NCBI RefSeq assembly: GCF_000016185.1
Contig: NC_011420.2
Span: 2,190,501-2,254,500 of the forward strand
DNA from: Rhodospirillum centenum SW
GTDB lineage: Bacteria; Pseudomonadota; Alphaproteobacteria; Azospirillales; Azospirillaceae
Direction: 5' to 3'
DNA: 64,000 nucleotides
Shown here piece after piece: positions 1-64,000 of the stretch. A program made the translations under genes and the position numbers. Numbering within the stretch: the stretch's first letter is position 1; each line of letters starts with the position of its first letter. Under the pieces are notes generated by a model. It was not told where the DNA came from. It saw nothing but the letters and a program-made list of their open reading frames with translations, and did no database searches.

Positions 1-1967
1 CAGGCCGTAGAGGCCGGGGCGGCCGGCAGCGTCTCCGCCGGCGCCGGCTGGATCTCCTCCGACAGCGGCAGCTCCAGCCGGCAGAGCAGGCCGTCGGCCT
101 GGAAGTCCAGCATGGCGCGGCCGCCCAGTTCGTAGGCCACGCTCTGCCGGATCAGGACGGAGCCGAAGCCGTTCTGCGGCGGCGCCTGGATGGGCGGGCC
201 GCCATGCTCCTTCCAGGTGATGTGCAGCCGGTCCCCGCCCTCGCCGCGGCGCAGGCCCCAGCCGATCTCGACATAGCCGCCGCGCAGGAAGGCGCCGTAC
301 TTGGCGGCGTTCGTCGCCAGTTCGTGGAACACCAGCGCCAGCGCCAGCGCCGCCTTGGGCCGCAGGGCGACGGCCGGGCCGGACAGGCGGACATCGGTCC
401 CGCCCGGCCCGGCATAGGGCCGTACCTCGTGCGACACCACCTCGGACAGCCGGACCCATTCCCAGTGATGGTCGGCCAGCAGGTTGTGCGTGGCCGACAG
501 CGCCCGCAGCCGGCCCTCGAAGGTCGGCCAGAAGCTGGTCAGCTCGGCATGGCGCCGGCGCGTCTGGGCGCCGATGGAGATGACCGTCGCCAGCGTGTTC
601 TTCACCCGATGGCTCAGTTCCGCCATCAGCAGCGCCTGACGCTCCTCCGCCTGCCGGCGTTCGGTGACGTCCACGATCTCCAGCACCATGCCGGACGGGC
701 CGGACTCGCCGGTCAGCAGCGCCACCGAATAGACGACGGGGACGCAGCCCCCCTCCGGCCGCTCCAGCATGGCCGCGGCCTCGCGGACGGGCTTCGGCAG
801 GGTCCGGCCGGGCGGGAGCGGAATGCCCAGGCGCCGGACCAGGGCACCGTCGCGCAGGTCTGCCTCCGACATCCCCAGCAGCGCCCGGGCCGGCGGGTTG
901 AGGAAGGTCACGCTGCCCGCGGCATCCGTCATGAGCAGGGCGGAGGTGACGTTGTCCGTGATGGTGCGGGTGACCAGCGCCTGTTCCGCCAGCCGCCGGT
1001 TGGCGTCCGCAAGCCGGGTGTTGGCCCGCTGAAGCTGGTCGGCCAGCGCCGCCCGCGCCTCGGCCGCGTTGCGCTCGGCCTCCAGCCGCAGGGTCAGGCT
1101 CTCCCGCCGGCGGAAATCCTCCAGCAGACGCCGGTTCTGCTCCTGGAGGAAGCGGCGGCGCAGGATCGCCCGCAGCCGCGCGCGCAAGGGGGCCAGGGGC
1201 CGGTCCAGGAAGAAGACGTCGTCCACGCCCGCCTCCAGCAGGCCCTGCACGGCGTCCAGCGGGTCGGGATCGTCCAGCCCGCCGGGTCCGCCGGGCCGCA
1301 GCAGGATCAGGGCGGGCGCGTCATCCGCTCCCGGCGGCGGACTCTGCTGCACCGCCCGGCAGAGGTCGATCCCCGCCATGTCCGGCAGCGTCTCGGCCAC
1401 GAAGGCACAGTCGTAGGCGCGGTGCCGCAGCGTCTCCAGCGCGTCGGCCGCGGTGGCGCGATGATCGACGATGCAGCCCTCTTCCCGCAGATGGGCGTCG
1501 AGCAGGCGGAAGCGCTCGTCCGGCGTGCCCACGACCAGCGCCACGGGACGCCGGAACTGCGGATGCGGCAGCACGTCGGGCTCGCCGTCCCGGCTGGCAT
1601 GGCGCAGCAGGTTGCGCACGCGCAGCAGCAGCACGCCGCTGTCGGCCGATTTCGGCAGGAAGTCGTCGGCACCGCTGTCCAGCCCCTCGCGCTGGCGCCC
1701 CGGCGTCTCGTCCGCCGTCAGGATCAGGATCGGCATGGAGAAGGTGGCGACGTGCAGGCGGAGCTGCCGGCACAGGTCAGCCCCCTGCAATCCCGGCAGG
1801 TGGTGGTCCACGATCAGCAGGTGCGGCAGGCGCCGGTTCAGCACCTCCAGCGCCTCCTCGGCGCTGGCGACATGGTCCACCTCGTAGCCCTGGCGCTGCA
1901 AGGTGTCCTGCAGGCGCAGGGCCTGGGTGGGCGAATCCTCGACCAGCAGGATGCGCAGCGCCGTCAT
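1..1967 (-). CDS. cheS3: CheS3-like hybrid HWE histidine kinase with two N-terminal receivers (3' end outside window)
   Basis: Cytoplasmic sensor kinase that closes the chemosensory operon. Visible domains: receiver 1 (residues about 5-120, acidic pair in LLVEDS, acceptor D54 in LLIVDHHLPG), receiver 2 (about 145-265), coiled coil (about 270-325), PAS-like segment (about 330-440), then an HWE kinase core with His453 in ELSHRVKNTL, the N box HELATNAAKYGA near residue 545 and the W-x-E motif in ITWKEHG. Receiver 2 has Ala191 where the acceptor Asp belongs (FVAETLPDMAG) and also lacks the acidic pair and the Lys. The start ATG overlaps the cheB3 stop by 4 nt (1964-1967). The frame stays open to base 1, just past the end of the ATPase domain, so only a short tail should be missing. 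In R. centenum, CheS3 phosphorylates CheY3 to control cyst formation; assigning this gene to that system is inferred from order and domains. Confidence 0.88.
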   Translation of the reverse strand, partial: MTALRILLVEDSPTQALRLQDTLQRQGYEVDHVASAEEALEVLNRRLPHLLIVDHHLPGLQGADLCRQLRLHVATFSMPILILTADETPGRQREGLDSGADDFLPKSADSGVLLLRVRNLLRHASRDGEPDVLPHPQFRRPVALVVGTPDERFRLLDAHLREEGCIVDHRATAADALETLRHRAYDCAFVAETLPDMAGIDLCRAVQQSPPPGADDAPALILLRPGGPGGLDDPDPLDAVQGLLEAGVDDVFFLDRPLAPLRARLRAILRRRFLQEQNRRLLEDFRRRESLTLRLEAERNAAEARAALADQLQRANTRLADANRRLAEQALVTRTITDNVTSALLMTDAAGSVTFLNPPARALLGMSEADLRDGALVRRLGIPLPPGRTLPKPVREAAAMLERPEGGCVPVVYSVALLTGESGPSGMVLEIVDVTERRQAEERQALLMAELSHRVKNTLATVISIGAQTRRRHAELTSFWPTFEGRLRALSATHNLLADHHWEWVRLSEVVSHEVRPYAGPGGTDVRLSGPAVALRPKAALALALVFHELATNAAKYGAFLRGGYVEIGWGLRRGEGGDRLHITWKEHGGPPIQAPPQNGFGSVLIRQSVAYELGGRAMLDFQADGLLCRLELPLSEEIQPAPAETLPAAPASTA

Positions 1968-3040
1968 GCTCCGGTCCTCCCCGTCCGCGCCAGCAGGGTC
2001 AGGATATGGGGGGCGATGGCCGGCAGCGGCAGCAGCGCCTTCACCGCCCCCAGGTCCACGGCCGCCGCGGGCATGCCGTAGACGACGGCGGTGGCGGCAT
2101 CCTCGGCGATGGTGTAGCCGCCGGCACGGCTCAGCTCGCGCAGCCCCTCGGCCCCGTCGCTGCCCATCCCGGTCAGCACGGCGCCGATGCCCTGGCGTCC
2201 CGCCGCGGCGGCGACCGACCGCAGCATCTCGGTACCGGAGGGGCGCTGTCCGGCCACCGGATCGGCCCCCGACAGTTCCAGCCGGCCGCCCTTCAGCAGC
2301 AGGTGGCAGTCGGGGGGCGGCAGGTGGACGGTGCCGGGGCGCGGCTCCTCGCCGTCCGCGGCGATCCGGACGGCGAAGGGCGTCTGGCTGCGCAGCCAGT
2401 CGGCAAAGCCGGCGACGAAGCCGGGACCGATATGCTGCACCGCCAGCACCGGCAGCGGAAAGTCGGACCCCAGCCCGGTCAGGAGCTGCACCAGCGCCGC
2501 CGGCCCGCCGGTGGAGGCGACAACGGCCAGGACCGCGAAGCCGTCCGGTCGCGCCAGCGGCTCCGCCGGGCCGGCCGGGGGCGGCAGATCGGTCCGCACC
2601 GCGGGCCGGCCGGGCCAGGCGATCTGGCGCACGACCTTCACCTTGCTCATCAGGACAAGCTGTTCGCACAGCCGGCTGGCGACGGTGGCATAGGCCGCAT
2701 GGCCCAGACCCACCGGCTTTTCCATCACGGACAGGGCACCGGCGCGCAGCGCGTTCATGGCGAGGCGCCCGTCCTCGGCATTCACGTCGGCCGCCACCAC
2801 GACGATCGGGGTCGGCCGCCGCCGCATCACCTCCAGCGTGGCGTCCAGGCCGCTCATCCCGGGCAGGCGGATGTCGAGGGAGATGACGTCCGGGTCCGTC
2901 TCCTCCAGCACGTCGAGCATCTGCTCCGCGGAGCGGACGGACCCGGCGAGCGCAAGCCGGGGGTCTGCCGTCACGATGCTCTCCAGCACCAGACGGACCG
3001 TCGGCGAGTCCTCGACGATCAGTACCCGTGTCTTCTTCAT
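1964..3040 (-). CDS. cheB3: Chemotaxis-type protein-glutamate methylesterase CheB3
   Basis: 358-residue CheB that removes methyl groups from the partner chemoreceptor. An N-terminal receiver (LIVEDSPT, acceptor D56 in VISLDIRLPGMSG) is joined to the esterase domain (about residues 165-350), which carries the catalytic Ser in VVASTGGP, His in LAVQHIGPGF and Asp in LTGMGSDGAEG. Length and layout are normal for CheB. ATGA overlaps with cheA3 upstream (3037-3040) and cheS3 downstream (1964-1967) indicate translational coupling. The suffix 3 follows R. centenum naming and is inferred from context. Confidence 0.93.
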   Translation of the reverse strand: MKKTRVLIVEDSPTVRLVLESIVTADPRLALAGSVRSAEQMLDVLEETDPDVISLDIRLPGMSGLDATLEVMRRRPTPIVVVAADVNAEDGRLAMNALRAGALSVMEKPVGLGHAAYATVASRLCEQLVLMSKVKVVRQIAWPGRPAVRTDLPPPAGPAEPLARPDGFAVLAVVASTGGPAALVQLLTGLGSDFPLPVLAVQHIGPGFVAGFADWLRSQTPFAVRIAADGEEPRPGTVHLPPPDCHLLLKGGRLELSGADPVAGQRPSGTEMLRSVAAAAGRQGIGAVLTGMGSDGAEGLRELSRAGGYTIAEDAATAVVYGMPAAAVDLGAVKALLPLPAIAPHILTLLARTGRTGA

Positions 3041-5232
3041 AGCAGTTGCCGAATGGTCTCCAGCAGTTCTTCCTGGCTGAACTCGCGTTTCACGATGTAG
3101 GCGTCGGCCCCCAGCGCCAGACCGCGGGCGCGGTCCTCGCGCTTTTCCAGGGAGGTAACGAGGATGACGGGGGTCCGGCCCAGGGTGGGGTCGTCGCGGA
3201 TCGCCCCCAGCAGGCCGAACCCGTCGAGCTGCGGCATCTGGATGTCGGTGACGACCAGATCGACCGGCTCCGAGCGCAGCCGTTTCAGGGCCTGCGCCCC
3301 GTCCACCGCGACCCGCACCTCGTAGCCGTAGGCTTCCAGGATGCTCTTCTGCAGCGTGCGGGTGGTCAGGCTGTCGTCCACCACCAGGATGACGGGGGTG
3401 CGCTTCTCCGCCGGCCGGTCGATGACCGTCAGGGCCATCCGCCGGCGGGCACTTCCGAACAGCCCGAACGGGTTCAGCACCAGCGCCACGGAGCCGTCCT
3501 CCAGCACGACGCCGCCGGAGACGGTGCCGCCGGGCGGCAACGGCGCGCCGAGATCCTTCACCAGCCCCTGCCGCAGCCCGATGAACTCGTCGCAGGCCAG
3601 CGCCAGCCGCTGGCCCTGCCGCTTCAGCACCAGCACGGGCACGGTCGCCTGGGCCGGCCGCAGTTCCGGCGGCCCCAGCCCGGCACGGGCGAGCAGGCCG
3701 CCGAGCGGCAGCACCTCACCGTCGCTGCGGACCACCGGCTGGCCCCCGGCGGTGCCCAGGTCGCCGCGGCGGACCCGGCGCAGCCCGTCGATGCAGTCGG
3801 CCGGCAGCCCGAAGACATGCCCCCCGGCCCGCACCATCATCAGTTCCTGCGCCATGGCGGCGACCGGCACCACCAGCCGGAATTCCGCCCCGCCGCCGGG
3901 CCGGTTGCCGGCCCAGGCATGCCCGCCCAGACGCAGCGCCGCCTGCCGCACGATGGACAGTCCCATGCCGCGGCCGGACAGGGTGGTCACCGTCTCCCGC
4001 GTCGTGAAGCCGGGGGTGAACAGCAGTTCCAGCACCTCCTCCTCCGGTGCGGTCTCCCCTCCCTCCGGCAACAGGCGCAGCCGCTGCCCGGTGTCCCGCA
4101 CCCGGCTCACATCGATGCCGCGGCCGTCGTCGGAGACGGTGATGACGAGCTGTCCCTCCCCCACCGCGAAGGAGAGCTGCACCGTGCCGACGGCCGGCTT
4201 GCCGCGGGCCAGCCGCTCCTCCGCCGTTTCCAGCCCGTGGCTGACCGCATTGCGCAGAAGCTGGAGCACCGGGTCGCGCAGCCGTTGCAGCACCAGCCGG
4301 TCGGCCATCGCGTCCAGCCCGGCGACCCTGACCTCGACCGCCAGCCCCTGCTGCGCGGCAAGGTCGCGCACCATCCCGCGGGCGGTGCCGAACACGCTGT
4401 CCACCGGGACCAGCCGGGTGCGCCGCAGTTCCTCCTGGAAGTCCTCGCCGAGCTGGAGTGCTGCGCGGCGGGCGTGCATCTCCAGCCCCCGGGCGCTGCC
4501 GGCCAGCCGCGCGGCCTGACGGAGATCCCCCTCGAACGCTTCGACCAGGGCGGCCAGACCGCCGGTCTCCAGCCCGCCGGGCAGGGCCGCGCGCAGCGCC
4601 TGCCGCAGCCGCAGCCAGCCGGACTGCACCCGGTCGATCTGTCCGTCCACCTCGCCCAGCAGCCCCCCCAGCCGGGCCTGCCGGTGCTGTTCGGAGACCA
4701 GTTCGCTGCCCGCCTGCAACAGCCGGTCGAGCCGGGCCGCCTCGATCCGCATCAGCTCGGCGCCGGGGCGCTGCGGGGCGGCCGCCTCGGCCGATGCCAC
4801 CCGGACCGCCGCCGCGGCGACGGCCACGCCGTCACCGCCGGCGGGCCGTGGTTCCGCTGGATCGGCCGGCGGCACCGCGCGCGCGGAGGCCGGCGCGCCC
4901 CCCGGGCCGGCACCCAGGCCCGCCACCTGATCCTCCACCACATCCAGCAGGGCGCGGACGCCGGCGATGGCCGTGCCGTCCAGGGCGGACGTCCCGGCGC
5001 GGATGCGGTCGAACACCGTCTCCAGCCGGTGCGCCTGATCCTCCACCTCCGGCAGGTCAACGGCGCGGGCGGCCCCCTTCAGGCTGTGGGCCAGACGGCA
5101 GACCTCCTCCAGCGCCGCGGGCGCGGGGGGCTCCCCTCCCTCGGCGGCGTCGAGCAGGCTGCGGATTCCCTCCAGATACTCGCGGGACTCCTGTCGGAAC
5201 GCCTGTTGCAGTCTTTCCTGCAGGTCGCTCAC
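3037..5232 (-). CDS. cheA3: CheA3: chemosensory histidine kinase with C-terminal receiver
   Basis: 731-residue hybrid CheA. Order seen: Hpt/P1 domain with His49 in [13 protein letters not shown], an Ala/Pro-rich linker (about 100-150), dimerisation helices, a P4 ATPase with N box [11 protein letters not shown] and DDGRGID, a CheW-like P5 region, and a fused receiver from about residue 615 ([10 protein letters not shown], acceptor in [14 protein letters not shown], Lys in YIVKREF). No clear P2 CheY-binding domain is visible. The fused receiver distinguishes it from flagellar CheA and matches CheA-CheY hybrids of non-flagellar clusters. In the R. centenum Che3 pathway, CheA3 passes phosphate to a CheS3 receiver. 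It overlaps mcp3 by 4 nt at 5229-5232 and cheB3 by 4 nt at 3037-3040. Confidence 0.93.
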
Positions 5233-6848
5233 AGCCGGTACTTCTCCATCAGCCGTGTCAGGGTGCCGCCCAGCTGGCTCAGGCTCTCGGCCGCCTTGGC
5301 GAGCTGGTCGGTGCCGCTGGCGGCCTGCACGCTGGCCTGCCGGATCTGTTGCAGCCCCTGGGCGATCTGCTCCAGCCCGATCTGCTGCTGCCCGGTGGCG
5401 CCCACCACCTGCTGGAAGGACCCGCTGGTCTCCTGCACGCCGCCGGCCATCTGGCGGATGACGGTTTCGGCCGCCAGCGCCTTGTCCCGGCCGGCACCGG
5501 CCCGCTTCAGCGCCTCCTCCGTCAGCAGAACGGAGGTGCTGATGTTGCGCTGGGTCTGCTCCAGGATGCCGCGGACCTGCCGCGTCGCCTCCTTCGCCTG
5601 ATCGGCAAGGGCCTTGATCTCGTTGGCCACGACGGCGAAGCGCCGGCCCTGTTCGCCGGCGCCGGCCGCCTCGATCGCAGCGTTCAGCGCCACCAGATTC
5701 GACTGTTCGGAGATCTCGTTGACGGTGGAGATGATCTCCCCGATGGCCTGGGTGCGCTCGCTCAGCGCCACGATGGTCTCGGCCACGCTCTCGGTCTGGC
5801 TGCGGATCGCCTCCATGGCGGCGGCGGCCTCCTGCACGGCCTGGAGCCCGTGCTGGCCGGTGCCGGCGATGGCGTCGGCGTTGCTGCCGACCTCGCGCGC
5901 CATCTCCGCCACCTGCTGGGCGGACTGGCCGATCTCCTCCACCGTCGTGGTGATCTCCTGCACGGCCGCCGCCTGCTCGCGGGTGCTGGAGGCCTGCTGC
6001 TGGATCGAGGCCAGGATCTCCTGCACCGAGGTGGCGAGATGGCCGGCCGTGCCGCGCGTCTCGGCCGTGATGGCGCGCAGTCCCTCCAGCATGTCGTTGA
6101 AGGCGGCCATCAGACGCCCGACCTCGTCGCCCGACCGGACCGGCAGCGGCTGCTGGCGAAGGTCGCCGTCGGCGATGGCGCGGGCCAGCCGCACGCAGTC
6201 CTGCAAGGGCCGCACGATGCTGCGGGAGATCAGCAGCACGCCCGCAGCACCCAGCAGCACGGCAACGATTCCCAGGGCCACCATCATGCCGAGCATGGCC
6301 TGGGACTCCTCCTGCGCGTTGCGCACGAACAGCCGTGTCGCCTCATCCGCCCGGGCGGTCACGCCCTTGCGGAGCTGGACCATCTCCTCGATCACGGCGG
6401 GATCGGCCCGGGCCTCGGGCGGCAGGGCCAGGAAGCGGTTCAGGCCGGCTTCCAGACGGGCCATCGCCTCCTGCTGTTCGCGCAGCAGACGCTCGATCTC
6501 CCCGGTGGGAGCGGCGGGCAGCAGGACCTGCCGGTAGCCGTCCAGATCGGTGATGACGCTGCCGCCGGTGAGCATGGAGGCGACATTGGCATCGAAGATG
6601 CGCTTCACCGACTGGAAGTCGGCCGGCACGCCCTGCGCCGTCTGCATGACGTCGATGTAGTAGCGCGCGACCAGGAAGCGCTGCCGCCCCATGGCATCGG
6701 AATGCGCCGCCATCGTCTCCTGCGTGCGCAGGGCGCTGACGGTGCCCGCCAGCAGGACGGCAATGGAGACGGCGAACAGGACGGTGATCAGCATCAGCTT
6801 GCCGCCGACGGTGAGGCGACGCCAGAACTGGGGGGAGGCCGGCTGCAT
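5229..6848 (-). CDS. mcp3: Methyl-accepting chemotaxis protein (Mcp3)
   Basis: 539-residue transmembrane receptor feeding the adjacent CheA3/CheW array. TM1 is at about residues 16-38, a helical periplasmic domain of four-helix-bundle size at about 40-180, and TM2 at about 188-210 ([18 protein letters not shown]). A HAMP domain with a DEVG-type motif follows, then the methyl-accepting signalling domain with the hairpin region [19 protein letters not shown] and [17 protein letters not shown]. The tip differs slightly from flagellar receptors (SNLVALNAA rather than [16 protein letters not shown] rather than ARAGEQG). No C-terminal CheR-tethering pentapeptide is seen. It starts 13 nt after the cheW3b stop and overlaps cheA3. 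Confidence 0.92.
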
Positions 6849-6861
6849 GGGCGGTGTCTCG

Positions 6862-7464
6862 CTATCGGTCGGTGGAAACGGTCATGCCGTCGAACAGGGC
6901 GGCGAAATCGAAGCGTGCAAGGTCAAGAAGGAGCAGGCCGTCCGGCCCGACCCCGGCGACCAGCGGGCCGGCGGACTGCTCCCCCGGCAGCGGGAAGCCG
7001 GACGGGTCGATCTCGCGCAGGCCGCCCAGCTCGTCCACGCGCAGGCCGAAGGCCCGCGGCCCCTGGCGCAGGAACAGGGCGAAGGCGCGGACACCCGCCG
7101 CCGGTGCCGCGGCCCCGCGCTGGAGCAGGCGGCCCAGGTCCAGCACCGGCTCGATGCTGCCGCGGCGGTTGACGACACCGGCCACGGCGGCGGGCCAGCC
7201 GGGCACCGGGGTGATGCGGTCCACCGGCTGCACGCCGGCGAGCTGGTCGAGCGGCAGCGCCACCCATTCCGACCCGACCCGCGCGGTCAGCACGGCCTGG
7301 CCCGCCTCCGGCGCCGCTCCGGCGTCCAGGCGCCCGGTGCGCGCGGCCAGCGCGGCGCGGCGGCGGAACAGGGCTTCCAGCCGCGCCCCGTCGGTGCGGG
7401 CGTCGGCGTCGTCCAGGCGGCGCCGGACCGCGGCCCAGTCGATCCCCGTCCGCGCAGCGGTCAT
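6862..7464 (-). CDS. cheW3b: CheW-like coupling protein (CheW3b)
   Basis: 200-residue CheW that bridges receptor and CheA3. A roughly 55-residue N-terminal extension ([10 protein letters not shown] start) precedes the SH3-like CheW fold. That fold shows [38 protein letters not shown] and a C-terminal [13 protein letters not shown] strand. The ATG at 7462-7464 overlaps the cheR3 TGA as ATGA, which fixes the start against the longer open frame. Two CheW genes in one operon is characteristic of the R. centenum che3 cluster. Confidence 0.9.
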
Positions 7465-8942
7465 GGCGCGCCCCCGAGCCGGTCGAGCTGGAGCGATGCG
7501 GCGGCGCTCAGTTCCGCCACCGTCAGCGCGGGCGCACCGGGCACGGCCCCGTCGGCAGGCAGCCGCTGGCTGAGCCCGACGACGGTGCGGAAGGACCGGC
7601 GGGCCGCCGCCGCATCGGTCGGGCGCAGCAGACAGCCCAGCTCGTAATGGGCCAGCAGCAGGGTGCGGTCGAGATAGAGGGCGTCGCGCAGGGCCTTCTC
7701 GCAGCGGGCGCTGTCGCCGCGGTGCCCGAAGACAGCGGCCAGCGCCAGATGCGGCCAGGGTGTCATGACGTCCTCCGTCAGCCAGTCCAGACTGAGCCGG
7801 GCCGCCTCCGGCAGGGCGTCGGCGGCGAGAAGCTCCAGGATCGCGCGGTAGCGCTCCGGCAGGTCCGGCACAGGCGCGGGCGGCTCCGGGACGGGCGGTG
7901 CCCCCGCGGGGGCCGTCGCCGAAGGAGGCGCCACCAGGGCGGTGGCGGCCCCCTCCCGCCGCGGGGGCACACCGGCCTGCCGGACCGTCGGGCGCAGCAG
8001 AGGCCGTCCCTTCGGCGCGCAGGGGACCGGCCGGGCCGGGCCGCGGGCGCGGGCGAACGGACGGCGCGGCGTCGGCCGGTCGGTCCGGCGGTAGAGCATG
8101 GTGTCCTTCAGCGCGACCGTCTCGAACCCGTCGAACAGGCGCACGTCGGTCTCGGCATGGCCGACCATCAGCCAGCCGCCGTCGCCCAGCAGGTCGCGGA
8201 AGCGGGCCACGACGGCCCGGTTCGTTGCGGTATCGAAATAGATGAACACGTTGCGGCAGAGGATCAGGTCGGGACTGAACCCGTCGGCGGGCGGAAAGGG
8301 ATCGTGGACCAGATTGTGACGGTGGAACTCGACGCCGCGGCGGTAGTCGGGCTTCAGCACCCAGTCCCGCCCGCTGCGGTCGAAGCAGCGGGCGCGCACC
8401 TCGTCCGGCGTGGCGCGCAGGGCCCAGTCGCTGTAGACGGCCCGCCCCGCCTCCTCCAGGAAGCCGCGGTTCAGGTCGCTGCCCAGGATCCGCAGGTCCC
8501 AGCCCTTGAGGCGCCTTCCGAACAGGTCGTGCAGCAGGATCGCCGCCGTGTAGGGCTCGGGTCCCGTGGCGCAGCCGGCACACCAGAGATGCAGGCGCCG
8601 CAGCGCCCGGTTGCGCTCCAGGATATTCGGCACCACCAGGTCTGCGAAGGCGTCCCACTGGGCACGGAAGCGGAAGAAATAGGTCTCCCCGATGGTCAGT
8701 TCGCCGATCAGCGCCTCGCGCTCGGCCTCGCCCTCGGGGGACTCCAGGCAGCGCAGATACTGCGCGGGCGAGGCGAAACCGCCCGCCTCCATCCGGCGGA
8801 GCAGGGCGGCCGCCACGCTGTCGTCGCGGGCGTTCAGGAAGCTCATGCCCGTGGCCGCCACGGCCCAGCCCTTCAGGGCCGCGAAGACGGGATCGGCGCG
8901 CAGGCGCGCCGCCCTGGGATCCGGCGGCGCGGTCCGGGTCAT
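7461..8942 (-). CDS. cheR3: Chemoreceptor glutamate methyltransferase CheR3 with C-terminal helical extension
   Basis: 493-residue SAM-dependent methyltransferase that methylates the chemoreceptor. An N-terminal helical CheR domain (about 20-90) contains the conserved TIGETYFFR. The catalytic domain shows LWCAGCATGPEPYT (usually GCSTGEEPYS) and FDLI-type SPDLILCRNVFIYF. After about residue 280 a Pro/Ala-rich linker leads into a roughly 110-residue helical repeat region that looks TPR-like (AHYELGCLLRPTDAAAARRS), as in CheR proteins of alternative systems. Both ends use 4-nt overlaps with the flanking cheW genes. Confidence 0.93.
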   Translation of the reverse strand: MTRTAPPDPRAARLRADPVFAALKGWAVAATGMSFLNARDDSVAAALLRRMEAGGFASPAQYLRCLESPEGEAEREALIGELTIGETYFFRFRAQWDAFADLVVPNILERNRALRRLHLWCAGCATGPEPYTAAILLHDLFGRRLKGWDLRILGSDLNRGFLEEAGRAVYSDWALRATPDEVRARCFDRSGRDWVLKPDYRRGVEFHRHNLVHDPFPPADGFSPDLILCRNVFIYFDTATNRAVVARFRDLLGDGGWLMVGHAETDVRLFDGFETVALKDTMLYRRTDRPTPRRPFARARGPARPVPCAPKGRPLLRPTVRQAGVPPRREGAATALVAPPSATAPAGAPPVPEPPAPVPDLPERYRAILELLAADALPEAARLSLDWLTEDVMTPWPHLALAAVFGHRGDSARCEKALRDALYLDRTLLLAHYELGCLLRPTDAAAARRSFRTVVGLSQRLPADGAVPGAPALTVAELSAAASLQLDRLGGAP

Positions 8943-9484
8943 GGCACGCCGGCGCCGGCGCGCGCCAGTCGCTCCCGCTCCAGCGCCAGGAACGCGTCGA
9001 TCCGGCGCTCCTCCTCCCGCAGCAGCAGGCGGGCGGGGTCGAGCAGCACACAGGCCCCCTGCGGCAGGGCGAAGCCGGCCACGGCCACCCCGGCGAAGGT
9101 CGTCCCCTCCGCCAGCGGCAGCCGCTCCTCCGGCGGGTCGAGCACGGCGACCGCGCGGTCCACCAGCAGCAGCCGCGGCGGCTCCCCGCGGAGATGGAGC
9201 AGGGCCGTGCCGGCCGTCGCCGGCTGCTCCGGCAGGTCGAACAGCCGCGCCAGCCGCACCACCGGCACGGCCGTCCGGCCCAGCATGGCGATCCCGGCCA
9301 GCAGCGGCGGCACCCCCGGCGGCCGGGCGAGATCCATCATCGGCAGGATCTGCGCCACCGCATCCGCCGGCAGGGCGCAGAGCCTGTCCGCCAGCGCGAA
9401 GACGACAAGGGGGGCGGCCGCCCCGGGAAAGCCGGAGACGGGGGAACCGGAGACGGGGGAGCTTGACACGGGGACGCCGGGCAC
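8939..9484 (-). CDS. cheW3a: CheW-like coupling protein (CheW3a), probable GTG start
   Basis: CheW-family protein of about 181 residues with LVVFALADRLCALPADAVAQ, an AMLGRTAVPVVRLARLFDL core strand and GFALPQGACVLLDP. The frame has no ATG after the upstream cheY3 stop at 9493, so a GTG start is inferred. GTG at 9482-9484 (8 nt after the cheY3 stop) or GTG at 9467-9469 both fit; I chose the longer. The N-terminus contains a PVSGS-type repeat made by a 15-bp tandem duplication. The stop overlaps the cheR3 ATG (8939-8942). Confidence 0.85.
   Translation of the reverse strand: MPGVPVSSSPVSGSPVSGFPGAAAPLVVFALADRLCALPADAVAQILPMMDLARPPGVPPLLAGIAMLGRTAVPVVRLARLFDLPEQPATAGTALLHLRGEPPRLLLVDRAVAVLDPPEERLPLAEGTTFAGVAVAGFALPQGACVLLDPARLLLREEERRIDAFLALERERLARAGAGVP
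9432..9461. repeat. 15-bp tandem duplication in the cheW3a 5' end
   Basis: Two adjacent copies of a 15-bp unit (9432-9446 and 9447-9461, one difference at the last base), followed by degenerate related sequence. It is in frame and encodes the PVSGS repeat at the CheW3a N-terminus. It probably arose by slippage. Confidence 0.8.
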
Positions 9485-9492
9485 GGATGGAC

Positions 9493-9900
9493 CTAGCCCG
9501 CCGAGGCGGCCGCCCTGCGATCGCCGCCGAAGGTCTGCTGGACCAGCCGGATCAGTTCCGTCTCCCGCACCGGCTTCTGGAGACGCGGATGCGCCCGCAG
9601 CTCCTCCGGCACGGTGAAGGCCTCGTAACCCGTGGTCAGGATGAAGGGAATGCCCAGAACGGCCAGACGCTCGGCCAGGGGGAACACGTAGGTGCCGGAC
9701 AGGTTGACGTCCAGGACGGCGCCGTCGATGCCGCCGCCGCCGGCGACGACCTCCAGCGCCTCCTCCAGCCGGGCGACCGGCCCGACCACGACGAAGCCCA
9801 GCCCCTCCATCACTTCCTGGATGTGCAGGGCGATCAGGAATTCGTCCTCGACGATGAGTATCCGGGCGCCCGAACGCGCGGCCTGCTGCCCTGACGGCAT
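9493..9900 (-). CDS. cheY3: Single-domain response regulator (CheY3-like)
   Basis: 135-residue stand-alone receiver and first gene of the operon. Features: acidic cluster ILIVEDEFLIAL, phospho-acceptor D64 in GAVLDVNLSG, switch Thr in PFILTTGYE and Lys in LQKPV. The sequence style (VEDEFLIALHIQEVME, DVNLSG, TTGY) is typical of receivers that partner HWE kinases rather than CheA, which fits a CheS3-to-CheY3 phosphotransfer. The RBS lies in a 17-bp duplication just upstream. The symbol is inferred from context. Confidence 0.82.
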   Translation of the reverse strand: MPSGQQAARSGARILIVEDEFLIALHIQEVMEGLGFVVVGPVARLEEALEVVAGGGGIDGAVLDVNLSGTYVFPLAERLAVLGIPFILTTGYEAFTVPEELRAHPRLQKPVRETELIRLVQQTFGGDRRAAASAG

Positions 9901-9901
9901 C

Positions 9902-9935
9902 GCTTCCCCCGTGGATGCGCTTCCCCTGTGGATGC
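9902..9935 (-). repeat. 17-bp tandem duplication containing the cheY3 ribosome binding site
   Basis: Two adjacent 17-bp copies (9902-9918 and 9919-9935) with one substitution lie directly before the cheY3 start. On the minus strand each copy holds a purine-rich GGGGAAGC block. The proximal copy (GGGGGAAGCG before ATG) is placed as the Shine-Dalgarno sequence, so the RBS appears duplicated. Confidence 0.7.
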
Positions 9936-10033
9936 GCGGAGCGGCACGCCGGCCCCCGCCGCCCGGGAAACGGTCGCGGTTCGGGCCAGGCCGCGCCTGC
10001 CGGTGAGGGGCGCACTCTAGCGGGGATGGCCGG

Positions 10034-10073
10034 CCCGGTCCCTACGCGATGGGGCGTAGGACGAAGGACCGGG
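10034..10073. repeat. Nested inverted repeat between ubiB-like gene and cheY3
   Basis: Outer arms CCCGGTCC (10034-10041) and GGACCGGG (10066-10073) are perfect complements. Inner arms CTACGC (10042-10047) and GCGTAG (10054-10059) also pair, with a 6-nt loop and a 6-nt bulge. It lies in the 266-bp gap upstream of the chemosensory operon and downstream of the UbiB-like gene. It could be an operator or a terminator without a T-run. Confidence 0.55.
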
Positions 10074-10114
10074 TCGCCCCGGCCGAAAGCGATGGGTCCC
10101 GGCCGGACGGGTCC

Positions 10115-10159
10115 GCGCGGACGGGGCCGGCGCGGATGGGGCCGGCGCGGATGGGGCCG
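10115..10159. repeat. Three tandem 15-bp units after the UbiB-like gene
   Basis: Units at 10115-10129, 10130-10144 and 10145-10159; the first differs at one base. The array ends 7 bp from the stop codon of the UbiB-like gene at 10167 and is non-coding. Confidence 0.85.
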
Positions 10160-10166
10160 GCGGCGG

Positions 10167-11510
10167 TCAGTGCGGCAGCGGCACGCCGTTGCGGGCCAGC
10201 AGCTCCGTCTGCCGCGCCGCCAGGGTCGCCGCGTCGAAGCCGGCGATCAGGTCCTGGAAGGATCGGTACCAGTTGATCTCCGCCTTCAGGTGCAGGAAGA
10301 CGCTGCCCAGGCCGATGGCCGCCCGGTCCATGAAGACGAATTCGCGCGGAATCTCCACCCCGCCGACCTCTCGCAGGGCCATGTGGACCTTGGCGGCGGT
10401 GGCCTGCCCGTAGCGGCCGCTGTTCGTCTCGTCGATGCTGCGGGTGCGGTCCTCCAGGATGGGCGCATAGACGAAGCGGGCCCAGATGTTCAGGACATCG
10501 ACCATGCGCCGGTCCAGATTGCGGAAGCCCCAGGCCTCGTAGGCATGGACCGCGCGCTCCTCGTCGCCCGTCCGCAGCGCCTCGTAGAGGTCGATCACGC
10601 CGGCCACGAAGGCGGGCCGGAAGACGCGGACGCAGCCGAAATCCAGCAGGTTGATGTCATGGTCCTCCCGCACCGTGTAGTTCCCCAGGTGCGGGTCGCC
10701 GTGGATGACACCGTAGTAGTAGAGCGGCACGTACCAGGCCCGGAACATGTTCATGGCCAGGCGGTTGCGCACCTCCAGCGGCGCCTCCTTGAAGTCGATG
10801 ATCCGGCGCCCGTCCAGCCAGGTCATGGTCAGCAGCCGCCGGCTGGACAGTTCGGGCAGCACCTCGGGCACATGCACGCCCTCCACGCCCGCCAGCATGT
10901 CGCGGTAGAGGCGCATGTGCCGCGCCTCCAGGTCGTAGTCCAGTTCCTCGCGCAGGCGGTCGCCGATCTCCCCGTAGATCTGGTCGGTGCGGATCGCCGT
11001 GTCGTAGCGGGCATAGATGCCGAAGACGACGCGGAGCTGGCGCAGGTCCGCCTCCACCGCCGACTGCATGTCGGGATATTGCAGCTTGCAGGCCAGCCGG
11101 CGGCCGTCGCGGGCGACGGCGCGGTGGACCTGCCCCAGGCTGGCGGCGCTGGCCGCCTCGCGCTCGAAGCTCTGGAACCGGGACGCCCAGTCCGGCCCCA
11201 GCTCGGCGGACATGCGGCGCTTCACGAAGGGCCAGCCCATGCTGGGCGCGTCGGCCTGGAGCTGGGCCAGTTCGGAGACGTATTCCTGCGGCAGCGCGTC
11301 GGGGATGGTGGAGAGGATCTGCGCCACCTTCATCAGCGGGCCCTTCAGCCCGCCCAGCGCGGTGCGCAGTTCGGCCGCGTGCGCCTCGCGCTCCAGCCGG
11401 ATGCCGAGGAAGCGCTCCCCCGCCACCCGCGCCGCGATGCCGCCCATGGCCGTGCCCACCCGCGCGTAGCGGGCGAGGCGGCCCTGCAATGTGTTCTGTT
11501 CGTCGCTCAT
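10167..11510 (-). CDS. UbiB/ABC1/AarF-family atypical kinase
   Basis: 447-residue member of the ABC1/UbiB family, linked to ubiquinone biosynthesis and lipid homeostasis. Seen: family N-terminal motif region LKGPLMKVAQILS (KxGQ-like, here KVAQ), Ala-rich loop REAASAASLGQVHRA replacing the kinase glycine loop, catalytic loop HGDPHLGNY and metal-binding LLDFGCVR. It lacks the C-terminal membrane helices of classical UbiB and is shorter than UbiB (about 500-550), so it is a soluble AarF-type paralogue of uncertain substrate. It is followed downstream by pyk in the same direction (58-bp gap). Confidence 0.87.
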   Translation of the reverse strand: MSDEQNTLQGRLARYARVGTAMGGIAARVAGERFLGIRLEREAHAAELRTALGGLKGPLMKVAQILSTIPDALPQEYVSELAQLQADAPSMGWPFVKRRMSAELGPDWASRFQSFEREAASAASLGQVHRAVARDGRRLACKLQYPDMQSAVEADLRQLRVVFGIYARYDTAIRTDQIYGEIGDRLREELDYDLEARHMRLYRDMLAGVEGVHVPEVLPELSSRRLLTMTWLDGRRIIDFKEAPLEVRNRLAMNMFRAWYVPLYYYGVIHGDPHLGNYTVREDHDINLLDFGCVRVFRPAFVAGVIDLYEALRTGDEERAVHAYEAWGFRNLDRRMVDVLNIWARFVYAPILEDRTRSIDETNSGRYGQATAAKVHMALREVGGVEIPREFVFMDRAAIGLGSVFLHLKAEINWYRSFQDLIAGFDAATLAARQTELLARNGVPLPH

Positions 11511-11567
11511 ACCGCCAGAGATGGTGCCCGGACGGGGGCTCGGCCAGGGGCGGCCGTGCCGCCGCCC

Positions 11568-13004
11568 CTACTCCACCCAGGCGATGCGCAGGATGTTGGT
11601 GTTGCCCGGCGTGCCGAAGGGGACGCCGGCGGTGACGACGATGCGCTGGCCGGCGGTGGCGATGCCGTCCTCCACCGCCAGCCGGGTCGCCTTCTGCACC
11701 ATCTCGGAGAAGCTGTGGATGTCCGCCGAATGCACGGCGTGGACCCCGAAGCTGAGGGTCAGCCGCCGGGCCGTCTCCATCCGCGAGGTCAGGCCCAGCA
11801 CCGGCACCTCCGGCCGTTCCCGCGCGGCGCGCAGGGTGGTGGAACCGGAGGTCGTGTAGGTGACGATGCAGGCCGCCTGGATGGTGCGGGCCACCTGCCG
11901 CGCAGCGCCGGTGATGGCGTCGGCGGTGGTCCGCTCGGGGTCGGGGTGCGCGGCGTCGATGATGGTGCGGTACATCGGGTCGTTCTCGACCCGGCGGGCG
12001 ATGCGGTCCATCATCTGCACCGCCTCGACGGGGAACTGGCCGGCCGCCGTCTCGGCCGAGAGCATCACCGCGTCCGCCCCGTCATAGACGGCGGTCGCCA
12101 CGTCCGACGCCTCCGCCCGGGTCGGGGTGGGGGCGGAGATCATGCTCTCCAGCATCTGGGTGGCGACGATCACCGGCTTGCCGGCCCGCCACGCCTCGCG
12201 CACGATCCGCTTCTGCAACGACGGCACGTCCTCCGGCGGCATCTCCACGCCCAGGTCGCCGCGGGCGACCATGACCCCGTCGGACAGCTCGACGATCTCG
12301 TCCAGGTGATGGATGGCCGAGGGCTTCTCCATCTTGGACAGCAGCGCCGCGCGGCCGGCGATCAGGCGCCGCGCCTCGGCCACGTCCTCCGGCCGCTGCA
12401 CGAAGGAGAGCGCGATCCAGTCCACCCCGATGTCCAGGGCGAAGCGCAGGTCGTCGCGGTCCTTGGCCGTCAGCGGCGACAGCGGCAGGACCGCGTTCGG
12501 CACGTTCACCCCCTTGCGGTCGGACAGCCGGGTGCCGGACAGCACCTCCGTATCGGCATGGTCGTCGCCGCAGGACAGCACCTTGAGCCGCACCTTGCCG
12601 TCGTCGATCAGCAGATCGGTGCCCTTGGCGATGGCCTGGAAGATCTCCGGGTGCGGCAGGCCCACGCGGGTGCCGTCGCCCGGCTCGGGCGACAGGTCCA
12701 GGCGGAAGCGCTGGCCGGGGGCGATTGGGACGGGGCCGTCGCGGAAGGTGCCGATGCGCAGCTTCGGGCCCTGGAGGTCGGCCATGACGCAGACCGGACG
12801 CCCGACCTCCGCTTCGATGGCGCGGATCGCGCGCAGCCGCTCGGCGTGGTCCTCCTGCCGGCCATGGCTGAAGTTCAGGCGGAAGACGTCGGCGCCGGCG
12901 TCGAACAGGGTGCGGATCATCTCCGGCGTGCTGGAGGCGGGTCCCAGCGTGGCGACGATCTTGGTCAGGCGCTCACGGTGCGGGGTGGCGGCCTTGCGCT
13001 TCAT
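11568..13004 (-). CDS. pyk: Pyruvate kinase
   Basis: 478-residue pyruvate kinase, converting phosphoenolpyruvate and ADP to pyruvate and ATP in the cytoplasm. Motifs: TKIVATLGPASS at the N-terminus, FRLNFSHG, LSKMEKPSAIHHLDEIVELSD (active-site Lys and Glu), ARGDLGVEMPPE, and VATQMLESMI. Length is normal. It lies 82 bp downstream of the glycerate 2-kinase gene on the same strand. The pairing fits flow from glycerate through 2-phosphoglycerate and PEP to pyruvate. Confidence 0.96.
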   Translation of the reverse strand: MKRKAATPHRERLTKIVATLGPASSTPEMIRTLFDAGADVFRLNFSHGRQEDHAERLRAIRAIEAEVGRPVCVMADLQGPKLRIGTFRDGPVPIAPGQRFRLDLSPEPGDGTRVGLPHPEIFQAIAKGTDLLIDDGKVRLKVLSCGDDHADTEVLSGTRLSDRKGVNVPNAVLPLSPLTAKDRDDLRFALDIGVDWIALSFVQRPEDVAEARRLIAGRAALLSKMEKPSAIHHLDEIVELSDGVMVARGDLGVEMPPEDVPSLQKRIVREAWRAGKPVIVATQMLESMISAPTPTRAEASDVATAVYDGADAVMLSAETAAGQFPVEAVQMMDRIARRVENDPMYRTIIDAAHPDPERTTADAITGAARQVARTIQAACIVTYTTSGSTTLRAARERPEVPVLGLTSRMETARRLTLSFGVHAVHSADIHSFSEMVQKATRLAVEDGIATAGQRIVVTAGVPFGTPGNTNILRIAWVE

Positions 13005-13086
13005 CGGCGGGTTCCTCTGGCAGGGGACGCTTGGCGCGTCTCTCCGGGGGCCGGCCCGGGGCCGGCGCGTCAGGGCGGCGGGACGA

Positions 13087-14376
13087 TCAGGCTGAAGGGG
13101 CGATCAGAATGGCGCGGAAATCATTGACATTGGTGCGGGTGGGGCCGGTGACGACCAGGTCGCCCAGCCGGGCGAAGTATCCGTAGGCATCGTTACGGGA
13201 AAGCGATCGCGCCGGATCATAACCAGCCGCCCGGGCACGCGCCAAGCTACCGGGACGGTGAAGGGCGCCGGCATTGTCCTCCGTCCCGTCGATCCCGTCG
13301 GTGTCGCAGGCGATGGCCCAGACGCCCGGCGCATCGTCCAGGGCCAGGGCCAGTCCCAGCAGGTATTCGGCGTTGCGCCCGCCGCGCCCCTCCCCGCGCA
13401 CGCTGACGGTCGTCTCCCCGCCCGACAGCAGCACGGTTCCGCGCCGCGCCGCGCGGGCCAGGGCGGCGTGCGCGGCGCCCAGGTCGCGGGCCTCCCCCTC
13501 CAGCGAATCACCCAGGATCACGGGTTCCAGCCCCGCCGCGCGCGCGGCGGCCGCGGCCGCCTCCAGCGCATGCATCGGCCGTGCCACCAGATGGAACTCC
13601 GACCGGGCCAGCCGCGGATCGCCGGGCTTCGGCGTCTCGTCATCGCCCCGCGCCAGATGCGCCCGCACGGCGGCGGGCGGCTCGATGCCGTACTTCGCCA
13701 GGACCGCCCGCGCGTCGGCCACGGTGGTCGGGTCCGCCACCGTGGGACCGGAGGCGATCACCGCCGGATCGTCGTGCGGCACGTCGGAGACGGCCAGGGT
13801 GACGCAGCGCGCCGGCCAGGCCGCAGCGGCCAGCCGGCCGCCCTTGATGGCGGAGAGGTGGCGGCGCACCGTGTTGATCTCCGCGATGGTGGCGCCCGAG
13901 CGCAGCAGCGCCCGGCCCACCGCCTGCTTGTCGGCAAGGGCGATGCCCGGCGCCGGCAGCGCCAGCAGCGAGGACCCGCCGCCGGACAGCAGGCAGAGCA
14001 GCAGGTCGTCCTGTCCGAGTCCCGTGGCCCCGAGTCCCGTCGCGAAGGACAGGATGCGGCGGGCGGCCTCCTCCCCCTTGGCGTCGGGGTGGGGGTGTCC
14101 GGCCTCCACCACCTCGACGGACCGGGTCGGCACGCCATGGCCGTAGCGGGTGACGACCAGTCCCCCCGGCGTGTCCGATCCGGCAGGCCAGTGCCGCTCC
14201 ACCGCCGCGGCCATCGCGGCGGCGGCCTTGCCGGCGCCGATGACCAGGGTGCGCCCGGCGGGCGGCGGCAGCGCGGCCAGGGCCGGCGGCACCACCGTCT
14301 CCGCGGCGACGGCGGCGACGGCGGCATCGAACAGGCCGCGCAGCAGGGCGGCGGGCGCCCGCGGGTCCAGGGTCAT
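13087..14376 (-). CDS. Glycerate 2-kinase (MOFRL/GckA-TtuD family)
   Basis: 429-residue DUF4147/MOFRL protein that phosphorylates D-glycerate to 2-phosphoglycerate; older annotations call this family hydroxypyruvate reductase (TtuD). N-terminal domain: VIGAGKAAAAMAAAVE and LCLLSGGGSSLLALP. C-terminal MOFRL motif: LSGGETTVSVRGEGRGGRN and ACDTDGIDGTEDNAGA. The GLGATGLGQD repeat near residues 111-120 comes from a 15-bp duplication. Glycerate from glycolate/glyoxylate metabolism could enter here (glcDEF lies 10 kb away), with pyk next downstream. Confidence 0.92.
   Translation of the reverse strand: MTLDPRAPAALLRGLFDAAVAAVAAETVVPPALAALPPPAGRTLVIGAGKAAAAMAAAVERHWPAGSDTPGGLVVTRYGHGVPTRSVEVVEAGHPHPDAKGEEAARRILSFATGLGATGLGQDDLLLCLLSGGGSSLLALPAPGIALADKQAVGRALLRSGATIAEINTVRRHLSAIKGGRLAAAAWPARCVTLAVSDVPHDDPAVIASGPTVADPTTVADARAVLAKYGIEPPAAVRAHLARGDDETPKPGDPRLARSEFHLVARPMHALEAAAAAARAAGLEPVILGDSLEGEARDLGAAHAALARAARRGTVLLSGGETTVSVRGEGRGGRNAEYLLGLALALDDAPGVWAIACDTDGIDGTEDNAGALHRPGSLARARAAGYDPARSLSRNDAYGYFARLGDLVVTGPTRTNVNDFRAILIAPSA
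14015..14044. repeat. 15-bp tandem duplication inside the glycerate 2-kinase gene
   Basis: Two adjacent copies at 14015-14029 and 14030-14044 share the first 11 bases and diverge at the end. They are in frame and produce GLG repeats in a surface-loop-like segment. Confidence 0.7.
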
Positions 14377-14380
14377 GGCC

Positions 14381-14416
14381 GGCTCCCCGGGCTCACCGGG
14401 TTCGGCGGGCTCACCG
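14381..14416. repeat. Four tandem 9-bp units at the glycerate kinase/lipoprotein gene border
   Basis: Units of the type GGCTCACCG at 14381-14389, 14390-14398, 14399-14407 and 14408-14416. The last unit contains the stop codon of the lipoprotein gene (14411-14413), so slippage here could move or change that stop. Confidence 0.75.
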
Positions 14417-14803
14417 GGGCCGCTCCGTCACCGTGCCGCCGCAGCCGGTCCAGCAGGCGTCCAGCGCGGCGGTGCAGGCATCCTGGCATCGGGTCCGGTC
14501 GCATCGGAAGGGAGCCTCGAAATCGTAGGGGGAGCGCTGCACCTCCTGACCCAGGGCGCGCTGGCGCTCAACATGCTCCTGGTAGCGGTCCTGTGCCCAG
14601 CGGTCACGCGCCAGCTCGCAGCGGAACCTCTCTTCGCGGCAGGTGTCGGCACAGGCGGCAGCCTCCGTCCCGCAGGCGGCGGCGCAGGCCCGGCCCCGGG
14701 CATCCGGCGGCGGTGCCCGGTCATGGACGGTCTCCGGCACCGGGGCGCAGCCGGCCGGCAGCAGGGCGAGGGCGACGAGGACAGGACGGAGACGGCGCAT
14801 CAT
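14411..14803 (-). CDS. Cysteine-rich lipoprotein with two C-x3-C-x6-C-x3-C modules
   Basis: I do not recognise a family. The likely start is the ATG at 14801-14803 (MMRRLRPVLV), giving 130 residues with a lipobox LLPAGC and acylated Cys19. The mature part has ten more cysteines. Eight of them form two identically spaced modules, CAAAC-x6-CADTC and CQDAC-x6-CWTGC, separated by a charged probable helix (ELARDRWAQDRYQEHVERQ). The i/i+4 spacing suggests paired disulfides on helices or metal binding outside the cytoplasm. The gene follows in the same direction as the glycerate kinase gene but lies upstream of it. Confidence 0.72.
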   Translation of the reverse strand: MMRRLRPVLVALALLPAGCAPVPETVHDRAPPPDARGRACAAACGTEAAACADTCREERFRCELARDRWAQDRYQEHVERQRALGQEVQRSPYDFEAPFRCDRTRCQDACTAALDACWTGCGGTVTERPR

Positions 14804-14978
14804 GGAACGGACTCGATGCCTCGGGAGAGCCTGCGGGCGAGGCCCGTGGCCGGCACGACCGGCATACGGCATGACCAACATCCGGCAGGCGGCAACGGTG
14901 CCGTCGCCGGCCCCCCTGCCGGCCCCCTGCCGGCCCGGCTTGGCGCGGCCGCGCCTTCTCCGATAAGGTTACGGAACC

Positions 14979-15833
14979 ATGTCACCCCGCTCCAGCCTTC
15001 CCGACACCCCGCCCGCCCTGCCCCCGCTGCTCGCCGCGGACGAGCCGCCGGCGGTGACCGTGCTGGCTCCCGACGCGCGCTCGCCCCTTCTGCTGGCCTG
15101 CGACCACGCCAGCAACCGCGTGCCGCGCGCCCTGGACGGGCTGGGCCTGCCCCCGGCGGAGCTTGCGCGCCATATCGGCTGGGACATCGGCGCCGCGGCG
15201 GTGACGCTGGAGCTGTCGCGGCGGCTGGACGCCACGGCGGTGCTGACGGGCTATTCCCGGCTGGTGGTGGACGTGAACCGCGCCCCGGGGGAGCCGAGCC
15301 TGATGCCTGCCGTCAGCGACGGCACGCCCGTCCCCGGCAACGCCGGCCTCGACCCGGCAGCCCTGGACGCGCCGGCGGTGGCACGGCGGATGGCCGCGCT
15401 CTACGCCCCCTATCACGAGACCATCGCCGGGCTGGTGGCCGGCCGCAGGGCGGCGGGGCGGGACCCGGTTCTGTTCTGCGTCCACAGCTTCACGCCGGTG
15501 ATGGCCGGGGTGCAACGGCCCTGGCATGTCGGGGTGCTGTGGAACCGCGATCCCCGGCTGGCGCAGCCGCTGCTGGCGGCCCTGCGGGCGGAGGGGGATC
15601 TGGTGGTCGGGGACAACGAACCCTATTCCGGCCGCACCGGCTTCAACCGGACGCTGGATCTGCACGCCGAGGCCACCGGCGTGCCGGGCGTGATGATCGA
15701 GATCCGGCAGGACCTCATCGCCGGGGCGGACGGGGCCGCGGCCTGGGCGGCGCGGCTGGCGCGGCTGCTGCCGCCGATCCTGGCCCTGCCGGCGCTGTCC
15801 CTGCCGGCGCTGGCCGGCCCGCACCGGTCCTGA
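14979..15833 (+). CDS. N-formylglutamate amidohydrolase family protein
   Basis: 284-residue zinc hydrolase-like protein of the HutG/FGase family. Family signatures: LLACDHASNRVP near residue 38, HIGWDIGAAAV, a VDVNRAPGEPSLMP block, FCVHSFTPVM and the C-terminal EIRQDLI. Members cleave N-formylglutamate at the end of histidine degradation, but stand-alone copies like this, with no other hut genes near, may act on other N-formyl or amide substrates. It opens a plus-strand run with the DUF1244 gene 70 bp downstream. Confidence 0.85.
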   Translation: MSPRSSLPDTPPALPPLLAADEPPAVTVLAPDARSPLLLACDHASNRVPRALDGLGLPPAELARHIGWDIGAAAVTLELSRRLDATAVLTGYSRLVVDVNRAPGEPSLMPAVSDGTPVPGNAGLDPAALDAPAVARRMAALYAPYHETIAGLVAGRRAAGRDPVLFCVHSFTPVMAGVQRPWHVGVLWNRDPRLAQPLLAALRAEGDLVVGDNEPYSGRTGFNRTLDLHAEATGVPGVMIEIRQDLIAGADGAAAWAARLARLLPPILALPALSLPALAGPHRS

Positions 15834-15903
15834 CCGCCCCCCCTTTCCGGCAGGGCCTCCCCGGCCAACATCAGAAGCCGGACCCGACGGGAAAGGAGGA
15901 GCG

Positions 15904-16254
15904 ATGATCCCGCCCCTGGACGAACGCACCCGCACGGAGATCGAGGCGGCAGCCTTCCGCCGGCTGGTGGCGCATCTGCGCGAGCGCAGCGACGTGCAGA
16001 ACATCGACCTGATGACCCTGGCCGGCTTCTGCCGGAACTGTCTGTCCAAGTGGTATCGCGCGGCTGCGGAGGAGAGGTCTATCCAGATGACATATGACGA
16101 CGCCCGCGAGATCGTGTATGGTATGCGCTATGAGGAGTGGAAAAGCCTCCACCAGAAGGAGGCATCCCCGGACCAGCAGGCGGCCTTCGCCCGGACACAG
16201 GGCGGCACCGGTCGCCAGGAACCGCATCCTCTTGAACCGGCAACCGAACCGTAA
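15904..16254 (+). CDS. DUF1244 family protein
   Basis: 116-residue conserved alphaproteobacterial protein. The DUF1244 core (about residues 10-95) includes FRRLVAHLRERSDVQNIDLM, LAGFCRNCLSKWYRAAA, and TYDDAREIVYGMRYEEWK. The CRNC pair and the Trp/Tyr cluster are family features. Function unknown. A good Shine-Dalgarno (AAGGAGGAG) sits 5 nt before the ATG. Confidence 0.88.
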   Translation: MIPPLDERTRTEIEAAAFRRLVAHLRERSDVQNIDLMTLAGFCRNCLSKWYRAAAEERSIQMTYDDAREIVYGMRYEEWKSLHQKEASPDQQAAFARTQGGTGRQEPHPLEPATEP

Positions 16255-16276
16255 CACCGCGTCTCCGGCGCGGTGT
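16254..16276 (+). terminator. Hairpin at the end of the DUF1244 gene
   Basis: Perfect 8-bp stem ACACCGCG (16254-16261) / CGCGGTGT (16269-16276) with a 7-nt loop, overlapping the stop codon's last base. No T-run follows, so termination strength is uncertain. Confidence 0.45.
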
Positions 16277-16348
16277 AGAGGAGGGGTTGAAGTAGACGGG
16301 CGCCATCGGCCGCAAAAGGATCACGGTCGGGGACGCTGAACCCAGTTG

Positions 16349-16370
16349 GGCGGCGGCAAAAGCCGCTGCC
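16349..16370 (+). promoter_or_regulatory. Leader hairpin abutting the Shine-Dalgarno of the 68-residue gene
   Basis: GGCGGCGGC (16349-16357), loop AAAA, GCCGCTGCC (16362-16370): nine pairs with one G-T wobble. The strong AGGAGG RBS begins at the very next base (16371). Such contact can modulate ribosome access. Confidence 0.45.
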
Positions 16371-16384
16371 AGGAGGTTAGTGCC

Positions 16385-16591
16385 ATGTCGGTCGCAGCCA
16401 TGACCCAGGCCGGGGTCCAGGTAACCAAGCAGTTCGCGGCGCGGACGCAGAACCTGTTCAACGTCACGACAGAGGCGATCCAGGACCGGTCCAGCAAGCT
16501 GGCCAGTTTCGTCCAGACGCCGTCGCCGGCGGAGAAGATCGTGCAGGAGGGTCTGACCCTGCGCGGCGCCCGCCTGGACATCAAGGTCTGA
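16385..16591 (+). CDS. Small hypothetical protein, 68 residues
   Basis: I do not recognise the family. The chosen ATG (MSVAAMTQAG) is 8 nt after a perfect AGGAGG, which decides this start over the upstream in-frame ATG at 16346. The sequence is amphipathic and helix-prone in the middle (TKQFAARTQNLFNVTTEAIQ), faintly phasin-like in composition, with no cysteine, signal peptide or membrane segment. It is followed by a terminator at 16693. Confidence 0.7.
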   Translation: MSVAAMTQAGVQVTKQFAARTQNLFNVTTEAIQDRSSKLASFVQTPSPAEKIVQEGLTLRGARLDIKV

Positions 16592-16692
16592 CCGGGCAGC
16601 GCAGGCCAGGCCCGCTATCCCGGCCTTGAGACTCCGGTCCGGGGGCCGGGTTTCCGGGCGGCGTCTTCGGGCATAGACGGTCCATGAGTGAG

Positions 16693-16730
16693 AACGACGG
16701 TGCGCCCCCGCTGGCTGCGCCGTCGTTTCC
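16693..16730 (+). terminator. Intrinsic terminator after the 68-residue gene
   Basis: Eleven-pair stem: AACGACGGTGC (16693-16703) with GCGCCGTCGTT (16717-16727), one G-T wobble, followed by a short pyrimidine-rich TTCC stretch. It separates this gene from gapR. Confidence 0.55.
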
Positions 16731-16872
16731 GTTCGTGTGGAGGTTCCCTTTCTGTGGCGTAAAGGCCCGCCCGGGCGGGGCCTCCCGGTCCCCTGCCGGT
16801 CCCTTGCACCGGGGGGGCTTGCCCGATATGGTCCCGGCCCCGCAGCATCCCCCTACCCGGAAGAGGCATCCC

Positions 16873-17148
16873 ATGTCTGACGCGCAGACAGCCGACAACA
16901 AGACGAACGACGTCGGTGGCATCGCCGGCGACCGCCTCCGCAGCTTCATCGAGCGGATCGAGCGCCTGGAGGAAGAGAAGAAGGGCATCCAGGACGACAT
17001 CAAGGACATCTACGCCGAGGCCAAGGGCACCGGCTTCGATACCAAGGTCATGCGCCAGATCATCCGTCTGCGGAAGATGGAGAAGGACGACCGGCAGGAG
17101 CTGGACGCGCTGCTGGAGCTGTACATGGCCGCGCTGGGCATGGAGTAG
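16873..17148 (+). CDS. gapR: GapR-like nucleoid protein (DUF2312)
   Basis: 91-residue DUF2312/UPF0335 protein. GapR, studied in Caulobacter, is an essential DNA-binding protein that clamps overtwisted AT-rich DNA ahead of replication forks and transcription units and stimulates topoisomerases. Seen here: an acidic N-terminal tail, then the coiled-coil core [19 protein letters not shown] and [15 protein letters not shown], and the conserved [19 protein letters not shown] segment ending in [13 protein letters not shown]. The start at 16873 begins the conserved N-terminus; the longer open frame upstream is non-conserved-looking. Confidence 0.88.
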
Positions 17149-17249
17149 GCCGGCGGCCCACCGCCCCGCGGCCGGTCCCGGACGGCGCTGTCGACGGGCG
17201 CGGTTCGACCGCGTACCTCTGTCCCCCGGAGGAAACCCCGGAGGGATCA

Positions 17250-19049
17250 ATGAGCCGGATCGAACCGCGCGAGATCGACTTTCTGCTGCATGACGTCATC
17301 GGCCTGGACGCCCTGCTGCGCCGGCCGCGCCACCAGCACCTGGACCGCGGCACCGTGGACGAGACGGTGCGCACCGCGGCCCGGCTGGCGGAGGAGTATT
17401 TCGCCCCCCATTACCGCGCCGCCGACAGCCATGAGCCGGAACGCGAGGGGGGCACCGGCAGGGTCGTGATGCTGCCGGAGGTGAAGCGGGCCGTGGACGC
17501 CTTCGCCGAGGCGGGCTTCCTGGCCGCCCACCATGACGAGGCCCGCGGCGGCCTCCAGCTTCCCTGGACGGTGGTGCAGGCCTGCTTCGCCATCTTCCAG
17601 GCGGCGAACATCGCCACCGCCGCCTATCCGTTCCTGACCATCGGCGCGGCCAACCTGATCGACGCCTTCGGCACGGAGGAGCAGAAGCGGCGCTTCATGG
17701 CGCCGATGCTGACCGGCCGCTTCTTCGGCACCATGGCGCTGTCCGAGCCGCAGGCCGGGTCCAGCCTCGCGGACATCCGCACCAGTGCTGCCCCCGAGCC
17801 CGACGGAAGTTATTCCATTACCGGAACGAAGCAGTGGATCAGCGCCGGCGAGCATGAGCTGTCGGAGAACATCGTCCATATGGTGCTGGCCCGGATCAAG
17901 GGCGCCCCGGCCGGGGTGAAGGGCATCAGCCTGTTCATCGTGCCGCGCTTCCGCGTGGCCGAGGACGGATCGTTGCAGGGCGACAACGATGTCCGTCTGG
18001 TCAGCCTGCTGCACAAGATGGGCTATCGCGGCACGACCAGCACGATCCTGTCCTTCGGCGAGGCGGGCCGCTGCCAGGGCTTCCTGGTGGGGCAGGAGAA
18101 CCAGGGCCTCGCCTGCATGTTCCACATGATGAACGAAGCGCGGATCGGCGTCGGGCTGGGCGCGGCGGCGCTGGGCTATGCCGGGTTCCGCTATTCGCTG
18201 GACTATGCCCGGACCCGGCCGCAGGGCCGCCCGCCGGAGGCGCGCGACCCCGCCTCCCCCATGATCCCGATCGCCGGCCATGCCGACGTGAAGCGCATGC
18301 TGCTGCAGCAGAAGGCGGCGTCGGAAGGGGCGCTGGCGCTCTGCCTCTACTGCGCCCGGCTGGTGGACGAGCAGAAGACCGCCCCCGAGCCGGCGGCGCG
18401 GGAGCGGGCCGGGCTGCTGCTGGACATCCTGACGCCCGTCGCCAAGTCCTGGCCGTCGGAGCACTGCCTGGAGGCCAACAAGTGGGCGATCCAGATCCTG
18501 GGCGGCTATGGCTACACCCGCGACTATCCGGTGGAGCAGTACTACCGCGACAACCGTCTGAACCCGATCCACGAAGGCACCTACGGCATCCAGGCGAACG
18601 ACCTGGCAGGCCGCAAGGTCTGGCAGCAGAACGGGGCCAGCCTGACCCTGCTGGCGGAGACGGTGCGGGAGACGATCGCCGAGGCCGCGCGGGACGCGGA
18701 CCTGGCGCCCCATGCCGCGGCGCTGGCCCGCGCGCTGGAGACGGTCGCGGAGACCACCCGGGTGCTGGGGCGCGAGCGGGCCGAGGGCCGGGTGGCGGAA
18801 ATGCTGGCGAACGCCGTCGCCTATCTGGAGATGATGGGCCACACGGTACTGGCCTGGATCTGGCTGCGCCAGGCCCTGGTCGCCCGCGCCGCGCTCGCGG
18901 ACGGCCGCGGCGATGCCGACTATTACCGCGGCAAGCTGGCGGCCTGCCGCTACTTCTATGCCTGGGAACTGCCGAAGACGGAGACCCAGGCGGCCCTGCT
19001 GCGCAGCCTGGACCGCACCACGCTCGACACCGACCCGGCGTGGCTGTAG
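17250..19049 (+). CDS. Acyl-CoA dehydrogenase, long DmdC-like subfamily
   Basis: 599-residue FAD-dependent acyl-CoA dehydrogenase of the roughly 600-residue type with an extra C-terminal domain (as in 3-methylmercaptopropionyl-CoA dehydrogenases). N-terminal helical domain to about residue 150, middle domain with MALSEPQAGSSLADI and TGTKQWISAGEH, and C-terminal FAD domain with QILGGYGYTRDYPVEQYYRD. The catalytic Glu is in NPIHEGTYGIQANDLAGRK. A C-terminal helical domain (about 470-599) ends in AYLEMMGHTVLAWIWLRQA. Substrate is not decidable from sequence. A strong GGAGGG RBS lies 6 nt before the ATG. Confidence 0.93.
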   Translation: MSRIEPREIDFLLHDVIGLDALLRRPRHQHLDRGTVDETVRTAARLAEEYFAPHYRAADSHEPEREGGTGRVVMLPEVKRAVDAFAEAGFLAAHHDEARGGLQLPWTVVQACFAIFQAANIATAAYPFLTIGAANLIDAFGTEEQKRRFMAPMLTGRFFGTMALSEPQAGSSLADIRTSAAPEPDGSYSITGTKQWISAGEHELSENIVHMVLARIKGAPAGVKGISLFIVPRFRVAEDGSLQGDNDVRLVSLLHKMGYRGTTSTILSFGEAGRCQGFLVGQENQGLACMFHMMNEARIGVGLGAAALGYAGFRYSLDYARTRPQGRPPEARDPASPMIPIAGHADVKRMLLQQKAASEGALALCLYCARLVDEQKTAPEPAARERAGLLLDILTPVAKSWPSEHCLEANKWAIQILGGYGYTRDYPVEQYYRDNRLNPIHEGTYGIQANDLAGRKVWQQNGASLTLLAETVRETIAEAARDADLAPHAAALARALETVAETTRVLGRERAEGRVAEMLANAVAYLEMMGHTVLAWIWLRQALVARAALADGRGDADYYRGKLAACRYFYAWELPKTETQAALLRSLDRTTLDTDPAWL

Positions 19050-19120
19050 CCGCCCGGCTGGGCGGCGGCGTGCTGCAATGCTAGGGTGAGCGGTACGGAC
19101 CACAGCCGACGGGGCACCGC

Positions 19121-20155
19121 TTGGCCGAGCAGCGCTTCCTGTTGCAGGACCTCTGGTACTTCGCCCTGCCCGGCCGCGCCCTGAAGCGGGGGCGGATGCT
19201 GGCGAAGACGCTGCTGGGCGAACCCGTCCTGTTCGGCCGTGGGGCCGACGGCGCGGCGTTCGCCCTGCGCGACATCTGCCCCCACCGCGGCATCCCGCTC
19301 TCCTGCGGTCGCTTCGACGGGCGCGAGGTGGAATGCTGCTACCACGGCTGGCGCTTCGGCGCGGACGGGGGCTGCACCGCCATCCCGTCGCTGGTGGAGG
19401 GGCAGGCGTTCGACCTCTCGCGCATCCGGGTGCGCTCCTACCCGGTGCGCGAGCTGAACGGCAATGTCTGGATCTGGATGGGAAGCGGCGAGCCCGACGG
19501 GGAACCGCCGGCCATGCCCGGCTTCGCGCCCGACCGCGCGGCCGACATGGTGGAGGTGATGGCCTTCCCCTGCTTCGTGGACCATGCCGTGATCGGGCTG
19601 ATGGACCCCGCCCACGGCCCCTTCGTCCACCGGAGCTGGTTCTGGCGCAGCGCCCGCTCGATCCACGAGAAGGCGAAGGCGTTCGGCCCGGCGCCGCTGG
19701 GCTTCCGCATGAAGCGCCACCGCCCTTCCAGCAACAGCGCGGCCTACAGGCTCCTGGGCGGCGCGCCGGAGACGGAGATCCGCTTCCAGCTTCCCGGCAT
19801 CCGGATCGAGCATATCGAGGTGGGCCGGCATACCGTGGTCAACCTCACCACCGTCACGCCGCTGGACGCGGAGACGACGGAGGTGACGAACCAGATGTAC
19901 TGGACGATGGGCTGGGCCACGCTGGCGAAGCCGCTGCTGCGGCCCTTCGCGGCGAAGTTCCTGCGCCAGGACCGGGACGTGGTGGTGCAGCAGCAGCGCG
20001 GACTGCGGCACGACCCCGCCCTGATGCTGATCAAGGACGCCGACACCCAGGCCCGCTGGTACTACCAGCTCAAGGCGGAATGGCAGCGCTCGCGCGACGA
20101 AGGCCGGGCGTTCGCCAACCCCGTCCGGGACACCGTGCTTCGCTGGCGGAGCTGA
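19121..20155 (+). CDS. Rieske-type ring-hydroxylating oxygenase alpha subunit family
   Basis: 344-residue Rieske [2Fe-2S] non-heme iron oxygenase. Rieske ligands are C53-x-H55 (DICPHRG) and C72-x2-H75 (CCYHGW). The catalytic domain has DHAVIGLMDPAHGPFVH supplying iron ligands. No ATG lies between the in-frame stop at 19082 and the conserved N-terminus (LLQDLWYFALPGRALKRG), so a TTG start at 19121 is inferred; the first ATG would remove this conserved strand. It lies 71 bp after the acyl-CoA dehydrogenase. No reductase gene is adjacent. Substrate unknown. Confidence 0.87.
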   Translation: MAEQRFLLQDLWYFALPGRALKRGRMLAKTLLGEPVLFGRGADGAAFALRDICPHRGIPLSCGRFDGREVECCYHGWRFGADGGCTAIPSLVEGQAFDLSRIRVRSYPVRELNGNVWIWMGSGEPDGEPPAMPGFAPDRAADMVEVMAFPCFVDHAVIGLMDPAHGPFVHRSWFWRSARSIHEKAKAFGPAPLGFRMKRHRPSSNSAAYRLLGGAPETEIRFQLPGIRIEHIEVGRHTVVNLTTVTPLDAETTEVTNQMYWTMGWATLAKPLLRPFAAKFLRQDRDVVVQQQRGLRHDPALMLIKDADTQARWYYQLKAEWQRSRDEGRAFANPVRDTVLRWRS

Positions 20156-20202
20156 CACCCGCCCCCGCAAGGGGAGAGGCGGACAGGGGGGGAGGCCGAA
20201 AC

Positions 20203-20243
20203 GGAACCGGCCGGGCAGCCCCTGGGGCTGCCCGGCCGGTTCC
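20203..20243. repeat. Perfect 20-bp inverted repeat with 1-nt spacer between convergent genes
   Basis: Left arm 20203-20222 and right arm 20224-20243 are exact reverse complements. It lies between the convergent Rieske gene and the small ORF at 20275. It can form a very stable hairpin on either strand, possibly a bidirectional terminator, although no T-run follows. Confidence 0.8.
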
Positions 20244-20274
20244 ATGATCCGCGCGGGTCGTGACGCGCGCCGCG

Positions 20275-20505
20275 TCAGGCGGCGCGGCGCAGCGGCTCGG
20301 CCGCCAGGGCGCGCACATCGTCCTCGGTCGCGTCCGGGGACAGCAGCAGGGCCGCCCGCCGGGCCGAGAGTTCGCCGGTGCGGACGGCGTCGACGATGCC
20401 GGACAGCTCGCTCGGCGCCAGATGCGCGCTGAAATCGAAACGGCCGTCCACCGGGCCACGCAGGGTGCCCATCGCATGCTCCATCAATGCCAGAGGAAAA
20501 CCCAT
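20275..20505 (-). CDS. Small hypothetical protein, 76 residues
   Basis: I do not recognise a family. MGFPLALMEHAMGTL leads into SELSGIVDAVRTGELSARRA and SPDATEDDVRALAAEP, which reads like a short helical regulatory or antisigma-like segment. Another start (ATG at 20482-20484) is possible. No strong RBS is seen before either. It is supported mainly by protein-like composition and position between the hairpin and the divergent pepF. Confidence 0.45.
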   Translation of the reverse strand: MGFPLALMEHAMGTLRGPVDGRFDFSAHLAPSELSGIVDAVRTGELSARRAALLLSPDATEDDVRALAAEPLRRAA

Positions 20506-20717
20506 GCTAGCACCGCCGGCGCGAACGGCCAATGCGGCCAGCGCCTGCCTGGGTCGCGGCCGGCGCGGCCCGTGCCAGTCCGCCTTCCGCCGCCCGGCAG
20601 GCACGCAGGCAGGGGGGCCGTGGTGCTTGGGGGACTGGGCGCATCGGGGGGCTTGGGCTATGCCTGCCGTCGCCCCATATCGCCCGCTACCGTCGTGCGC
20701 CGGAGAGAGGAAAAGCC

Positions 20718-22529
20718 ATGGACAGTGCCGCAGCCCCCGCGTCCGCCCCCGATCTGGGCCGGCTTCCCACCTGGGACCTGACCGACCTCTATCCCGGCCC
20801 GGACAGCCCGGACCTGACCCGGGACCTGGAGCGGACGGAGCAGGAGGCACGCGCCTTCGCCGCCCGCTGCCAGGGCCGGCTTTCCAGCCTGACGGGGGCC
20901 GAGCTGGGCCGCGCGGTGGCGGAGTTCGAGGCGCTGGACGAGCGGCTGGCCCGGATCATGTCCTATGCCGGCCTGCTCTATGCCGGCGACCGCTCCAGCC
21001 CGGAGATCGGGCGCTTCTACCAGTCCATGCAGGAGCGGGTGACGGCGATCTCCGTCCACCTGCTGTTCTTCACGCTGGAGATCAACCGGCTGGAGGACGC
21101 CGACCTCGCGGCGAAGCTGACAGCACCCGAACTGGCGAAATACGGCCCCTGGCTGCGCGACACCCGCATCTTCCGGCCGCACCAGCTTTCCGATGAGGCC
21201 GAGCGGCTGCTGCATGAGAAGTACGTCGCCGGCCGCGCCGCCTGGGTCCGGCTGTTCGACGAGACGCTGGCCGGCCTGCGCTTTCCCGTCGGCGGGCGGG
21301 ATCTCACGGCGGCGGAGGCGCTGAACCTGCTGTCCGACCGCGACCAGTCCGTCCGGCGCGAAGCGGCGCTGGCGATCGGCGGCGTGCTGAGGGCGAATCT
21401 GCGCCTGTTCACCCACATCACCAACACGCTCGCCAAGGACAAGGAGATCGAGGACCGCTGGCGCAGCTACGCCCAGCCCTGGTCGGCCCGCAATCTGGCG
21501 AACCGGGTCGAGGACGCGGTGGTGGAGGCGCTGGTCAGCGCCGTGAAGGCGGCCTATCCGACCCTGTCGCACCGCTACTACGCGCTCAAGGCCCGCTGGT
21601 TCGGCCAGGACCGGCTGGACTACTGGGACCGCAACGCGCCGCTGCCGGACGATGACGACCGCATCGTGCCGTGGGAGGAGGCGCGGGAGATCGTGCTGTC
21701 CTCCTATGCCCGCTTCTCGCCCGAACTGGCGGCGGTGGGACAGCGCTTCTTCGACAAGGCCTGGATCGACGCGCCGACCCGGCCGGGCAAGGACCCCGGC
21801 GCCTTCGCCCACCCCACCGTACCCGCGGCGCATCCCTACCTGCTGCTGAACTATCTGGGCCGCACGCGGGACGTGATGACGCTGGCGCACGAGCTGGGCC
21901 ACGGGGTGCATCAGGTGCTGGCCGCGGGCCAGGGCCATCTCCAGGCCGACACGCCCCTGACGCTGGCGGAGACGGCCAGCGTGTTCGGGGAGATGCTGAC
22001 CTTCCGCGGCCTGCTGGACCGCACCACCGACCCGCGCAAGCGCAAGGCGCTGCTGGCCGGCAAGGTGGAGGACATGCTGAACACCGTGGTCCGGCAGATC
22101 GCCTTCTACGAGTTCGAGCGGCGGGTCCATGCCGAGCGGCGCGAGGCGGAACTGTCGGCCGAGCGGCTGAACGCGATCTGGATGGAGGTGCAGACGGAGA
22201 GCCTGGGGCCGGCCTTCCGCTTCGACGAGAGCTACCGGACCTACTGGGCCTACATCCCGCACTTCGTCCATTCGCCCTTCTACGTCTACGCCTATGCCTT
22301 CGGCGACTGTCTGGTGAACAGCCTCTATGCCGCCTACGAGGAGGCGGCGCGGCAGAACGGCTCCGACGCCTTCGCCCGCCGCTACCTGGACCTGCTGGCG
22401 GCCGGCGGCAGCCGGCACCACAAGGAGCTGCTGGCACCCTTCGGGCTGGACGCCACCGATCCGGCCTTCTGGGGCAAGGGGCTGGACCTGCTGCGCCGCT
22501 TCATCGACGAGCTGGAGGCGCTGGACTGA
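20718..22529 (+). CDS. pepF: Oligoendopeptidase F, M3B family
   Basis: 603-residue cytoplasmic zinc metallopeptidase that cleaves short peptides. N-terminal helical lobe typical of PepF (LPTWDLTDLYPGPDSPDL). Zinc site HELGHGVHQ near residue 393 with the downstream Glu ligand in LAETASVFGEML. C-terminal region YIPHFVHSPFYVYAYAFGD is diagnostic for M3B. The ATG at 20718 follows a GAGAGAGG RBS and begins the conserved part. The longer open frame upstream is not protein-like. Confidence 0.94.
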   Translation: MDSAAAPASAPDLGRLPTWDLTDLYPGPDSPDLTRDLERTEQEARAFAARCQGRLSSLTGAELGRAVAEFEALDERLARIMSYAGLLYAGDRSSPEIGRFYQSMQERVTAISVHLLFFTLEINRLEDADLAAKLTAPELAKYGPWLRDTRIFRPHQLSDEAERLLHEKYVAGRAAWVRLFDETLAGLRFPVGGRDLTAAEALNLLSDRDQSVRREAALAIGGVLRANLRLFTHITNTLAKDKEIEDRWRSYAQPWSARNLANRVEDAVVEALVSAVKAAYPTLSHRYYALKARWFGQDRLDYWDRNAPLPDDDDRIVPWEEAREIVLSSYARFSPELAAVGQRFFDKAWIDAPTRPGKDPGAFAHPTVPAAHPYLLLNYLGRTRDVMTLAHELGHGVHQVLAAGQGHLQADTPLTLAETASVFGEMLTFRGLLDRTTDPRKRKALLAGKVEDMLNTVVRQIAFYEFERRVHAERREAELSAERLNAIWMEVQTESLGPAFRFDESYRTYWAYIPHFVHSPFYVYAYAFGDCLVNSLYAAYEEAARQNGSDAFARRYLDLLAAGGSRHHKELLAPFGLDATDPAFWGKGLDLLRRFIDELEALD

Positions 22530-22554
22530 GGGGCAGGCTGCCGCCCAGGGCCGG

Positions 22555-22986
22555 TCAGGCCACCCGGGCGGCGGCCTTCCGGCCTGCGAGGGCACGCTCC
22601 ACCGCGGCGAGGAACTCCCGCGCGATGAAGGGCTTGGCCACGACCGGCACGCCGGCCAGCCCGGCATCGTCCACCCGCTCCGGCCCCGCCGTGACGAAGA
22701 CCAGCGGCGTGGGCCGGTCCCCGGTCAGGGCCCGGGCCAGCGCGATGCCGTCCTCCCCGTCGCGCAGACAGCCGTCCACCACCAGCAGGTCGCAGCGCTC
22801 GCGCCGCCAGCAGAGGAACGCCTCCTCCCAGTTGGTCGCCGCCATGGAGCGCCAGCCGCGCCGCGCCAGCATCAGCCGCAGCTCCAGGGAGATCACGCCG
22901 TCATCCTCGATCACCAGCGCCACGGGCTTTGCGGCGGCGGCCGGTTCCGGTCCGCCGGGATGCTTGGAACGGGACACAGGCGTCAT
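22555..22986 (-). CDS. Orphan single-domain receiver protein
   Basis: 143-residue stand-alone receiver. Acidic pair in ALVIEDDGVIS, acceptor Asp in DLLVVDGCLRDGEDG, Thr in LVFVTAGPE, Lys in PVVAKPF. No output domain. The closest style is the receivers paired with HWE or hybrid kinases; no kinase gene is adjacent. A GGAAGG RBS lies 6 nt upstream of the ATG. It is divergent from the Crp-like regulator across 301 bp. Confidence 0.85.
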   Translation of the reverse strand: MTPVSRSKHPGGPEPAAAAKPVALVIEDDGVISLELRLMLARRGWRSMAATNWEEAFLCWRRERCDLLVVDGCLRDGEDGIALARALTGDRPTPLVFVTAGPERVDDAGLAGVPVVAKPFIAREFLAAVERALAGRKAAARVA

Positions 22987-23287
22987 CGGGGACCTTCCTG
23001 GCTCGGAGGGAGGGAATGCTGCGGTGCGAAGGGGAGTGCCGCGGCCGGCGCTATCTAGTCAGGGAACCGGAGCCGCGCAATTCACATAGGTTAAGGGCAG
23101 CCGGAATTCCGGTACTGTCCCAGTTATTGCATGCTGCGACGCAGAAGCGCATCGGACGACCGGAGTACCTCCTTGGACCCGGACTGGCGCTACGCCCCGG
23201 TCTTCTTTCTCTTTCCACACTTGCGTATGAATTCAAGGTGGCGGAAGTCCACGTCCTGACTGAGCGACGACCCCAAGCGACGATCCC
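22987..23287. other. Divergent regulatory interval between the receiver gene and the Crp-like gene
   Basis: 301 bp without a credible gene and with lower GC than its surroundings in 23070-23260. It holds a perfect 12-bp palindrome CCGGAATTCCGG at 23101-23112 and a weaker inverted repeat (CCAC..TTG, 10 bp, CAA..TGG) around 23215-23241. Either could be an operator for the neighbouring Crp-family regulator, but neither matches the CRP or FNR consensus. Confidence 0.4.
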
Positions 23288-24061
23288 ATGGGGGCCGCGA
23301 TGGACAATGTGCTGGTTCGACGGATCGGCTCGGTGATCGCGCTCGACGGGGCCGAGCGCGACGTTCTCGTGCGCCTGACCGCGGCGGCCGAGGCCGTGCC
23401 ACCCCGCACCGGCCTGAGCGACGCCGGAGAAGACGGGAGCGGCCCGGTGCTGGTCCTGCTGGAGGGCTGGGCGATCCGCTGCCGCGGCCTGCCCGACGGC
23501 CGGCGGCAGGTGACGGATCTGGTCCTGCCCGGGGATGTGGTCGGGTTGTACGGCGGTCTGTCGGTCCGCCCCGGTGAGGGTCTGGAGACGCTGGGACCGG
23601 CCCGGGTCGCGCGGCTGGACCCCTGGCTGCTGCCGACGCTGCTGCACGACCGGCCGCGGCTGGCCCTGGCCCTGCTGCATCTGGAGGGGGTGGAGACGGG
23701 CATCCTGGCGGAGCGGCTGTTCAGCCTGGGCCGGCGCACGGCGCTGGAGCGGGCGGGCCACCTGCTGCTGGAACTGGACCACCGGCTGGAGCGGGTCGGG
23801 CTGGCCGGCGGCGGGCGTTTCTCGCTGCCGGCGACGCAGGAGGTGCTGGCCGACCTGCTGGGCCTCAGCATCGTCCATGTCAACCGCACCCTGCGCCAGC
23901 TCCGCGAGGCGGGCCTGCTGGAGACGGCGGGACCCGACATCCTGCTGCCCGACCGGCCGGCGCTGGCCCGGCTGGCGCAGTTCGACGACGCCTACCTGCA
24001 CCCCGAGGGCCTGTCCCGCACCGCGGAGGATCGGGCGCTGGACCGGCTGCTGGCGCGTTAG
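23288..24061 (+). CDS. Crp/Fnr family transcriptional regulator
   Basis: 257-residue regulator. Cyclic-nucleotide-binding-like beta barrel (about 10-120) with [20 protein letters not shown] and [13 protein letters not shown], a dimer helix, and a C-terminal winged helix with [20 protein letters not shown] and [13 protein letters not shown] as recognition helix region. No FNR cysteine cluster is present and the cNMP phosphate pocket is not conserved, so the signal is unknown. An alternative start is ATG 23300, which has a better G-rich RBS. Its 3' end overlaps the convergent glcF stop by 4 bp. Confidence 0.88.
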
Positions 24062-25362
24062 GCGGGGACCGTCCCGTCCAGGCCCGCCAGCGCCGCCGGG
24101 ACCGGCCCGCCCGTGGCCCAGTCCAGCAGTTCCACCGTATGGACCGCGGGGATGGCGGTGCCGTGACTGATCTGGGTCAGGCAGCCGATGTTGCCGGCGG
24201 CGATCACCTCCGGCCGGATGCTCTCGATGTTGCGCACCTTGCGCGCGCGGAGCTGTCCGGCCAGGTCGGGCTGGAGGATGTTGTAGGTCCCGGCGGAGCC
24301 GCAGCAGAGATGCCCTTCCGGCACCTCCAGCACCTCGAACCCGGCCTCGCGCAGCAGCCGGCGCGGCACCTCCCGCACCTGCTGGCCGTGCTGCAGGGAG
24401 CAGGCGGAATGGTAGGCGACGCGCAGGCGACGCGGCAGGGTGGAAGGCGGCAGGCCCAGCTCGGCCACCAGCTCCGTCACGTCGCGCGCCAGGGCGGAGA
24501 CACGGGCGGCGGGCTCCGCCAGTTCCGGGTCCTCCCGCAGCATGAAGCCGTAGTCCTTCACCGTCGTGCCGCAGCCCGACGCGGTGACGACGATGGCATC
24601 CAGGCCCCCGGCCGCCAGTTCCTTTGTCCAGGCGCGGACATTGGCGGGGGCGAAGTCCGGCTCGCGCGCCCCCATGTGGTGGGTCAGCCCGCCGCAGCAG
24701 CCCTGCCCCTCGGGGATCACCACCTCCGCCCCCAGCCGGGTCAGCAGGCGGATCGTCGCCTCGTTGATGGCCGGGTCCAGCACCGGCTGCACGCAGCCGC
24801 CCAGCAGCGCCACGCGCAGCCGCCGCTTCCCCTGCGCCGGAAAGACGCCCGGCCGCTCCTGCCGGGTCGGGGCATGGACCTTGGTCGGTGCCAGCTCCAG
24901 CATGGCCCGCAACCGGGCCGGCAGCAGCGGGCGGACGGCCCGGCCCAGCCCCGCCGCGCGCAGCGCCCAGCGGAAGCGGCCGGGATAGGGCAGGATGGCC
25001 GCCAGCAGGCGCCGTTGCAGCCGGTCGGCCAGCGGCCGCCGCCAGGTCTTCTCGATATGGTGGCGGGCGTGGTCCACCAGATGCATGTAGTGGACGCCCG
25101 AGGGGCAGGTGCTCATGCAGGACAGGCAGGAGAGGCAGCGGTCCACATGCCGGACCACCGTCTCCGTCGCCGGCTTGCCGCCCTCCAGCATGTCCTTGAT
25201 CAGGTAGATGCGGCCACGCGGGCTGTCCAGCTCGTCCCCCAGCAGCACGTAGGTCGGACAGGTGGCCGTGCAGAAGCCGCAGTGCACGCACTTGCGCAGC
25301 ACCGCCTCGGACTCCGCGGTCTCGGCATCGGCAAGCTGGGCCAGGGAGAAGTTCGTCTGCAT
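24058..25362 (-). CDS. glcF: Glycolate oxidase iron-sulfur subunit GlcF
   Basis: 434-residue subunit carrying electrons from GlcDE to the quinone pool. Two 4Fe-4S motifs: [14 protein letters not shown] near residue 25 and [17 protein letters not shown] near residue 75. Two CCG domains follow (GCVQ..., [38 protein letters not shown]). It lies 72 bp downstream of a DUF393 gene in the glc cluster. Confidence 0.95.
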
Positions 25363-25434
25363 GCGCTCACGCCGCCGCGTCGAGGATCGGGACGTCGTAC
25401 ATGGCGATCAGGCGGTCGCTCGTCATCGTGGAAA

Positions 25435-25875
25435 TCACGGCGCCCCCCTCTCCCGTGCCTCACGGCGGCGGGTGTGGGCGTAGAGCAGCGGCGCCAGCAC
25501 CCGGTCGTAGACCAGCCCGGCAACGGGACGGACCGGGCGGCTGCCGACCAGGGCCGCCAGCCAGCGGTAACGCGGCAGCGACCCCCAGATCAGCAGGAAG
25601 GCGTCCACGCCCGTCGCCACCCGCCCGTACGGCCCGATGACGTGCAGCCGGCGCTTCACCGTCTCGGCGTCCAGCCCGTGGCGGGCCAGCAGGTCCGGCG
25701 CACGGTACAGGTCGATCCAGGCGTTGCCGCCGCCGGCGCGGGCATCCAGCCGGGCATAGTGCTCAACCTCCGGCCGGCAGACAGGGCAGCGGCCGTTGTA
25801 GAGGGTGGTGAGGCCGCAGGTCCCCGCCTCCAGGACCTCCCGCTCCAGGGTCCCTGTTCCCGTCGCTCCGCTCAT
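25435..25875 (-). CDS. DUF393/DCC-family protein inserted in the glc cluster
   Basis: 146-residue member of the DCC (DUF393) thiol-oxidoreductase-like family. Family signature [16 protein letters not shown] (normally DGxCPxC), then [20 protein letters not shown] and a [18 protein letters not shown] segment. The leading Asp is replaced by Asn, but both cysteines of the CxxC remain. Its ATG overlaps the glcE stop (ATGA, 25872-25875), so it is translationally coupled to glycolate oxidase. Role unknown. Confidence 0.82.
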
Positions 25876-27098
25876 GCCGCGGCTCCCGCTTCCATCCGAC
25901 CGGGGTTCAGCACCCCCTGGGGATCAAATTGGTGCCGCACCCGCGCCGACAAGGCGGCCAGTGCCGGCGGCTGCGGCTGGAAGACGGGAACGGCGGCGCG
26001 CACCGGCTCGGGCGCGCGCACCAGGGTGGCGTGGCCGCCGGCACCGCCGATGGCGGCCCGCACGACAGCGGCCTGGGAGTCTGCCCCGGCTTGGGCGGGC
26101 GGCGGCAGTCCCAGCCAGACCAGCCCGCCGGCCCAGTCCAGCCAGCCCAGCGTGCCCGGCACGGCCCGGCGCACCCGGTCCAGCACGGCAGCCCCCTCCA
26201 TCGGCGGCACGGACAGCTTCCAGACGATAAGGTCGGGCCGCTCCGCCAGCGGGGCGGCGTCGCGCAGTCGCGCCCAGAAGACGGCCGACTCCGCGGGCTC
26301 CAGCACGGCGGTGGCGGCGCGGCCACCCAGCAGCGTGGTCAGGTGGGACAGCCGCGCCGCGACGGACACCGCCACCCCCTCCAGCCGCAGCGCGACGGAC
26401 GGGGTGCGCGGCGGGATGCCGGGCAGCCCCAGGTCGGACGGCACCCAGGCGGCCCCCGACACCTCGGCCGGGCTGCCCATCGCGTCCGCCATCGCCTGCA
26501 CGGCGTGCCGCCCCTCCAGCCCGGCCAGCACCAGGGTCCGCGACAGCTCCGCCGCCGGCAGCACCTTCAGCACCAGTTCCGTCATCACCGCCAGGGTCCC
26601 GAACGAGCCGGTCAGCAGCTTCGGCAGGTCGTAGCCGGTGACATTCTTCACCACCCGGCCGCCGGCCCGGAACAGCTCCCCCCGGCCGGAGACGGCGGTG
26701 ACGCCCAGCATGTGGTCGCGCGCCGCCCCCGCCCGGAGACGGGCCGGCCCGGACAGGCCGGCCGCCACCGTGCCGCCCACCGTGCCGGTGTCGGGCGCCC
26801 CGCCCCAGAGCGGCGCCAGGTCGGGCGGCTCGAAGGCCAGACACTGGCCGCGGTCGGCCAGCACCGTGCGCAGCTCGGCCATCGGCGTGCCCGGCCGGAC
26901 GACGAGGATCAGTTCCTCCGGTTCGTAGGCGACGATGCCGGACAGGGCGGAGAGGTCGAGCGTGTGCGCGGCCTGCACCGGCCGGCCCAGGCCGCGCTTG
27001 CTGCCGTGACCCGCCACCTCCAGCGGCTGCCCCTCCGCCACCGCCCAGCGGACGGCATCCAGGACCTGCGCTTCGGTATCGGGCCGGAAGGTGCTCAT
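25872..27098 (-). CDS. glcE: Glycolate oxidase FAD-binding subunit GlcE
   Basis: 408-residue FAD-binding protein of the GlcD/E (PCMH) fold. Seen: [15 protein letters not shown] and [20 protein letters not shown] for FAD binding, [39 protein letters not shown] and [14 protein letters not shown]. With GlcD and GlcF it oxidises glycolate to glyoxylate. It starts 46 bp downstream of glcD and its stop is within the DUF393 start. Confidence 0.94.
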
Positions 27099-27144
27099 GG
27101 GGCGGTGTTCCGCATACGGGGAGGGGGAACGGCGGGGCGGCGGG

Positions 27145-28629
27145 TCAGAACCGCGGCAGGTCCGGGAAGGGAAGCTGCCCGCGCGGAACGTGCAGCCGGC
27201 CCAGTTCGGCGCAGCGGTGCAGCAGCGGGAACACCTTGCCGGGGTTCAGCAGCCCGTCCGGGTCGAAGGCGCATTTCAGGCGCTGCTGCTGCTCCAGGTC
27301 AGCCTCGGCGAACTGCACGGTCATCAGGTCTCGCTTCTCGACGCCCACGCCGTGCTCCCCGGTCAGCACGCCGCCGACCTCCACGCACAGTTTCAGGATG
27401 GCGGCGCCGAACGCCTCCGCCCGCTCCAGCTCGCCCGGCCGGTTGGCGTCGAACAGGATCAGCGGGTGCAGGTTGCCGTCGCCGGCATGGAAGACGTTGG
27501 CGACCCGCAGGCCGAACTCGGCCTGCATCTCCGTCATCCGGCGCAGCACCTGCGGCAGGGCCCGGCGGGGGATGGTGCCATCCATGCACATGTAGTCGGC
27601 GGCGATGCGGCCCACGGCGGGGAAGGCGTTCTTGCGCCCGGACCAGAAGGCCGCCCGCTCCTCCTCCGAGCGGGAGACGCGGGAATAGAAGGCGCCGTTC
27701 TCCCGCGCGATGGCCTCCACCCGCTCGATCAGGTGATCGACCTCGGCCGCCGGCCCGTCCAGCTCCACGATCAGCAGCGATTCGGCATCGCGCGGGTAGC
27801 CCGCGCCGACGAAGTCCTCCGCCGCGTTCAGGGCGGGGCGGTCCATCATCTCCATGCCGCCGGGAATGATGCCGGCGGCGATCACGGCGGCCACGGCCGC
27901 CCCGCCCGCCTCCACCGACGGAAAGCCCAGCAGCACGGCCCGCGCCGTCTCCGGCTTCTGGAGGATGCGGACGGTCACCTCCGTGACCACGCCCAGCAGC
28001 CCCTCCGACCCGTTCAGCACGCCCAGCAGGTCGTAGCCCTCGGGGTCCAGGTGCTTGCCGCCGAGGCGGACCACCTCCCCCTCCATGGTGACGAACTCCA
28101 CGCCCAGGACGTTGTTCGTCGTCACCCCGTACTTCAGGCAGTGGACGCCGCCGGAATTCTCCGCGACGTTGCCGCCGATGGTGCAGGCGATCTGCGAGCT
28201 GGGATCGGGGGCGTAGTAGAAGCCGCGGTGCTGCACCGCGTGCGTGATGCCCAGGTTGGTGACCCCGGGCTGCACCGTGACGGTGCGGTTGTCGTAGTCG
28301 ATGTCGAGGATGCGGTTGAGCTTGGACAGCCCCAGCAGCACCCCGTCGGCCAGCGGCAGGGCGCCGCCGGAGAGGCCCGTGCCGGCCCCGCGCGGCACCA
28401 CCTTGACCCCCATCCCGCGGCAGATGCGCAGGGTTTCCGCCACCTCCGCCGTGGAGGACGGCAGCACCACGACCAGCGGAAGCTGGCGGTAGGCGGTCAG
28501 CCCGTCCGTCTCATAGGGACGGCGGGCATCCTCCTCGGCGATGACACCGCCGGGCACGGCTTTTCGCAGCCGCGCCAGCAGGGCGTCGCGGTTGCGAAAG
28601 ACCCTGTCGTCCGGATCGGGCATGCGCAT
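27145..28629 (-). CDS. glcD: Glycolate oxidase catalytic subunit GlcD
   Basis: 494-residue FAD-linked oxidase. FAD-binding PCMH motif VPRGAGTGLSGGALP, CTIGGNVAENSGGVHCLKYG, LDIDYDNRTVTVQPGVTN, and C-terminal VFHAGDGNLHPLILFD and LTGEHGVGVEKRDLM. First gene of glcD-glcE-DUF393-glcF. Start choice: ATG 28627-28629, with a second in-frame ATG two codons later. The product glyoxylate could feed the glycerate 2-kinase and pyruvate kinase encoded around 11.5-14.4 kb. Confidence 0.96.
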   Translation of the reverse strand: MRMPDPDDRVFRNRDALLARLRKAVPGGVIAEEDARRPYETDGLTAYRQLPLVVVLPSSTAEVAETLRICRGMGVKVVPRGAGTGLSGGALPLADGVLLGLSKLNRILDIDYDNRTVTVQPGVTNLGITHAVQHRGFYYAPDPSSQIACTIGGNVAENSGGVHCLKYGVTTNNVLGVEFVTMEGEVVRLGGKHLDPEGYDLLGVLNGSEGLLGVVTEVTVRILQKPETARAVLLGFPSVEAGGAAVAAVIAAGIIPGGMEMMDRPALNAAEDFVGAGYPRDAESLLIVELDGPAAEVDHLIERVEAIARENGAFYSRVSRSEEERAAFWSGRKNAFPAVGRIAADYMCMDGTIPRRALPQVLRRMTEMQAEFGLRVANVFHAGDGNLHPLILFDANRPGELERAEAFGAAILKLCVEVGGVLTGEHGVGVEKRDLMTVQFAEADLEQQQRLKCAFDPDGLLNPGKVFPLLHRCAELGRLHVPRGQLPFPDLPRF

Positions 28630-28756
28630 GGGGCCGCGTCCTTCTTCCTACGGTGGGCAGGAAGGATGGAGCGGGCCCGGCAGGGTTTCAAGGAAATGCG
28701 GCGCCGCAGCCTGACACCGGAGGTTCCGACGCCGGAGGACCCGGCAACAAAAACAT

Positions 28757-28782
28757 CGCCCCCGGAAGGCTTCCCGGGGGCG
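28757..28782 (-). terminator. Intrinsic terminator of rpmJ
   Basis: Stem CGCCCCCGG / CCGGGGGCG inside 28757-28782. On the minus strand it is followed by ATGTTTTTGTT, a classic T-rich tail. It lies 40 bp past the rpmJ stop. Confidence 0.85.
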
Positions 28783-28822
28783 TTGTTCCGTCGGGCGCGG
28801 ACGCCCGTCGAACCGGCGATGG

Positions 28823-28948
28823 TCAGCCCTGGCGGGCCTTGAAACGCGGGTTCAGCTTGTTGATGACATAGACGCGACCCCGGCGCCGGATCACGCGGCA
28901 CGCCTTGTGGCGGGTCTTCATCGACTTGAGGGAGTTGACGACTTTCAT
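28823..28948 (-). CDS. rpmJ: 50S ribosomal protein L36
   Basis: 41-residue basic ribosomal protein: [20 protein letters not shown], then [20 protein letters not shown] and a final Gly. This is the longer, zinc-ligand-poor (C-minus-like) L36 form common in alphaproteobacteria, with a single Cys. Promoter and terminator are both visible around it, so it is a single-gene transcription unit. Confidence 0.96.
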
Positions 28949-28989
28949 CGGAGTTACTCGGCGCTGGAGGCGTTCAAACGAAGGCCGGG

Positions 28990-29018
28990 ACCATAGTCGG
29001 CAGCCGCACCGGAGTCAA
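28990..29018 (-). promoter_or_regulatory. Sigma-70 promoter of rpmJ
   Basis: On the minus strand -35 TTGACT (29013-29018) and -10 TATGGT (28990-28995) are separated by exactly 17 bp, about 40 bp upstream of the rpmJ ATG. Confidence 0.7.
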
Positions 29019-29112
29019 CGTCGTAGGTACGGGGTCATAGACAGGGAGCAGAACGCCCTGCCCGGCCCCCCTGCGGCGCCGGGATACTGCCGGAATGCTG
29101 TGCCAGGTTAGG

Positions 29113-29139
29113 GCGCCCGCGAGACGAACGGGCGCTTTT
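29113..29139 (+). terminator. Plus-strand intrinsic terminator in the degP leader
   Basis: Perfect 7-bp stem GCGCCCG (29113-29119) / CGGGCGC (29129-29135), 9-nt loop, then TTTT (29136-29139). No plus-strand gene ends upstream, so it would act on a leader transcript of the protease gene or end a short RNA. Confidence 0.55.
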
Positions 29140-29187
29140 CGCGTTTCCCCTCTCGACGTGTCGGACCCGAGACGGAGGAACCCGCCC

Positions 29188-30768
29188 ATGATGCCGCCCG
29201 CTCACGTACCCGTCCATGGGGGACCCTGCCAGGGGATTCCGCCCGGGGGAAGAGGTGCCCGCCGCCGGGGCATGGCCGCGCTGGCCCTGGCGGCCCTGCT
29301 CGCGGCCGGTCCCGCCCTGGCGCAGCGGGCGGAACCGCCGGCCGACGGGCAACAGCCGGCCGGCCGGGACAACCCGATGCGGACGGCCCCGGCCAGCTTC
29401 TCCGCCCTGGCGAAGGACAAGCTGCCGGCCGTGGTCACCATCACCGCCGCCGGGGAGATCCCGGCCCAGGCGCCGGGGGAGATGCCGGGCGGCCCCGGTG
29501 CTCCGCCCTTCGGGCTGCCGCCGGGCAGCCCGCTGGAGGACTTCTTCGGTGAGTTCTTCGGCCGCCGCGGTCCCGATGGCGGCGGCCCGAGGCCGACCCG
29601 GGCGCTGGGCTCCGGCTTCGTCATCGACCCGGCCGGGTTCATCGTCACCAACAACCATGTCGTTGAGAACGCCGACGAGATCGAGGTCGCCTTCCCGTCC
29701 GGCGACACCTATCAGGCGAAGCTGATCGGCACCGATCCGGCGACGGACATCGCGCTGCTGAAGGTGGAGACGCCGGAGCCGCTGCCCGCCCTGGCCTGGG
29801 GCGATTCGGAGACGGCCGAGGTGGGCGACTGGGTGATCGCCATCGGCAACCCCTTCGGCCTGGGCGGCACCGTGACGGCGGGCATCATCTCCGCCCGGGC
29901 GCGGGACATCGGCGCGGGCAACTATGACGACTTCCTCCAGACCGATACCGCCATCAACACCGGCAACTCCGGCGGGCCGCTGATCGACATGAAGGGCGAG
30001 GTGATCGGCGTGAACACGGCGATCTTCTCCCGCTCCGGCGGCAACATCGGCATCGGCTTCTCCGTGCCCTCGGCGATCGCGCGGTCGGTGGCCGAGGAAC
30101 TGCGCGACCGCGGCTTCGTCGAGCGTGGCTTCCTGGGCGTGACGATCCAGCAGGTGTCGCCGGAGATCGCCGCCGCCCTGGGGCTGAAGGAGGCGCGCGG
30201 TGCCCTCGTCTCCTCCGTCACGGCGGACAGTCCCGCCGCACAGGCCGGGATCGAGACCGGCGACCTGATCACCACGCTGAACGGCAGGCCGGTGGAACGC
30301 CCGCGCGACCTGTCGCGCGCCGTGGCCGACACCGATCCGGGCCGGACGGTGGAGCTGGGGCTGCTGCGCCAGGGCCGGGAGCGGACGGTCACCCCCAAGG
30401 TCGGCACGCTCCCGCGCGAACGGCAGGTGGCGGAGGCCGAGACGGGCGGGGAGTCCGGGCAGGCCACGCTGGGGCTGACGCTGGCACCGCTGACCCCGCC
30501 CCTGCGCGAGCGTTTCGGGCTGGAGGAGGACACACAGGGCACCGTCGTCGTCGGCGTCGCTCCGAATTCGCCTGCCGCGCAGCGCGGCTTCCAGCCGGGC
30601 GACCTGATCACGCGGGCCAACCAGTCGGAGGTGACGTCGCCGGAGGATCTGCAGCAGGCCATTGCCGAAGCGCGCAAGCAGGGGCGCGACGCCATCGTCG
30701 TGCTGCGCCGGTCTCAGGACGGCGCGCTGTTCGTGCCGCTGCCGGTATCGCCGCGCCAGACGGGCTGA
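29188..30768 (+). CDS. DegP/Do-family periplasmic serine protease
   Basis: 526-residue HtrA-type protease/chaperone acting in the periplasm. Signal peptide with hydrophobic core GMAALALAALLAAGPALA and cleavage near QRAEP. Trypsin-like domain with catalytic His157 (VTNNHVVENAD), Asp187 (PATDIALLKVE) and Ser261 (NTGNSGGPLIDMKGE). Two PDZ domains follow (about 300-395, 420-520), with GFLGVTIQQVSPEIA and VVVGVAPNSPAAQRGFQPGD. A Gly/Pro-rich LA loop (about residues 90-130) contains DFFGEFFGRRG, typical of Do proteases. Start chosen at the first ATG after a GGAGGA RBS (29175-29180); ATG 29191 also fits. Confidence 0.94.
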   Translation: MMPPAHVPVHGGPCQGIPPGGRGARRRGMAALALAALLAAGPALAQRAEPPADGQQPAGRDNPMRTAPASFSALAKDKLPAVVTITAAGEIPAQAPGEMPGGPGAPPFGLPPGSPLEDFFGEFFGRRGPDGGGPRPTRALGSGFVIDPAGFIVTNNHVVENADEIEVAFPSGDTYQAKLIGTDPATDIALLKVETPEPLPALAWGDSETAEVGDWVIAIGNPFGLGGTVTAGIISARARDIGAGNYDDFLQTDTAINTGNSGGPLIDMKGEVIGVNTAIFSRSGGNIGIGFSVPSAIARSVAEELRDRGFVERGFLGVTIQQVSPEIAAALGLKEARGALVSSVTADSPAAQAGIETGDLITTLNGRPVERPRDLSRAVADTDPGRTVELGLLRQGRERTVTPKVGTLPRERQVAEAETGGESGQATLGLTLAPLTPPLRERFGLEEDTQGTVVVGVAPNSPAAQRGFQPGDLITRANQSEVTSPEDLQQAIAEARKQGRDAIVVLRRSQDGALFVPLPVSPRQTG

Positions 30769-30805
30769 TCTCCTGCCATGAGGCCCTGCCGCCGGCCGGG
30801 GCGGG

Positions 30806-31777
30806 TCAGCTCAGGTCGGCGGGCTTCATGGCATAGAAACGGTAGCAGCGCAGCCCGCCGGCCAGTGCGGCCAGACGTCGGGCCCACATCTCCACCTCGT
30901 CCACCACCGCCAGCTTGGTGTCGTGGTCCATGGAGACGGTCTCCAGATGGCGGACCAGATCCTGGATGGCGGTCAGCACCAGCCCGCGGTGCATGTCGGA
31001 GATGTCCTCGGTGATGCGGATGTCCAGGTTCCGCTGCTGCATGGCGCCGACATACTGGTCCACGGTCCAGGGATGCGGCTCCACCGGCTCGTGCTTCATC
31101 CAGGCCTCGTAGTCGCGGCCGCGCGGCGTCACCCGGTCCTGCACATAGTCGGTGAACAGGAACTGGCCGCGCGGCTTCAGCGCCAGCTCCATCGTGTCGA
31201 TCAGGGCATCCTTGTTCTGGATGGTGAAGAACGTTTCCTTGGAGAAGATGGCGTCCACCCGCTTGGTCCAGACGAAGTTCTCCGGGTCGAAGAACTCGAC
31301 CGGCGCCTGCTTGGCCAGCCCGGCCTTCTGCGAAAGCTGCTTCGCCTTCTCCGCCAGCACGGGATCGTGCTCCAGCCCGGTGACCCAGGCGCCGCACTGC
31401 TGCGCCATGGTCCGGGTGGAGCCGCCCAGCCCCGCACCGATGTCCAGCACGCTCATCGCCGGATTCAGCCCCAGCGGCTTGATCAGGGTGGAGATGTGCT
31501 CCAGCCCGCCGGGGGTGGAGAAGCCCTCCCCCCAGATCTTCTCCGCGACCTGCACCCGGGTGGCGGTCCAGAGCGGCTTGCCGTAGCGGTTGCGCGACCG
31601 GCCCGCTCCCCCGGCGGCAGCGGCGGAGCCGCCCCCTGCGCCGCCCGCTCCCCCGTCGGCCCCGCCGTCCCTGCCGCCGCGGCGGAGTCCGGAAAGATCG
31701 TAGCCTTCCCACCAGGCGATGAAGCGCTGCCGGAAGGTGAGCGTGGCGCCGTCCCCCTCGTTCTGCGTCCCGGCCAT
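30806..31777 (-). CDS. SAM-dependent class I methyltransferase
   Basis: 323-residue methyltransferase. Motif I is LDIGAGLGGSTRTMAQQ near residue 110, motif II region VTGLEHDPVLAEKAKQL, and motif III-like LKPRGQFLFTDYV. The pattern resembles small-molecule N- or C-methyltransferases (phosphoethanolamine or sterol type), but the substrate is not decidable. An N-terminal WWEGYDL segment is separated from the catalytic domain by a Gly/Ala-rich linker (about residues 35-58). Convergent with degP (37-bp gap). Confidence 0.82.
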   Translation of the reverse strand: MAGTQNEGDGATLTFRQRFIAWWEGYDLSGLRRGGRDGGADGGAGGAGGGSAAAAGGAGRSRNRYGKPLWTATRVQVAEKIWGEGFSTPGGLEHISTLIKPLGLNPAMSVLDIGAGLGGSTRTMAQQCGAWVTGLEHDPVLAEKAKQLSQKAGLAKQAPVEFFDPENFVWTKRVDAIFSKETFFTIQNKDALIDTMELALKPRGQFLFTDYVQDRVTPRGRDYEAWMKHEPVEPHPWTVDQYVGAMQQRNLDIRITEDISDMHRGLVLTAIQDLVRHLETVSMDHDTKLAVVDEVEMWARRLAALAGGLRCYRFYAMKPADLS

Positions 31778-31962
31778 CGTCCCAGCCCCGGCCCCCTGAT
31801 CGTCACCACCGGCCGCGGCAAGGCGGCATGCGGCGCCAATCTACTGCTTCCGCGCCCGCCGAGGAACAGCCATGCGGGCTGGCCGAGCAGGGGGCGTGCT
31901 ACAATTTGCTAATCTGTTCGGGGCATTCCTATCCCCAGATGCAGGTGCGATCCGGGCGGACG

Positions 31963-33402
31963 ATGACGGGAAAGAGCGGCGCCACCGCCGACACGATTCT
32001 TCTGGTCGAAGATACGCTGCCGCTGGCGCGGGTCTACCGCGAGTACCTGGAGGCCGAGGGCCATCCGGTCGAGCAGGTGGAGACCGGGGCCGCGGCGGTG
32101 GACGCCGCCGGGCGCCCCGGAATCGGCGTCATCGTGCTCGACCTCAAGCTGCCGGACACCGACGGGCTGGACGTGCTGAAGCAGCTCCGCGCCCGGCATC
32201 CCGACCTGCCGGTGATCGTGGTGACCGCGCACGGCTCCATCAGCCTGGCCGTGGAGGCGATGCGGGAGGGAGCGGCGGATTTCCTGGTCAAGCCCTTCAA
32301 CGCGGCGCGGCTGACGGTCACCGTGCGCAACGCCCGCGAACGGCGCCTGCTGGCCAGCATGGTCGAACGCTACCGCCGCGACCTGGACCGCGACCGCTTC
32401 CACGACTTCATCGGCGCCTCCGCCGAGATGCAGACGGTCTACCGCACGATCGAGGCGGTGGCCCCCAGCCGGGCCAGCGTCTTCCTGACCGGGGAGAGCG
32501 GCACCGGAAAGGAACTGGCGGCGGACGCCATCCACAAGGCCAGCCCGCGCCGGGCCGGCCCCTTCGTGGCGATCAACTGCGCCGCCATCCCCAAGGACCT
32601 GCTGGAGAGCGAGATCTTCGGCCATGTGAAAGGGGCCTTCAGCGGCGCGACGTCCGACCGGGTGGGGGCGGCGCGGCAGGCCGACGGCGGCACGCTGTTC
32701 CTGGACGAAGTCTGCGAGATGCCGCCGGAGCTGCAGCCGAAGCTGCTGCGCTTCATCCAGACCGGGCTGGTGCAGCCGGTGGGCGGCTCGAAGCCGGAGA
32801 AGGTGGATGTCCGTTTCGTCTCCGCCACCAACCGCGATCCGCTGGCGGAGGTGCAGGCCGGGCGTTTCCGCGAGGATCTGTACTACCGCCTGCATGTCGT
32901 TCCGGTCCACCTGCCGCCCCTGCGCGAGCGGGAGGACGACGCCATCCTGATCGCCCGCACCCTGCTGCACCGCATGTCGGCGGAGGAGGGCAAGCAGTTC
33001 CGCGGCTTCGCTCCGGAGGTGGAGGCGGCGATCCGCAGCTACGACTGGCCCGGCAATGTCCGCCACCTGGAGAACGTGCTGCGCAACATCGTCGTGCTGA
33101 ACGACGGGCCGCTGGTGACCGCGGCCATGCTGCCCGACCCGCTGCGTTCCTTCCATCCCGCCCCGGCCCGGTCCGGCCGCCCGTCTACAGCGGCGACGAT
33201 GACGGGCGGTCCGGAGACGGCGACGGCGGCAGCGACCGCGGAGCCGGGCATCCGCCCGCTCTGGATGACGGAGAAGGAGGAGATCCTGCGCGCCCTGGCC
33301 GCGACCGGCAACGACGTGCCGAAGGCGGCGGCCCTGCTGGAGATCAGCCCCTCCACCGTCTACCGCAAGATCCAGCTCTGGAAGACGGAGGAGCGCGGAT
33401 GA
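31963..33402 (+). CDS. Sigma-54-dependent response regulator (NtrC/LuxO type)
   Basis: 479-residue activator. Receiver (about 10-125) with acceptor D60 in VIVLDLKLPDTDG and Lys in FLVKPFNAARL. AAA+ domain with Walker A GESGTGKE, the sigma-54 contact loop GAFSGAT (Ser replaces the usual Thr of GAFTGA), Walker B GGTLFLDEV and Arg-finger region. C-terminal Fis-type helix-turn-helix ends in AAALLEISPSTVYRKIQLW. Start taken at ATG 31963; ATG 31939 is also in frame. The stop overlaps the start of an Hpt gene, so the pair likely forms a phosphorelay end. Confidence 0.92.
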   Translation: MTGKSGATADTILLVEDTLPLARVYREYLEAEGHPVEQVETGAAAVDAAGRPGIGVIVLDLKLPDTDGLDVLKQLRARHPDLPVIVVTAHGSISLAVEAMREGAADFLVKPFNAARLTVTVRNARERRLLASMVERYRRDLDRDRFHDFIGASAEMQTVYRTIEAVAPSRASVFLTGESGTGKELAADAIHKASPRRAGPFVAINCAAIPKDLLESEIFGHVKGAFSGATSDRVGAARQADGGTLFLDEVCEMPPELQPKLLRFIQTGLVQPVGGSKPEKVDVRFVSATNRDPLAEVQAGRFREDLYYRLHVVPVHLPPLREREDDAILIARTLLHRMSAEEGKQFRGFAPEVEAAIRSYDWPGNVRHLENVLRNIVVLNDGPLVTAAMLPDPLRSFHPAPARSGRPSTAATMTGGPETATAAATAEPGIRPLWMTEKEEILRALAATGNDVPKAAALLEISPSTVYRKIQLWKTEERG

Positions 33403-33785
33403 GCGGCGCGGCGGGGACCGGCCCGGCATCCCCCCTGGATCTGGCCATGCTGGAGGAGATGCGTGCGGCGATGCGCCCGGGCGCCTTCGCTTCGGTGCTG
33501 GACGTCTTCGTCAGCGACACGCGGCAGCGGCTGGCCGCCGCCCGCCTGGCCGTGGACCGGGGCGACGGGCCGGCGCTGGCGACCGAGTGCCACAGTCTGA
33601 AGAGCACGCTGGGCAGCTTCGGCGCGACCGCCGCCGCCGCGCTGGCGCGCAGCCTGGAGGACGCGGCGGCCCAGGACGCCGCGGCAGCCGGGCCGCTGCT
33701 GGACCGGCTGGAGGCGGCGTCCGGCGCCGTCCTGGACGAGCTTCGCGCCCGCTTCTCCCCCGCCCCGGAGGGTGGGGCCGGCTGA
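33399..33785 (+). CDS. Hpt-domain phosphotransfer protein
   Basis: 128-residue histidine phosphotransfer protein consisting of one Hpt four-helix domain. The phosphorylatable residue is His65 in TECHSLKSTLGSFGA. Flanking helices (FASVLDVFVSDTRQRLAAAR; ALARSLEDAAAQ) fit the fold. The ATG overlaps the TGA of the sigma-54 regulator (ATGA, 33399-33402). The likely role is passing phosphate from an unlinked hybrid kinase to the neighbouring regulator. Confidence 0.88.
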   Translation: MSGAAGTGPASPLDLAMLEEMRAAMRPGAFASVLDVFVSDTRQRLAAARLAVDRGDGPALATECHSLKSTLGSFGATAAAALARSLEDAAAQDAAAAGPLLDRLEAASGAVLDELRARFSPAPEGGAG

Positions 33786-33913
33786 TCCCGACCGGGGTAG
33801 ACTCATCCCCCCTCCGGAATTTGCGGTTCCTGCGGGGAACCGCCATCGCCTGCGAGGGCGGGGTGCCGGTCCGATCCGTTTCACCGGCTGGACCTGTGGA
33901 ACGGGAGGGCCCC

Positions 33914-34741
33914 ATGAGCATCGGTGTCGGCGACCTGCGCCAGGGCGTGGCGGCCCGGCCCGACCGGACGGAGAGCTATGCCCGCCGGATCGCCGAGCTT
34001 TACCGCACCTATCTGGAGCACACCCCGCCGGAGACGCGCTTCTACGGCTACATCCACGCGCATTCCCGGAACCGCGCGGCGCAGTTGCGGCATGTGGACG
34101 CCTTCCTGCGCTACGCCCCCTGGCTGGCCGGTGCCCGCAGCGTGCTGGACTGGGGCTGCCGGCAGGCCGTGGATTCCTGCCTGCTGCGCCTCTATCTCGG
34201 GGATGAGGCGGAGCTGCACGGCTGCGACATCGACCGCGGTGAGTTCGGCGTCTTCCACGACTTCGCCCGCCTGAACTACCGGCCGCTGGAGCACACCTGG
34301 CTGCTGCCCTACGCGGATGCCAGCTTCGACGCCGTGGTCGGCAGCGGCGCGCTGGAGCACGCGGCCCACGACGGCGAATCCCTGAAGGAGCTGTGGCGGG
34401 TGCTGCGGCCGGACGGCCACCTGGTCATCACCTTCCTGCCCAACGCCTGGTCCTGGACCGAGGCGGTGAACCAGGCCCTGGGCAACGAGCACCACCGCCG
34501 CCGCTACCGGCTGGGCGAAACGAAGCGGCGGCTGATGCATCATGGCTTCCTGCCGGTCCATGCCGGCTACCATCAGGTCCTGCCGACCGCCGCGGGCGGC
34601 AGCCGGCTGGCGAACCGGCCCCTGGTGCGCGGGCTGCTGGAGCGGAGCTACGGTCTGAACGGCATTCTGGAGCGGACCTGGCCGGTCAACCGCCTGGCGG
34701 CCAATCTCCTGATTGTCGCACGCAAGGTCGTCTCCTTCTGA
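33914..34741 (+). CDS. SAM-dependent methyltransferase (type 11)
   Basis: 275-residue methyltransferase. Motif I is degenerate (VLDWGCRQAVDSCLLRLYL in place of DxGxGxG), motif II ELHGCDIDRGEF, motif IV YADASFDAVVGSGALEHA, and post-motif LRPDGHLVITFLPNAWSW. Such proteins often act on sugars, quinones or cell-envelope intermediates; the target is unknown. GGGAGGG precedes the ATG by 5 nt, which decides the start. Confidence 0.82.
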   Translation: MSIGVGDLRQGVAARPDRTESYARRIAELYRTYLEHTPPETRFYGYIHAHSRNRAAQLRHVDAFLRYAPWLAGARSVLDWGCRQAVDSCLLRLYLGDEAELHGCDIDRGEFGVFHDFARLNYRPLEHTWLLPYADASFDAVVGSGALEHAAHDGESLKELWRVLRPDGHLVITFLPNAWSWTEAVNQALGNEHHRRRYRLGETKRRLMHHGFLPVHAGYHQVLPTAAGGSRLANRPLVRGLLERSYGLNGILERTWPVNRLAANLLIVARKVVSF

Positions 34742-34994
34742 CCGGATCGAGAGTTGAAGGGCGTCGCCGGCGCGCCATATCGGGTCGAAGCCGCGGCCGG
34801 TCCACCCTTAGGGGGCACCCCAGGTCTTTGATGGTGCAAGGGGGCCGTATCCGGTATAAGCTGTGTCCAGGGTGGCTGCTCGACCAGGCTTTTCCGAAGG
34901 GGAACTTTCGGCAGGTTATGCAATCGGGGGCACTCCCGGCAGCCGGTTCGCCGGCGACATCCACAATCGTTACGACCAGTCGAGTTCGAAATAC
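34742..34994. other. Long untranslated leader region upstream of the cold-shock gene
   Basis: 253 bp without a credible separate gene. A GTG-initiated extension of the cold-shock frame exists from 34863, but it lacks an RBS and looks unstructured. A TATAAG -10-like box is at 34855-34860, with a TTGATG 21 bp upstream (too far for an ordinary spacer). Long structured leaders are usual for cold-shock mRNAs. Confidence 0.4.
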
Positions 34995-35594
34995 ATGTAC
35001 GATCGCCGTTCTCCGCAGAGCCCGCAGATCACCCGGCGGGGCGTCAGCGCCACCGTCAAATGGTACAACCCGACGAAGGGATTCGGTTTCGTGACCCTGT
35101 CCGACGGGTCGCCCGATGCTTTCCTGCACGCATCCGTCGTGCAGGCCGCCGGTTACGACTCTCTGGCGGACGGCACCTCCATCGTCTGCGACCTGTCGCA
35201 GGGCAACAAGGGCCCGCAGGTCGCCTCCATCGCCAGCGTGGACGAGTCCACGGCTGCGGCCCCCGGCCCGCGCCGTGACCGCCCTGCCATGGGCGACGGC
35301 CCGCGCGGGCCGCGCCGTGGTGGCTTCGGCGGCGGCTTCGGTGGCGGCTTCGGTGGTGCTGGCGGCGGCTATGACGCCGGCCCGACGGAGACCATCGAAG
35401 GCACCGTCAAGTTCTTCAGCAGCGACAAGGGGTTCGGTTTCGTGACCCCGGACGGCGGCGGGAAGGACGTGTTCGTGCATGTGACCGCGCTGGAGCGGTC
35501 GGGTGTGCGCACGCTCATGCCGGAGCAGCGCGTGCGCATCCAGACCAGCATGGGCCAGAAGGGCCCGCAGGCGAACCGCGTCGAGATTCTCTGA
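34995..35594 (+). CDS. Double cold-shock-domain protein with Gly-rich linker
   Basis: 199-residue nucleic-acid-binding protein with two cold-shock domains. CSD1 (about residues 18-82): ATVKWYNPTKGFGFVTLSDG and DAFLHASVVQ. CSD2 (about 134-199): GTVKFFSSDKGFGFVTPDGG and DVFVHVTALER. The RNP1 motifs (KGFGFV) and RNP2-like motifs (VFVHV; CSD1 has AFLHA) are present. The linker is Arg/Gly/Pro-rich, then a pure Gly/Phe run GGFGGGFGGGFGGAGGGY. ATG 34995 (MYDRRSPQ) is chosen; a GTG at 34863 would add 44 residues. Confidence 0.9.
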   Translation: MYDRRSPQSPQITRRGVSATVKWYNPTKGFGFVTLSDGSPDAFLHASVVQAAGYDSLADGTSIVCDLSQGNKGPQVASIASVDESTAAAPGPRRDRPAMGDGPRGPRRGGFGGGFGGGFGGAGGGYDAGPTETIEGTVKFFSSDKGFGFVTPDGGGKDVFVHVTALERSGVRTLMPEQRVRIQTSMGQKGPQANRVEIL

Positions 35595-35617
35595 CGCGGG
35601 CGGGCTGACGACATCGG

Positions 35618-35656
35618 GGGTGCCGCCGGACCGGCGGCGCCCTCTGTGTTGTTTTC
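35618..35656 (+). terminator. Intrinsic terminator after the cold-shock gene
   Basis: Ten-pair stem GGGTGCCGCC (35618-35627) / GGCGGCGCCC (35633-35642) with a 5-nt loop, followed by TCTGTGTTGTTTT. Confidence 0.8.
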
Positions 35657-36046
35657 CGCACCGGACCGCGCTTTCTCTCTCCCCGGCGGCCCAGGCCGCC
35701 GGATGACCGGCCGTAGGGGATACGGGCGGAAAGAGACGCTGGCGCGCGGCGTGCGGCAGGGGTTGGCCGACCCGGATCGAAGGGGCGGCGAGGTTGGCAG
35801 GAGTCGGAGTGAGGGTCGGCGCGCTCGCGGAGAGGCGTGCCGGAAAGACCCGCTCCCCCTGCCCCTCGCCGCCCCTTTTTTCATGCCCGGTGTCTCCCCG
35901 CCCGGCTTCGCCGACGTCCGCCAGGGCATGACACGGGCCTTCCCGCCGGACACGATACGGAGCCCGCGAGCACGACCATGGCGGGAATCCTTCGCTCCGC
36001 GCAATTCCGTATCGCCAAAGGGGCTTCTGCATGGCACCTTGTTGCG
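35657..36046. other. Intergenic region upstream of gamma-glutamyltransferase
   Basis: 390 bp. I see no convincing gene on either strand. It contains a perfect inverted repeat CCGGCGGCC-CA-GGCCGCCGG near 35682-35701. Open frames crossing it have shadow-like composition. Confidence 0.5.
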
Positions 36047-37807
36047 ATGCCGAAGATATCGTCCCGCCCCACCGCCCTCGCCCTCCTCCTGCTCGCCCTG
36101 GTCCTGCCGCCCCCCGCCGCGGCGCAGTTCGCCGGCCCCGAGCCCGCGACCACCTGGGTGGACAAGCCGCTGGTCCGGGCCGGGCGGGAGATGGCCGTGG
36201 CGGCGAACCCGCTGGCCTCGGAGGCGGGGCTGGAGATGCTGCGGCGCGGCGGCAGCGCCGTTGACGCGGCCATCGCCGCCCAGCTCGTGCTGGGACTGGT
36301 GGAACCGCAGTCCTCCGGCATCGGCGGCGGCGCCTTCATCGTCGTCGCCCGGCCGGACGGGACGGTCACCACCTTCGACGGACGGGAGACGGCCCCCGCC
36401 GGCACCCGCCCCGACCGTTTCGTCGGGCCGGACGGAAAGCCCATGCCCTTCCTGCGCGCCCTGGACCAGGGCCGCGCGGTCGGCACGCCGGGCGCCGTGG
36501 CGGTGCTGGCGCTGGCGCACGGCCGCTTCGGCCGGCTGCCCTGGAAGGACCTGTTCGATCCCGCCATCCGGCTGGCGGAAGACGGCTTCCCCACGCCCTT
36601 GCGGCTGGCGGAGGTGCTGGAGCGCTGGCGGCCGGCGCTGGAACAGCGCGAGGATCTCCGCCGCGTCTACTACCATGACGGGGCCGCCCCCCTGACGGTG
36701 GGGGAGACGTTCCGCAATCCCGACTATGCCGCCACCCTGCGCCTGCTGGCAGCGGAAGGACCCGCGGCCTTCTACACCGGCCCGCTGGCCGGGCGGATCG
36801 CCGACCGGCTGGCCGCCGCCCGCGGCGCGGACGGCCCCGCCGTCGTGACGCGGGAGGATCTTGCCGGCTACCGCGCGGTGGAACGTGCGGCCGTCTGCGG
36901 GCCCTACCGCGTCTGGACCGTCTGCGGCATGGCCCCGCCTTCGTCCGGCGGGATCGCCGTCCTGCAGATCCTGGGCATGCTGGAGCCCTTCGACCTTGCC
37001 GGGCCGGGGCCGGACGATCCCCGCTCCTGGCACCTGCTGGTGGAGGCGATGCGCCGCGCCTATGCCGACCGCGAGGTCTATCTGGCCGATCCGGACCAGG
37101 TGGCCGTGCCGGTCCGCGGCCTGCTGGACCGCGGCTATCTGGCCGACCGCTCCGCCGGGATCGACCCGGCACGGGCCGCACAGGGCAAGGTGCCCGCCGG
37201 GAACCCGCCCTGGCGCGAGGGCACGCTCTACGCGCCCGAGGTGAACCCGGACGTGCCCGGCACCAGCCATCTGTCCACCGTGGATGCCGACGGCATGGCC
37301 GTGGCCATGACGACGACGGTGGAGTCCGCCTTCGGCTCCGGCCTGATGGTGGGCGGCTTCGTGCTGAACAACCAGCTCACGGACTTCTCCTTCCTGCCGG
37401 AGCGCGACGGCCGGCCGGTGGCGAACGCCCCCGGGCCGGGCAAGCGCCCGCTCTCCTCCATGTCGCCCACGGTGGTGCTGGACGGAAAGGGCCGGCCGGT
37501 GCTGACAGTCGGGTCGCCGGGCGGCAGCGCCATCATCGCCTATGTGGCGCAGGCCGTGGTCGCCATGCTGGACTGGAAGCTGGACCCGCAGGCGGCGCTG
37601 GCGCAGCCGCGCGTGGTCAACCGCAACGGTGCCACCCTGGTGGAGGCCGTGCCGCAGGCCGACGCGCTGGCGGACGGGCTCGCCGCCCTGGGCCACAAGG
37701 TGGAGCGACGGCCGGTGATCAGCGGCCTGCACGCGATCCGGGTGACGCCGGACGGACTGCTGGGCGGGGCCGACCCGCGCCGCGACGGGCTGCCCAAGGG
37801 CGACTGA
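36047..37807 (+). CDS. ggt: Gamma-glutamyltransferase
   Basis: 586-residue periplasmic Ntn hydrolase that cleaves the gamma-glutamyl bond of glutathione and transfers the glutamyl group. Signal peptide ALALLLLALVLPPPAAA with cleavage before QFAG. The large subunit region has EAGLEMLRRGGSAVDAAIAA and GIGGGAFIVV. The autoprocessing and catalytic Thr406 is in VPGTSHLSTVD. The small subunit has LNNQLTDFSF, GKRPLSSMSPTVV and GSPGGSAIIAYV. Start chosen as the ATG directly before the signal peptide; an in-frame ATG about 70 bp upstream would lengthen the n-region. Confidence 0.95.
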   Translation: MPKISSRPTALALLLLALVLPPPAAAQFAGPEPATTWVDKPLVRAGREMAVAANPLASEAGLEMLRRGGSAVDAAIAAQLVLGLVEPQSSGIGGGAFIVVARPDGTVTTFDGRETAPAGTRPDRFVGPDGKPMPFLRALDQGRAVGTPGAVAVLALAHGRFGRLPWKDLFDPAIRLAEDGFPTPLRLAEVLERWRPALEQREDLRRVYYHDGAAPLTVGETFRNPDYAATLRLLAAEGPAAFYTGPLAGRIADRLAAARGADGPAVVTREDLAGYRAVERAAVCGPYRVWTVCGMAPPSSGGIAVLQILGMLEPFDLAGPGPDDPRSWHLLVEAMRRAYADREVYLADPDQVAVPVRGLLDRGYLADRSAGIDPARAAQGKVPAGNPPWREGTLYAPEVNPDVPGTSHLSTVDADGMAVAMTTTVESAFGSGLMVGGFVLNNQLTDFSFLPERDGRPVANAPGPGKRPLSSMSPTVVLDGKGRPVLTVGSPGGSAIIAYVAQAVVAMLDWKLDPQAALAQPRVVNRNGATLVEAVPQADALADGLAALGHKVERRPVISGLHAIRVTPDGLLGGADPRRDGLPKGD

Positions 37808-38042
37808 CCGCGCAGGTCCTGACGGTGACAGGGGCCGCCCGCAGCGCGCGGGGCCGATCCGAGCGGGCGGGTTCTGATGCTTTCAGGGCATGCCTGCCGA
37901 GGCCATGGGCCGCGTCCTTACATCTTTCGCCATCTGGCGCCGCAAATCCGGAGAGAGTATCCCTGTACGAACGGGGTATTCGGTATTCCTTAACCCTGGT
38001 TGTGGTCTGATGGACGGCTGTTGCGGTCGGGGAGACGGGTTC

Positions 38043-39059
38043 ATGGAACCGCTGGAGCTGAACGAGCGGGATTATGCCGTGCTGGAAGAGGCCCTGCTGT
38101 CCTCGGCCCGCGGGCGTGCGTTCCTCCGTCAGCGCGATCACCGCACCCGGCTCGTCTCGCAGGATGCGTGGCGCCAGCTCCTGGCCCAGCTCCGCGAGCA
38201 GGTGGCCCGGCTGGGCGGTGTCACCGGGGTGGAGACCGTCGGCCAGAACCCGCAGATCCGCATCATGCGGGAGGAGCTGAAGCAGCTCTCCAGCTACATC
38301 GAGCAGACCCGGCAGGAGATCGCCCAGCTCCGCCCCATGGATGCCGGCGCCAACCGGATCATGGCGGCGACGAACGAGCTGGACGCCATCGTGACCGCCA
38401 CCGAACGGGCGACCAGCGACATCCTGAACGCCACCGAACGCATCCAGGAACTGCTGGGCCGGCTGCCCGCGTCCGACACCGTCAGCGATATCGAGGCGCA
38501 GACCATCGAGATCATGACGGCGTGCAGCTTCCAGGACATCACCGGACAGCGCACCACCAAGGTCGTCAACACGCTGCGCTACATCGAGCAGCGCGTGAAC
38601 ACGATGATCGAGATCTGGGGCGTGGAGGAGGAGGGAGCCATGCCGGACGGCGGGCTGATCGCCACCCGCCCGGACGACCACCGCCCCGATCGCCACCTGC
38701 TGCACGGCCCCTCGCAGTCCCCGGTCAGCCAGGACAACATCGACGCCCTGTTCGAGGCGCTGGGCGACATCGACAAGCACAAGTCCGACGACGCCGTCAG
38801 CGGCGCGGCTGCCAACGGCCACCTTGCCGCCCATGACGGCGGTCATGACGGTGCCCACGACAGCGGCCACGACGACGGGCACCACATCGACCACCACGCC
38901 CCCGCGGCCGAGGAGAAAGCGGCCCCACCGCCGCCACCTCCCCCGCAGCCGCCGCCTCCCCCGCCGCCCAAGCCCGCGGCCCGGGCCGCAGCACCGGAAC
39001 CGGCCAAGTCCGGCGGCGCCACGGCCACGCAGGCCGACATCGACGCCCTGTTCGGCTGA
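38043..39059 (+). CDS. CheZ-family CheY phosphatase with duplicated CheY-binding tail motif
   Basis: 338-residue protein phosphatase of the CheZ family. A helical core (about 70-195) carries the catalytic signature FQDITGQ; D165 and Q169 align with the E. coli CheZ Asp143/Gln147 pair in FQDLTGQ. E. coli CheZ ends in a CheY-binding peptide SQDQVDDLLDSLGF. Here a similar peptide occurs twice: SQDNIDALFEALG at 229-241 and TQADIDALFG at the C-terminus (329-338). The roughly 88 residues between are His/Asp-rich (HDGGHDGAHDSGHDDGHH), then polyproline. Start chosen at ATG 38043 after GGGGAGACGGG; ATG 38010 is possible. It is followed after 9 bp by the pentapeptide-repeat gene. Confidence 0.86.
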   Translation: MEPLELNERDYAVLEEALLSSARGRAFLRQRDHRTRLVSQDAWRQLLAQLREQVARLGGVTGVETVGQNPQIRIMREELKQLSSYIEQTRQEIAQLRPMDAGANRIMAATNELDAIVTATERATSDILNATERIQELLGRLPASDTVSDIEAQTIEIMTACSFQDITGQRTTKVVNTLRYIEQRVNTMIEIWGVEEEGAMPDGGLIATRPDDHRPDRHLLHGPSQSPVSQDNIDALFEALGDIDKHKSDDAVSGAAANGHLAAHDGGHDGAHDSGHDDGHHIDHHAPAAEEKAAPPPPPPPQPPPPPPPKPAARAAAPEPAKSGGATATQADIDALFG

Positions 39060-39068
39060 GACCGGCCG

Positions 39069-40319
39069 ATGACCGACCAGGAGATCGCCCCCCGCATCCG
39101 GCTCTCCCAGGCGCAGCTCGACCGGGTCTGCGAACGGCACGAGGCGTACCTCGCCGGCCAGGCCGGCGGGACCCGGCTGAACCTTCCGTTCTTCGACCTG
39201 TCGTTCCTGTCCTTCGAGAAGCGCAACCTGACGAGTGCCAACCTCGCCGGGGCGCTGCTGCGCGGCGCCCGGCTGGGCGGCGCCACCCTGGACTACGCCG
39301 ACCTGTTCGGCAGCGACCTGCGCGAGGCCGACCTGACCGGCGCCCAGCTCCGCCGCACCGACCTGCGCGCCGCGAACCTGACCGCGGCGGTGCTGCGCGG
39401 GGCCGTCATGGTGGAGTGCGACCTGCGCGACGGCAGCCTGGCCGGCGCCGGGCGGTCGGACTTCAAGCTGCTGGGGCTGGCCCCGGGGCCGGTGGACATG
39501 ACCGCGACGGTGATGGCCGGAGCCGACCTGACCCGCGCGCGGCTCTCGGGCTCGCTGGCCATGCGGGCGGACTTCAGCGGCGCCGTGATGGTGGAGACGC
39601 GGCTGGTGCATTCCGACCTGCGCGACGCCCGGCTGGTCGGCGCGAACCTGAAGGGGGCCGAGTTCGCGGGGGCGGACCTGCGCGGCGCTGACCTGACCGG
39701 CGCCCGGATCGACGCCGGCGCGCTGGAGGCCGCCATCCTGGGAGCGCAGGACACCGGGCGGCTGAACGAGCGGCCGGCGCTGGCGGAGGAGCTGGGCGAC
39801 GACGTCGCCCCGCCACTGGTGCAGCCCTCCACGGCGGACCTTCAGGCGATGCTGATCGAGCATGCCGCCTGGGTGGCTTCGGCCGGGCGCGAGGGGCGTC
39901 AGCTCGATGCCAGCGGCCTGGATCTCTCCGGCCTCAACCTCGCCGGCCGGGTGCTGACCCTGATGCAGGGGGCGGGCACCTGTCTGCGCGGGGCCGATCT
40001 CAGCGGGGCGCAGCTCCAGGCGGCCAGCCTCACCGGGGCCGATCTGCGCTCGGCCCGGCTGCGGCAGGCGGACCTGCGCGGGGCGACGCTGGACCGTGCC
40101 AACCTGATCGACACGGACCTGGAACGGGCCGACATGGGGCCGCTGGTGACCCAGCGCGGCCACAGCCTCCGCACCTCCCTGGTGCGGGCGCGGCTGGCCG
40201 GGGCGGCGCTGCGCAACACCCGGCTCTGCGGCGCGGACCTGACCTCGGCCGACCTGACCGGGGCCGACCGCACCGGCGCCGACCTGCACGAAGCGATCCT
40301 GGACGGCATCCGCGGCTGA
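39069..40319 (+). CDS. Pentapeptide-repeat protein
   Basis: 416-residue cytoplasmic protein with two right-handed quadrilateral beta-helix blocks of A(D/N)LxG pentapeptides, at about residues 48-220 and 290-415, split by a roughly 65-residue helical insert (QPSTADLQAMLIEHAAWVAS). An N-terminal helix (RIRLSQAQLDRVCERHEAYL) precedes the repeats. No toxin, kinase or membrane domain is seen. The 9-bp gap to the CheZ-like gene implies one operon. Function unknown. Confidence 0.88.
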   Translation: MTDQEIAPRIRLSQAQLDRVCERHEAYLAGQAGGTRLNLPFFDLSFLSFEKRNLTSANLAGALLRGARLGGATLDYADLFGSDLREADLTGAQLRRTDLRAANLTAAVLRGAVMVECDLRDGSLAGAGRSDFKLLGLAPGPVDMTATVMAGADLTRARLSGSLAMRADFSGAVMVETRLVHSDLRDARLVGANLKGAEFAGADLRGADLTGARIDAGALEAAILGAQDTGRLNERPALAEELGDDVAPPLVQPSTADLQAMLIEHAAWVASAGREGRQLDASGLDLSGLNLAGRVLTLMQGAGTCLRGADLSGAQLQAASLTGADLRSARLRQADLRGATLDRANLIDTDLERADMGPLVTQRGHSLRTSLVRARLAGAALRNTRLCGADLTSADLTGADRTGADLHEAILDGIRG

Positions 40320-40340
40320 ATGCCCGCCCGACCGCCGCCG

Positions 40341-41069
40341 CTACGCTGCGGCAGGGGCGGCATCGGACCCGTGTGTTCCGGCCAGGGGGCCGGCCGGCGT
40401 CCGTCCCGCCGCGGCCTGGACCAGCGCCCGGAACAGCCGTTGCTGGCCCCGGTCGGTGAGCAGGAACTCCGGATGCCACTGGACGCCCAGCAGGAACGGC
40501 CGCGCCGGCACCTCCACCGCCTGCACGATGCCGTGGATGTCGCGCGCGGCGATCCGGACCCCCTGCCCCGGCCGGTCCACCGACTGGTGGTGCAGGGCGT
40601 TCACCCGGCATTCCCCCTGCCGCAGCAGCCGGCGCAGCAGGCTGCAGGGATCGACGCAGACGACCTTGCGCGGCAGCACCGTGCGCAGGCGCGGCGCCTC
40701 GACATAGATCTTGTGGATGTCGGTGTGGAGCGTACCGCCGCGGTGGACGTTGATCATCTGGGCGCCGCGGCAGATACCCAGGACCGGGCGGCCGCACCGC
40801 TCGGCCCAGTCCAGCGCCGCCAGTTCCAGCGCGTCGCGGTCGGGGTCGATCCTCACCGTCGGCTCGAGCAGGGAGCCGTAGCGGATGGGCTCGATGTCGT
40901 CGCCGCCGCCGATCACCAGCCCGTCCAGCCGGTCGAAGCGGCAGGCCGTGTCCGGCGTCAGCCGCACCGCCCGCGCCCCCGCCCGGACCAGGGCGAGACG
41001 GTTGAACAGCCAGGGCGTCAGGCTGCGCCGCGCCGACGCGGTGACGCCGATCAGGGGACGGCGGGCCAT
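40341..41069 (-). CDS. Class I glutamine amidotransferase-like hydrolase (peptidase C26/PuuD type)
   Basis: 242-residue protein of the gamma-glutamyl-GABA hydrolase family. N-terminal PLIGVTASARRS, DGLVIGGGDDIEP, nucleophile elbow LGICRGAQMINV (Cys), NALHHQSVD and GVQWHPEFL (His and Glu of the triad). PuuD-type enzymes release glutamate from gamma-glutamyl amines. The gene starts 8 bp after the amidoligase stop on the same strand, so it probably trims or supplies substrate to that ligase. Start MARRPLIG is chosen as the conserved N-terminus. Confidence 0.87.
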   Translation of the reverse strand: MARRPLIGVTASARRSLTPWLFNRLALVRAGARAVRLTPDTACRFDRLDGLVIGGGDDIEPIRYGSLLEPTVRIDPDRDALELAALDWAERCGRPVLGICRGAQMINVHRGGTLHTDIHKIYVEAPRLRTVLPRKVVCVDPCSLLRRLLRQGECRVNALHHQSVDRPGQGVRIAARDIHGIVQAVEVPARPFLLGVQWHPEFLLTDRGQQRLFRALVQAAAGRTPAGPLAGTHGSDAAPAAA

Positions 41070-41077
41070 GCGTCGCC

Positions 41078-42088
41078 TCAGCCCGGCGCCAGCCAGCGGC
41101 CGACCACCCGCGGCCAGTCGGCCAGCGCCCGTTCCCGCCGGCAGTCCTGCCACAGGGCCCCCAGTTCGTTCAGAGCCCAGCGGTCGCTGGCCAGCCGTTC
41201 CACCTGCACCCAGCGGTTCCAGTCCGGCACGATGGACCAGTCCGGCTGCCCCACCCGGCTGTCGGGCAGGCGCCAGTGCCAGGTGGGCCTGGTCTTCACA
41301 AGCGGATCGCGGCCGCACCCGTCCAGCGCGTCCGGCACCAGACAGGCCAGCAGCGGGAAAAGATCAAGCTCGCGGTTGCGGGTCGGGTTCAGGCGGACAT
41401 AGTCGCGGGCGAACCCCTCCAGATCCGGCCGGTAGGCCGGGTCCACGACCAGCGCCGCATACTCCTCGGGGAAGCGGTGGACGAAGGGGGCCACCCGGCG
41501 GGCGATGTCGATGCCCATGTCCTCCCGCAGCCAGGGGGAGAGCAGCAGGTAGGCCTTCATCACGTCGATGATCGGGTCCGCCTCCGGCCGCGCCAGCTCG
41601 GGATTGAAATGCAGGCCGAAGGCGTAGAACAGCCGGCCCTCGGTGCCCATGGCACCGTGCCGGCGCAGCCCCTCGACCAGGGCGTCCAGGGCAGCGATCT
41701 CGTCCACCGGCACGGGCGGACAGGAGATCTCATAGGGCATCACCAGACTGCCGACATCGCCGACGGCGGCGCGGAGCCGCTCCTCCAGGGGGCCGGGCTT
41801 CTCCGCCCTGTCGCCGTCGGGACCTTCCGGATGCGCGGCCAGCATGTCCAGCTCGACCGTGAAGGCACCGTAGAGCGTCCCCTCGATGCGGAAGCTGTGT
41901 TCGTCCTGCGCGCGCACGGTGCCGCCGAAGATGTAGCGCACCAGACGGGCGGTCTCGGACGGCGCCAGGCCCGCATATTCGATCTCGACGCCGACGCGGC
42001 GGCGGCGGCCGTCCGTGCGGTCGGGTTCGGGGGGAAGCAGCGGGTCGAAATGGGTCACGGCGGAAACGGCCTTCGTCGGGACTGTCAT
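41078..42088 (-). CDS. Amidoligase family protein (glutamine-synthetase-like fold)
   Basis: 336-residue predicted COOH-NH2 ligase of the amidoligase family described computationally in 2009 by Iyer, Aravind and co-workers. Family-like motifs: RRVGVEIEYAGL (acidic metal ligands), FTVELDMLA, VMPYEISCPPVP, AFGLHFNPE (catalytic His/Asn), and RNRELDLFPLLA (late Arg/Glu motif). Such proteins are predicted to form amide or isopeptide bonds using ATP. The paired class I glutamine amidotransferase matches the reported genomic association. Substrate unknown; probably cytoplasmic. Confidence 0.82.
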   Translation of the reverse strand: MTVPTKAVSAVTHFDPLLPPEPDRTDGRRRRVGVEIEYAGLAPSETARLVRYIFGGTVRAQDEHSFRIEGTLYGAFTVELDMLAAHPEGPDGDRAEKPGPLEERLRAAVGDVGSLVMPYEISCPPVPVDEIAALDALVEGLRRHGAMGTEGRLFYAFGLHFNPELARPEADPIIDVMKAYLLLSPWLREDMGIDIARRVAPFVHRFPEEYAALVVDPAYRPDLEGFARDYVRLNPTRNRELDLFPLLACLVPDALDGCGRDPLVKTRPTWHWRLPDSRVGQPDWSIVPDWNRWVQVERLASDRWALNELGALWQDCRRERALADWPRVVGRWLAPG

Positions 42089-42121
42089 GGGAATCCGGGG
42101 GGAGCATCCCCGGTGTAACGC

Positions 42122-42757
42122 TCAGATCCGGGAAAGGAGCCAGTCGCGGACCTCGCGGTGGACCCGGTCGCCCACCTCGTCCAGCCCGTGGCGGGCACCG
42201 CTGAACAGCACCATGCGCTTGGGGTCCCGGGCCAGCCGGTGGACATGTTCCGTGCTCTCGCAGGGCAGGACCTCGTCATCCTTGCCGTGGATCAGCAGCA
42301 GGGCGGCGCGCGGCCCCAGCGTCGCGGCCGGTCCGGCGCCGTACCCCTGGGTCGCCAGCGTGGCGACGGCCGTGACCGCGGGCACCTTGGCCGCCGCCTG
42401 GATGACGACGGCGCCGCCGAAGGAATGGCCGACCAGCCCGAACCGGCGGACGCCCTGGGTCTCCAGGTACTGCAGGCCGGCCAGCACGTCGAAGACGCTC
42501 TCGGCCAGGTCGGTGGGATGGCGGTAGCGCACCCGCAGGGAGGCGATGTCCTCGCCCGCCAGTTCCTCGGCCAGCCGGGGGAACAGGTCCCGGGCCGGGC
42601 TGTCCCAGCCGCCGCCGACGCCGCCGGCCCAGACGACACCCCGCTCCGCCCCCGGTGCCGCATGGACACGGCAGCGGATCTCGCCCCGTTCGGTCGCCAG
42701 CGTCACCGGCTGGTATCCGCCCAGCAGGAATGTGTCGTCCTGGGTACCGTCGGCCAT
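42122..42757 (-). CDS. Alpha/beta hydrolase (dienelactone-hydrolase-like)
   Basis: 211-residue single-domain alpha/beta hydrolase. Nucleophile elbow GLVGHSFGGAVV (Ser), acid in LIHGKDDEVLP (Asp) and His in SGARHGLDEV. Resembles small esterase or dienelactone hydrolase-type proteins. It lies 33 bp upstream of the amidoligase gene in the same direction and could be part of that unit. Substrate unknown. Confidence 0.86.
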   Translation of the reverse strand: MADGTQDDTFLLGGYQPVTLATERGEIRCRVHAAPGAERGVVWAGGVGGGWDSPARDLFPRLAEELAGEDIASLRVRYRHPTDLAESVFDVLAGLQYLETQGVRRFGLVGHSFGGAVVIQAAAKVPAVTAVATLATQGYGAGPAATLGPRAALLLIHGKDDEVLPCESTEHVHRLARDPKRMVLFSGARHGLDEVGDRVHREVRDWLLSRI

Positions 42758-42912
42758 GCCATCCCCGTCTGCTGCCGCCCCCTTCCGCTGGAAGAGAACG
42801 GCCGTCCCCCCTCCTGCAACGGAAGGCGGACCCCAGGGTTCCGGCGGGAACGCCCACCTGCCGGCCCGCCTCCGGGGAAGGCAGGCCGGCTCCCTGGCGG
42901 CGACCGGACAGG

Positions 42913-43341
42913 TCAGGTCCGGATGCGACCGTCGATCCGCGCCTCCGCCGGGGCGGTGACGAACCAGCCGAAATAGGCGGCCGGTGCCGCCAGCAGGGCG
43001 TGCAGCCAGATGTCGTGACCGTAGATGGGAATGAGGCCGAAGGTCGTGTTCAGCACCGGGAACAGGCCCATCACGACCAGGAGGCCGTAGACGACGGCGA
43101 CGCTCCGGGCATAGGCGCGGGAGGCACCCCAGCCGCGCGATGCCGACAGGCCCCAGATGCCGAAGGCGAGGTGGACCAGATTATGGACCCAGTTCACCGG
43201 GAACAGGCCCAGCAGGTAGCCGTAGCCACCGTCGATGGCGAGGGCGCTGCCGTTCACCGGCGGCGCCAGCAGTGCGGGAATGAAGCCCAGGATGCCGGCC
43301 CCGGTGAACAGCAGGCCCCAGACGAGGGCGAATGTCCGCAT
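42913..43341 (-). CDS. DUF4383-type four-helix membrane protein
   Basis: 142-residue integral membrane protein with four predicted helices (about 5-25, 48-66, 80-98, 112-130). Typical DUF4383 sequences are LLGLFPVNWVHNLVHLAFGI and NTTFGLIPIYGHDIWLHALL. Function unknown; often stress-associated. The downstream gap to the hydrolase gene is 155 bp with nothing recognisable. Confidence 0.83.
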   Translation of the reverse strand: MRTFALVWGLLFTGAGILGFIPALLAPPVNGSALAIDGGYGYLLGLFPVNWVHNLVHLAFGIWGLSASRGWGASRAYARSVAVVYGLLVVMGLFPVLNTTFGLIPIYGHDIWLHALLAAPAAYFGWFVTAPAEARIDGRIRT

Positions 43342-43464
43342 GGATCATCTCCGGAAGAGAACGGGTGGTCCCGTCTCAACCGGCACGCCCGACGGCCGTT
43401 GCACCGCAATCGACCGGCCGGCCGGGAAAAGCGGCCGACGCGGAGGTTCTGGCCGTGCGGACCG

Positions 43465-44379
43465 TCAGGCGGCGCGGCGCAGGTCGGCCTTGGCCCGCTT
43501 GGACGCCATGGGCAGGATCGGGGCGGCCGAGGCCTCGGCGGCGCCACGGACCCGGCGGGCGACCTTCTTGTAGGCCCCGCTCTCGATCTGGCGGATGCGC
43601 TCCTTGCTGACGCCGTACTGCTGCGCCAGCGTCTCCAGCGTCACCGGCTGGTCGGTCAGGTTGCGGCTGACGAAGATGTGGCGCTCCCGGTCGCCCAGGG
43701 CTCCCAGCGCATCGACCATCAGGGCCTTGCGGACCGCCAGCTCGCTCTTCTCGGCAAGGCGGACCTCCACCGTCTCCGTCTCGTCGGCCAGCAGGTCCAG
43801 CGCCTCGTGGTCGCCGTCCTCTCCCACCGGCACGTTCAGCGACGTCACCGGGGTGGCGAAACGGTGCTCCATCTCCCGCACCTCATCGACGGAGGCGCCC
43901 AGCTCGTCGGCGACACGATCCGCCTCCTCGTCGCTCATGATGCGGTCCTGGATGCCCAGCCGGCGCTGCGTCTGGCGGAGATTGAAGAACAGGCGCTTCA
44001 GCGCGGCCGTGTTGCCGCCCTTCAGCATGGACCAGTTGTGCAGCACGTAGGTCTGCACCTCCGCCCGGATCCACCACAGCGCATAGGTCGCCAGACGGAA
44101 ACCGCGGTCGGGGTCGAAGCGCTGCACGGCCTTCACCAGGCCGATGTTCGCCTCCGAGATCAGATCGCCCATGGGCAGGCCCGAACGGGCGTATTTGGAG
44201 GCGATCTTCACCGCCAGCCGCATATGGCTGCGCACCAGCCGGTCGAACGCCTTCCGGTCCTGACGCTCCGCCCAGGCCCGCGCCAACATCTGCTCCTCCG
44301 CCGGGTCCAGCATGGGATGGCGGTTGGCCTGGGCCGTGTAGGCACGCAGCACATCGATGGATTCGGAAAAGACTGACAT
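43465..44379 (-). CDS. rpoH: RNA polymerase sigma-32 (RpoH-type) factor
   Basis: 304-residue alternative sigma factor. Region 2: LVRSHMRLAVKIASKYARSG, LISEANIGLVKAVQRFDPDR and RLATYALWWIRAEVQTYVL. The RpoH box is SMLKGGNTAALKRLFFNLRQ (Q/R-box variant of the E. coli sigma-32 type). Region 4: VTLETLAQQYGVSKERIRQI. A basic C-tail follows. The GGAGG RBS lies 9 nt before ATG 44379, which favours it over the ATG at 44388. Alphaproteobacteria often carry several rpoH genes; this could be RpoH1 or RpoH2, and catalase and ohr nearby fit an oxidative-stress role. Confidence 0.92.
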   Translation of the reverse strand: MSVFSESIDVLRAYTAQANRHPMLDPAEEQMLARAWAERQDRKAFDRLVRSHMRLAVKIASKYARSGLPMGDLISEANIGLVKAVQRFDPDRGFRLATYALWWIRAEVQTYVLHNWSMLKGGNTAALKRLFFNLRQTQRRLGIQDRIMSDEEADRVADELGASVDEVREMEHRFATPVTSLNVPVGEDGDHEALDLLADETETVEVRLAEKSELAVRKALMVDALGALGDRERHIFVSRNLTDQPVTLETLAQQYGVSKERIRQIESGAYKKVARRVRGAAEASAAPILPMASKRAKADLRRAA

Positions 44380-44793
44380 CAGCAACATCCTCCAGACGCA
44401 GAGGCACCATGGCACAGGGCCGGCCTGTGCGGGGGCACTCCCGCCCCCGCGCCCGGCCTTGCCGGGCACGCCCTGTCGGTCCGCCGTCCTTTCTTGGAAC
44501 GGTTCTAAGATAAGCCCGCCGCCACCGATCCGCAAGCCCCGAGATAACTTGCAAACAAGATTATCGTGCGCAGGGATTTCCGCCTCCCTGCGCACGCCCG
44601 ATCGTCCCGCCCTGTCTCCCTGGATGCCGTGTCCAGGCGCACCTGCCTTCGGGGTCCGTCTCGCCAGGGGTCCTTTCAGGGCATGTCCTCGGGAACGTGA
44701 GGGTCAACAGCGGACCCGCGCCCCTGTTCCCCACCCGCCTTACCCGCCGCCAGGGCAGGAAGACCGGAGCGGCCGGCGCGGGCCGGGCCGGCG
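44380..44793. other. rpoH leader and promoter interval
   Basis: 414 bp between the pseudo-receiver gene and rpoH. It holds the rpoH sigma-70-type promoter (44507-44535), a leader of about 120 nt, and AT-rich sequence around 44540-44575 that could bind regulators. I see no gene in it. Confidence 0.6.
44507..44535 (-). promoter_or_regulatory. Sigma-70-type promoter of rpoH
   Basis: Minus strand -35 TTGCGG (44530-44535), 17-bp spacer, -10 TATCTT (44507-44512). It is about 130 bp upstream of the rpoH ATG. Confidence 0.55.
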
Positions 44794-45138
44794 TCAGGCA
44801 ACGGCGACGGCGGGCGGGGTCTCGAAGGCGCTGGAAATCTCCAGCACGTCGGGCGCCCCGCTCAGCACCCAGTCGCCCGGCGCGGTCAGGCCCGGATGGG
44901 CCCCGTCCCAGACGACAGCGCCACCCAGGGACCGGATGCGGGCGGCCATGTCGCCGACGGCCGTGGCAGGATAGAGCCCGCCGCCGATCAAGGCGCCGCC
45001 GAAGCGCATCTCCCGCAGCAGCGCCAGGGCAGAGGCCGGATCGTTGGTCACCGCCTTGGCGCGGTGACCGGCCCGTGCCAGTTGCCCCGCAAGGCGCAGC
45101 GCCTTCAGGGCATCGCCTTCAACCAGGAGGATGTCCAT
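44794..45138 (-). CDS. Degenerate receiver-like (pseudo-receiver) protein
   Basis: 114-residue protein with a receiver-like N-terminal half: MDILLVEGDALKALRLAGQL, then RAGHRAKAVTNDPASALALL. The acceptor Asp position reads Gly (GGALIGGGLYP) and the conserved Thr and Lys are missing, so phosphorylation is unlikely. The C-terminal half (VVWDGAHPGLTAPGDWVLSG) is unlike a normal receiver. It sits upstream of rpoH in the same direction. Function unknown. Confidence 0.68.
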   Translation of the reverse strand: MDILLVEGDALKALRLAGQLARAGHRAKAVTNDPASALALLREMRFGGALIGGGLYPATAVGDMAARIRSLGGAVVWDGAHPGLTAPGDWVLSGAPDVLEISSAFETPPAVAVA

Positions 45139-45357
45139 TCCTGTGTCCCCGGGGGCCTTCCTGCCTGGGCTGCCACCGCCAGGCCCCCCTTGCGCAGCGG
45201 CCCGTGGTTGAACCCCTATCCTAGCCGGTCCCGGGGCGGGACCGGATTCCCCATTGGTCCGTCGCCCCTAGGCAGTTCGGTGGAGCCCCGCCGGGGCGGG
45301 CTAATCCCGACGGGGGTGCCGGCTGCGGCGCTTGCCCGGCCCGGTCGGAATCGCCGC

Positions 45358-45783
45358 TCAGGCCACCGTCGTCCGCACGTCCAGATTGCCCCGGGTGGCA
45401 TTGGAATAGGGGCAGACCTGGTGCGCCTTGCGGACCAGCTCCTCGGCCTGCTCCCGCTCCACGCCGGGCAGATCCACCCGCAGCGCCACCTCCAGCCCGA
45501 AGCCACCGTCGGAGCGGGGCCCGATGCCGACCGTGGCCGTCACCGTGGCGTCCGGCGACACGGTCACCTTCTCCTGCCGGGCCACCAGCTTCAGCGCGCC
45601 CAGATAGCAGGCGGCATAGCCGGCGGCGAAGAGCTGTTCGGGGTTGTTCCCCTCCCCGCCCCCGCCACCCAGTTCCGTCGGCGTCGAGAGCCGGACGTCG
45701 AGGCTGCCGTCGGCGGTACGGGCGCGGCCGTCGCGCCCGCCGGTCGCCGTCGCTTCGGTCCTGTACTTCACATCCACGGGCAT
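45358..45783 (-). CDS. ohr: Organic hydroperoxide resistance protein Ohr
   Basis: 141-residue thiol peroxidase of the Ohr/OsmC family that reduces organic hydroperoxides. Catalytic cysteines are in [13 protein letters not shown] and [15 protein letters not shown]; the substrate-binding N-terminal part is [15 protein letters not shown]. Length normal. It lies 79 bp downstream of the catalase gene on the same strand. Confidence 0.94.
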
Positions 45784-45862
45784 CTGCTGCTCCTGTCCAT
45801 CGGTCTGGTGGATAGGGAACGGGCGGCGACGCCCGATGGCTCCGGTGCCGCCGCCCGACGCC

Positions 45863-47452
45863 TCACTCGGCCGCGTTGCGGCCGGGCTCCTGCTCCAGCT
45901 TGCCGCTGGTATAGGTGGGGCCGCGCCGGTTCTGGCCCGGGGGCGGCTTGCCCTCCAGCGGCGGCAGGGCCTTCGCCGCCTCCAGGTCGATGCCTGCCGC
46001 TTCCGCCACGCGGGTTCCGTAGTCGGGGGCGCAGTGCCAGAAGTGCCAGACCATGCGGAGCGCGATGTGCTCCGGGCACTGCTTCATGTCGTCGGACAGG
46101 TTGGCGATCAGGTCGTCGCGTTCCCAGTCCTCGAAGCTGCGGTAGCGCTCCCCGGCCTGGACGTAGTCGTCGGCCGTGCGCGTGGTCTGATACCGGCCCA
46201 GATGCCCCTCGATCCACTGGTGGTAGTCGCGTTCCGGCTTCGGCGCCTCGGTCAGCCCGCCCATCGAGCTGGGCTCGTAGTTCACGCGCGGATTCTCCGG
46301 GCCGCGGTCCACGTAGAAGGCCATCTGGCCGTCGCGCTGGTTGGTGCGGGCCGGCGTCACCGGGGCGTTGACCGGAAGCTGGAGGTAGTTGGCGCCGACC
46401 CGGTAGCGCTGCGTGTCCGAATAGGACAGCGTCCGGCCCTGCAGCATCTTGTCGTCGGAGAAGTCGATGCCGTCCACCAGCACGCCGGTGCCGAAGGACG
46501 CCTGCTCCACCTCCGCGAAGAAGTTGTCGGCGTTGCGGTCCAGCACGACCCGGCCGACAGGCAGCAGCGGGAAGCGGTCCTCCGGCCAGCGCTTGGTATC
46601 GTCCAGCGGGTCGAAGTCCAGTTCGGGATGGTCGTCGTCCGACATGATCTGGACGCACATCTCCCACTCGGGACAGTCGCCGCGCTCGATCGCGTCATGC
46701 AGGTCGCGGGTGGCATGGCCGACGTCGCGGGCCTGGATCTCCGCCGCCTGCTGGGCGGTCAGGTTGCGCACGCCCAGCTTCGGTTCGAAGGAGAACTTGC
46801 AGAGCACGGCCACACCCTGGTCGTTGACCAGCTTGTAGGTGTTCACGCTGGAACCCTGCATGTGCCGGTAGTCGGCCGGGATGCCCCAGGGGCTCTTTAC
46901 CCAGGTCACCATGTGCAGGCTTTCCGGGTGGTGCATCACGAAGTCGTAGAAGCGCCAGGGTTCCTGCCGGTTGCTGATCGGGTCGGGCTTGAAGGCGTGG
47001 ATCATGTCCGGGAACTTCACCGCGTCGCGGATGAAGAAGACCTTCAGGTTGTTGCCGACCAGGTCCCAGACCCCGTCCACCGTCTTGAACTTGATGGCGA
47101 AGCCGCGCGGGTCGCGGGCGGTCTCGGGGCTGTCCTTGCTGCCGATCACGGTGGAGAAGCGGATGAAGACCGGCGTCCGTTCGCCCGCCCGGGTCAGCAC
47201 CTTCGCCCGCGTGTACTTCGCGGCGGGCTCGTCACCGATCCGGCCATAGGCCTCGAACCAGCCGTGCGCCCCCGTGCCGCGCGCATGCACGACGCGCTCG
47301 GGGATGCGCTCGCGGTCGAAATGCGTGATCTTCTCGATGAACTGGTAGTTCTCAAGGGTGGCCGGGCCGCGTTCGCCGACGCTGCGGATGCTCTGGTTGT
47401 CGGAGATCGGATGTCCCTGCCGGTTGGTCAGCGTGCGATCATCGCTGCCCAT
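45863..47452 (-). CDS. Monofunctional heme catalase
   Basis: 529-residue catalase converting hydrogen peroxide to water and oxygen. Distal His in [14 protein letters not shown], Asn region [17 protein letters not shown], and proximal heme Tyr in [20 protein letters not shown]. It is the small-subunit type (no C-terminal flavodoxin-like domain). The start at 47452 follows AGGAGGAAACG, excluding the longer upstream frame. Neighbours ohr and rpoH suggest an oxidative-stress group. Confidence 0.95.
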
Positions 47453-47808
47453 CGTTTCCTCCTGGGTCCAAGGGCGTGCCGCCCGCGTCGCCGGGGCGGC
47501 CGACCTCCAACCGGGCCGGCGCGCGCCGGTTCCAGCGCCGGCCCGTTGCCGGCCGGCCGGCGCAACACGCCGCACCCTATCCTTCCGGTCACGTCACCGA
47601 TGCAGCGGACGGTGCCCTGGCCTCCAGGAAGACATCATCTGAAACATACCGCAAAAGAAGCCGCATGAATGCGGCGTTTCCCTTCAGCGAAGCTGAGCCC
47701 TTGTGCTGGACGGAAAGATTTCGACATACGCCAATACTTTTGCTTAAGGCTTCATCAATCCCCACCCCCCGATACTTGCGCCGCGGAACCCGGCCCCGGG
47801 AGGGAATG
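47453..47808. other. Divergent interval between catalase and chemoreceptor genes
   Basis: 356 bp with no convincing gene. A GCCGCAT-GA-ATGCGGC inverted repeat is at about 47661-47676, followed by pyrimidines, in a lower-GC stretch (47630-47760) that probably carries promoters for both directions. Confidence 0.45.
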
Positions 47809-49770
47809 ATGCGGAAATGGCTTGATAATCAACCGCTTGTCCTGAAGCTGTACGGTGTGGTCGCGCTCCTGTCGCTGGTCGCCGTCCTGCTGGCTGTGAT
47901 CGGCAACCTCTCCTTGTCGGCACAGCACGCGCGGACAGAGGCGATGCGGCAGGCCGAAGCGCATCTGGAGACCGCGGCCGAGGCGGCGGGGGGGCTTCAG
48001 GCGCTGGCCCGCCATACGGCGATGCTGGCCCTGGATCTGAGCGGACCCCACCGGGAGCGCCATGCGGCCGCGGCCGCGGCTGCCCTGGAGACGGTGCGGG
48101 AGGATCTGCGCACCCTGAAGGGCATCGACGCAGGCCACCGGGACCGTCTGGCCGGGGTCGAGGCGGAGATCGACGCCTTCCTGCCCACCTACCGCACGGT
48201 GGTGGAGTCCGGCGCCCGCGGCGATCTGGCCGCCGCGACCCGGGCGGTGCTGGACGGCAGTGCCCGGATCGAAGCCGCCGCCGCCGTCTTCCTGTCCGTC
48301 GAGAGGGAAGTCAAGGCCGAGCAGGATGCCCTGGTCGCCTCCGTCGCCGCCGCGCGGGAGCAGGCGGGCCTGACCATGATCGTCGCCGCTGCGGGCGCCA
48401 TCGCCATCGGTTTCGGCCTGTCCTGGTTCGTCGTCAACGGCATCAACCGGCCCCTGACCCGGATGATCCGCGCCCTGGGCCGGCTGGCCCAGGGGGACGA
48501 CCATGTGGAGATCGAGCGCTGCGGCCGGCGCGACGGGATCGGGGAGATGCAGGAGGCCCTGGCCGCGCTCAAGGTGTCGATCGCCGACGCCTACCACATG
48601 CGGCAGATGGTGGACGACATGCCCATCGCGGTCATGCTGACCGACCCGCAGGACGAATTCCGCATCACCTACTGCAACAAGAGCACCATCACCCTGCTGA
48701 AGAGCATCGAGCACCTGCTGCCCGTGAAGGCGGATGAGCTGGTGGGCCGGACGATGGATGTCTTCCACCGCGTCCCGACCCGCCAGCGGGAGATCCTGTC
48801 CAACCCCGCCAACCTGCCCTGGAAGGCGAAGATCCGGCTGGGGCCGGAGACGCTGGACCTGCGCATGTCCGCCGTGAACGACCGCCAGGGCCGCTTCCGC
48901 ACCGTCATGCTGAACTGGGCCATCATCACCGAGCGGGTGAAGCTGGCCGACGATTTCGAGCGCACGGTGAAGGCCGTGGTGGACACGGTGGCCGCCGCCG
49001 CGACGGAACTGGAGGCGTCGTCCCGGTCCATGTCGGCCACGGCGGAAGAGACCCGGTGCCAGTCCATCACCGTCGCCTCCGCGGCAGAGCAGGCGTCCGC
49101 CAACGTGCAGACGGTCGCCTCGGCGGCGGAGCAGCTGTCCGCCTCCATCGCGGAGATCGGCAAGCAGGTCGCCCACTCCTCCGACATCGCCGCCCGCGGC
49201 GCGGCGGAAGCGGACGCCACCCAGGCCACCGTGGACAATCTCGCGGAAGCCGCGAAGAAGGTGGGCGAGGTGGTCGGCCTGATCAGCGCCATCGCCAGCC
49301 AGACCAACCTGCTGGCGCTGAACGCCACGATCGAGGCGGCCCGCGCCGGCGAAGCCGGCAAGGGCTTCGCCGTCGTGGCCAGCGAAGTGAAGGTGCTGGC
49401 GCAGCAGACCCAGAAGGCGACGGAGGACATCTCCACCCAGATCAGTGCGATCCAGGAAGCCATGGGCGGCGCGGTCGGCGCCATCCGTCGCATCAACACC
49501 GTGATCTCGGAAGTGAACCACATCGCCGGCGCCATCGCCGCGGCGGTGGAGGAACAGTCGGCGGCGACGCAGGAGATCGCCCGCAATGTCGAGCAGGCGG
49601 CCAACGGCACGGCCGAAGTCTCCGCCAACATCGCCAGCGTCACCGTCGCGGCCTCGGAAGCCGGCACCTCGGCAGCCCAGGTCGCCGACAGCTCCAGCGA
49701 GCTCGGCCGGCAGTCGTCCCTGCTGGCGACCCAGGTGGACACCTTCATGCGGTCCGTCCGCGCCGCCTGA
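47809..49770 (+). CDS. Methyl-accepting chemotaxis protein with internal PAS domain
   Basis: 653-residue chemoreceptor. TM1 about 10-35 ([19 protein letters not shown]), helical periplasmic domain about 36-185, TM2 about 190-212 ([20 protein letters not shown]), HAMP to about 262, and PAS domain about 265-390 ([20 protein letters not shown]). The signalling domain has [20 protein letters not shown] and [20 protein letters not shown]. The PAS with MADDMP-like start and LTDP resembles the heme or flavin PAS seen in Azospirillum receptors. ATG 47806 is an equally placed start. The gene ends at a clear terminator. Confidence 0.93.
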
Positions 49771-49810
49771 CCGCCTTCCCCCGGCCCGCCCGCCCGGCGT
49801 CCGGATGCGG

Positions 49811-49845
49811 AAAAGCCCCCGAGAGAGCGATCTCCGGGGGCTTTT
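49811..49845 (+). terminator. Intrinsic terminator after the chemoreceptor gene
   Basis: AAAAGCCCCCGAGA (49811-49824) pairs with TCTCCGGGGGCTTTT (49831-49845), with one bulged C. The right arm ends in TTTT, and the left A-run makes it usable from both strands. Confidence 0.85.
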
Positions 49846-49917
49846 CCGTATCCCGTGGCAGCGGCTGTAACGGCGGCTGCGGCGGCAGATGATCTGCGGC
49901 CGGCCCCGCGTGGCGCT

Positions 49918-49943
49918 CCCGCCCGTCCCTGTGGACGGGCGGG
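49918..49943 (-). terminator. Strong hairpin after the 55-residue gene
   Basis: Perfect 11-bp stem CCCGCCCGTCC (49918-49928) / GGACGGGCGGG (49933-49943) with a 4-nt loop, 10 bp past the stop of the small minus-strand gene. No T-run. Confidence 0.55.
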
Positions 49944-49952
49944 AAGGGTCCG

Positions 49953-50120
49953 TCAGCCGTCGATCAGGGCGCGGTTGCGCTCCAGCGCCTGCGTCAGATC
50001 GTTCTGCGCATCGCGCAGACGCCGGGCGCAGTCGGACAGGCGGCGCACGTGGAAGGCCATGTCCTCGGCCCGGTTCAGCAGGTGGGAGTGCGGCAGGCGG
50101 GTGCGCATGTCGATGACCAT
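49953..50120 (-). CDS. Small helical protein, 55 residues
   Basis: I do not recognise a family. The ATG at 50118-50120 lies 6 nt after AGGAG on the minus strand; a GTG is one codon upstream. Begins MVIDMRTRLPHSHLLNRAED and continues with amphipathic helix sequence AFHVRRLSDCARRLRDAQND, ending LTQALERNRALIDG. The heptad-like spacing suggests a short coiled coil. It has a good RBS, an upstream gene terminator and its own hairpin, so a real transcription unit is likely. Confidence 0.68.
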   Translation of the reverse strand: MVIDMRTRLPHSHLLNRAEDMAFHVRRLSDCARRLRDAQNDLTQALERNRALIDG

Positions 50121-50271
50121 CACGAACTCCTGGTTGGTTGTTCGCTGCTTTCTACGCCCGTTTCCGCCCGTTGGATCACTCCAGGCTGGTTACATATGCG
50201 TTCGATCAGCTATGCATCCGGATACTGGCATGCGGCCGGCATATCATACAAGCAAAAGGTGATGAACGCAG

Positions 50272-50308
50272 GACGCAGAAATGCGTCGCCCGGGGCATCC
50301 GCCCCGGG
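50272..50308 (-). terminator. Tandem hairpins after fpr
   Basis: CCCGGGGC-ATCC-GCCCCGGG (50289-50308) and, next, GACGCA-GAAA-TGCGTC (50272-50287), both perfect, 32 bp past the fpr stop. Confidence 0.6.
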
Positions 50309-50339
50309 GTCCCCGCATGGCCTGACCGGCCGGGCGTCG

Positions 50340-51143
50340 TCAGGCCACGTTGCGGACGGGCTCCGGCGCCGACTTGTCCACGAACGCCTTTTCAATGACA
50401 TAGTCGGCCGGCGTGTGGCCGGAGCCTTCGACGAAGCCCCGCTCTTCCAGCAGGGTGTTCATGTCCGCCAGCATGTCCGGGCCGCCGCAGATCATGGCGC
50501 GGTCCTGCGCCGGGTCCAGGTCCGGCAGGCCCAGATCCGCCACCATCTTGCCGTTGCGCACCAGATCGGTGATGCGGCCGGTGTAGGTGGAGGGTTCGCG
50601 CGTCACGGTCGGGTAGTAGACGAGCTGCTGGCGGATCAGGTCGCCGAAATACTCGTTCTCCGGCAGCTCGCGGGTGATCAGGTCCTTGTAGGCCAGCTCG
50701 GCGTTGAAGCGGACCGTGTGGGTCAGCACCACCCGCTCGAAGCGGCCGTACAGTTCCGGGTCCCGGATCAGGCTCATGAAGGGCGCAAGGCCGGTGCCGG
50801 TCGAAAAGAGATAGAGGTTGCGGCCCGGACGCAGATGGTCGGCCACCAGCGTGCCGGTCGGCTTGCGCCCCACCAGCACGGTATCGCCCACCTGGATGTG
50901 CTGGAGGCGGGAGGTCAGCGGCCCGTTCGGGACCTTGATCGAGAGGAACTCAAGATGCTCCTCCCAGTTCGGGCTCGCCATCGAATAGGCGCGCACCAGC
51001 GGACGCCCGTCCACCATCAGCCCGATCATGGCGAACTGGCCGTTGACGAAGCGCAGGGAGGGCGAACGGGTCAGGGTGAAGCTGAACAGCGTGTCGGTCC
51101 AGTGATGGACGCTGGTCACCTTCTCCTCGGCGAATGCGCTCAT
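50340..51143 (-). CDS. fpr: Ferredoxin-NADP+ reductase
   Basis: 267-residue FAD flavoprotein that exchanges electrons between NADPH and ferredoxin or flavodoxin. FAD motif RAYSMASPNW, NADP-binding STGTGLAPFMSLIRDPE, and CGGPDMLADM. The C-terminus YVIEKAFVDK carries about 10 more residues than the usual ending. Start at 51143 follows a GAGGAGG RBS. It is divergent from the cys operon, whose sulfite reductase lacks a CysJ flavoprotein, so Fpr probably supplies its electrons through ferredoxin. Confidence 0.93.
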   Translation of the reverse strand: MSAFAEEKVTSVHHWTDTLFSFTLTRSPSLRFVNGQFAMIGLMVDGRPLVRAYSMASPNWEEHLEFLSIKVPNGPLTSRLQHIQVGDTVLVGRKPTGTLVADHLRPGRNLYLFSTGTGLAPFMSLIRDPELYGRFERVVLTHTVRFNAELAYKDLITRELPENEYFGDLIRQQLVYYPTVTREPSTYTGRITDLVRNGKMVADLGLPDLDPAQDRAMICGGPDMLADMNTLLEERGFVEGSGHTPADYVIEKAFVDKSAPEPVRNVA

Positions 51144-51480
51144 GAACCACGGTCCTCCTCTGTTGCAGCGCACCCAGAAATGCACGGTCTGGCGGGGAAC
51201 ATAAATACATTCCGCCGTCGTGAAACCCTGATTCTCGGGGCTTTTAATGTCCCTGCTGCATGGCTGATTCGCAAGCCATTCTCAATTGGATGACACCCTG
51301 TCGCATCCGGAACCGTAAGGGTCTGAAACCGTTGGGTTTGATCCCTTCTGTCGCACCCCGATAAATACTATTATGTAGTGTTGAAATATAATTTCACCTT
51401 GCGGTTTGCCGGTATCGTGGCAAGTTACCCCTGCGACGTGTGGCATTAGCGCGCCTGTTGCAGCGCGAGGGAGACATCCC
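51144..51480. other. AT-rich divergent control region between fpr and the cys operon
   Basis: 337 bp, clearly lower in GC than the rest of the window, with no gene. It contains a possible sigma-70 promoter for cysG (51338-51367) and a perfect TATAAT at 51387-51392 that lacks a good -35. A regulator site (for example LysR/CysB type) is plausible but I cannot identify one. Confidence 0.55.
51338..51367 (+). promoter_or_regulatory. Possible promoter of the cys operon
   Basis: -35 TTGATC (51338-51343), 18-bp spacer, -10 TAAATA (51362-51367), 114 bp upstream of the cysG GTG. Confidence 0.4.
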
Positions 51481-52890
51481 GTGGCCCTGAAGACCTTTCC
51501 GATCTCCGTCGCCCTGGTGGACCGGACCGTGCTGCTGGCCGGCGGGGGGGAGACGATGCTGCGCAAGGCCCGCCTGCTCGCCCCGTTCGGCGCGCGGTTG
51601 CGGCTGGTGCATCCCGACCCGGCCACCGGGCTGGCGGATCTGGCCGCGGAGGTGCGTCGCCGCCCGTTCGTTCCCGCCGACCTGGACGGCGCCGTCCTGG
51701 CCTTCGCCGACGGCGATGATCCGCAGACGGCAGCAGCGGTAGTGGATGCCGCGCGGGCGCGCGGCGTTCCCGTGAACGTGCCCGACCGGCCGGCGCTGTC
51801 CGGCTTCATCATGCCGGCGATCATCGACCGCGACCCGATCACGGTCGCCATCTCCTCCGGCGGGGCGGCCCCCGTGCTGGTCCGCCGGCTGCGCGCGCGG
51901 CTGGAGGCGGCGCTGGAGCCCAACCTCGGCGCCCTGGCCCGCTTCCTGGACCGCTTCCGGCCGGCCGTGAAGGCGACCCGCACGGATGAGACCGCACGCC
52001 GCCGCTTCTGGGAGGCGGTGGTGGACGGGCCGGCCGCCGCCCGCCTGCTGGCCGGCGACGAGGACGGGGCGCACGCGGCCCTGCTCCGCGCGCTGGACGA
52101 TCCCGGCCACGGGCAGGAGGCATCCGGCCGCGTGGCGCTGGTCGGCGCCGGCCCCGGCGACCCCGACCTGCTGACCCTGCGCGCCCTGCGGGTGTTGCAG
52201 GACGCCGACGTGGTGGTCCACGACAGGCTGGTGGACGACCGCATCCTGGACTATGTGCGCCGCGACGCCCGTCGCATCTTCGTCGGCAAGTCCAAGGCCG
52301 ACCACACCCTGCCGCAGGACCGGATCAACGCCCTGCTGGTGGCGGAGGCCCGGGCCGGGCACCGGGTCGTGCGGCTGAAGGGGGGCGACCCCTTCGTCTT
52401 CGGTCGCGGCGGGGAGGAGGTGGAGGCGCTGCGCGCCGCCGGCATCCCGGTGGAGGTCGTGCCCGGCATCACCGCCGCGCTGGGCTGCGGCGCCGCCGCG
52501 ACGATCCCCGTCACCCACCGCGGCGCGGCCCAGGGCGTCACCATCGTCACCGGCCACGGCAAGGACGGCGAGCCCGACCTGGACTGGGAGGCGCTGGCCC
52601 GGCTGAAGCACACCCTGGTCATCTACATGGGCCTGTCCGCCGCCGGCCGCATCGCCGACCGCCTGACCGCGGCCGGGCTGCCCGCGGCCACGCCCGCCGC
52701 CCTGATCGAGAAGGGCACCCGCCCCGATCAGGTGCTGGCGGTCGGCACGCTGGGCGGGCTTCCCGCGCTGGCGGCGGCCCACCGCATGGCCGGCCCCGCC
52801 CTGATCGTCGTGGGCGAGGTCGTGCGTCTGGCCGACCCCGCCCGCATCACGGAGATCGCCCGGCCCGCGCTGGCCGTGGCCGCGGAATAG
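51481..52890 (+). CDS. cysG: Siroheme synthase CysG (trifunctional)
   Basis: 469-residue enzyme making siroheme from uroporphyrinogen III. N-terminal dehydrogenase/ferrochelatase half (residues 1-210): LLAGGGETMLRKARLL, VNVPDRPALSGFIMPA, VAISSGGAAPVLVRRLR. C-terminal SAM uroporphyrinogen methyltransferase half: VGAGPGDPDLLTLRALR, VRLKGGDPFVFGRGGEE, VVPGITAALGC, THRGAAQGVTIVTGH. The GTG start at 51481 follows GAGGGAGA; the upstream in-frame ATG is in the promoter region. First gene of the cys operon; its product is the cofactor of CysI. Confidence 0.95.
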   Translation: MALKTFPISVALVDRTVLLAGGGETMLRKARLLAPFGARLRLVHPDPATGLADLAAEVRRRPFVPADLDGAVLAFADGDDPQTAAAVVDAARARGVPVNVPDRPALSGFIMPAIIDRDPITVAISSGGAAPVLVRRLRARLEAALEPNLGALARFLDRFRPAVKATRTDETARRRFWEAVVDGPAAARLLAGDEDGAHAALLRALDDPGHGQEASGRVALVGAGPGDPDLLTLRALRVLQDADVVVHDRLVDDRILDYVRRDARRIFVGKSKADHTLPQDRINALLVAEARAGHRVVRLKGGDPFVFGRGGEEVEALRAAGIPVEVVPGITAALGCGAAATIPVTHRGAAQGVTIVTGHGKDGEPDLDWEALARLKHTLVIYMGLSAAGRIADRLTAAGLPAATPAALIEKGTRPDQVLAVGTLGGLPALAAAHRMAGPALIVVGEVVRLADPARITEIARPALAVAAE

Positions 52891-52900
52891 GGAGGCGGAC

Positions 52901-53245
52901 ATGCTGGTGAAGGCGAAGGGGGACCTCCAGGCCGTCAGCGCCAGCCGGCTGCGCGACGGCGTCGCCGTCTGGCTGTCGGCCGGCCACCGCTGGATGGAGG
53001 ACGTGGCCGACGCCGGCGCCTTCACCGGCGCGGCGCTCCAGCAGGCGCTGGCCGTGGCCCAGGCCGACAGCGCGGCCGGGCTGGTGGTGGATGTCTATCC
53101 GCTGGACGTGGCCGTGGCCGACGGCAGGACCCGGCCGCTGCATGTCCGCGAACGGATGAAGGCGCGCGGCCCGTCCGTCCGTCCGGACCTCGGAAAACAG
53201 GCCGTCACCCCCGCCATTTCCCGCGCCCCGGAGAGAGCCGCATGA
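52901..53245 (+). CDS. DUF2849 protein of the cys operon
   Basis: 114-residue DUF2849 protein typically found between cysG and cysI in alphaproteobacteria. Contains SASRLRDGVAVWLSAGHRW and VVDVYPLDVAVADG. A GGGAGGCGGAC RBS is upstream and the stop overlaps the cysI ATG (ATGA). Function unknown; context suggests a role in sulfite reduction or its electron supply. Confidence 0.87.
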   Translation: MLVKAKGDLQAVSASRLRDGVAVWLSAGHRWMEDVADAGAFTGAALQQALAVAQADSAAGLVVDVYPLDVAVADGRTRPLHVRERMKARGPSVRPDLGKQAVTPAISRAPERAA

Positions 53246-54978
53246 CCCACATGCCCCGCCCCGGCGCCATCGCCGCCGCCCCGGATCACAGTCCGGATGC
53301 AGCCCCCGACCGGCACGCCGGCATCTACCGCTACGACGACCTGGACCGGGAGTTCGTCTTCCAGCGGGTCGCGCAGTTCCGCGAGCAGGTGCGGCGCCGC
53401 CTGTCCGGCGCGCTGACGGAGGACGAGTTCAAGCCGTTGCGGCTGATGAACGGCGTCTATCTCCAGCTCCACGCCTACATGCTGCGGGTGGCGATCCCCT
53501 ACGGCATGCTGGGCACGACCCAGCTCCGCCGGCTGGCGGAGATCGGCCGGCGCTGGGACCGCGGCTACGGCCATTTCACCACGCGCCAGAACATCCAGTT
53601 CAACTGGCCCGCCCTGGTGGACGTGCCGGACATGCTGCACGCCCTGGCCGAGGTGGACATGCACGCCATCCAGACCAGCGGCAACTGCATCCGCAACGTC
53701 ACCACCGACCATTTCTGCGGCGCGGCGGCGGACGAGATCGTCGATCCCCGCGTGCATGCCGAGATCCTGCGGCAATGGTCCACCCTGCACCCGGAATTCA
53801 GCTTCCTGCCGCGCAAGTTCAAGATCGCCATCTCCGGCACGCCGCAGGACCGCGCCGCCGTCCGCACCCACGACATCGGCCTGATCGCCACGCGCGACGC
53901 CGCCGGGGCGGTGGGCTTCACCGTCTATGTCGGGGGCGGCCAGGGGCGCAGCCCGTTCCTGGCCGTGAAGGCGCGCGAGTTCGTGCCGGAGGCGGACCTG
54001 CTGGCCTATCTGGAGGCCGTCCTGCGCGTCTACAACCAGTACGGACGGCGCGACAACATCTACAAGGCCCGCATCAAGATCCTGGTCCACGAGCTGGGGG
54101 CGGAGGCGTTCCTGCGCCGCGTGGAGGAGGAGTTCGCCCGCCTGCCCCGCGGGGCGCACGCTCTGGACCCGGCGCTGGTCGAGGCGATCCGCGCCCATTT
54201 CGCGCCGCCGCCGCTGGAGCGCCTGCCGGAGCGCAGCCCCGCCTTCGACCTGGCCCGGGCCCGCAACGCCGCCTTCGCCCGCTGGACCCGGTCCAACCTG
54301 CACCCGCACCGGCAGCCGGGCCATGCCATCGCCACCGTCAGCCTGAAGCCGGTGGGCGGCATTCCGGGCGACATCACCTCCGACCAGATGGAGGCGCTGG
54401 CCGATCTGGCCGACCGCTTCAGCTTCGGGGAGGTGCGGGTCAGCCACGAGCAGAACCTGGTGCTGGCGCATGTCCGCAAGGACGAGCTGTACGCGCTCTG
54501 GCAGGGGCTGGAGGCGATCGGGCTGGGCACCGCGAATGCGGGGCTGGTCAGCGACATCATCGCCTGCCCGGGGCTGGATTACTGCGCCCTGGCGAACACC
54601 CGTTCCATCCCCATCGCCCAGGCCATCGCCACCCGCTTCGCCGACCTGGACCGGCAGCACGCGATCGGTGAGCTGCGCATCAAGATCAGCGGCTGCATCA
54701 ACGCCTGTGGCCACCACCATGTCGGCCACATCGGCATCCTGGGCGTGGACAAGAAGGGGGAGGAATTCTACCAGCTTCTTCTGGGGGGCGACCCCGGGCC
54801 GCAGGCGGAACTGGCGGAAATAACGGGTCCCGGCTTCGACGCCGCCGGGATCGTGGACGCGGTCGAAACCGTTGTCCGCACGTACCTCGACCTGAGGGGC
54901 GAGGGCGAGCGGTTCATCGACACGCTGCGCCGTCTCGGCCATGCCCCGTTCAAGGAGGCGCTCCATGGCGCTGCTTGA
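53242..54978 (+). CDS. cysI: Assimilatory sulfite reductase hemoprotein (siroheme, 4Fe-4S)
   Basis: 578-residue nitrite/sulfite reductase family protein. Siroheme/4Fe-4S cysteines are in IIACPGLDYCALA and KISGCINACGHHHVGHIGI. Other conserved parts: GHFTTRQNIQFNW and TSGNCIRNVTTDHFCG. Position in the cys operon supports sulfite as substrate. No CysJ gene is present, so ferredoxin is the likely donor. Overlaps DUF2849 and DUF934 genes at its two ends. Confidence 0.93.
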   Translation: MTHMPRPGAIAAAPDHSPDAAPDRHAGIYRYDDLDREFVFQRVAQFREQVRRRLSGALTEDEFKPLRLMNGVYLQLHAYMLRVAIPYGMLGTTQLRRLAEIGRRWDRGYGHFTTRQNIQFNWPALVDVPDMLHALAEVDMHAIQTSGNCIRNVTTDHFCGAAADEIVDPRVHAEILRQWSTLHPEFSFLPRKFKIAISGTPQDRAAVRTHDIGLIATRDAAGAVGFTVYVGGGQGRSPFLAVKAREFVPEADLLAYLEAVLRVYNQYGRRDNIYKARIKILVHELGAEAFLRRVEEEFARLPRGAHALDPALVEAIRAHFAPPPLERLPERSPAFDLARARNAAFARWTRSNLHPHRQPGHAIATVSLKPVGGIPGDITSDQMEALADLADRFSFGEVRVSHEQNLVLAHVRKDELYALWQGLEAIGLGTANAGLVSDIIACPGLDYCALANTRSIPIAQAIATRFADLDRQHAIGELRIKISGCINACGHHHVGHIGILGVDKKGEEFYQLLLGGDPGPQAELAEITGPGFDAAGIVDAVETVVRTYLDLRGEGERFIDTLRRLGHAPFKEALHGAA

Positions 54979-55513
54979 GAACGGCCGCCCGGTCCCCGAC
55001 CGCTGGACCTTCGTCCCGGACGGCGTGCCCCTGCCCCTCGACGGGCCGGTGATCGTCACCCTGTCCCGGCTGCGGCGGGAAGCGGAGGACCTGCGGGGAA
55101 GGCCCCCCGGTGTCCTGCCCCCCGATGTTCGGCCCCCCAGTGCCCGGTTCCTCGGTGTGAAGCTGACCAGTGCCGAACTGGCGCCGGAGGTGGCGGAGTT
55201 CCTGGACCTCCTGTCCCTGGTCGCGGTCGAGTTCCCGAAGTTCCGCGACGGCCGCGGCTTCTCCACGGCGCGGGAGCTGCGCGAACGCTACGGCTTCCGG
55301 GGCGAGATCCGGGCCGTCGGGCACACCCTGCCCGACCAGTACCGCTTCCTGCTGCGCTGCGGCTTCGACACGGTGGAGATGCCCGACGACCGCGATCCCG
55401 CCGCCTGGGCCGCGGCGCTGGAGGGCATCGGCATCGCCTACCAGCCGGCCATGGACGCGGCCGCCCCGGTTTCCCTGCTGCGCCGCCGGCTGGCGGCGGG
55501 AGGTGGAGCGTGA
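54965..55513 (+). CDS. DUF934 protein of the cys operon
   Basis: 182-residue DUF934 protein, standard neighbour of cysI and cysH in proteobacteria. Conserved parts: VAVEFPKFRDGRGFSTAREL, RYGFRGEIRAVGHTLPDQYR and FLLRCGFDTVEMPDD. Residues about 46-65 are a five-residue repeat (GRPPG-VLPPD-VRPPS-ARFLG) from a 15-bp tandem array, probably a loop. Start ATG 54965 follows AAGGAGG and overlaps the cysI end by 14 bp. Function unproven. Confidence 0.88.
   Translation: MALLENGRPVPDRWTFVPDGVPLPLDGPVIVTLSRLRREAEDLRGRPPGVLPPDVRPPSARFLGVKLTSAELAPEVAEFLDLLSLVAVEFPKFRDGRGFSTARELRERYGFRGEIRAVGHTLPDQYRFLLRCGFDTVEMPDDRDPAAWAAALEGIGIAYQPAMDAAAPVSLLRRRLAAGGGA
55101..55160. repeat. Four 15-bp tandem units inside the DUF934 gene
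   Basis: Units at 55101-55115, 55116-55130, 55131-55145 and the more diverged 55146-55160. They preserve frame and give a period-five amino acid repeat. Confidence 0.75.
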
Positions 55514-56235
55514 CCCAGGCCCAGACGGAAGACCGGACCGACCCGGTGGCGCACGCCGCCGACCTCGCCGCCCGCTACGGGCACCTGCACGGGGCCGAAC
55601 TGCTGCGCCCGCTGCTGACCGGGGACCTCAAGGGCCGGATCGCGCTCGTCTCCTCCTTCGGGACGGAGAGCGCGGTGCTGCTCCACATGGTGGCGGAGAT
55701 CGACCCGGGCGTGCCGGTGATCTTCATCGACACCGGCAAGCTGTTCGGAGAGACGCTGCGCTACCGCGACCGGCTGGTGGCCCTGCTGGGCCTGACGGAC
55801 CTGCGCAGCCCCGGCCCCGACCCGGCGGAAGAGGCGCGCGAGGACGCCGACGGCGGCCTCTGGCGGCGCGATGCCGGCGCCTGCTGCGCCCTGCGCAAGG
55901 TGCGGCCGCTGGGGCGGGCGCTCGCCCCGTTCGACGCCTGGATCACGGGGCGCAAGCGCTTCCAGGCGGCGACGCGGGCCGTGCTGCCGGCGGTCGAGGC
56001 GGCGGACGGGCGGATCAAGGTGAACCCGCTGGCCGGCTGGTCGCGGCAGGACCTGACCGCCTACCTGGACCGGCACGGCCTGCCGCGCCACCCGCTGGAG
56101 GCGGACGGCTTCCTGTCCATCGGCTGCATGCCCTGCACCGACCGGGTGGCGCCGGGCGAGGACATCCGCGCCGGGCGCTGGCGCGGCCAGGGCAAGACGG
56201 AGTGCGGCATCCACCGGCCCGCCCCCGCCGGCTGA
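55510..56235 (+). CDS. cysH: Assimilatory adenylylsulfate (APS) reductase, CysH family
   Basis: 241-residue thioredoxin-dependent reductase giving sulfite. The PAPS-reductase fold shows IALVSSFGTESAVLLHM and VIFIDTGKLFGET. The 4Fe-4S cysteines that mark APS-specific enzymes are present: CC in DAGACCALRK and CxxC in SIGCMPCTDR. The catalytic Cys is in KTECGIH. GTG start overlaps the DUF934 stop (GTGA) after GGAGGTGGAGC. Confidence 0.93.
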   Translation: MTQAQTEDRTDPVAHAADLAARYGHLHGAELLRPLLTGDLKGRIALVSSFGTESAVLLHMVAEIDPGVPVIFIDTGKLFGETLRYRDRLVALLGLTDLRSPGPDPAEEAREDADGGLWRRDAGACCALRKVRPLGRALAPFDAWITGRKRFQAATRAVLPAVEAADGRIKVNPLAGWSRQDLTAYLDRHGLPRHPLEADGFLSIGCMPCTDRVAPGEDIRAGRWRGQGKTECGIHRPAPAG

Positions 56236-56316
56236 ACGGAGCAAGGGCTGAACGGGACGACGCGCGCAGGAACCAGGTCCCGGCCACGGGACCCCGAGGG
56301 AAGGTCCGGAAGCATC

Positions 56317-57315
56317 ATGACGCCGAAGGGGTTGGATACCGTGTTGGACAGGGTTGACGGGCCGGGCGCAGCGCAGCCGGACGGCCCGCCGGGGGGCGTC
56401 CCGCTGCCGGAAGCGGCCGGCCTGACCCATCTGGAACGGCTGGAGGCCGAGAGCATCCACATCCTGCGCGAGGTCGTGGCCGAGGCGGAGAACCCGGTGA
56501 TGCTCTATTCCATCGGCAAGGACAGCGCCGTCATGCTGCACCTGGCGATGAAGGCGTTCTACCCGGCGAAGCCGCCCTTTCCGCTGCTGCATGTGGACAC
56601 GACCTGGAAGTTCCGGGAGATGATCGCCTTCCGCGACGCCACGGCCCGCCGGCTGGGGCTGGACCTGCTGGTCCACACCAACCCGGAGGGGCTGGCGCGC
56701 GGCATCGGCCCGGTCAGCCACGGGTCCGCCCTGCACACCCAGGTGATGAAGACCGAGGCCTTGAAGCAGGCGCTGGACCGCCACGGCTTCGACGCCGCCT
56801 TCGGCGGGGCCCGGCGGGACGAGGAGAAGAGCCGGGCCAAGGAACGCGTCTTCAGCTTCCGCACGGCCCGGCACGCCTGGGACCCGAAGCGGCAGCGGCC
56901 GGAGATCTGGAACCTCTACAACGCGCGCCGGCACAAGGGGGAGAGCCTCCGCGTCTTCCCCCTGTCCAACTGGACCGAACTGGACATCTGGCAGTACATC
57001 CAGCGCGAGGGCATCCCCCTGCCCTCGCTCTACTTCGCGGCCGAGCGGCCGGTCGTGCGGCGCGACGGGGCGCTGATCATGGTGGACGACGATCGCCTGC
57101 CGCTGGCGCCCGGCGAGGTGCCGGAACTGCGCCGGGTCCGCTTCCGCACCCTGGGCTGCTATCCCCTGACCGGCGCCATCGAGAGCGACGCCGATACCCT
57201 GCCCGCCGTGATCCGGGAGATGCTGCTGACCCGCAGCTCCGAACGCCAGGGCCGCGTCATCGACAGGGACTCCAGCTCCTCCATGGAGCAGAAGAAGCGC
57301 GAGGGCTATTTCTGA
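56317..57315 (+). CDS. cysD: Sulfate adenylyltransferase subunit 2 (CysD)
   Basis: 332-residue ATP sulfurylase catalytic subunit. PP-loop motif [67 protein letters not shown] and the C-terminal [15 protein letters not shown]. The N-terminus has about 20 extra residues before the conserved start. The stop overlaps the cysNC ATG. Confidence 0.95.
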
Positions 57316-59282
57316 TGGCGCCGGACCTGACCCTTTCCGTCCGGCCGGCAGCCGGACGCGAGCCGATCGCCGACGATATCGGCCAGTATCTGGAGGCGCA
57401 CCGGACCAAGGACCTGCTGCGCTTCATCACCTGCGGCAGCGTGGACGACGGCAAGAGCACGCTGATCGGCCGGCTGCTCTATGAATCGAAGTCGCTGTTC
57501 GAAGACCAGATCGCCGCCCTGGAGGCGGACAGCCGCCGGCTGGGCACCCAGGACGGGGCGCTGGACTTCGCGCTGCTGGTGGACGGGCTGGCGGCGGAGC
57601 GGGAACAGGGCATCACCATCGACGTGGCCTACCGCTTCTTCGCCACGGAGCACCGCAAGTTCATCGTGGCCGACACGCCGGGCCACGAGCAGTACACCCG
57701 CAACATGATCACCGGCGCCTCCACCGCCGATGTCGCCGTCATCCTGGTGGACGCGCGCAAGGGCATCCTGACCCAGACCCGCCGGCACAGCTTCCTGGTC
57801 TCCCTGATCGGCATCCGGCAGGTGGTGCTGGCGGTCAACAAGATGGACCTGGTCGGCTGGTCGCAGGCGGCGTTCGAGCGGATCGTCGCCGAGTACCGGG
57901 AATTCGCGGCCCCGCTGGGCTTTTCCACCATCCTGCCGATCCCGCTGTCGGCACTGGCCGGCGACAACGTGGTGGAGGCCAGCGCCCGCATGCCCTGGTA
58001 CGGCGGCGCGAGCCTGCTGCGGACGCTGGAGACGCTCCCGGCCGCCGGGGCGGGGATCGCGGAATACGCCCCCTTCCGCCTGCCGGTGCAGTGGGTCTCC
58101 CGCCCGCATGCGGATTTCCGCGGCTTCGCCGGGCTGGTGGCGTCGGGCACGGTGCGGCCGGGCGATCCGGTCGCCGTCTACCCGTCCGGCCGACGCAGCC
58201 GGGTGGCGCGCATCGTCACCGCGGACGGCGACCGGGAGCAGGCTGTGGCCGGCCAGTCCGTCACCCTGACCCTGACGGACGAGATCGACGTCAGCCGCGG
58301 CGACCTGCTGGCCCCGCCGGACGATCCGCCGGGCGTGGCCGACCGCTTCGAGGCGACGCTCGTCTGGATGGCGGAGGAGGCGCTGGCGCCCGGCCGTCCC
58401 TACCTGCTGAAGCTCGGCACCCGCACCGTGACCGCCACGGTGGACACCATCCGGCACGGCATCGACGTGAACAGCGGCACCCTGCGCCCGGCCGCCACGC
58501 TGGAGCTGAACGGCATCGGCCTGTGCGAGCTGTCGCTCGACCAGCCGGTCGCCTTCGACCCCTATACGCGCAACCGCACCACCGGCGGCTTCATCCTGAT
58601 CGACCGCTTCAGCAACGACACGGTGGGGGTGGGCCTGCTGCGCGCGCCGCTGGGCCGGACGGCGCATGTCCGCTGGCAGGCGCACGACGTCACCCGCGAG
58701 GGCCGCGCCGCGCTGAAGGGCCAGCGGCCCTGCGTGCTCTGGTTCACCGGCCTGTCGGGCGCGGGCAAGTCCACCATCGCCAATCTGGTGGAGAAGAAGC
58801 TGCATGCCGACGGCCGCCACACCTTCCTGCTGGACGGCGACAATCTGCGCCACGGCCTGACCCGCGACCTGGGCTTCGGCGCCGCCGACCGGACGGAGAA
58901 CATCCGCCGCGTGGCGGAGGTGGCGAAGCTGATGGCCGATGCGGGCCTGATCGTGCTGGTCTCGCTGATCTCCCCCTTCCGGGCCGACCGGCGGATGGCG
59001 CGGGACCTGCTGCCGCCGGGCGGCTTCCTGGAGGTGTTCGTGGATACGCCGCTGGAGGTGGCGGAAGGCCGCGACGTGAAGGGCCTGTACCGCCGCGCAC
59101 GCCGCGGCGAGATCGCGCAGTTCACCGGCATCGACAGCCCCTACGAAGCGCCCGAGACCCCCGACATCCGGATCGACACGCTGGCCCTGTCGCCCGAGGA
59201 GGCGGCGCTGGAGATCGTCCGCCGGCTGGACCGCCTGGGCGTGACGGGCGAGGACCCGCTGACCGACGGTGCTGCCATCTGA
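57315..59282 (+). CDS. cysNC: Bifunctional sulfate adenylyltransferase GTPase / APS kinase (CysNC)
   Basis: 655-residue fusion. N-terminal translation-factor-like GTPase (residues about 20-450): P-loop [30 protein letters not shown] and [12 protein letters not shown]-terminal APS kinase (about 470-645): [38 protein letters not shown] and [11 protein letters not shown]. The GTPase drives CysD; the kinase makes PAPS from APS. The ATG overlaps the cysD stop by one base (TGATG). Last gene of the cys operon. Confidence 0.96.
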
Positions 59283-59386
59283 CGTCCAGGTCGCCCGCTG
59301 GCCAGGCCGCCCGCTGGACGGACGGGCAGCGTAGCTGTTCCCGTTGCGCCGCTGACCGGAACCCTCTTACAGTTGTCCGCAAAACC

Positions 59387-59404
59387 GGCCCGACCAATCG
59401 GGCC
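59387..59404 (+). other. Short hairpin before the PAS gene
   Basis: Perfect GGCCCGA-CCAA-TCGGGCC (59387-59404) in the 169-bp gap after cysNC, without a T-run. It is either a weak cys operon terminator or part of the next leader. Confidence 0.4.
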
Positions 59405-59451
59405 CTGGGGGAACCGCCGGTATCGCGCGCCGGTGCAGGAGAACTGTCTGA

Positions 59452-59931
59452 ATGAACTTCGATCCGGCGAGCCTGACCGACAGCCGAATTCACCAGGCCT
59501 TCACGTATTGGGACTCGCTCCGGAATGGCCGGGAAATTCCGGCAAGAGCGGATATTGATCCCTCTGAAATAATCAGAATACTGCCCTTCGTGCTGCTTGT
59601 GGACGTTTGCTACGACCCGATGGATTTCCGCATCCGGCTTGCCGGGACCGACATCGTTGAACGGTTCGGACAGGAGATCACAGGTTGCAGACTTCAGGAT
59701 ATCGACCTCGACGGCAAGCACGAACAGGTCTTCCGCGAATACTGCCTGACGGTGGAGCAGCGCCAGCCGCTGCTGTTCACGGAGGAATTCCGCCGCCATG
59801 ACGGCAAGTACATGAACTATGTGAGGTTGCTCTGCCCCCTGTCGCGGAACGGCGACCGGATCGACATGCTGTTCGGGGTCCAGGTGCCGCAGCCGGGCCT
59901 CCCGGATACGCGGACGCCGGCCGCCCCCTGA
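59452..59931 (+). CDS. PAS-domain protein (PAS_5 type)
   Basis: 159-residue stand-alone PAS protein of the kind common in Rhodospirillales: an N-terminal helical cap (HQAFTYWDSLRNGREIPARA), DIDPSEIIRILPFVLLVDVC, FRIRLAGTDIVERFGQEITG, then LLCPLSRNGDRIDMLFG. No output domain, so it probably modulates a partner or is a free sensor. A CAGGAGAA RBS is 9 nt upstream. Codon use in 59540-59660 is a little more AT-rich than neighbours. Confidence 0.82.
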   Translation: MNFDPASLTDSRIHQAFTYWDSLRNGREIPARADIDPSEIIRILPFVLLVDVCYDPMDFRIRLAGTDIVERFGQEITGCRLQDIDLDGKHEQVFREYCLTVEQRQPLLFTEEFRRHDGKYMNYVRLLCPLSRNGDRIDMLFGVQVPQPGLPDTRTPAAP

Positions 59932-60085
59932 GCCCGGCGGCGGCGCGGTCCGCGCCGGGCAGCCCGGACCCGGCTGCGCCGGCGATGCTGCACATGCACG
60001 ACGGGCTGCAAAGGCCCGATAAAACGTGTAAGCATGGGGTTCTGGAATGGCCGTCCCCTGGTGACGGCGCACTACGTGGTCCAAG

Positions 60086-61540
60086 ATGGCCGTTCTCGAC
60101 GTCAGGCCGATCCTCTATGTGATCGGTTACCTTCTCATCGTCCTTGCCGGCGCCATGCTGGTTCCCATGTCGGCGGACCTCGCCGCGGGCAGCCCCGACT
60201 GGCAGGTCTTCGCCGTCTCGGGCGCGCTGACCCTGTTCTTCGCGGTCCTGCTGGTGCTGACCAACCGCACCCACGGGATCAGCCTGAACCTGCGGCAGAC
60301 CTTCGTCCTGACCAGTCTGGCCTGGATCATCGTCTGCCTGTTCTCCTCGCTGCCCTTCATGCTGTCGTCGCTGCGGCTGGGCTTCGCCGATGCCTTCTTC
60401 GAGGCCATGTCGGGCCTGACGACGACGGGATCGACGGTGATCACGGGGCTGGGCGACCTGCCGCCGGGGATCCTGCTGTGGCGGGCGCTGCTGCAATGGC
60501 TGGGCGGCATCGGCATCGTCGGCATGGGCATCGTCATCCTGCCGTTCCTGCGCGTCGGCGGCATGCAGCTCTTCCGCTCCGAATCCTCGGACAAGTCGGA
60601 CAAGGTGGTGCCGCGGGCCAGCGATCTGGCGCTCGCCTTCTGCTGGATCTATCTGGCCCTCACCTGCATCTGCACCGCCGCCCTGATGGTCTCGGGGATG
60701 GATGCCTTCGATTCCATCTGCCACGCCATGGCCGCGCTCTCGACCGGGGGCTTCTCGACCGAGGATGCCAGCGTCGGCTACTGGCGCGAACCGGCGATCC
60801 ACTGGACGCTGATCGTTTTCATGATCCTGGGGTCCCTGCCCTTCGTCCGCTATGTCAGCCTTGTCCGCGGCGATGCCCGTCCGCTGCTGCGGGACACGCA
60901 GGTGCGCGCCTTCCTGGGGCTGCTGGCGGTCTCCTCGCTGGGCCTCGCCCTCTATCTCGGGATCGTCCAGCACATGCCGGCCGAGGAGGCGCTGCGTCAG
61001 GCCACCTTCAACGTCGTCTCGGTGGTGACGACGACGGGGTTCGCCTCGGCGGACTACACGCTCTGGGGCTCGCCGGCGGTGGCGCTGTTCTTCGTGCTGC
61101 TGTTCACCGGCGGCTGCACCGGATCGACGGCGGGCGGCGTGAAGATCATGCGCTTCGAGATCCTGTGGCTGACCCTGTGGGCCCAGATGACCCGCCTGAT
61201 CAGCCCGAACCGGGTGATCCCGCTCTCCTACAACGGCAAGCCGGTGGACAGCGACATCATCCTGTCGGTGATGAGCTTCATCTCCATCTACATCGGCACG
61301 ATGTTCGTGTTCACCCAGCTCCTGGCGGCCACCGGGCTGGACCTTGTCACCTCGGTCACGGGCGTGGCCCAGGCGCTGGGCAATATCGGCCCCGGCCTGG
61401 GCACCATCATCGGCCCGGCGGGCAACTTCAAGCCGCTGGAGGACGAGGCCAAGTGGATCCTGTCGCTCGCCATGCTGATGGGCCGGCTGGAGCTGTTCAC
61501 CCTGCTGGTGATGCTGAGCCCGTCCTTCTGGCGCACCTGA
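60086..61540 (+). CDS. trkH: TrkH-family potassium uptake protein
   Basis: 484-residue K+ translocating subunit in the inner membrane with about ten hydrophobic helices. The four selectivity-loop regions are visible: SGLTTTGSTV, AALSTGGFST, SVVTTTGFAS and ALGNIGPGLG. Also the inter-loop GGCTGSTAGGVKI. The NAD-binding partner TrkA is not encoded nearby. Confidence 0.94.
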   Translation: MAVLDVRPILYVIGYLLIVLAGAMLVPMSADLAAGSPDWQVFAVSGALTLFFAVLLVLTNRTHGISLNLRQTFVLTSLAWIIVCLFSSLPFMLSSLRLGFADAFFEAMSGLTTTGSTVITGLGDLPPGILLWRALLQWLGGIGIVGMGIVILPFLRVGGMQLFRSESSDKSDKVVPRASDLALAFCWIYLALTCICTAALMVSGMDAFDSICHAMAALSTGGFSTEDASVGYWREPAIHWTLIVFMILGSLPFVRYVSLVRGDARPLLRDTQVRAFLGLLAVSSLGLALYLGIVQHMPAEEALRQATFNVVSVVTTTGFASADYTLWGSPAVALFFVLLFTGGCTGSTAGGVKIMRFEILWLTLWAQMTRLISPNRVIPLSYNGKPVDSDIILSVMSFISIYIGTMFVFTQLLAATGLDLVTSVTGVAQALGNIGPGLGTIIGPAGNFKPLEDEAKWILSLAMLMGRLELFTLLVMLSPSFWRT

Positions 61541-61714
61541 TTCCGGCCCGACCGGCCCGCGGTCGGGGGCAAGCGGCCCCATCGGCCTGTGCCAAAAAGG
61601 GTCTTGAACTGGTCCTCCCGACCGCGCAGGTTCGAGCCTCCGCGCCGGGGGCCCCGACCCTGGTCATCTGTCCCGGGCGCATCCGATACACTATGTAATG
61701 GGCAGGGAATCCTG

Positions 61715-63907
61715 ATGAGGAAAGCGCTCGTGAACGGCATCAGCGTGGTCGCCCTGATGGCGGCCTTCGGCGGGGCGGGGGCGATGGTCCTGGCGGCGGC
61801 ACCGGCCGCGGCGGCGACCCAGACCAAGGGAACCGAGAAGGCCGGGACGAACCCCTTCTTCACCGAGTGGAAGACGCCGTTCGGCATCCCGCCGTTCGAC
61901 AAGATCAAGCCGGAGCACTTCACCCCCGCCTTCGAGCGCGGGATGGAGCAGCACAAGGCCGAGATCAAGGCGATCGCCGAGAACCCGGAGAAGCCGACCT
62001 TCGCCAACACCTTCGAGGCGATGGAGCGCAGCGGCGTTCTGCTGACCGATGTCGCCAACGTCTTCTTCAACCTGTCCTCGTCGAACACGAACGACGAACT
62101 GGAGAAGATCCAGCTTGAGCTGGCGCCGGTGCTGGCGAAGCACAACAGCGAAATCTCGCTGAACCCGAAGCTGTTCGCCCGCATCGACGCGATCTACCAG
62201 AAGCGCGACTCCCTGAACCTGACGGCGGAGCAGAAGCGGCTGGTGGAGCGCATCCACCTGAACTTCGTGCGCGCCGGCGCCCAGCTTCCGGAGGAGAAGA
62301 AGCAGCGTCTGGCCGCGATCACCCAGAAGCTGGCCACCCTCTCCACCCAGTTCAGCCAGAACGTGCTGGCCGACGAGAAGTCGTTCAAGCTGGAACTGGA
62401 CGGCGAGCGCGACCTTGCCGGCCTGCCGGAGTTCGTGCGTCAGGCCGCAGCCCAGGCGGCGGCCGACCGGGGCATGCCGGGCAAGTACGTCGTCACCCTG
62501 TCGCGCTCCTCGATCGAGCCGTTCCTCACCTTCTCCGACCGCCGCGACCTGCGCGAGAAGGCCTTCAAGGCCTGGATCTCCCGCGGCGACAACGGCGACG
62601 AGCATGACAACAAGGGCCTGATCAAGGAGATCGTCCAGCTCCGCATCGAGCGGGCGAACCTGATGGGCTATCCCACCTTCGCGGACTACAAGCTGGCCGA
62701 TACCATGGCGAAGACGCCGGCCGCCGCGGAGGAGCTGCTGCTGAAGGTGTGGGAGCCGGCCAAGGCCCGCGCCGCGCAGGAGCGCGACATGCTGCAGGAG
62801 ATGGCCCGCCAGGAAGGCCAGAACATCGAGATCCAGCCCTGGGACTGGCGCTACTACGCCGAGAAGGTCCGCAAGGCCAAGTTCGACCTGGACGAGTCGG
62901 AAGTGAAGCCGTACTTCCAGCTCGACAAGATGGTCGAGGCGATGTTCTACACCGCCAACCAGCTCTTCGGCGTGACCTTCACCGAGCTGAAGGACGTCCC
63001 GCTCTACAGCCCGGATGTCCGCGCCTACGAGGTGAAGGACAAGAACGGCAAGCATGTCGCCGTCTTCCTGTCCGACAATTTCGCGCGCCCGTCCAAGCGC
63101 AGCGGCGCCTGGATGTCCAGCTACCGCGACCAGGAGAAGCTGCGCGGCGACATCCGTCCGATCGTCGTCAACAACAACAACTTCAACAAGGGTGCACCCG
63201 GCGCGCCGGTGCTGCTGTCCTTCGACGACGCCAACACGCTGTTCCACGAGTTCGGCCACGGCCTGCACGGCATGCTGTCCGACGTGACCTACCCGTACCT
63301 CTCGGGCACCAGCGTGTTGCGCGATTTCGTGGAGTTCCCCAGCCAGGTGCTTGAGCACTGGGTGGAGCAGCCGGAAATCCTGCAGAAGTTCGCCGTCCAC
63401 TACCAGACCGGCAAGCCGATCCCGAAGGAACTGCTGGACAAGATCCTGGCCGCGCGCAACTTCAACCAGGGATTCGCCACGGTCGAATACCTGGCCTCGG
63501 CGCTGGTGGACCTGGAGTTCCATGCCCTGAAGGACGCCAAGGACCTGGATGTTTCCAGGTTCGAGGCCGACACGCTGAAGAAGCTCGGCATGCCGAAGGA
63601 GATCGTGATGCGGCACCGCTCGCCGGCCTTCAGCCACGTCTTCTCCGGCGATGGCTACTCGGCCGGCTACTACAGCTACATGTGGGCCGAGGTGCTGGAC
63701 GCGGACGGCTTCGACGCCTTCAAGGAGAAGGGCAACATCTTCGACCCCGAACTGTCGAAGAAGCTGTACGACAACGTCTTCAGCGCCGGCGGCACCAAGG
63801 AGCCGATGGACGCCTACATCAACTTCCGCGGCCGGGAGCCGAAGGTGGACGCGCTGCTGCGCAACCGCGGCCTGACCCCGCCGGAGCCGAATGCCGGCGT
63901 GAACTGA
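61715..63907 (+). CDS. Secreted M3-family metallopeptidase (peptidyl-dipeptidase Dcp-like)
   Basis: 730-residue M3A peptidase. Signal peptide ISVVALMAAFGGAGAMVLAA with cleavage near AAAATQ, so it is periplasmic. Family start NPFFTEWKTPFGIPPFDKIK, zinc site LFHEFGHGLHGMLS near residue 508, further Glu ligand in VEFPSQVLEHWVE, and substrate-binding SGDGYSAGYYSYMWAEVL near the end. Start at 61715 is preceded by GGCAGGGAA; the upstream in-frame ATG would bury the signal peptide. Followed by a terminator. Confidence 0.93.
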   Translation: MRKALVNGISVVALMAAFGGAGAMVLAAAPAAAATQTKGTEKAGTNPFFTEWKTPFGIPPFDKIKPEHFTPAFERGMEQHKAEIKAIAENPEKPTFANTFEAMERSGVLLTDVANVFFNLSSSNTNDELEKIQLELAPVLAKHNSEISLNPKLFARIDAIYQKRDSLNLTAEQKRLVERIHLNFVRAGAQLPEEKKQRLAAITQKLATLSTQFSQNVLADEKSFKLELDGERDLAGLPEFVRQAAAQAAADRGMPGKYVVTLSRSSIEPFLTFSDRRDLREKAFKAWISRGDNGDEHDNKGLIKEIVQLRIERANLMGYPTFADYKLADTMAKTPAAAEELLLKVWEPAKARAAQERDMLQEMARQEGQNIEIQPWDWRYYAEKVRKAKFDLDESEVKPYFQLDKMVEAMFYTANQLFGVTFTELKDVPLYSPDVRAYEVKDKNGKHVAVFLSDNFARPSKRSGAWMSSYRDQEKLRGDIRPIVVNNNNFNKGAPGAPVLLSFDDANTLFHEFGHGLHGMLSDVTYPYLSGTSVLRDFVEFPSQVLEHWVEQPEILQKFAVHYQTGKPIPKELLDKILAARNFNQGFATVEYLASALVDLEFHALKDAKDLDVSRFEADTLKKLGMPKEIVMRHRSPAFSHVFSGDGYSAGYYSYMWAEVLDADGFDAFKEKGNIFDPELSKKLYDNVFSAGGTKEPMDAYINFRGREPKVDALLRNRGLTPPEPNAGVN

Positions 63908-63951
63908 GGCACAAGCCCGGCCCCGTCCCGCGGGGCCGGTCTTCCCGGGCG

Positions 63952-63979
63952 AAGGCGCGGTCGGCAACGGCCGCGCCTT
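63952..63979 (+). terminator. Intrinsic terminator after the M3 peptidase gene
   Basis: 12-bp stem AAGGCGCGGTCG / CGGCCGCGCCTT with one G-T wobble and a GCAA tetraloop, then TCGTCTGTCTG. A second GC-rich hairpin (63917-63939) lies just before it. Confidence 0.75.
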
Positions 63980-64000
63980 TCGTCTGTCTGCGGCCCTTTC

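Follow-up and report, generated by a model that had tools for sequence, protein, structure and literature searches.

A conserved amidoligase and peptidase C26-type gene pair in Rhodospirillum centenum and its possible gamma-glutamyl function

An amidoligase gene and a gene of the peptidase C26 type, adjacent on the minus strand of the Rhodospirillum centenum SW genome, form a conserved two-gene unit (Table 1). The two are kept together in 71 of 79 ligase loci while most of their surroundings change, and because of this it is very likely that the ligase and the C26 hydrolase share one substrate. The reading that we favor, with middling confidence, is that the ligase joins glutamate via its side chain to an amine and that the C26 enzyme removes the glutamate.

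The preliminary description of this DNA had placed three minus-strand genes within 34 bp of one another in the window (the whole stretch of 64,000 nucleotides that was analyzed). Subtraction of the coordinates bears this out, with 33 bases between the alpha/beta hydrolase gene and the amidoligase gene and 8 bases between the amidoligase gene and the C26 gene. Because the latter gap is as short as 8 bases, the amidoligase and C26 genes are probably co-translated. No promoter or terminator pattern was found in a scan of the region 40200-43400, and none of the five proteins given to the PADLOC anti-phage defence models matched a family at E 0.001.

Table 1. Genes of the cluster and its upstream neighbor, with positions in the window
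Feature	Position	Strand	Remarks
Alpha/beta hydrolase	42122-42757	minus	211 aa; matches general alpha/beta hydrolase models only; neighbor outside the conserved unit
Amidoligase, PF12224 (Amidoligase_2)	41078-42088	minus	336 aa; predicted carboxylate-amine ligase of the glutamine-synthetase fold
Class I amidotransferase-like gene, peptidase C26 type	40341-41069	minus	242 aa, ATG at 41069; predicted gamma-glutamyl amide hydrolase
Sigma-32-like (RpoH-like) gene	43465-44595	minus	upstream of the cluster; outside the conserved unit

Results and Discussion

Conservation of the pair

In a search at the level of the order, ligase matches were found in 51 of 82 genomes, and 46 of the 51 are of the paired type. 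The C26-like gene lies directly downstream of the ligase on the same strand in all 46 genomes with a paired-type ligase (30 loci were read directly and the other 16 were judged by coordinates). Co-occurrence in other genomes, which the preliminary description had proposed as a check on all three genes, is therefore seen for the ligase and the C26 gene, whereas the alpha/beta hydrolase adjoins them in only 4 of the 38 pair-bearing genomes that encode it. Five genomes (G077-G081) bear only a more distant ligase type (E 1e-48 to 7e-55), with no C26-like match alongside at E 1e-25. In G031 a C26-like match begins at base 3 of a contig and no amidoligase was found; the amidoligase may be cut off at the contig end. 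Three genes are matched in two pieces each, namely the C26-like gene of G045 (L009) and the amidoligases of G006 (G006:C15) and G007 (G007:C4), perhaps owing to frameshifts, insertions or sequencing errors.

Beyond the order, the distribution of PF12224 is sparse and scattered. The ligase profile is matched in 25 of 385 genomes at the class level and PF12224 in 24 of 398 at the phylum level, and 11 records of the plasmid collection match the ligase. Over all searches the C26 gene adjoins the ligase in 71 of the 79 distinct ligase loci read and is absent beside 8, in a non-random sample that comprises at most the 30 best loci of each search and 7 of the 11 matching plasmid records, which were opened. 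Left out of these counts were L001, L035, L072-L074 and L077, which duplicate other loci, and L081-L085 (from G606 and G666), whose partial PF12224 matches are unrecognised by the ligase profile.

The eight unpaired ligases form one clade in the tree (support 100/99), and a single change accounts for them, against a mean of 7.8 when the states are shuffled. Four of the eight (L087, L089, L090 and L092), in a single clade, are plasmid-borne, and three of these (L087, L090 and L092) have a recombinase or insertion-sequence gene less than 8 kb away. The ligase of L090 is near IS66 and transfer genes, that of L092 near a recombinase and a transposase, and that of L087 within 8 kb of a recombinase.

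The alpha/beta hydrolase and other neighbors

The alpha/beta hydrolase is encoded in 40 of the 82 genomes of the order (E 1e-25). Among the 46 genomes with the pair it is found in 38 and not found in 8; it stands beside the pair only in G000, G054, G055 and G067, and in the remaining 34 it is encoded at another place. It is also present in G052, in which no ligase was found, and in G031, whose ligase is possibly lost at the contig end. Because it seldom adjoins the pair, was not found in 8 of the 46 genomes and occurs in G052 without a ligase match, the alpha/beta hydrolase is a neighbor by lineage and not a member of the unit. The preliminary description had counted it as a member of the system, and we drop it; a three-gene unit was rejected since the hydrolase is usually encoded away from the pair.

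A longer conserved operon was also looked for in clustered neighborhoods and was not found. The clustering of 47 neighborhoods took reading frames of at least 90 residues, so that a very short tag gene would be missed. It recovered the ligase in 40 neighborhoods, the other seven having lost it to overlapping frames, and recovered the C26 gene in 33. The next commonest cluster occurs in 12 of 40 neighborhoods, at scattered places and on both strands. One opposite-strand gene adjoins the ligase in four gammaproteobacterium-like loci of one family (L123, L124, L125 and L128), and in L123, the one scanned, it encodes a mechanosensitive channel. Among the same-strand neighbors, of which 54 were scanned, every family is limited to 3 matches at most (out of 58; L033:4913-5974 and three L131 genes, near copies of L107, were left out). 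The genes around the pair are varied and include citrate-type transporters, TauE/SafE, PPK2, VTT, LrgB, a peroxidase and a sensor kinase, among others. Local exceptions to these changing surroundings are the alpha/beta hydrolase and a CheZ-like gene, both in near kin, and the opposite-strand gene of the four loci just named.

In the window, the CheZ-like gene and a pentapeptide-repeat gene of 416 aa (37890-40319) are oriented towards the pair. Both occur near it again in L032 and L094, and the CheZ-like gene in L093 as well. A DUF4383 gene at 42913-43341 lies upstream of the alpha/beta hydrolase gene on the same strand.

The amidoligase

The window ligase matches PF12224 with 157.8 bits (cut-off 22, E 5.6e-46, profile positions 2-244 of 245) and does not match PF00120; all 14 members of alignment A1, the window ligase included, match PF12224. 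Eleven residues (E35, E37, D81, E120, N162, R237, D242, R267, H271, R273 and E297) are identical in all 81 ligase rows, 79 of them distinct, as would be expected of an active enzyme. No published assay of a PF12224 enzyme was found in the literature searched, which is not proof of absence.

A glutamine-synthetase-like fold is predicted for the amidoligase, with weak structural support. A sequence search of the PDB with the ligase gave no relative. AlphaFold models were built from four sequences only; the first has a pLDDT of 53.1, and the second, of a relative (L034) that is 38% identical to the window ligase, has a mean pLDDT of 63.3. Foldseek gave no match at E 0.001 for either model, its output for the first being noise. 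With the second-look aligner, 438 chains reached Z of at least 2, and 18 of the best 50 align over at least 160 residues; all 18 are glutamine synthetases, glutamate-cysteine ligase, gamma-glutamylmethylamide synthetase, guanido kinases or Dop, and the other 32 align over at most 125 residues. The chains of the glutamine synthetase superfamily align over 169-220 residues with Z 4.7-6.0, from a weak model and in a range (Z below 8) that can arise by chance; this holds also for the best of them, a plant glutamate-cysteine ligase (Z 6.0 over 220 residues). Five short unrelated folds outrank these chains. A profile comparison (hhalign) of the ligase with the GCS2 and glutamine synthetase alignments gave no match, and its positive control, GCS2 against glutamine synthetase, was negative too.

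A phage origin of the ligase was considered and is unsupported: searches with it gave no match among the phages (tblastn, E 0.01) or in PHROG, and no relative in the viral contigs.

The C26-type partner

The preliminary description had joined the amidoligase to a class I amidotransferase. The pairing is real and conserved, and what gives way is the type of the partner, which is of the C26 hydrolase type and not clearly ammonia-supplying. It matches PF07722 (Peptidase_C26) with 145.7 bits (cut-off 20.5, E 2.3e-42), and PF00117 (GATase), also above the cut-off, with 45.3 bits (E 1.1e-11). The catalytic triad C100, H199 and E201 is identical in all 71 aligned rows (of 73, after exclusion of two whose match was short; two contigs contribute two rows each). 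Its best solved relatives are 7d4r ('probable glutamine amidotransferase', E 8.1e-30), which we take to be SpuA of Pseudomonas aeruginosa, Lin1909 (3fij, E 1e-27) and PuuD (6vtv, E 3.2e-19). SpuA and PuuD take part in polyamine use. From these relatives and the intact catalytic residues, the partner is predicted to be a gamma-glutamyl amide hydrolase. Its score with the PuuD equivalog NF008471, 75.4 bits against a cut-off of 266, makes it a PuuD relative but not PuuD itself. It also matches the phage family phrog_7218, 'glutamine amidotransferase' (E 5e-21).

The residues RD before the nucleophile are common to the partner, 7d4r, 3fij and PuuD. The longer pattern RD..E is found in the partner and is absent from four other class I amidotransferase-like genes of the genome (the comparison covered L147-L150, and L145, the second C26 gene, gave no row); its final E is missing in 7d4r and PuuD, so that the pattern alone is no mark of gamma-glutamyl hydrolases. 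The second peptidase C26 gene of the genome, at G000:C1:2873322-2873969, is the stronger match (241 bits) and is a candidate for an ordinary PuuD-type enzyme.

The partner could instead be a true glutamine amidotransferase subunit that channels ammonia to the amidoligase, which would then form a primary amide on an acid, as in MurT/GatD, where GatD supplies the ammonia. The strict pairing and the gene order would suit such a two-subunit enzyme, and the PF00117 match above the cut-off is in keeping with it. However, the partner scores three times as many bits with the C26 model as with the GATase model and carries RD..E, which the four other class I amidotransferase-like genes lack; moreover, the cyclotransferase that stands next to amidoligases in other lineages cannot supply ammonia, though those ligases are distant. 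Taken together, we consider this reading unlikely. GatD/MurT is a known example (PMC5871853, PMC3267633); judging from the available portions of these papers, its peptidoglycan amidation resembles the pair here in joining a ligase to a class I amidotransferase-like partner, and differs from it in the ligase family, MurT being Mur-ligase-like, and in the partner, which here is of the C26 type.

The place of PuuD and 7d4r among the relatives of the C26 protein also recalls the PuuA/PuuD gamma-glutamyl putrescine pathway, in which case the ligase would gamma-glutamylate an amine for safe oxidation and the C26 enzyme would remove the glutamate last. The likeness extends to a C26 hydrolase with an intact triad and possibly, going by the weak model, to a ligase of the glutamine synthetase type of fold, and on plasmid pSC52_3 the pair adjoins genes for an aldehyde dehydrogenase and an amino-acid transporter protein. 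In contrast to PuuA/PuuD, however, the ligase belongs to PF12224 and not to PF00120, and neither an oxidase nor an aldehyde dehydrogenase recurs: aldehyde dehydrogenase occurs in one of the 54 same-strand neighbors, which is that of pSC52_3 itself, no oxidase family matches at least 2 of the 54, and a scan of 9 genes of the window around the pair found no aldehyde dehydrogenase. The genome, furthermore, has the other C26 gene and three PF00120 genes elsewhere. A Puu-like catabolic role is thus quite unlikely.

A possible gamma-glutamyl bond as the common element

Most ligases of the glutamine synthetase fold activate the gamma-carboxylate of glutamate, and because of this a ligase that makes a gamma-glutamyl amide, with a neighbor that removes it, is the simplest reading. 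In phage phiEco32, phi32_84 matches PF12224 (34 bits, cut-off 22) and shares one strand of a stretch of about 7 kb with the gamma-glutamyl cyclotransferase phi32_77 (PF06094) and further ligases; the cluster also holds an annotated ATP-grasp gene, a class II amidotransferase and a PF14395 ligase. In the phage collection the phi32_84-type ligase is matched by 279 records and the cyclotransferase by 177, counted in separate lists and not as co-occurrence. Similar neighbors are seen in the available text of several papers: Orf22 ('putative amidoligase') directly adjoins Orf23 ('AIG2/GGCT-like') in Clostridium difficile Tn6164 (PMC3485107), two C. clostridioforme prophage regions list an amidoligase and a cyclotransferase-type gene (PMC11318856), and a planctomycete phage has amidotransferase, amidoligase, glutathione synthase and cyclotransferase genes (PMC10945688). 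Two unrelated types of enzyme that act on gamma-glutamyl groups therefore adjoin the same ligase family, which points to a gamma-glutamyl bond.

The phiEco32 and Tn6164 clusters are like the pair in having an amidoligase near an enzyme acting on gamma-glutamyl groups. They differ in that their partner is a cyclotransferase and in that the phage ligase is too distant for tblastn, and phiEco32 further differs in its extra ATP-grasp and class II amidotransferase genes. Because the window ligase has neither a tblastn match (E 0.01) in the phage collection nor a PHROG match, the phage and clostridial ligases, being distant from it, may do something else.

For the window pair, the ligase would activate the side-chain carboxylate of glutamate in an ATP-dependent step and join the activated glutamate to an amine. 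The C26 enzyme would hydrolyse the resulting gamma-glutamyl amide to glutamate and the free or an altered amine; we infer the use of ATP, glutamate as the acyl donor and the direction of each step, as we do the fold. Among the observations that count against this make-and-break reading are that PF00117 is also matched above its cut-off and that 8 of the 79 ligases have no C26 neighbor. The preliminary description knew of no defined product for the pair, and we found none for the ligase and its C26 partner either.

A related possibility, of a kind already suggested for certain amidoligases, is tagging: a protein or a cell-wall acceptor would receive glutamate or a peptide from the ligase, and the C26 enzyme would take it off. 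The chains of the glutamine synthetase fold in the structure comparison include Dop (7oxv), which would fit such tagging. Peptidase C26 relatives, however, act on small molecules, and no further small gene recurs beside the pair among frames of at least 90 residues, a size below which a shorter tag gene is missed. Phage papers, in their available portions, repeat a proposal of cell-wall modification for amidoligases. On balance, tagging is highly improbable, and we keep to the reversible gamma-glutamylation of an amine.

Setting in R. centenum

The sigma-32-like gene upstream of the cluster is probably RC1_2169. The available text of three R. centenum papers (PMC4681086, PMC4340629, PMC7117780) describes RC1_2169 as activated by CgrA, rising late in cyst formation and falling in germination. 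The CgrA site published for RC1_2169, 'RNA polymerase sigma-32 factor', minus strand, is found exactly at 45088-45103 of the window. In the available part of the source the peak summit of RC1_2169 is listed 92 bases from the first codon, with a promoter window of -1000 to +50; the possible starts here, 44595 or 44379, are about 0.5-0.7 kb downstream of the site at 45088, which disagrees with the listed 92. When two mismatches are allowed, a second match is found at 43962-43977, inside the sigma gene, with 0.71 expected by chance. The genome holds just one other exact copy of the site. No sigma-32 gene lies less than 1.5 kb from that copy, and it is inside a reading frame that, we assume, resembles acetyl-CoA carboxylase alpha.

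Because L033, L093 and L094 have no homolog of the DUF4383 gene or the sigma gene, the link of the pair to the sigma-32 gene is local. The amidotransferase is not mentioned in the main text, as far as available, of PMC4681086, PMC4340629 and PMC7117780, and the same is true of the amidoligase in the two of these cyst papers in which it was looked for. In its widest form our proposal would have the two genes work across Pseudomonadota as an autonomous cycle, separate from any catabolic pathway, in which glutamate is put on and taken off an undescribed amine or amino acid; in R. centenum this cycle would stand under or beside the CgrA/sigma-32 cyst program. In this form the proposal is very doubtful.

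Implications for the amidoligase family

Iyer et al. 2009 (Mol BioSyst) reportedly predicted a pair of an amidoligase and a thiol-type amidotransferase-like protein in proteobacteria, with an AIG2 partner in firmicutes, and the Pfam note on PF12224 is said to describe the same proteobacterial pairing and the AIG2 partner in firmicutes. The ligase family PF12224 is common to that prediction and to the pair here, and no difference between them is demonstrable. It is thus probable that the pair is a further instance of the previously predicted association rather than a new one. The system had been put forward as a candidate for an undescribed pathway; it is hardly undescribed, given that three papers, in the portions available, refer to Iyer et al. 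2009 on phage amidoligases and the genes around them. Our analysis takes the alpha/beta hydrolase out of the system, reads the partner as a C26 enzyme, places the unpaired ligases in a single clade, lends the fold weak structural support and points to a host that permits direct tests: R. centenum is described as genetically amenable in the available text of PMC2890560, so that the pair is directly testable in it. Naming the substrate that the ligase and the C26 hydrolase very likely share would assign a function to a domain family of bacteria and phages.
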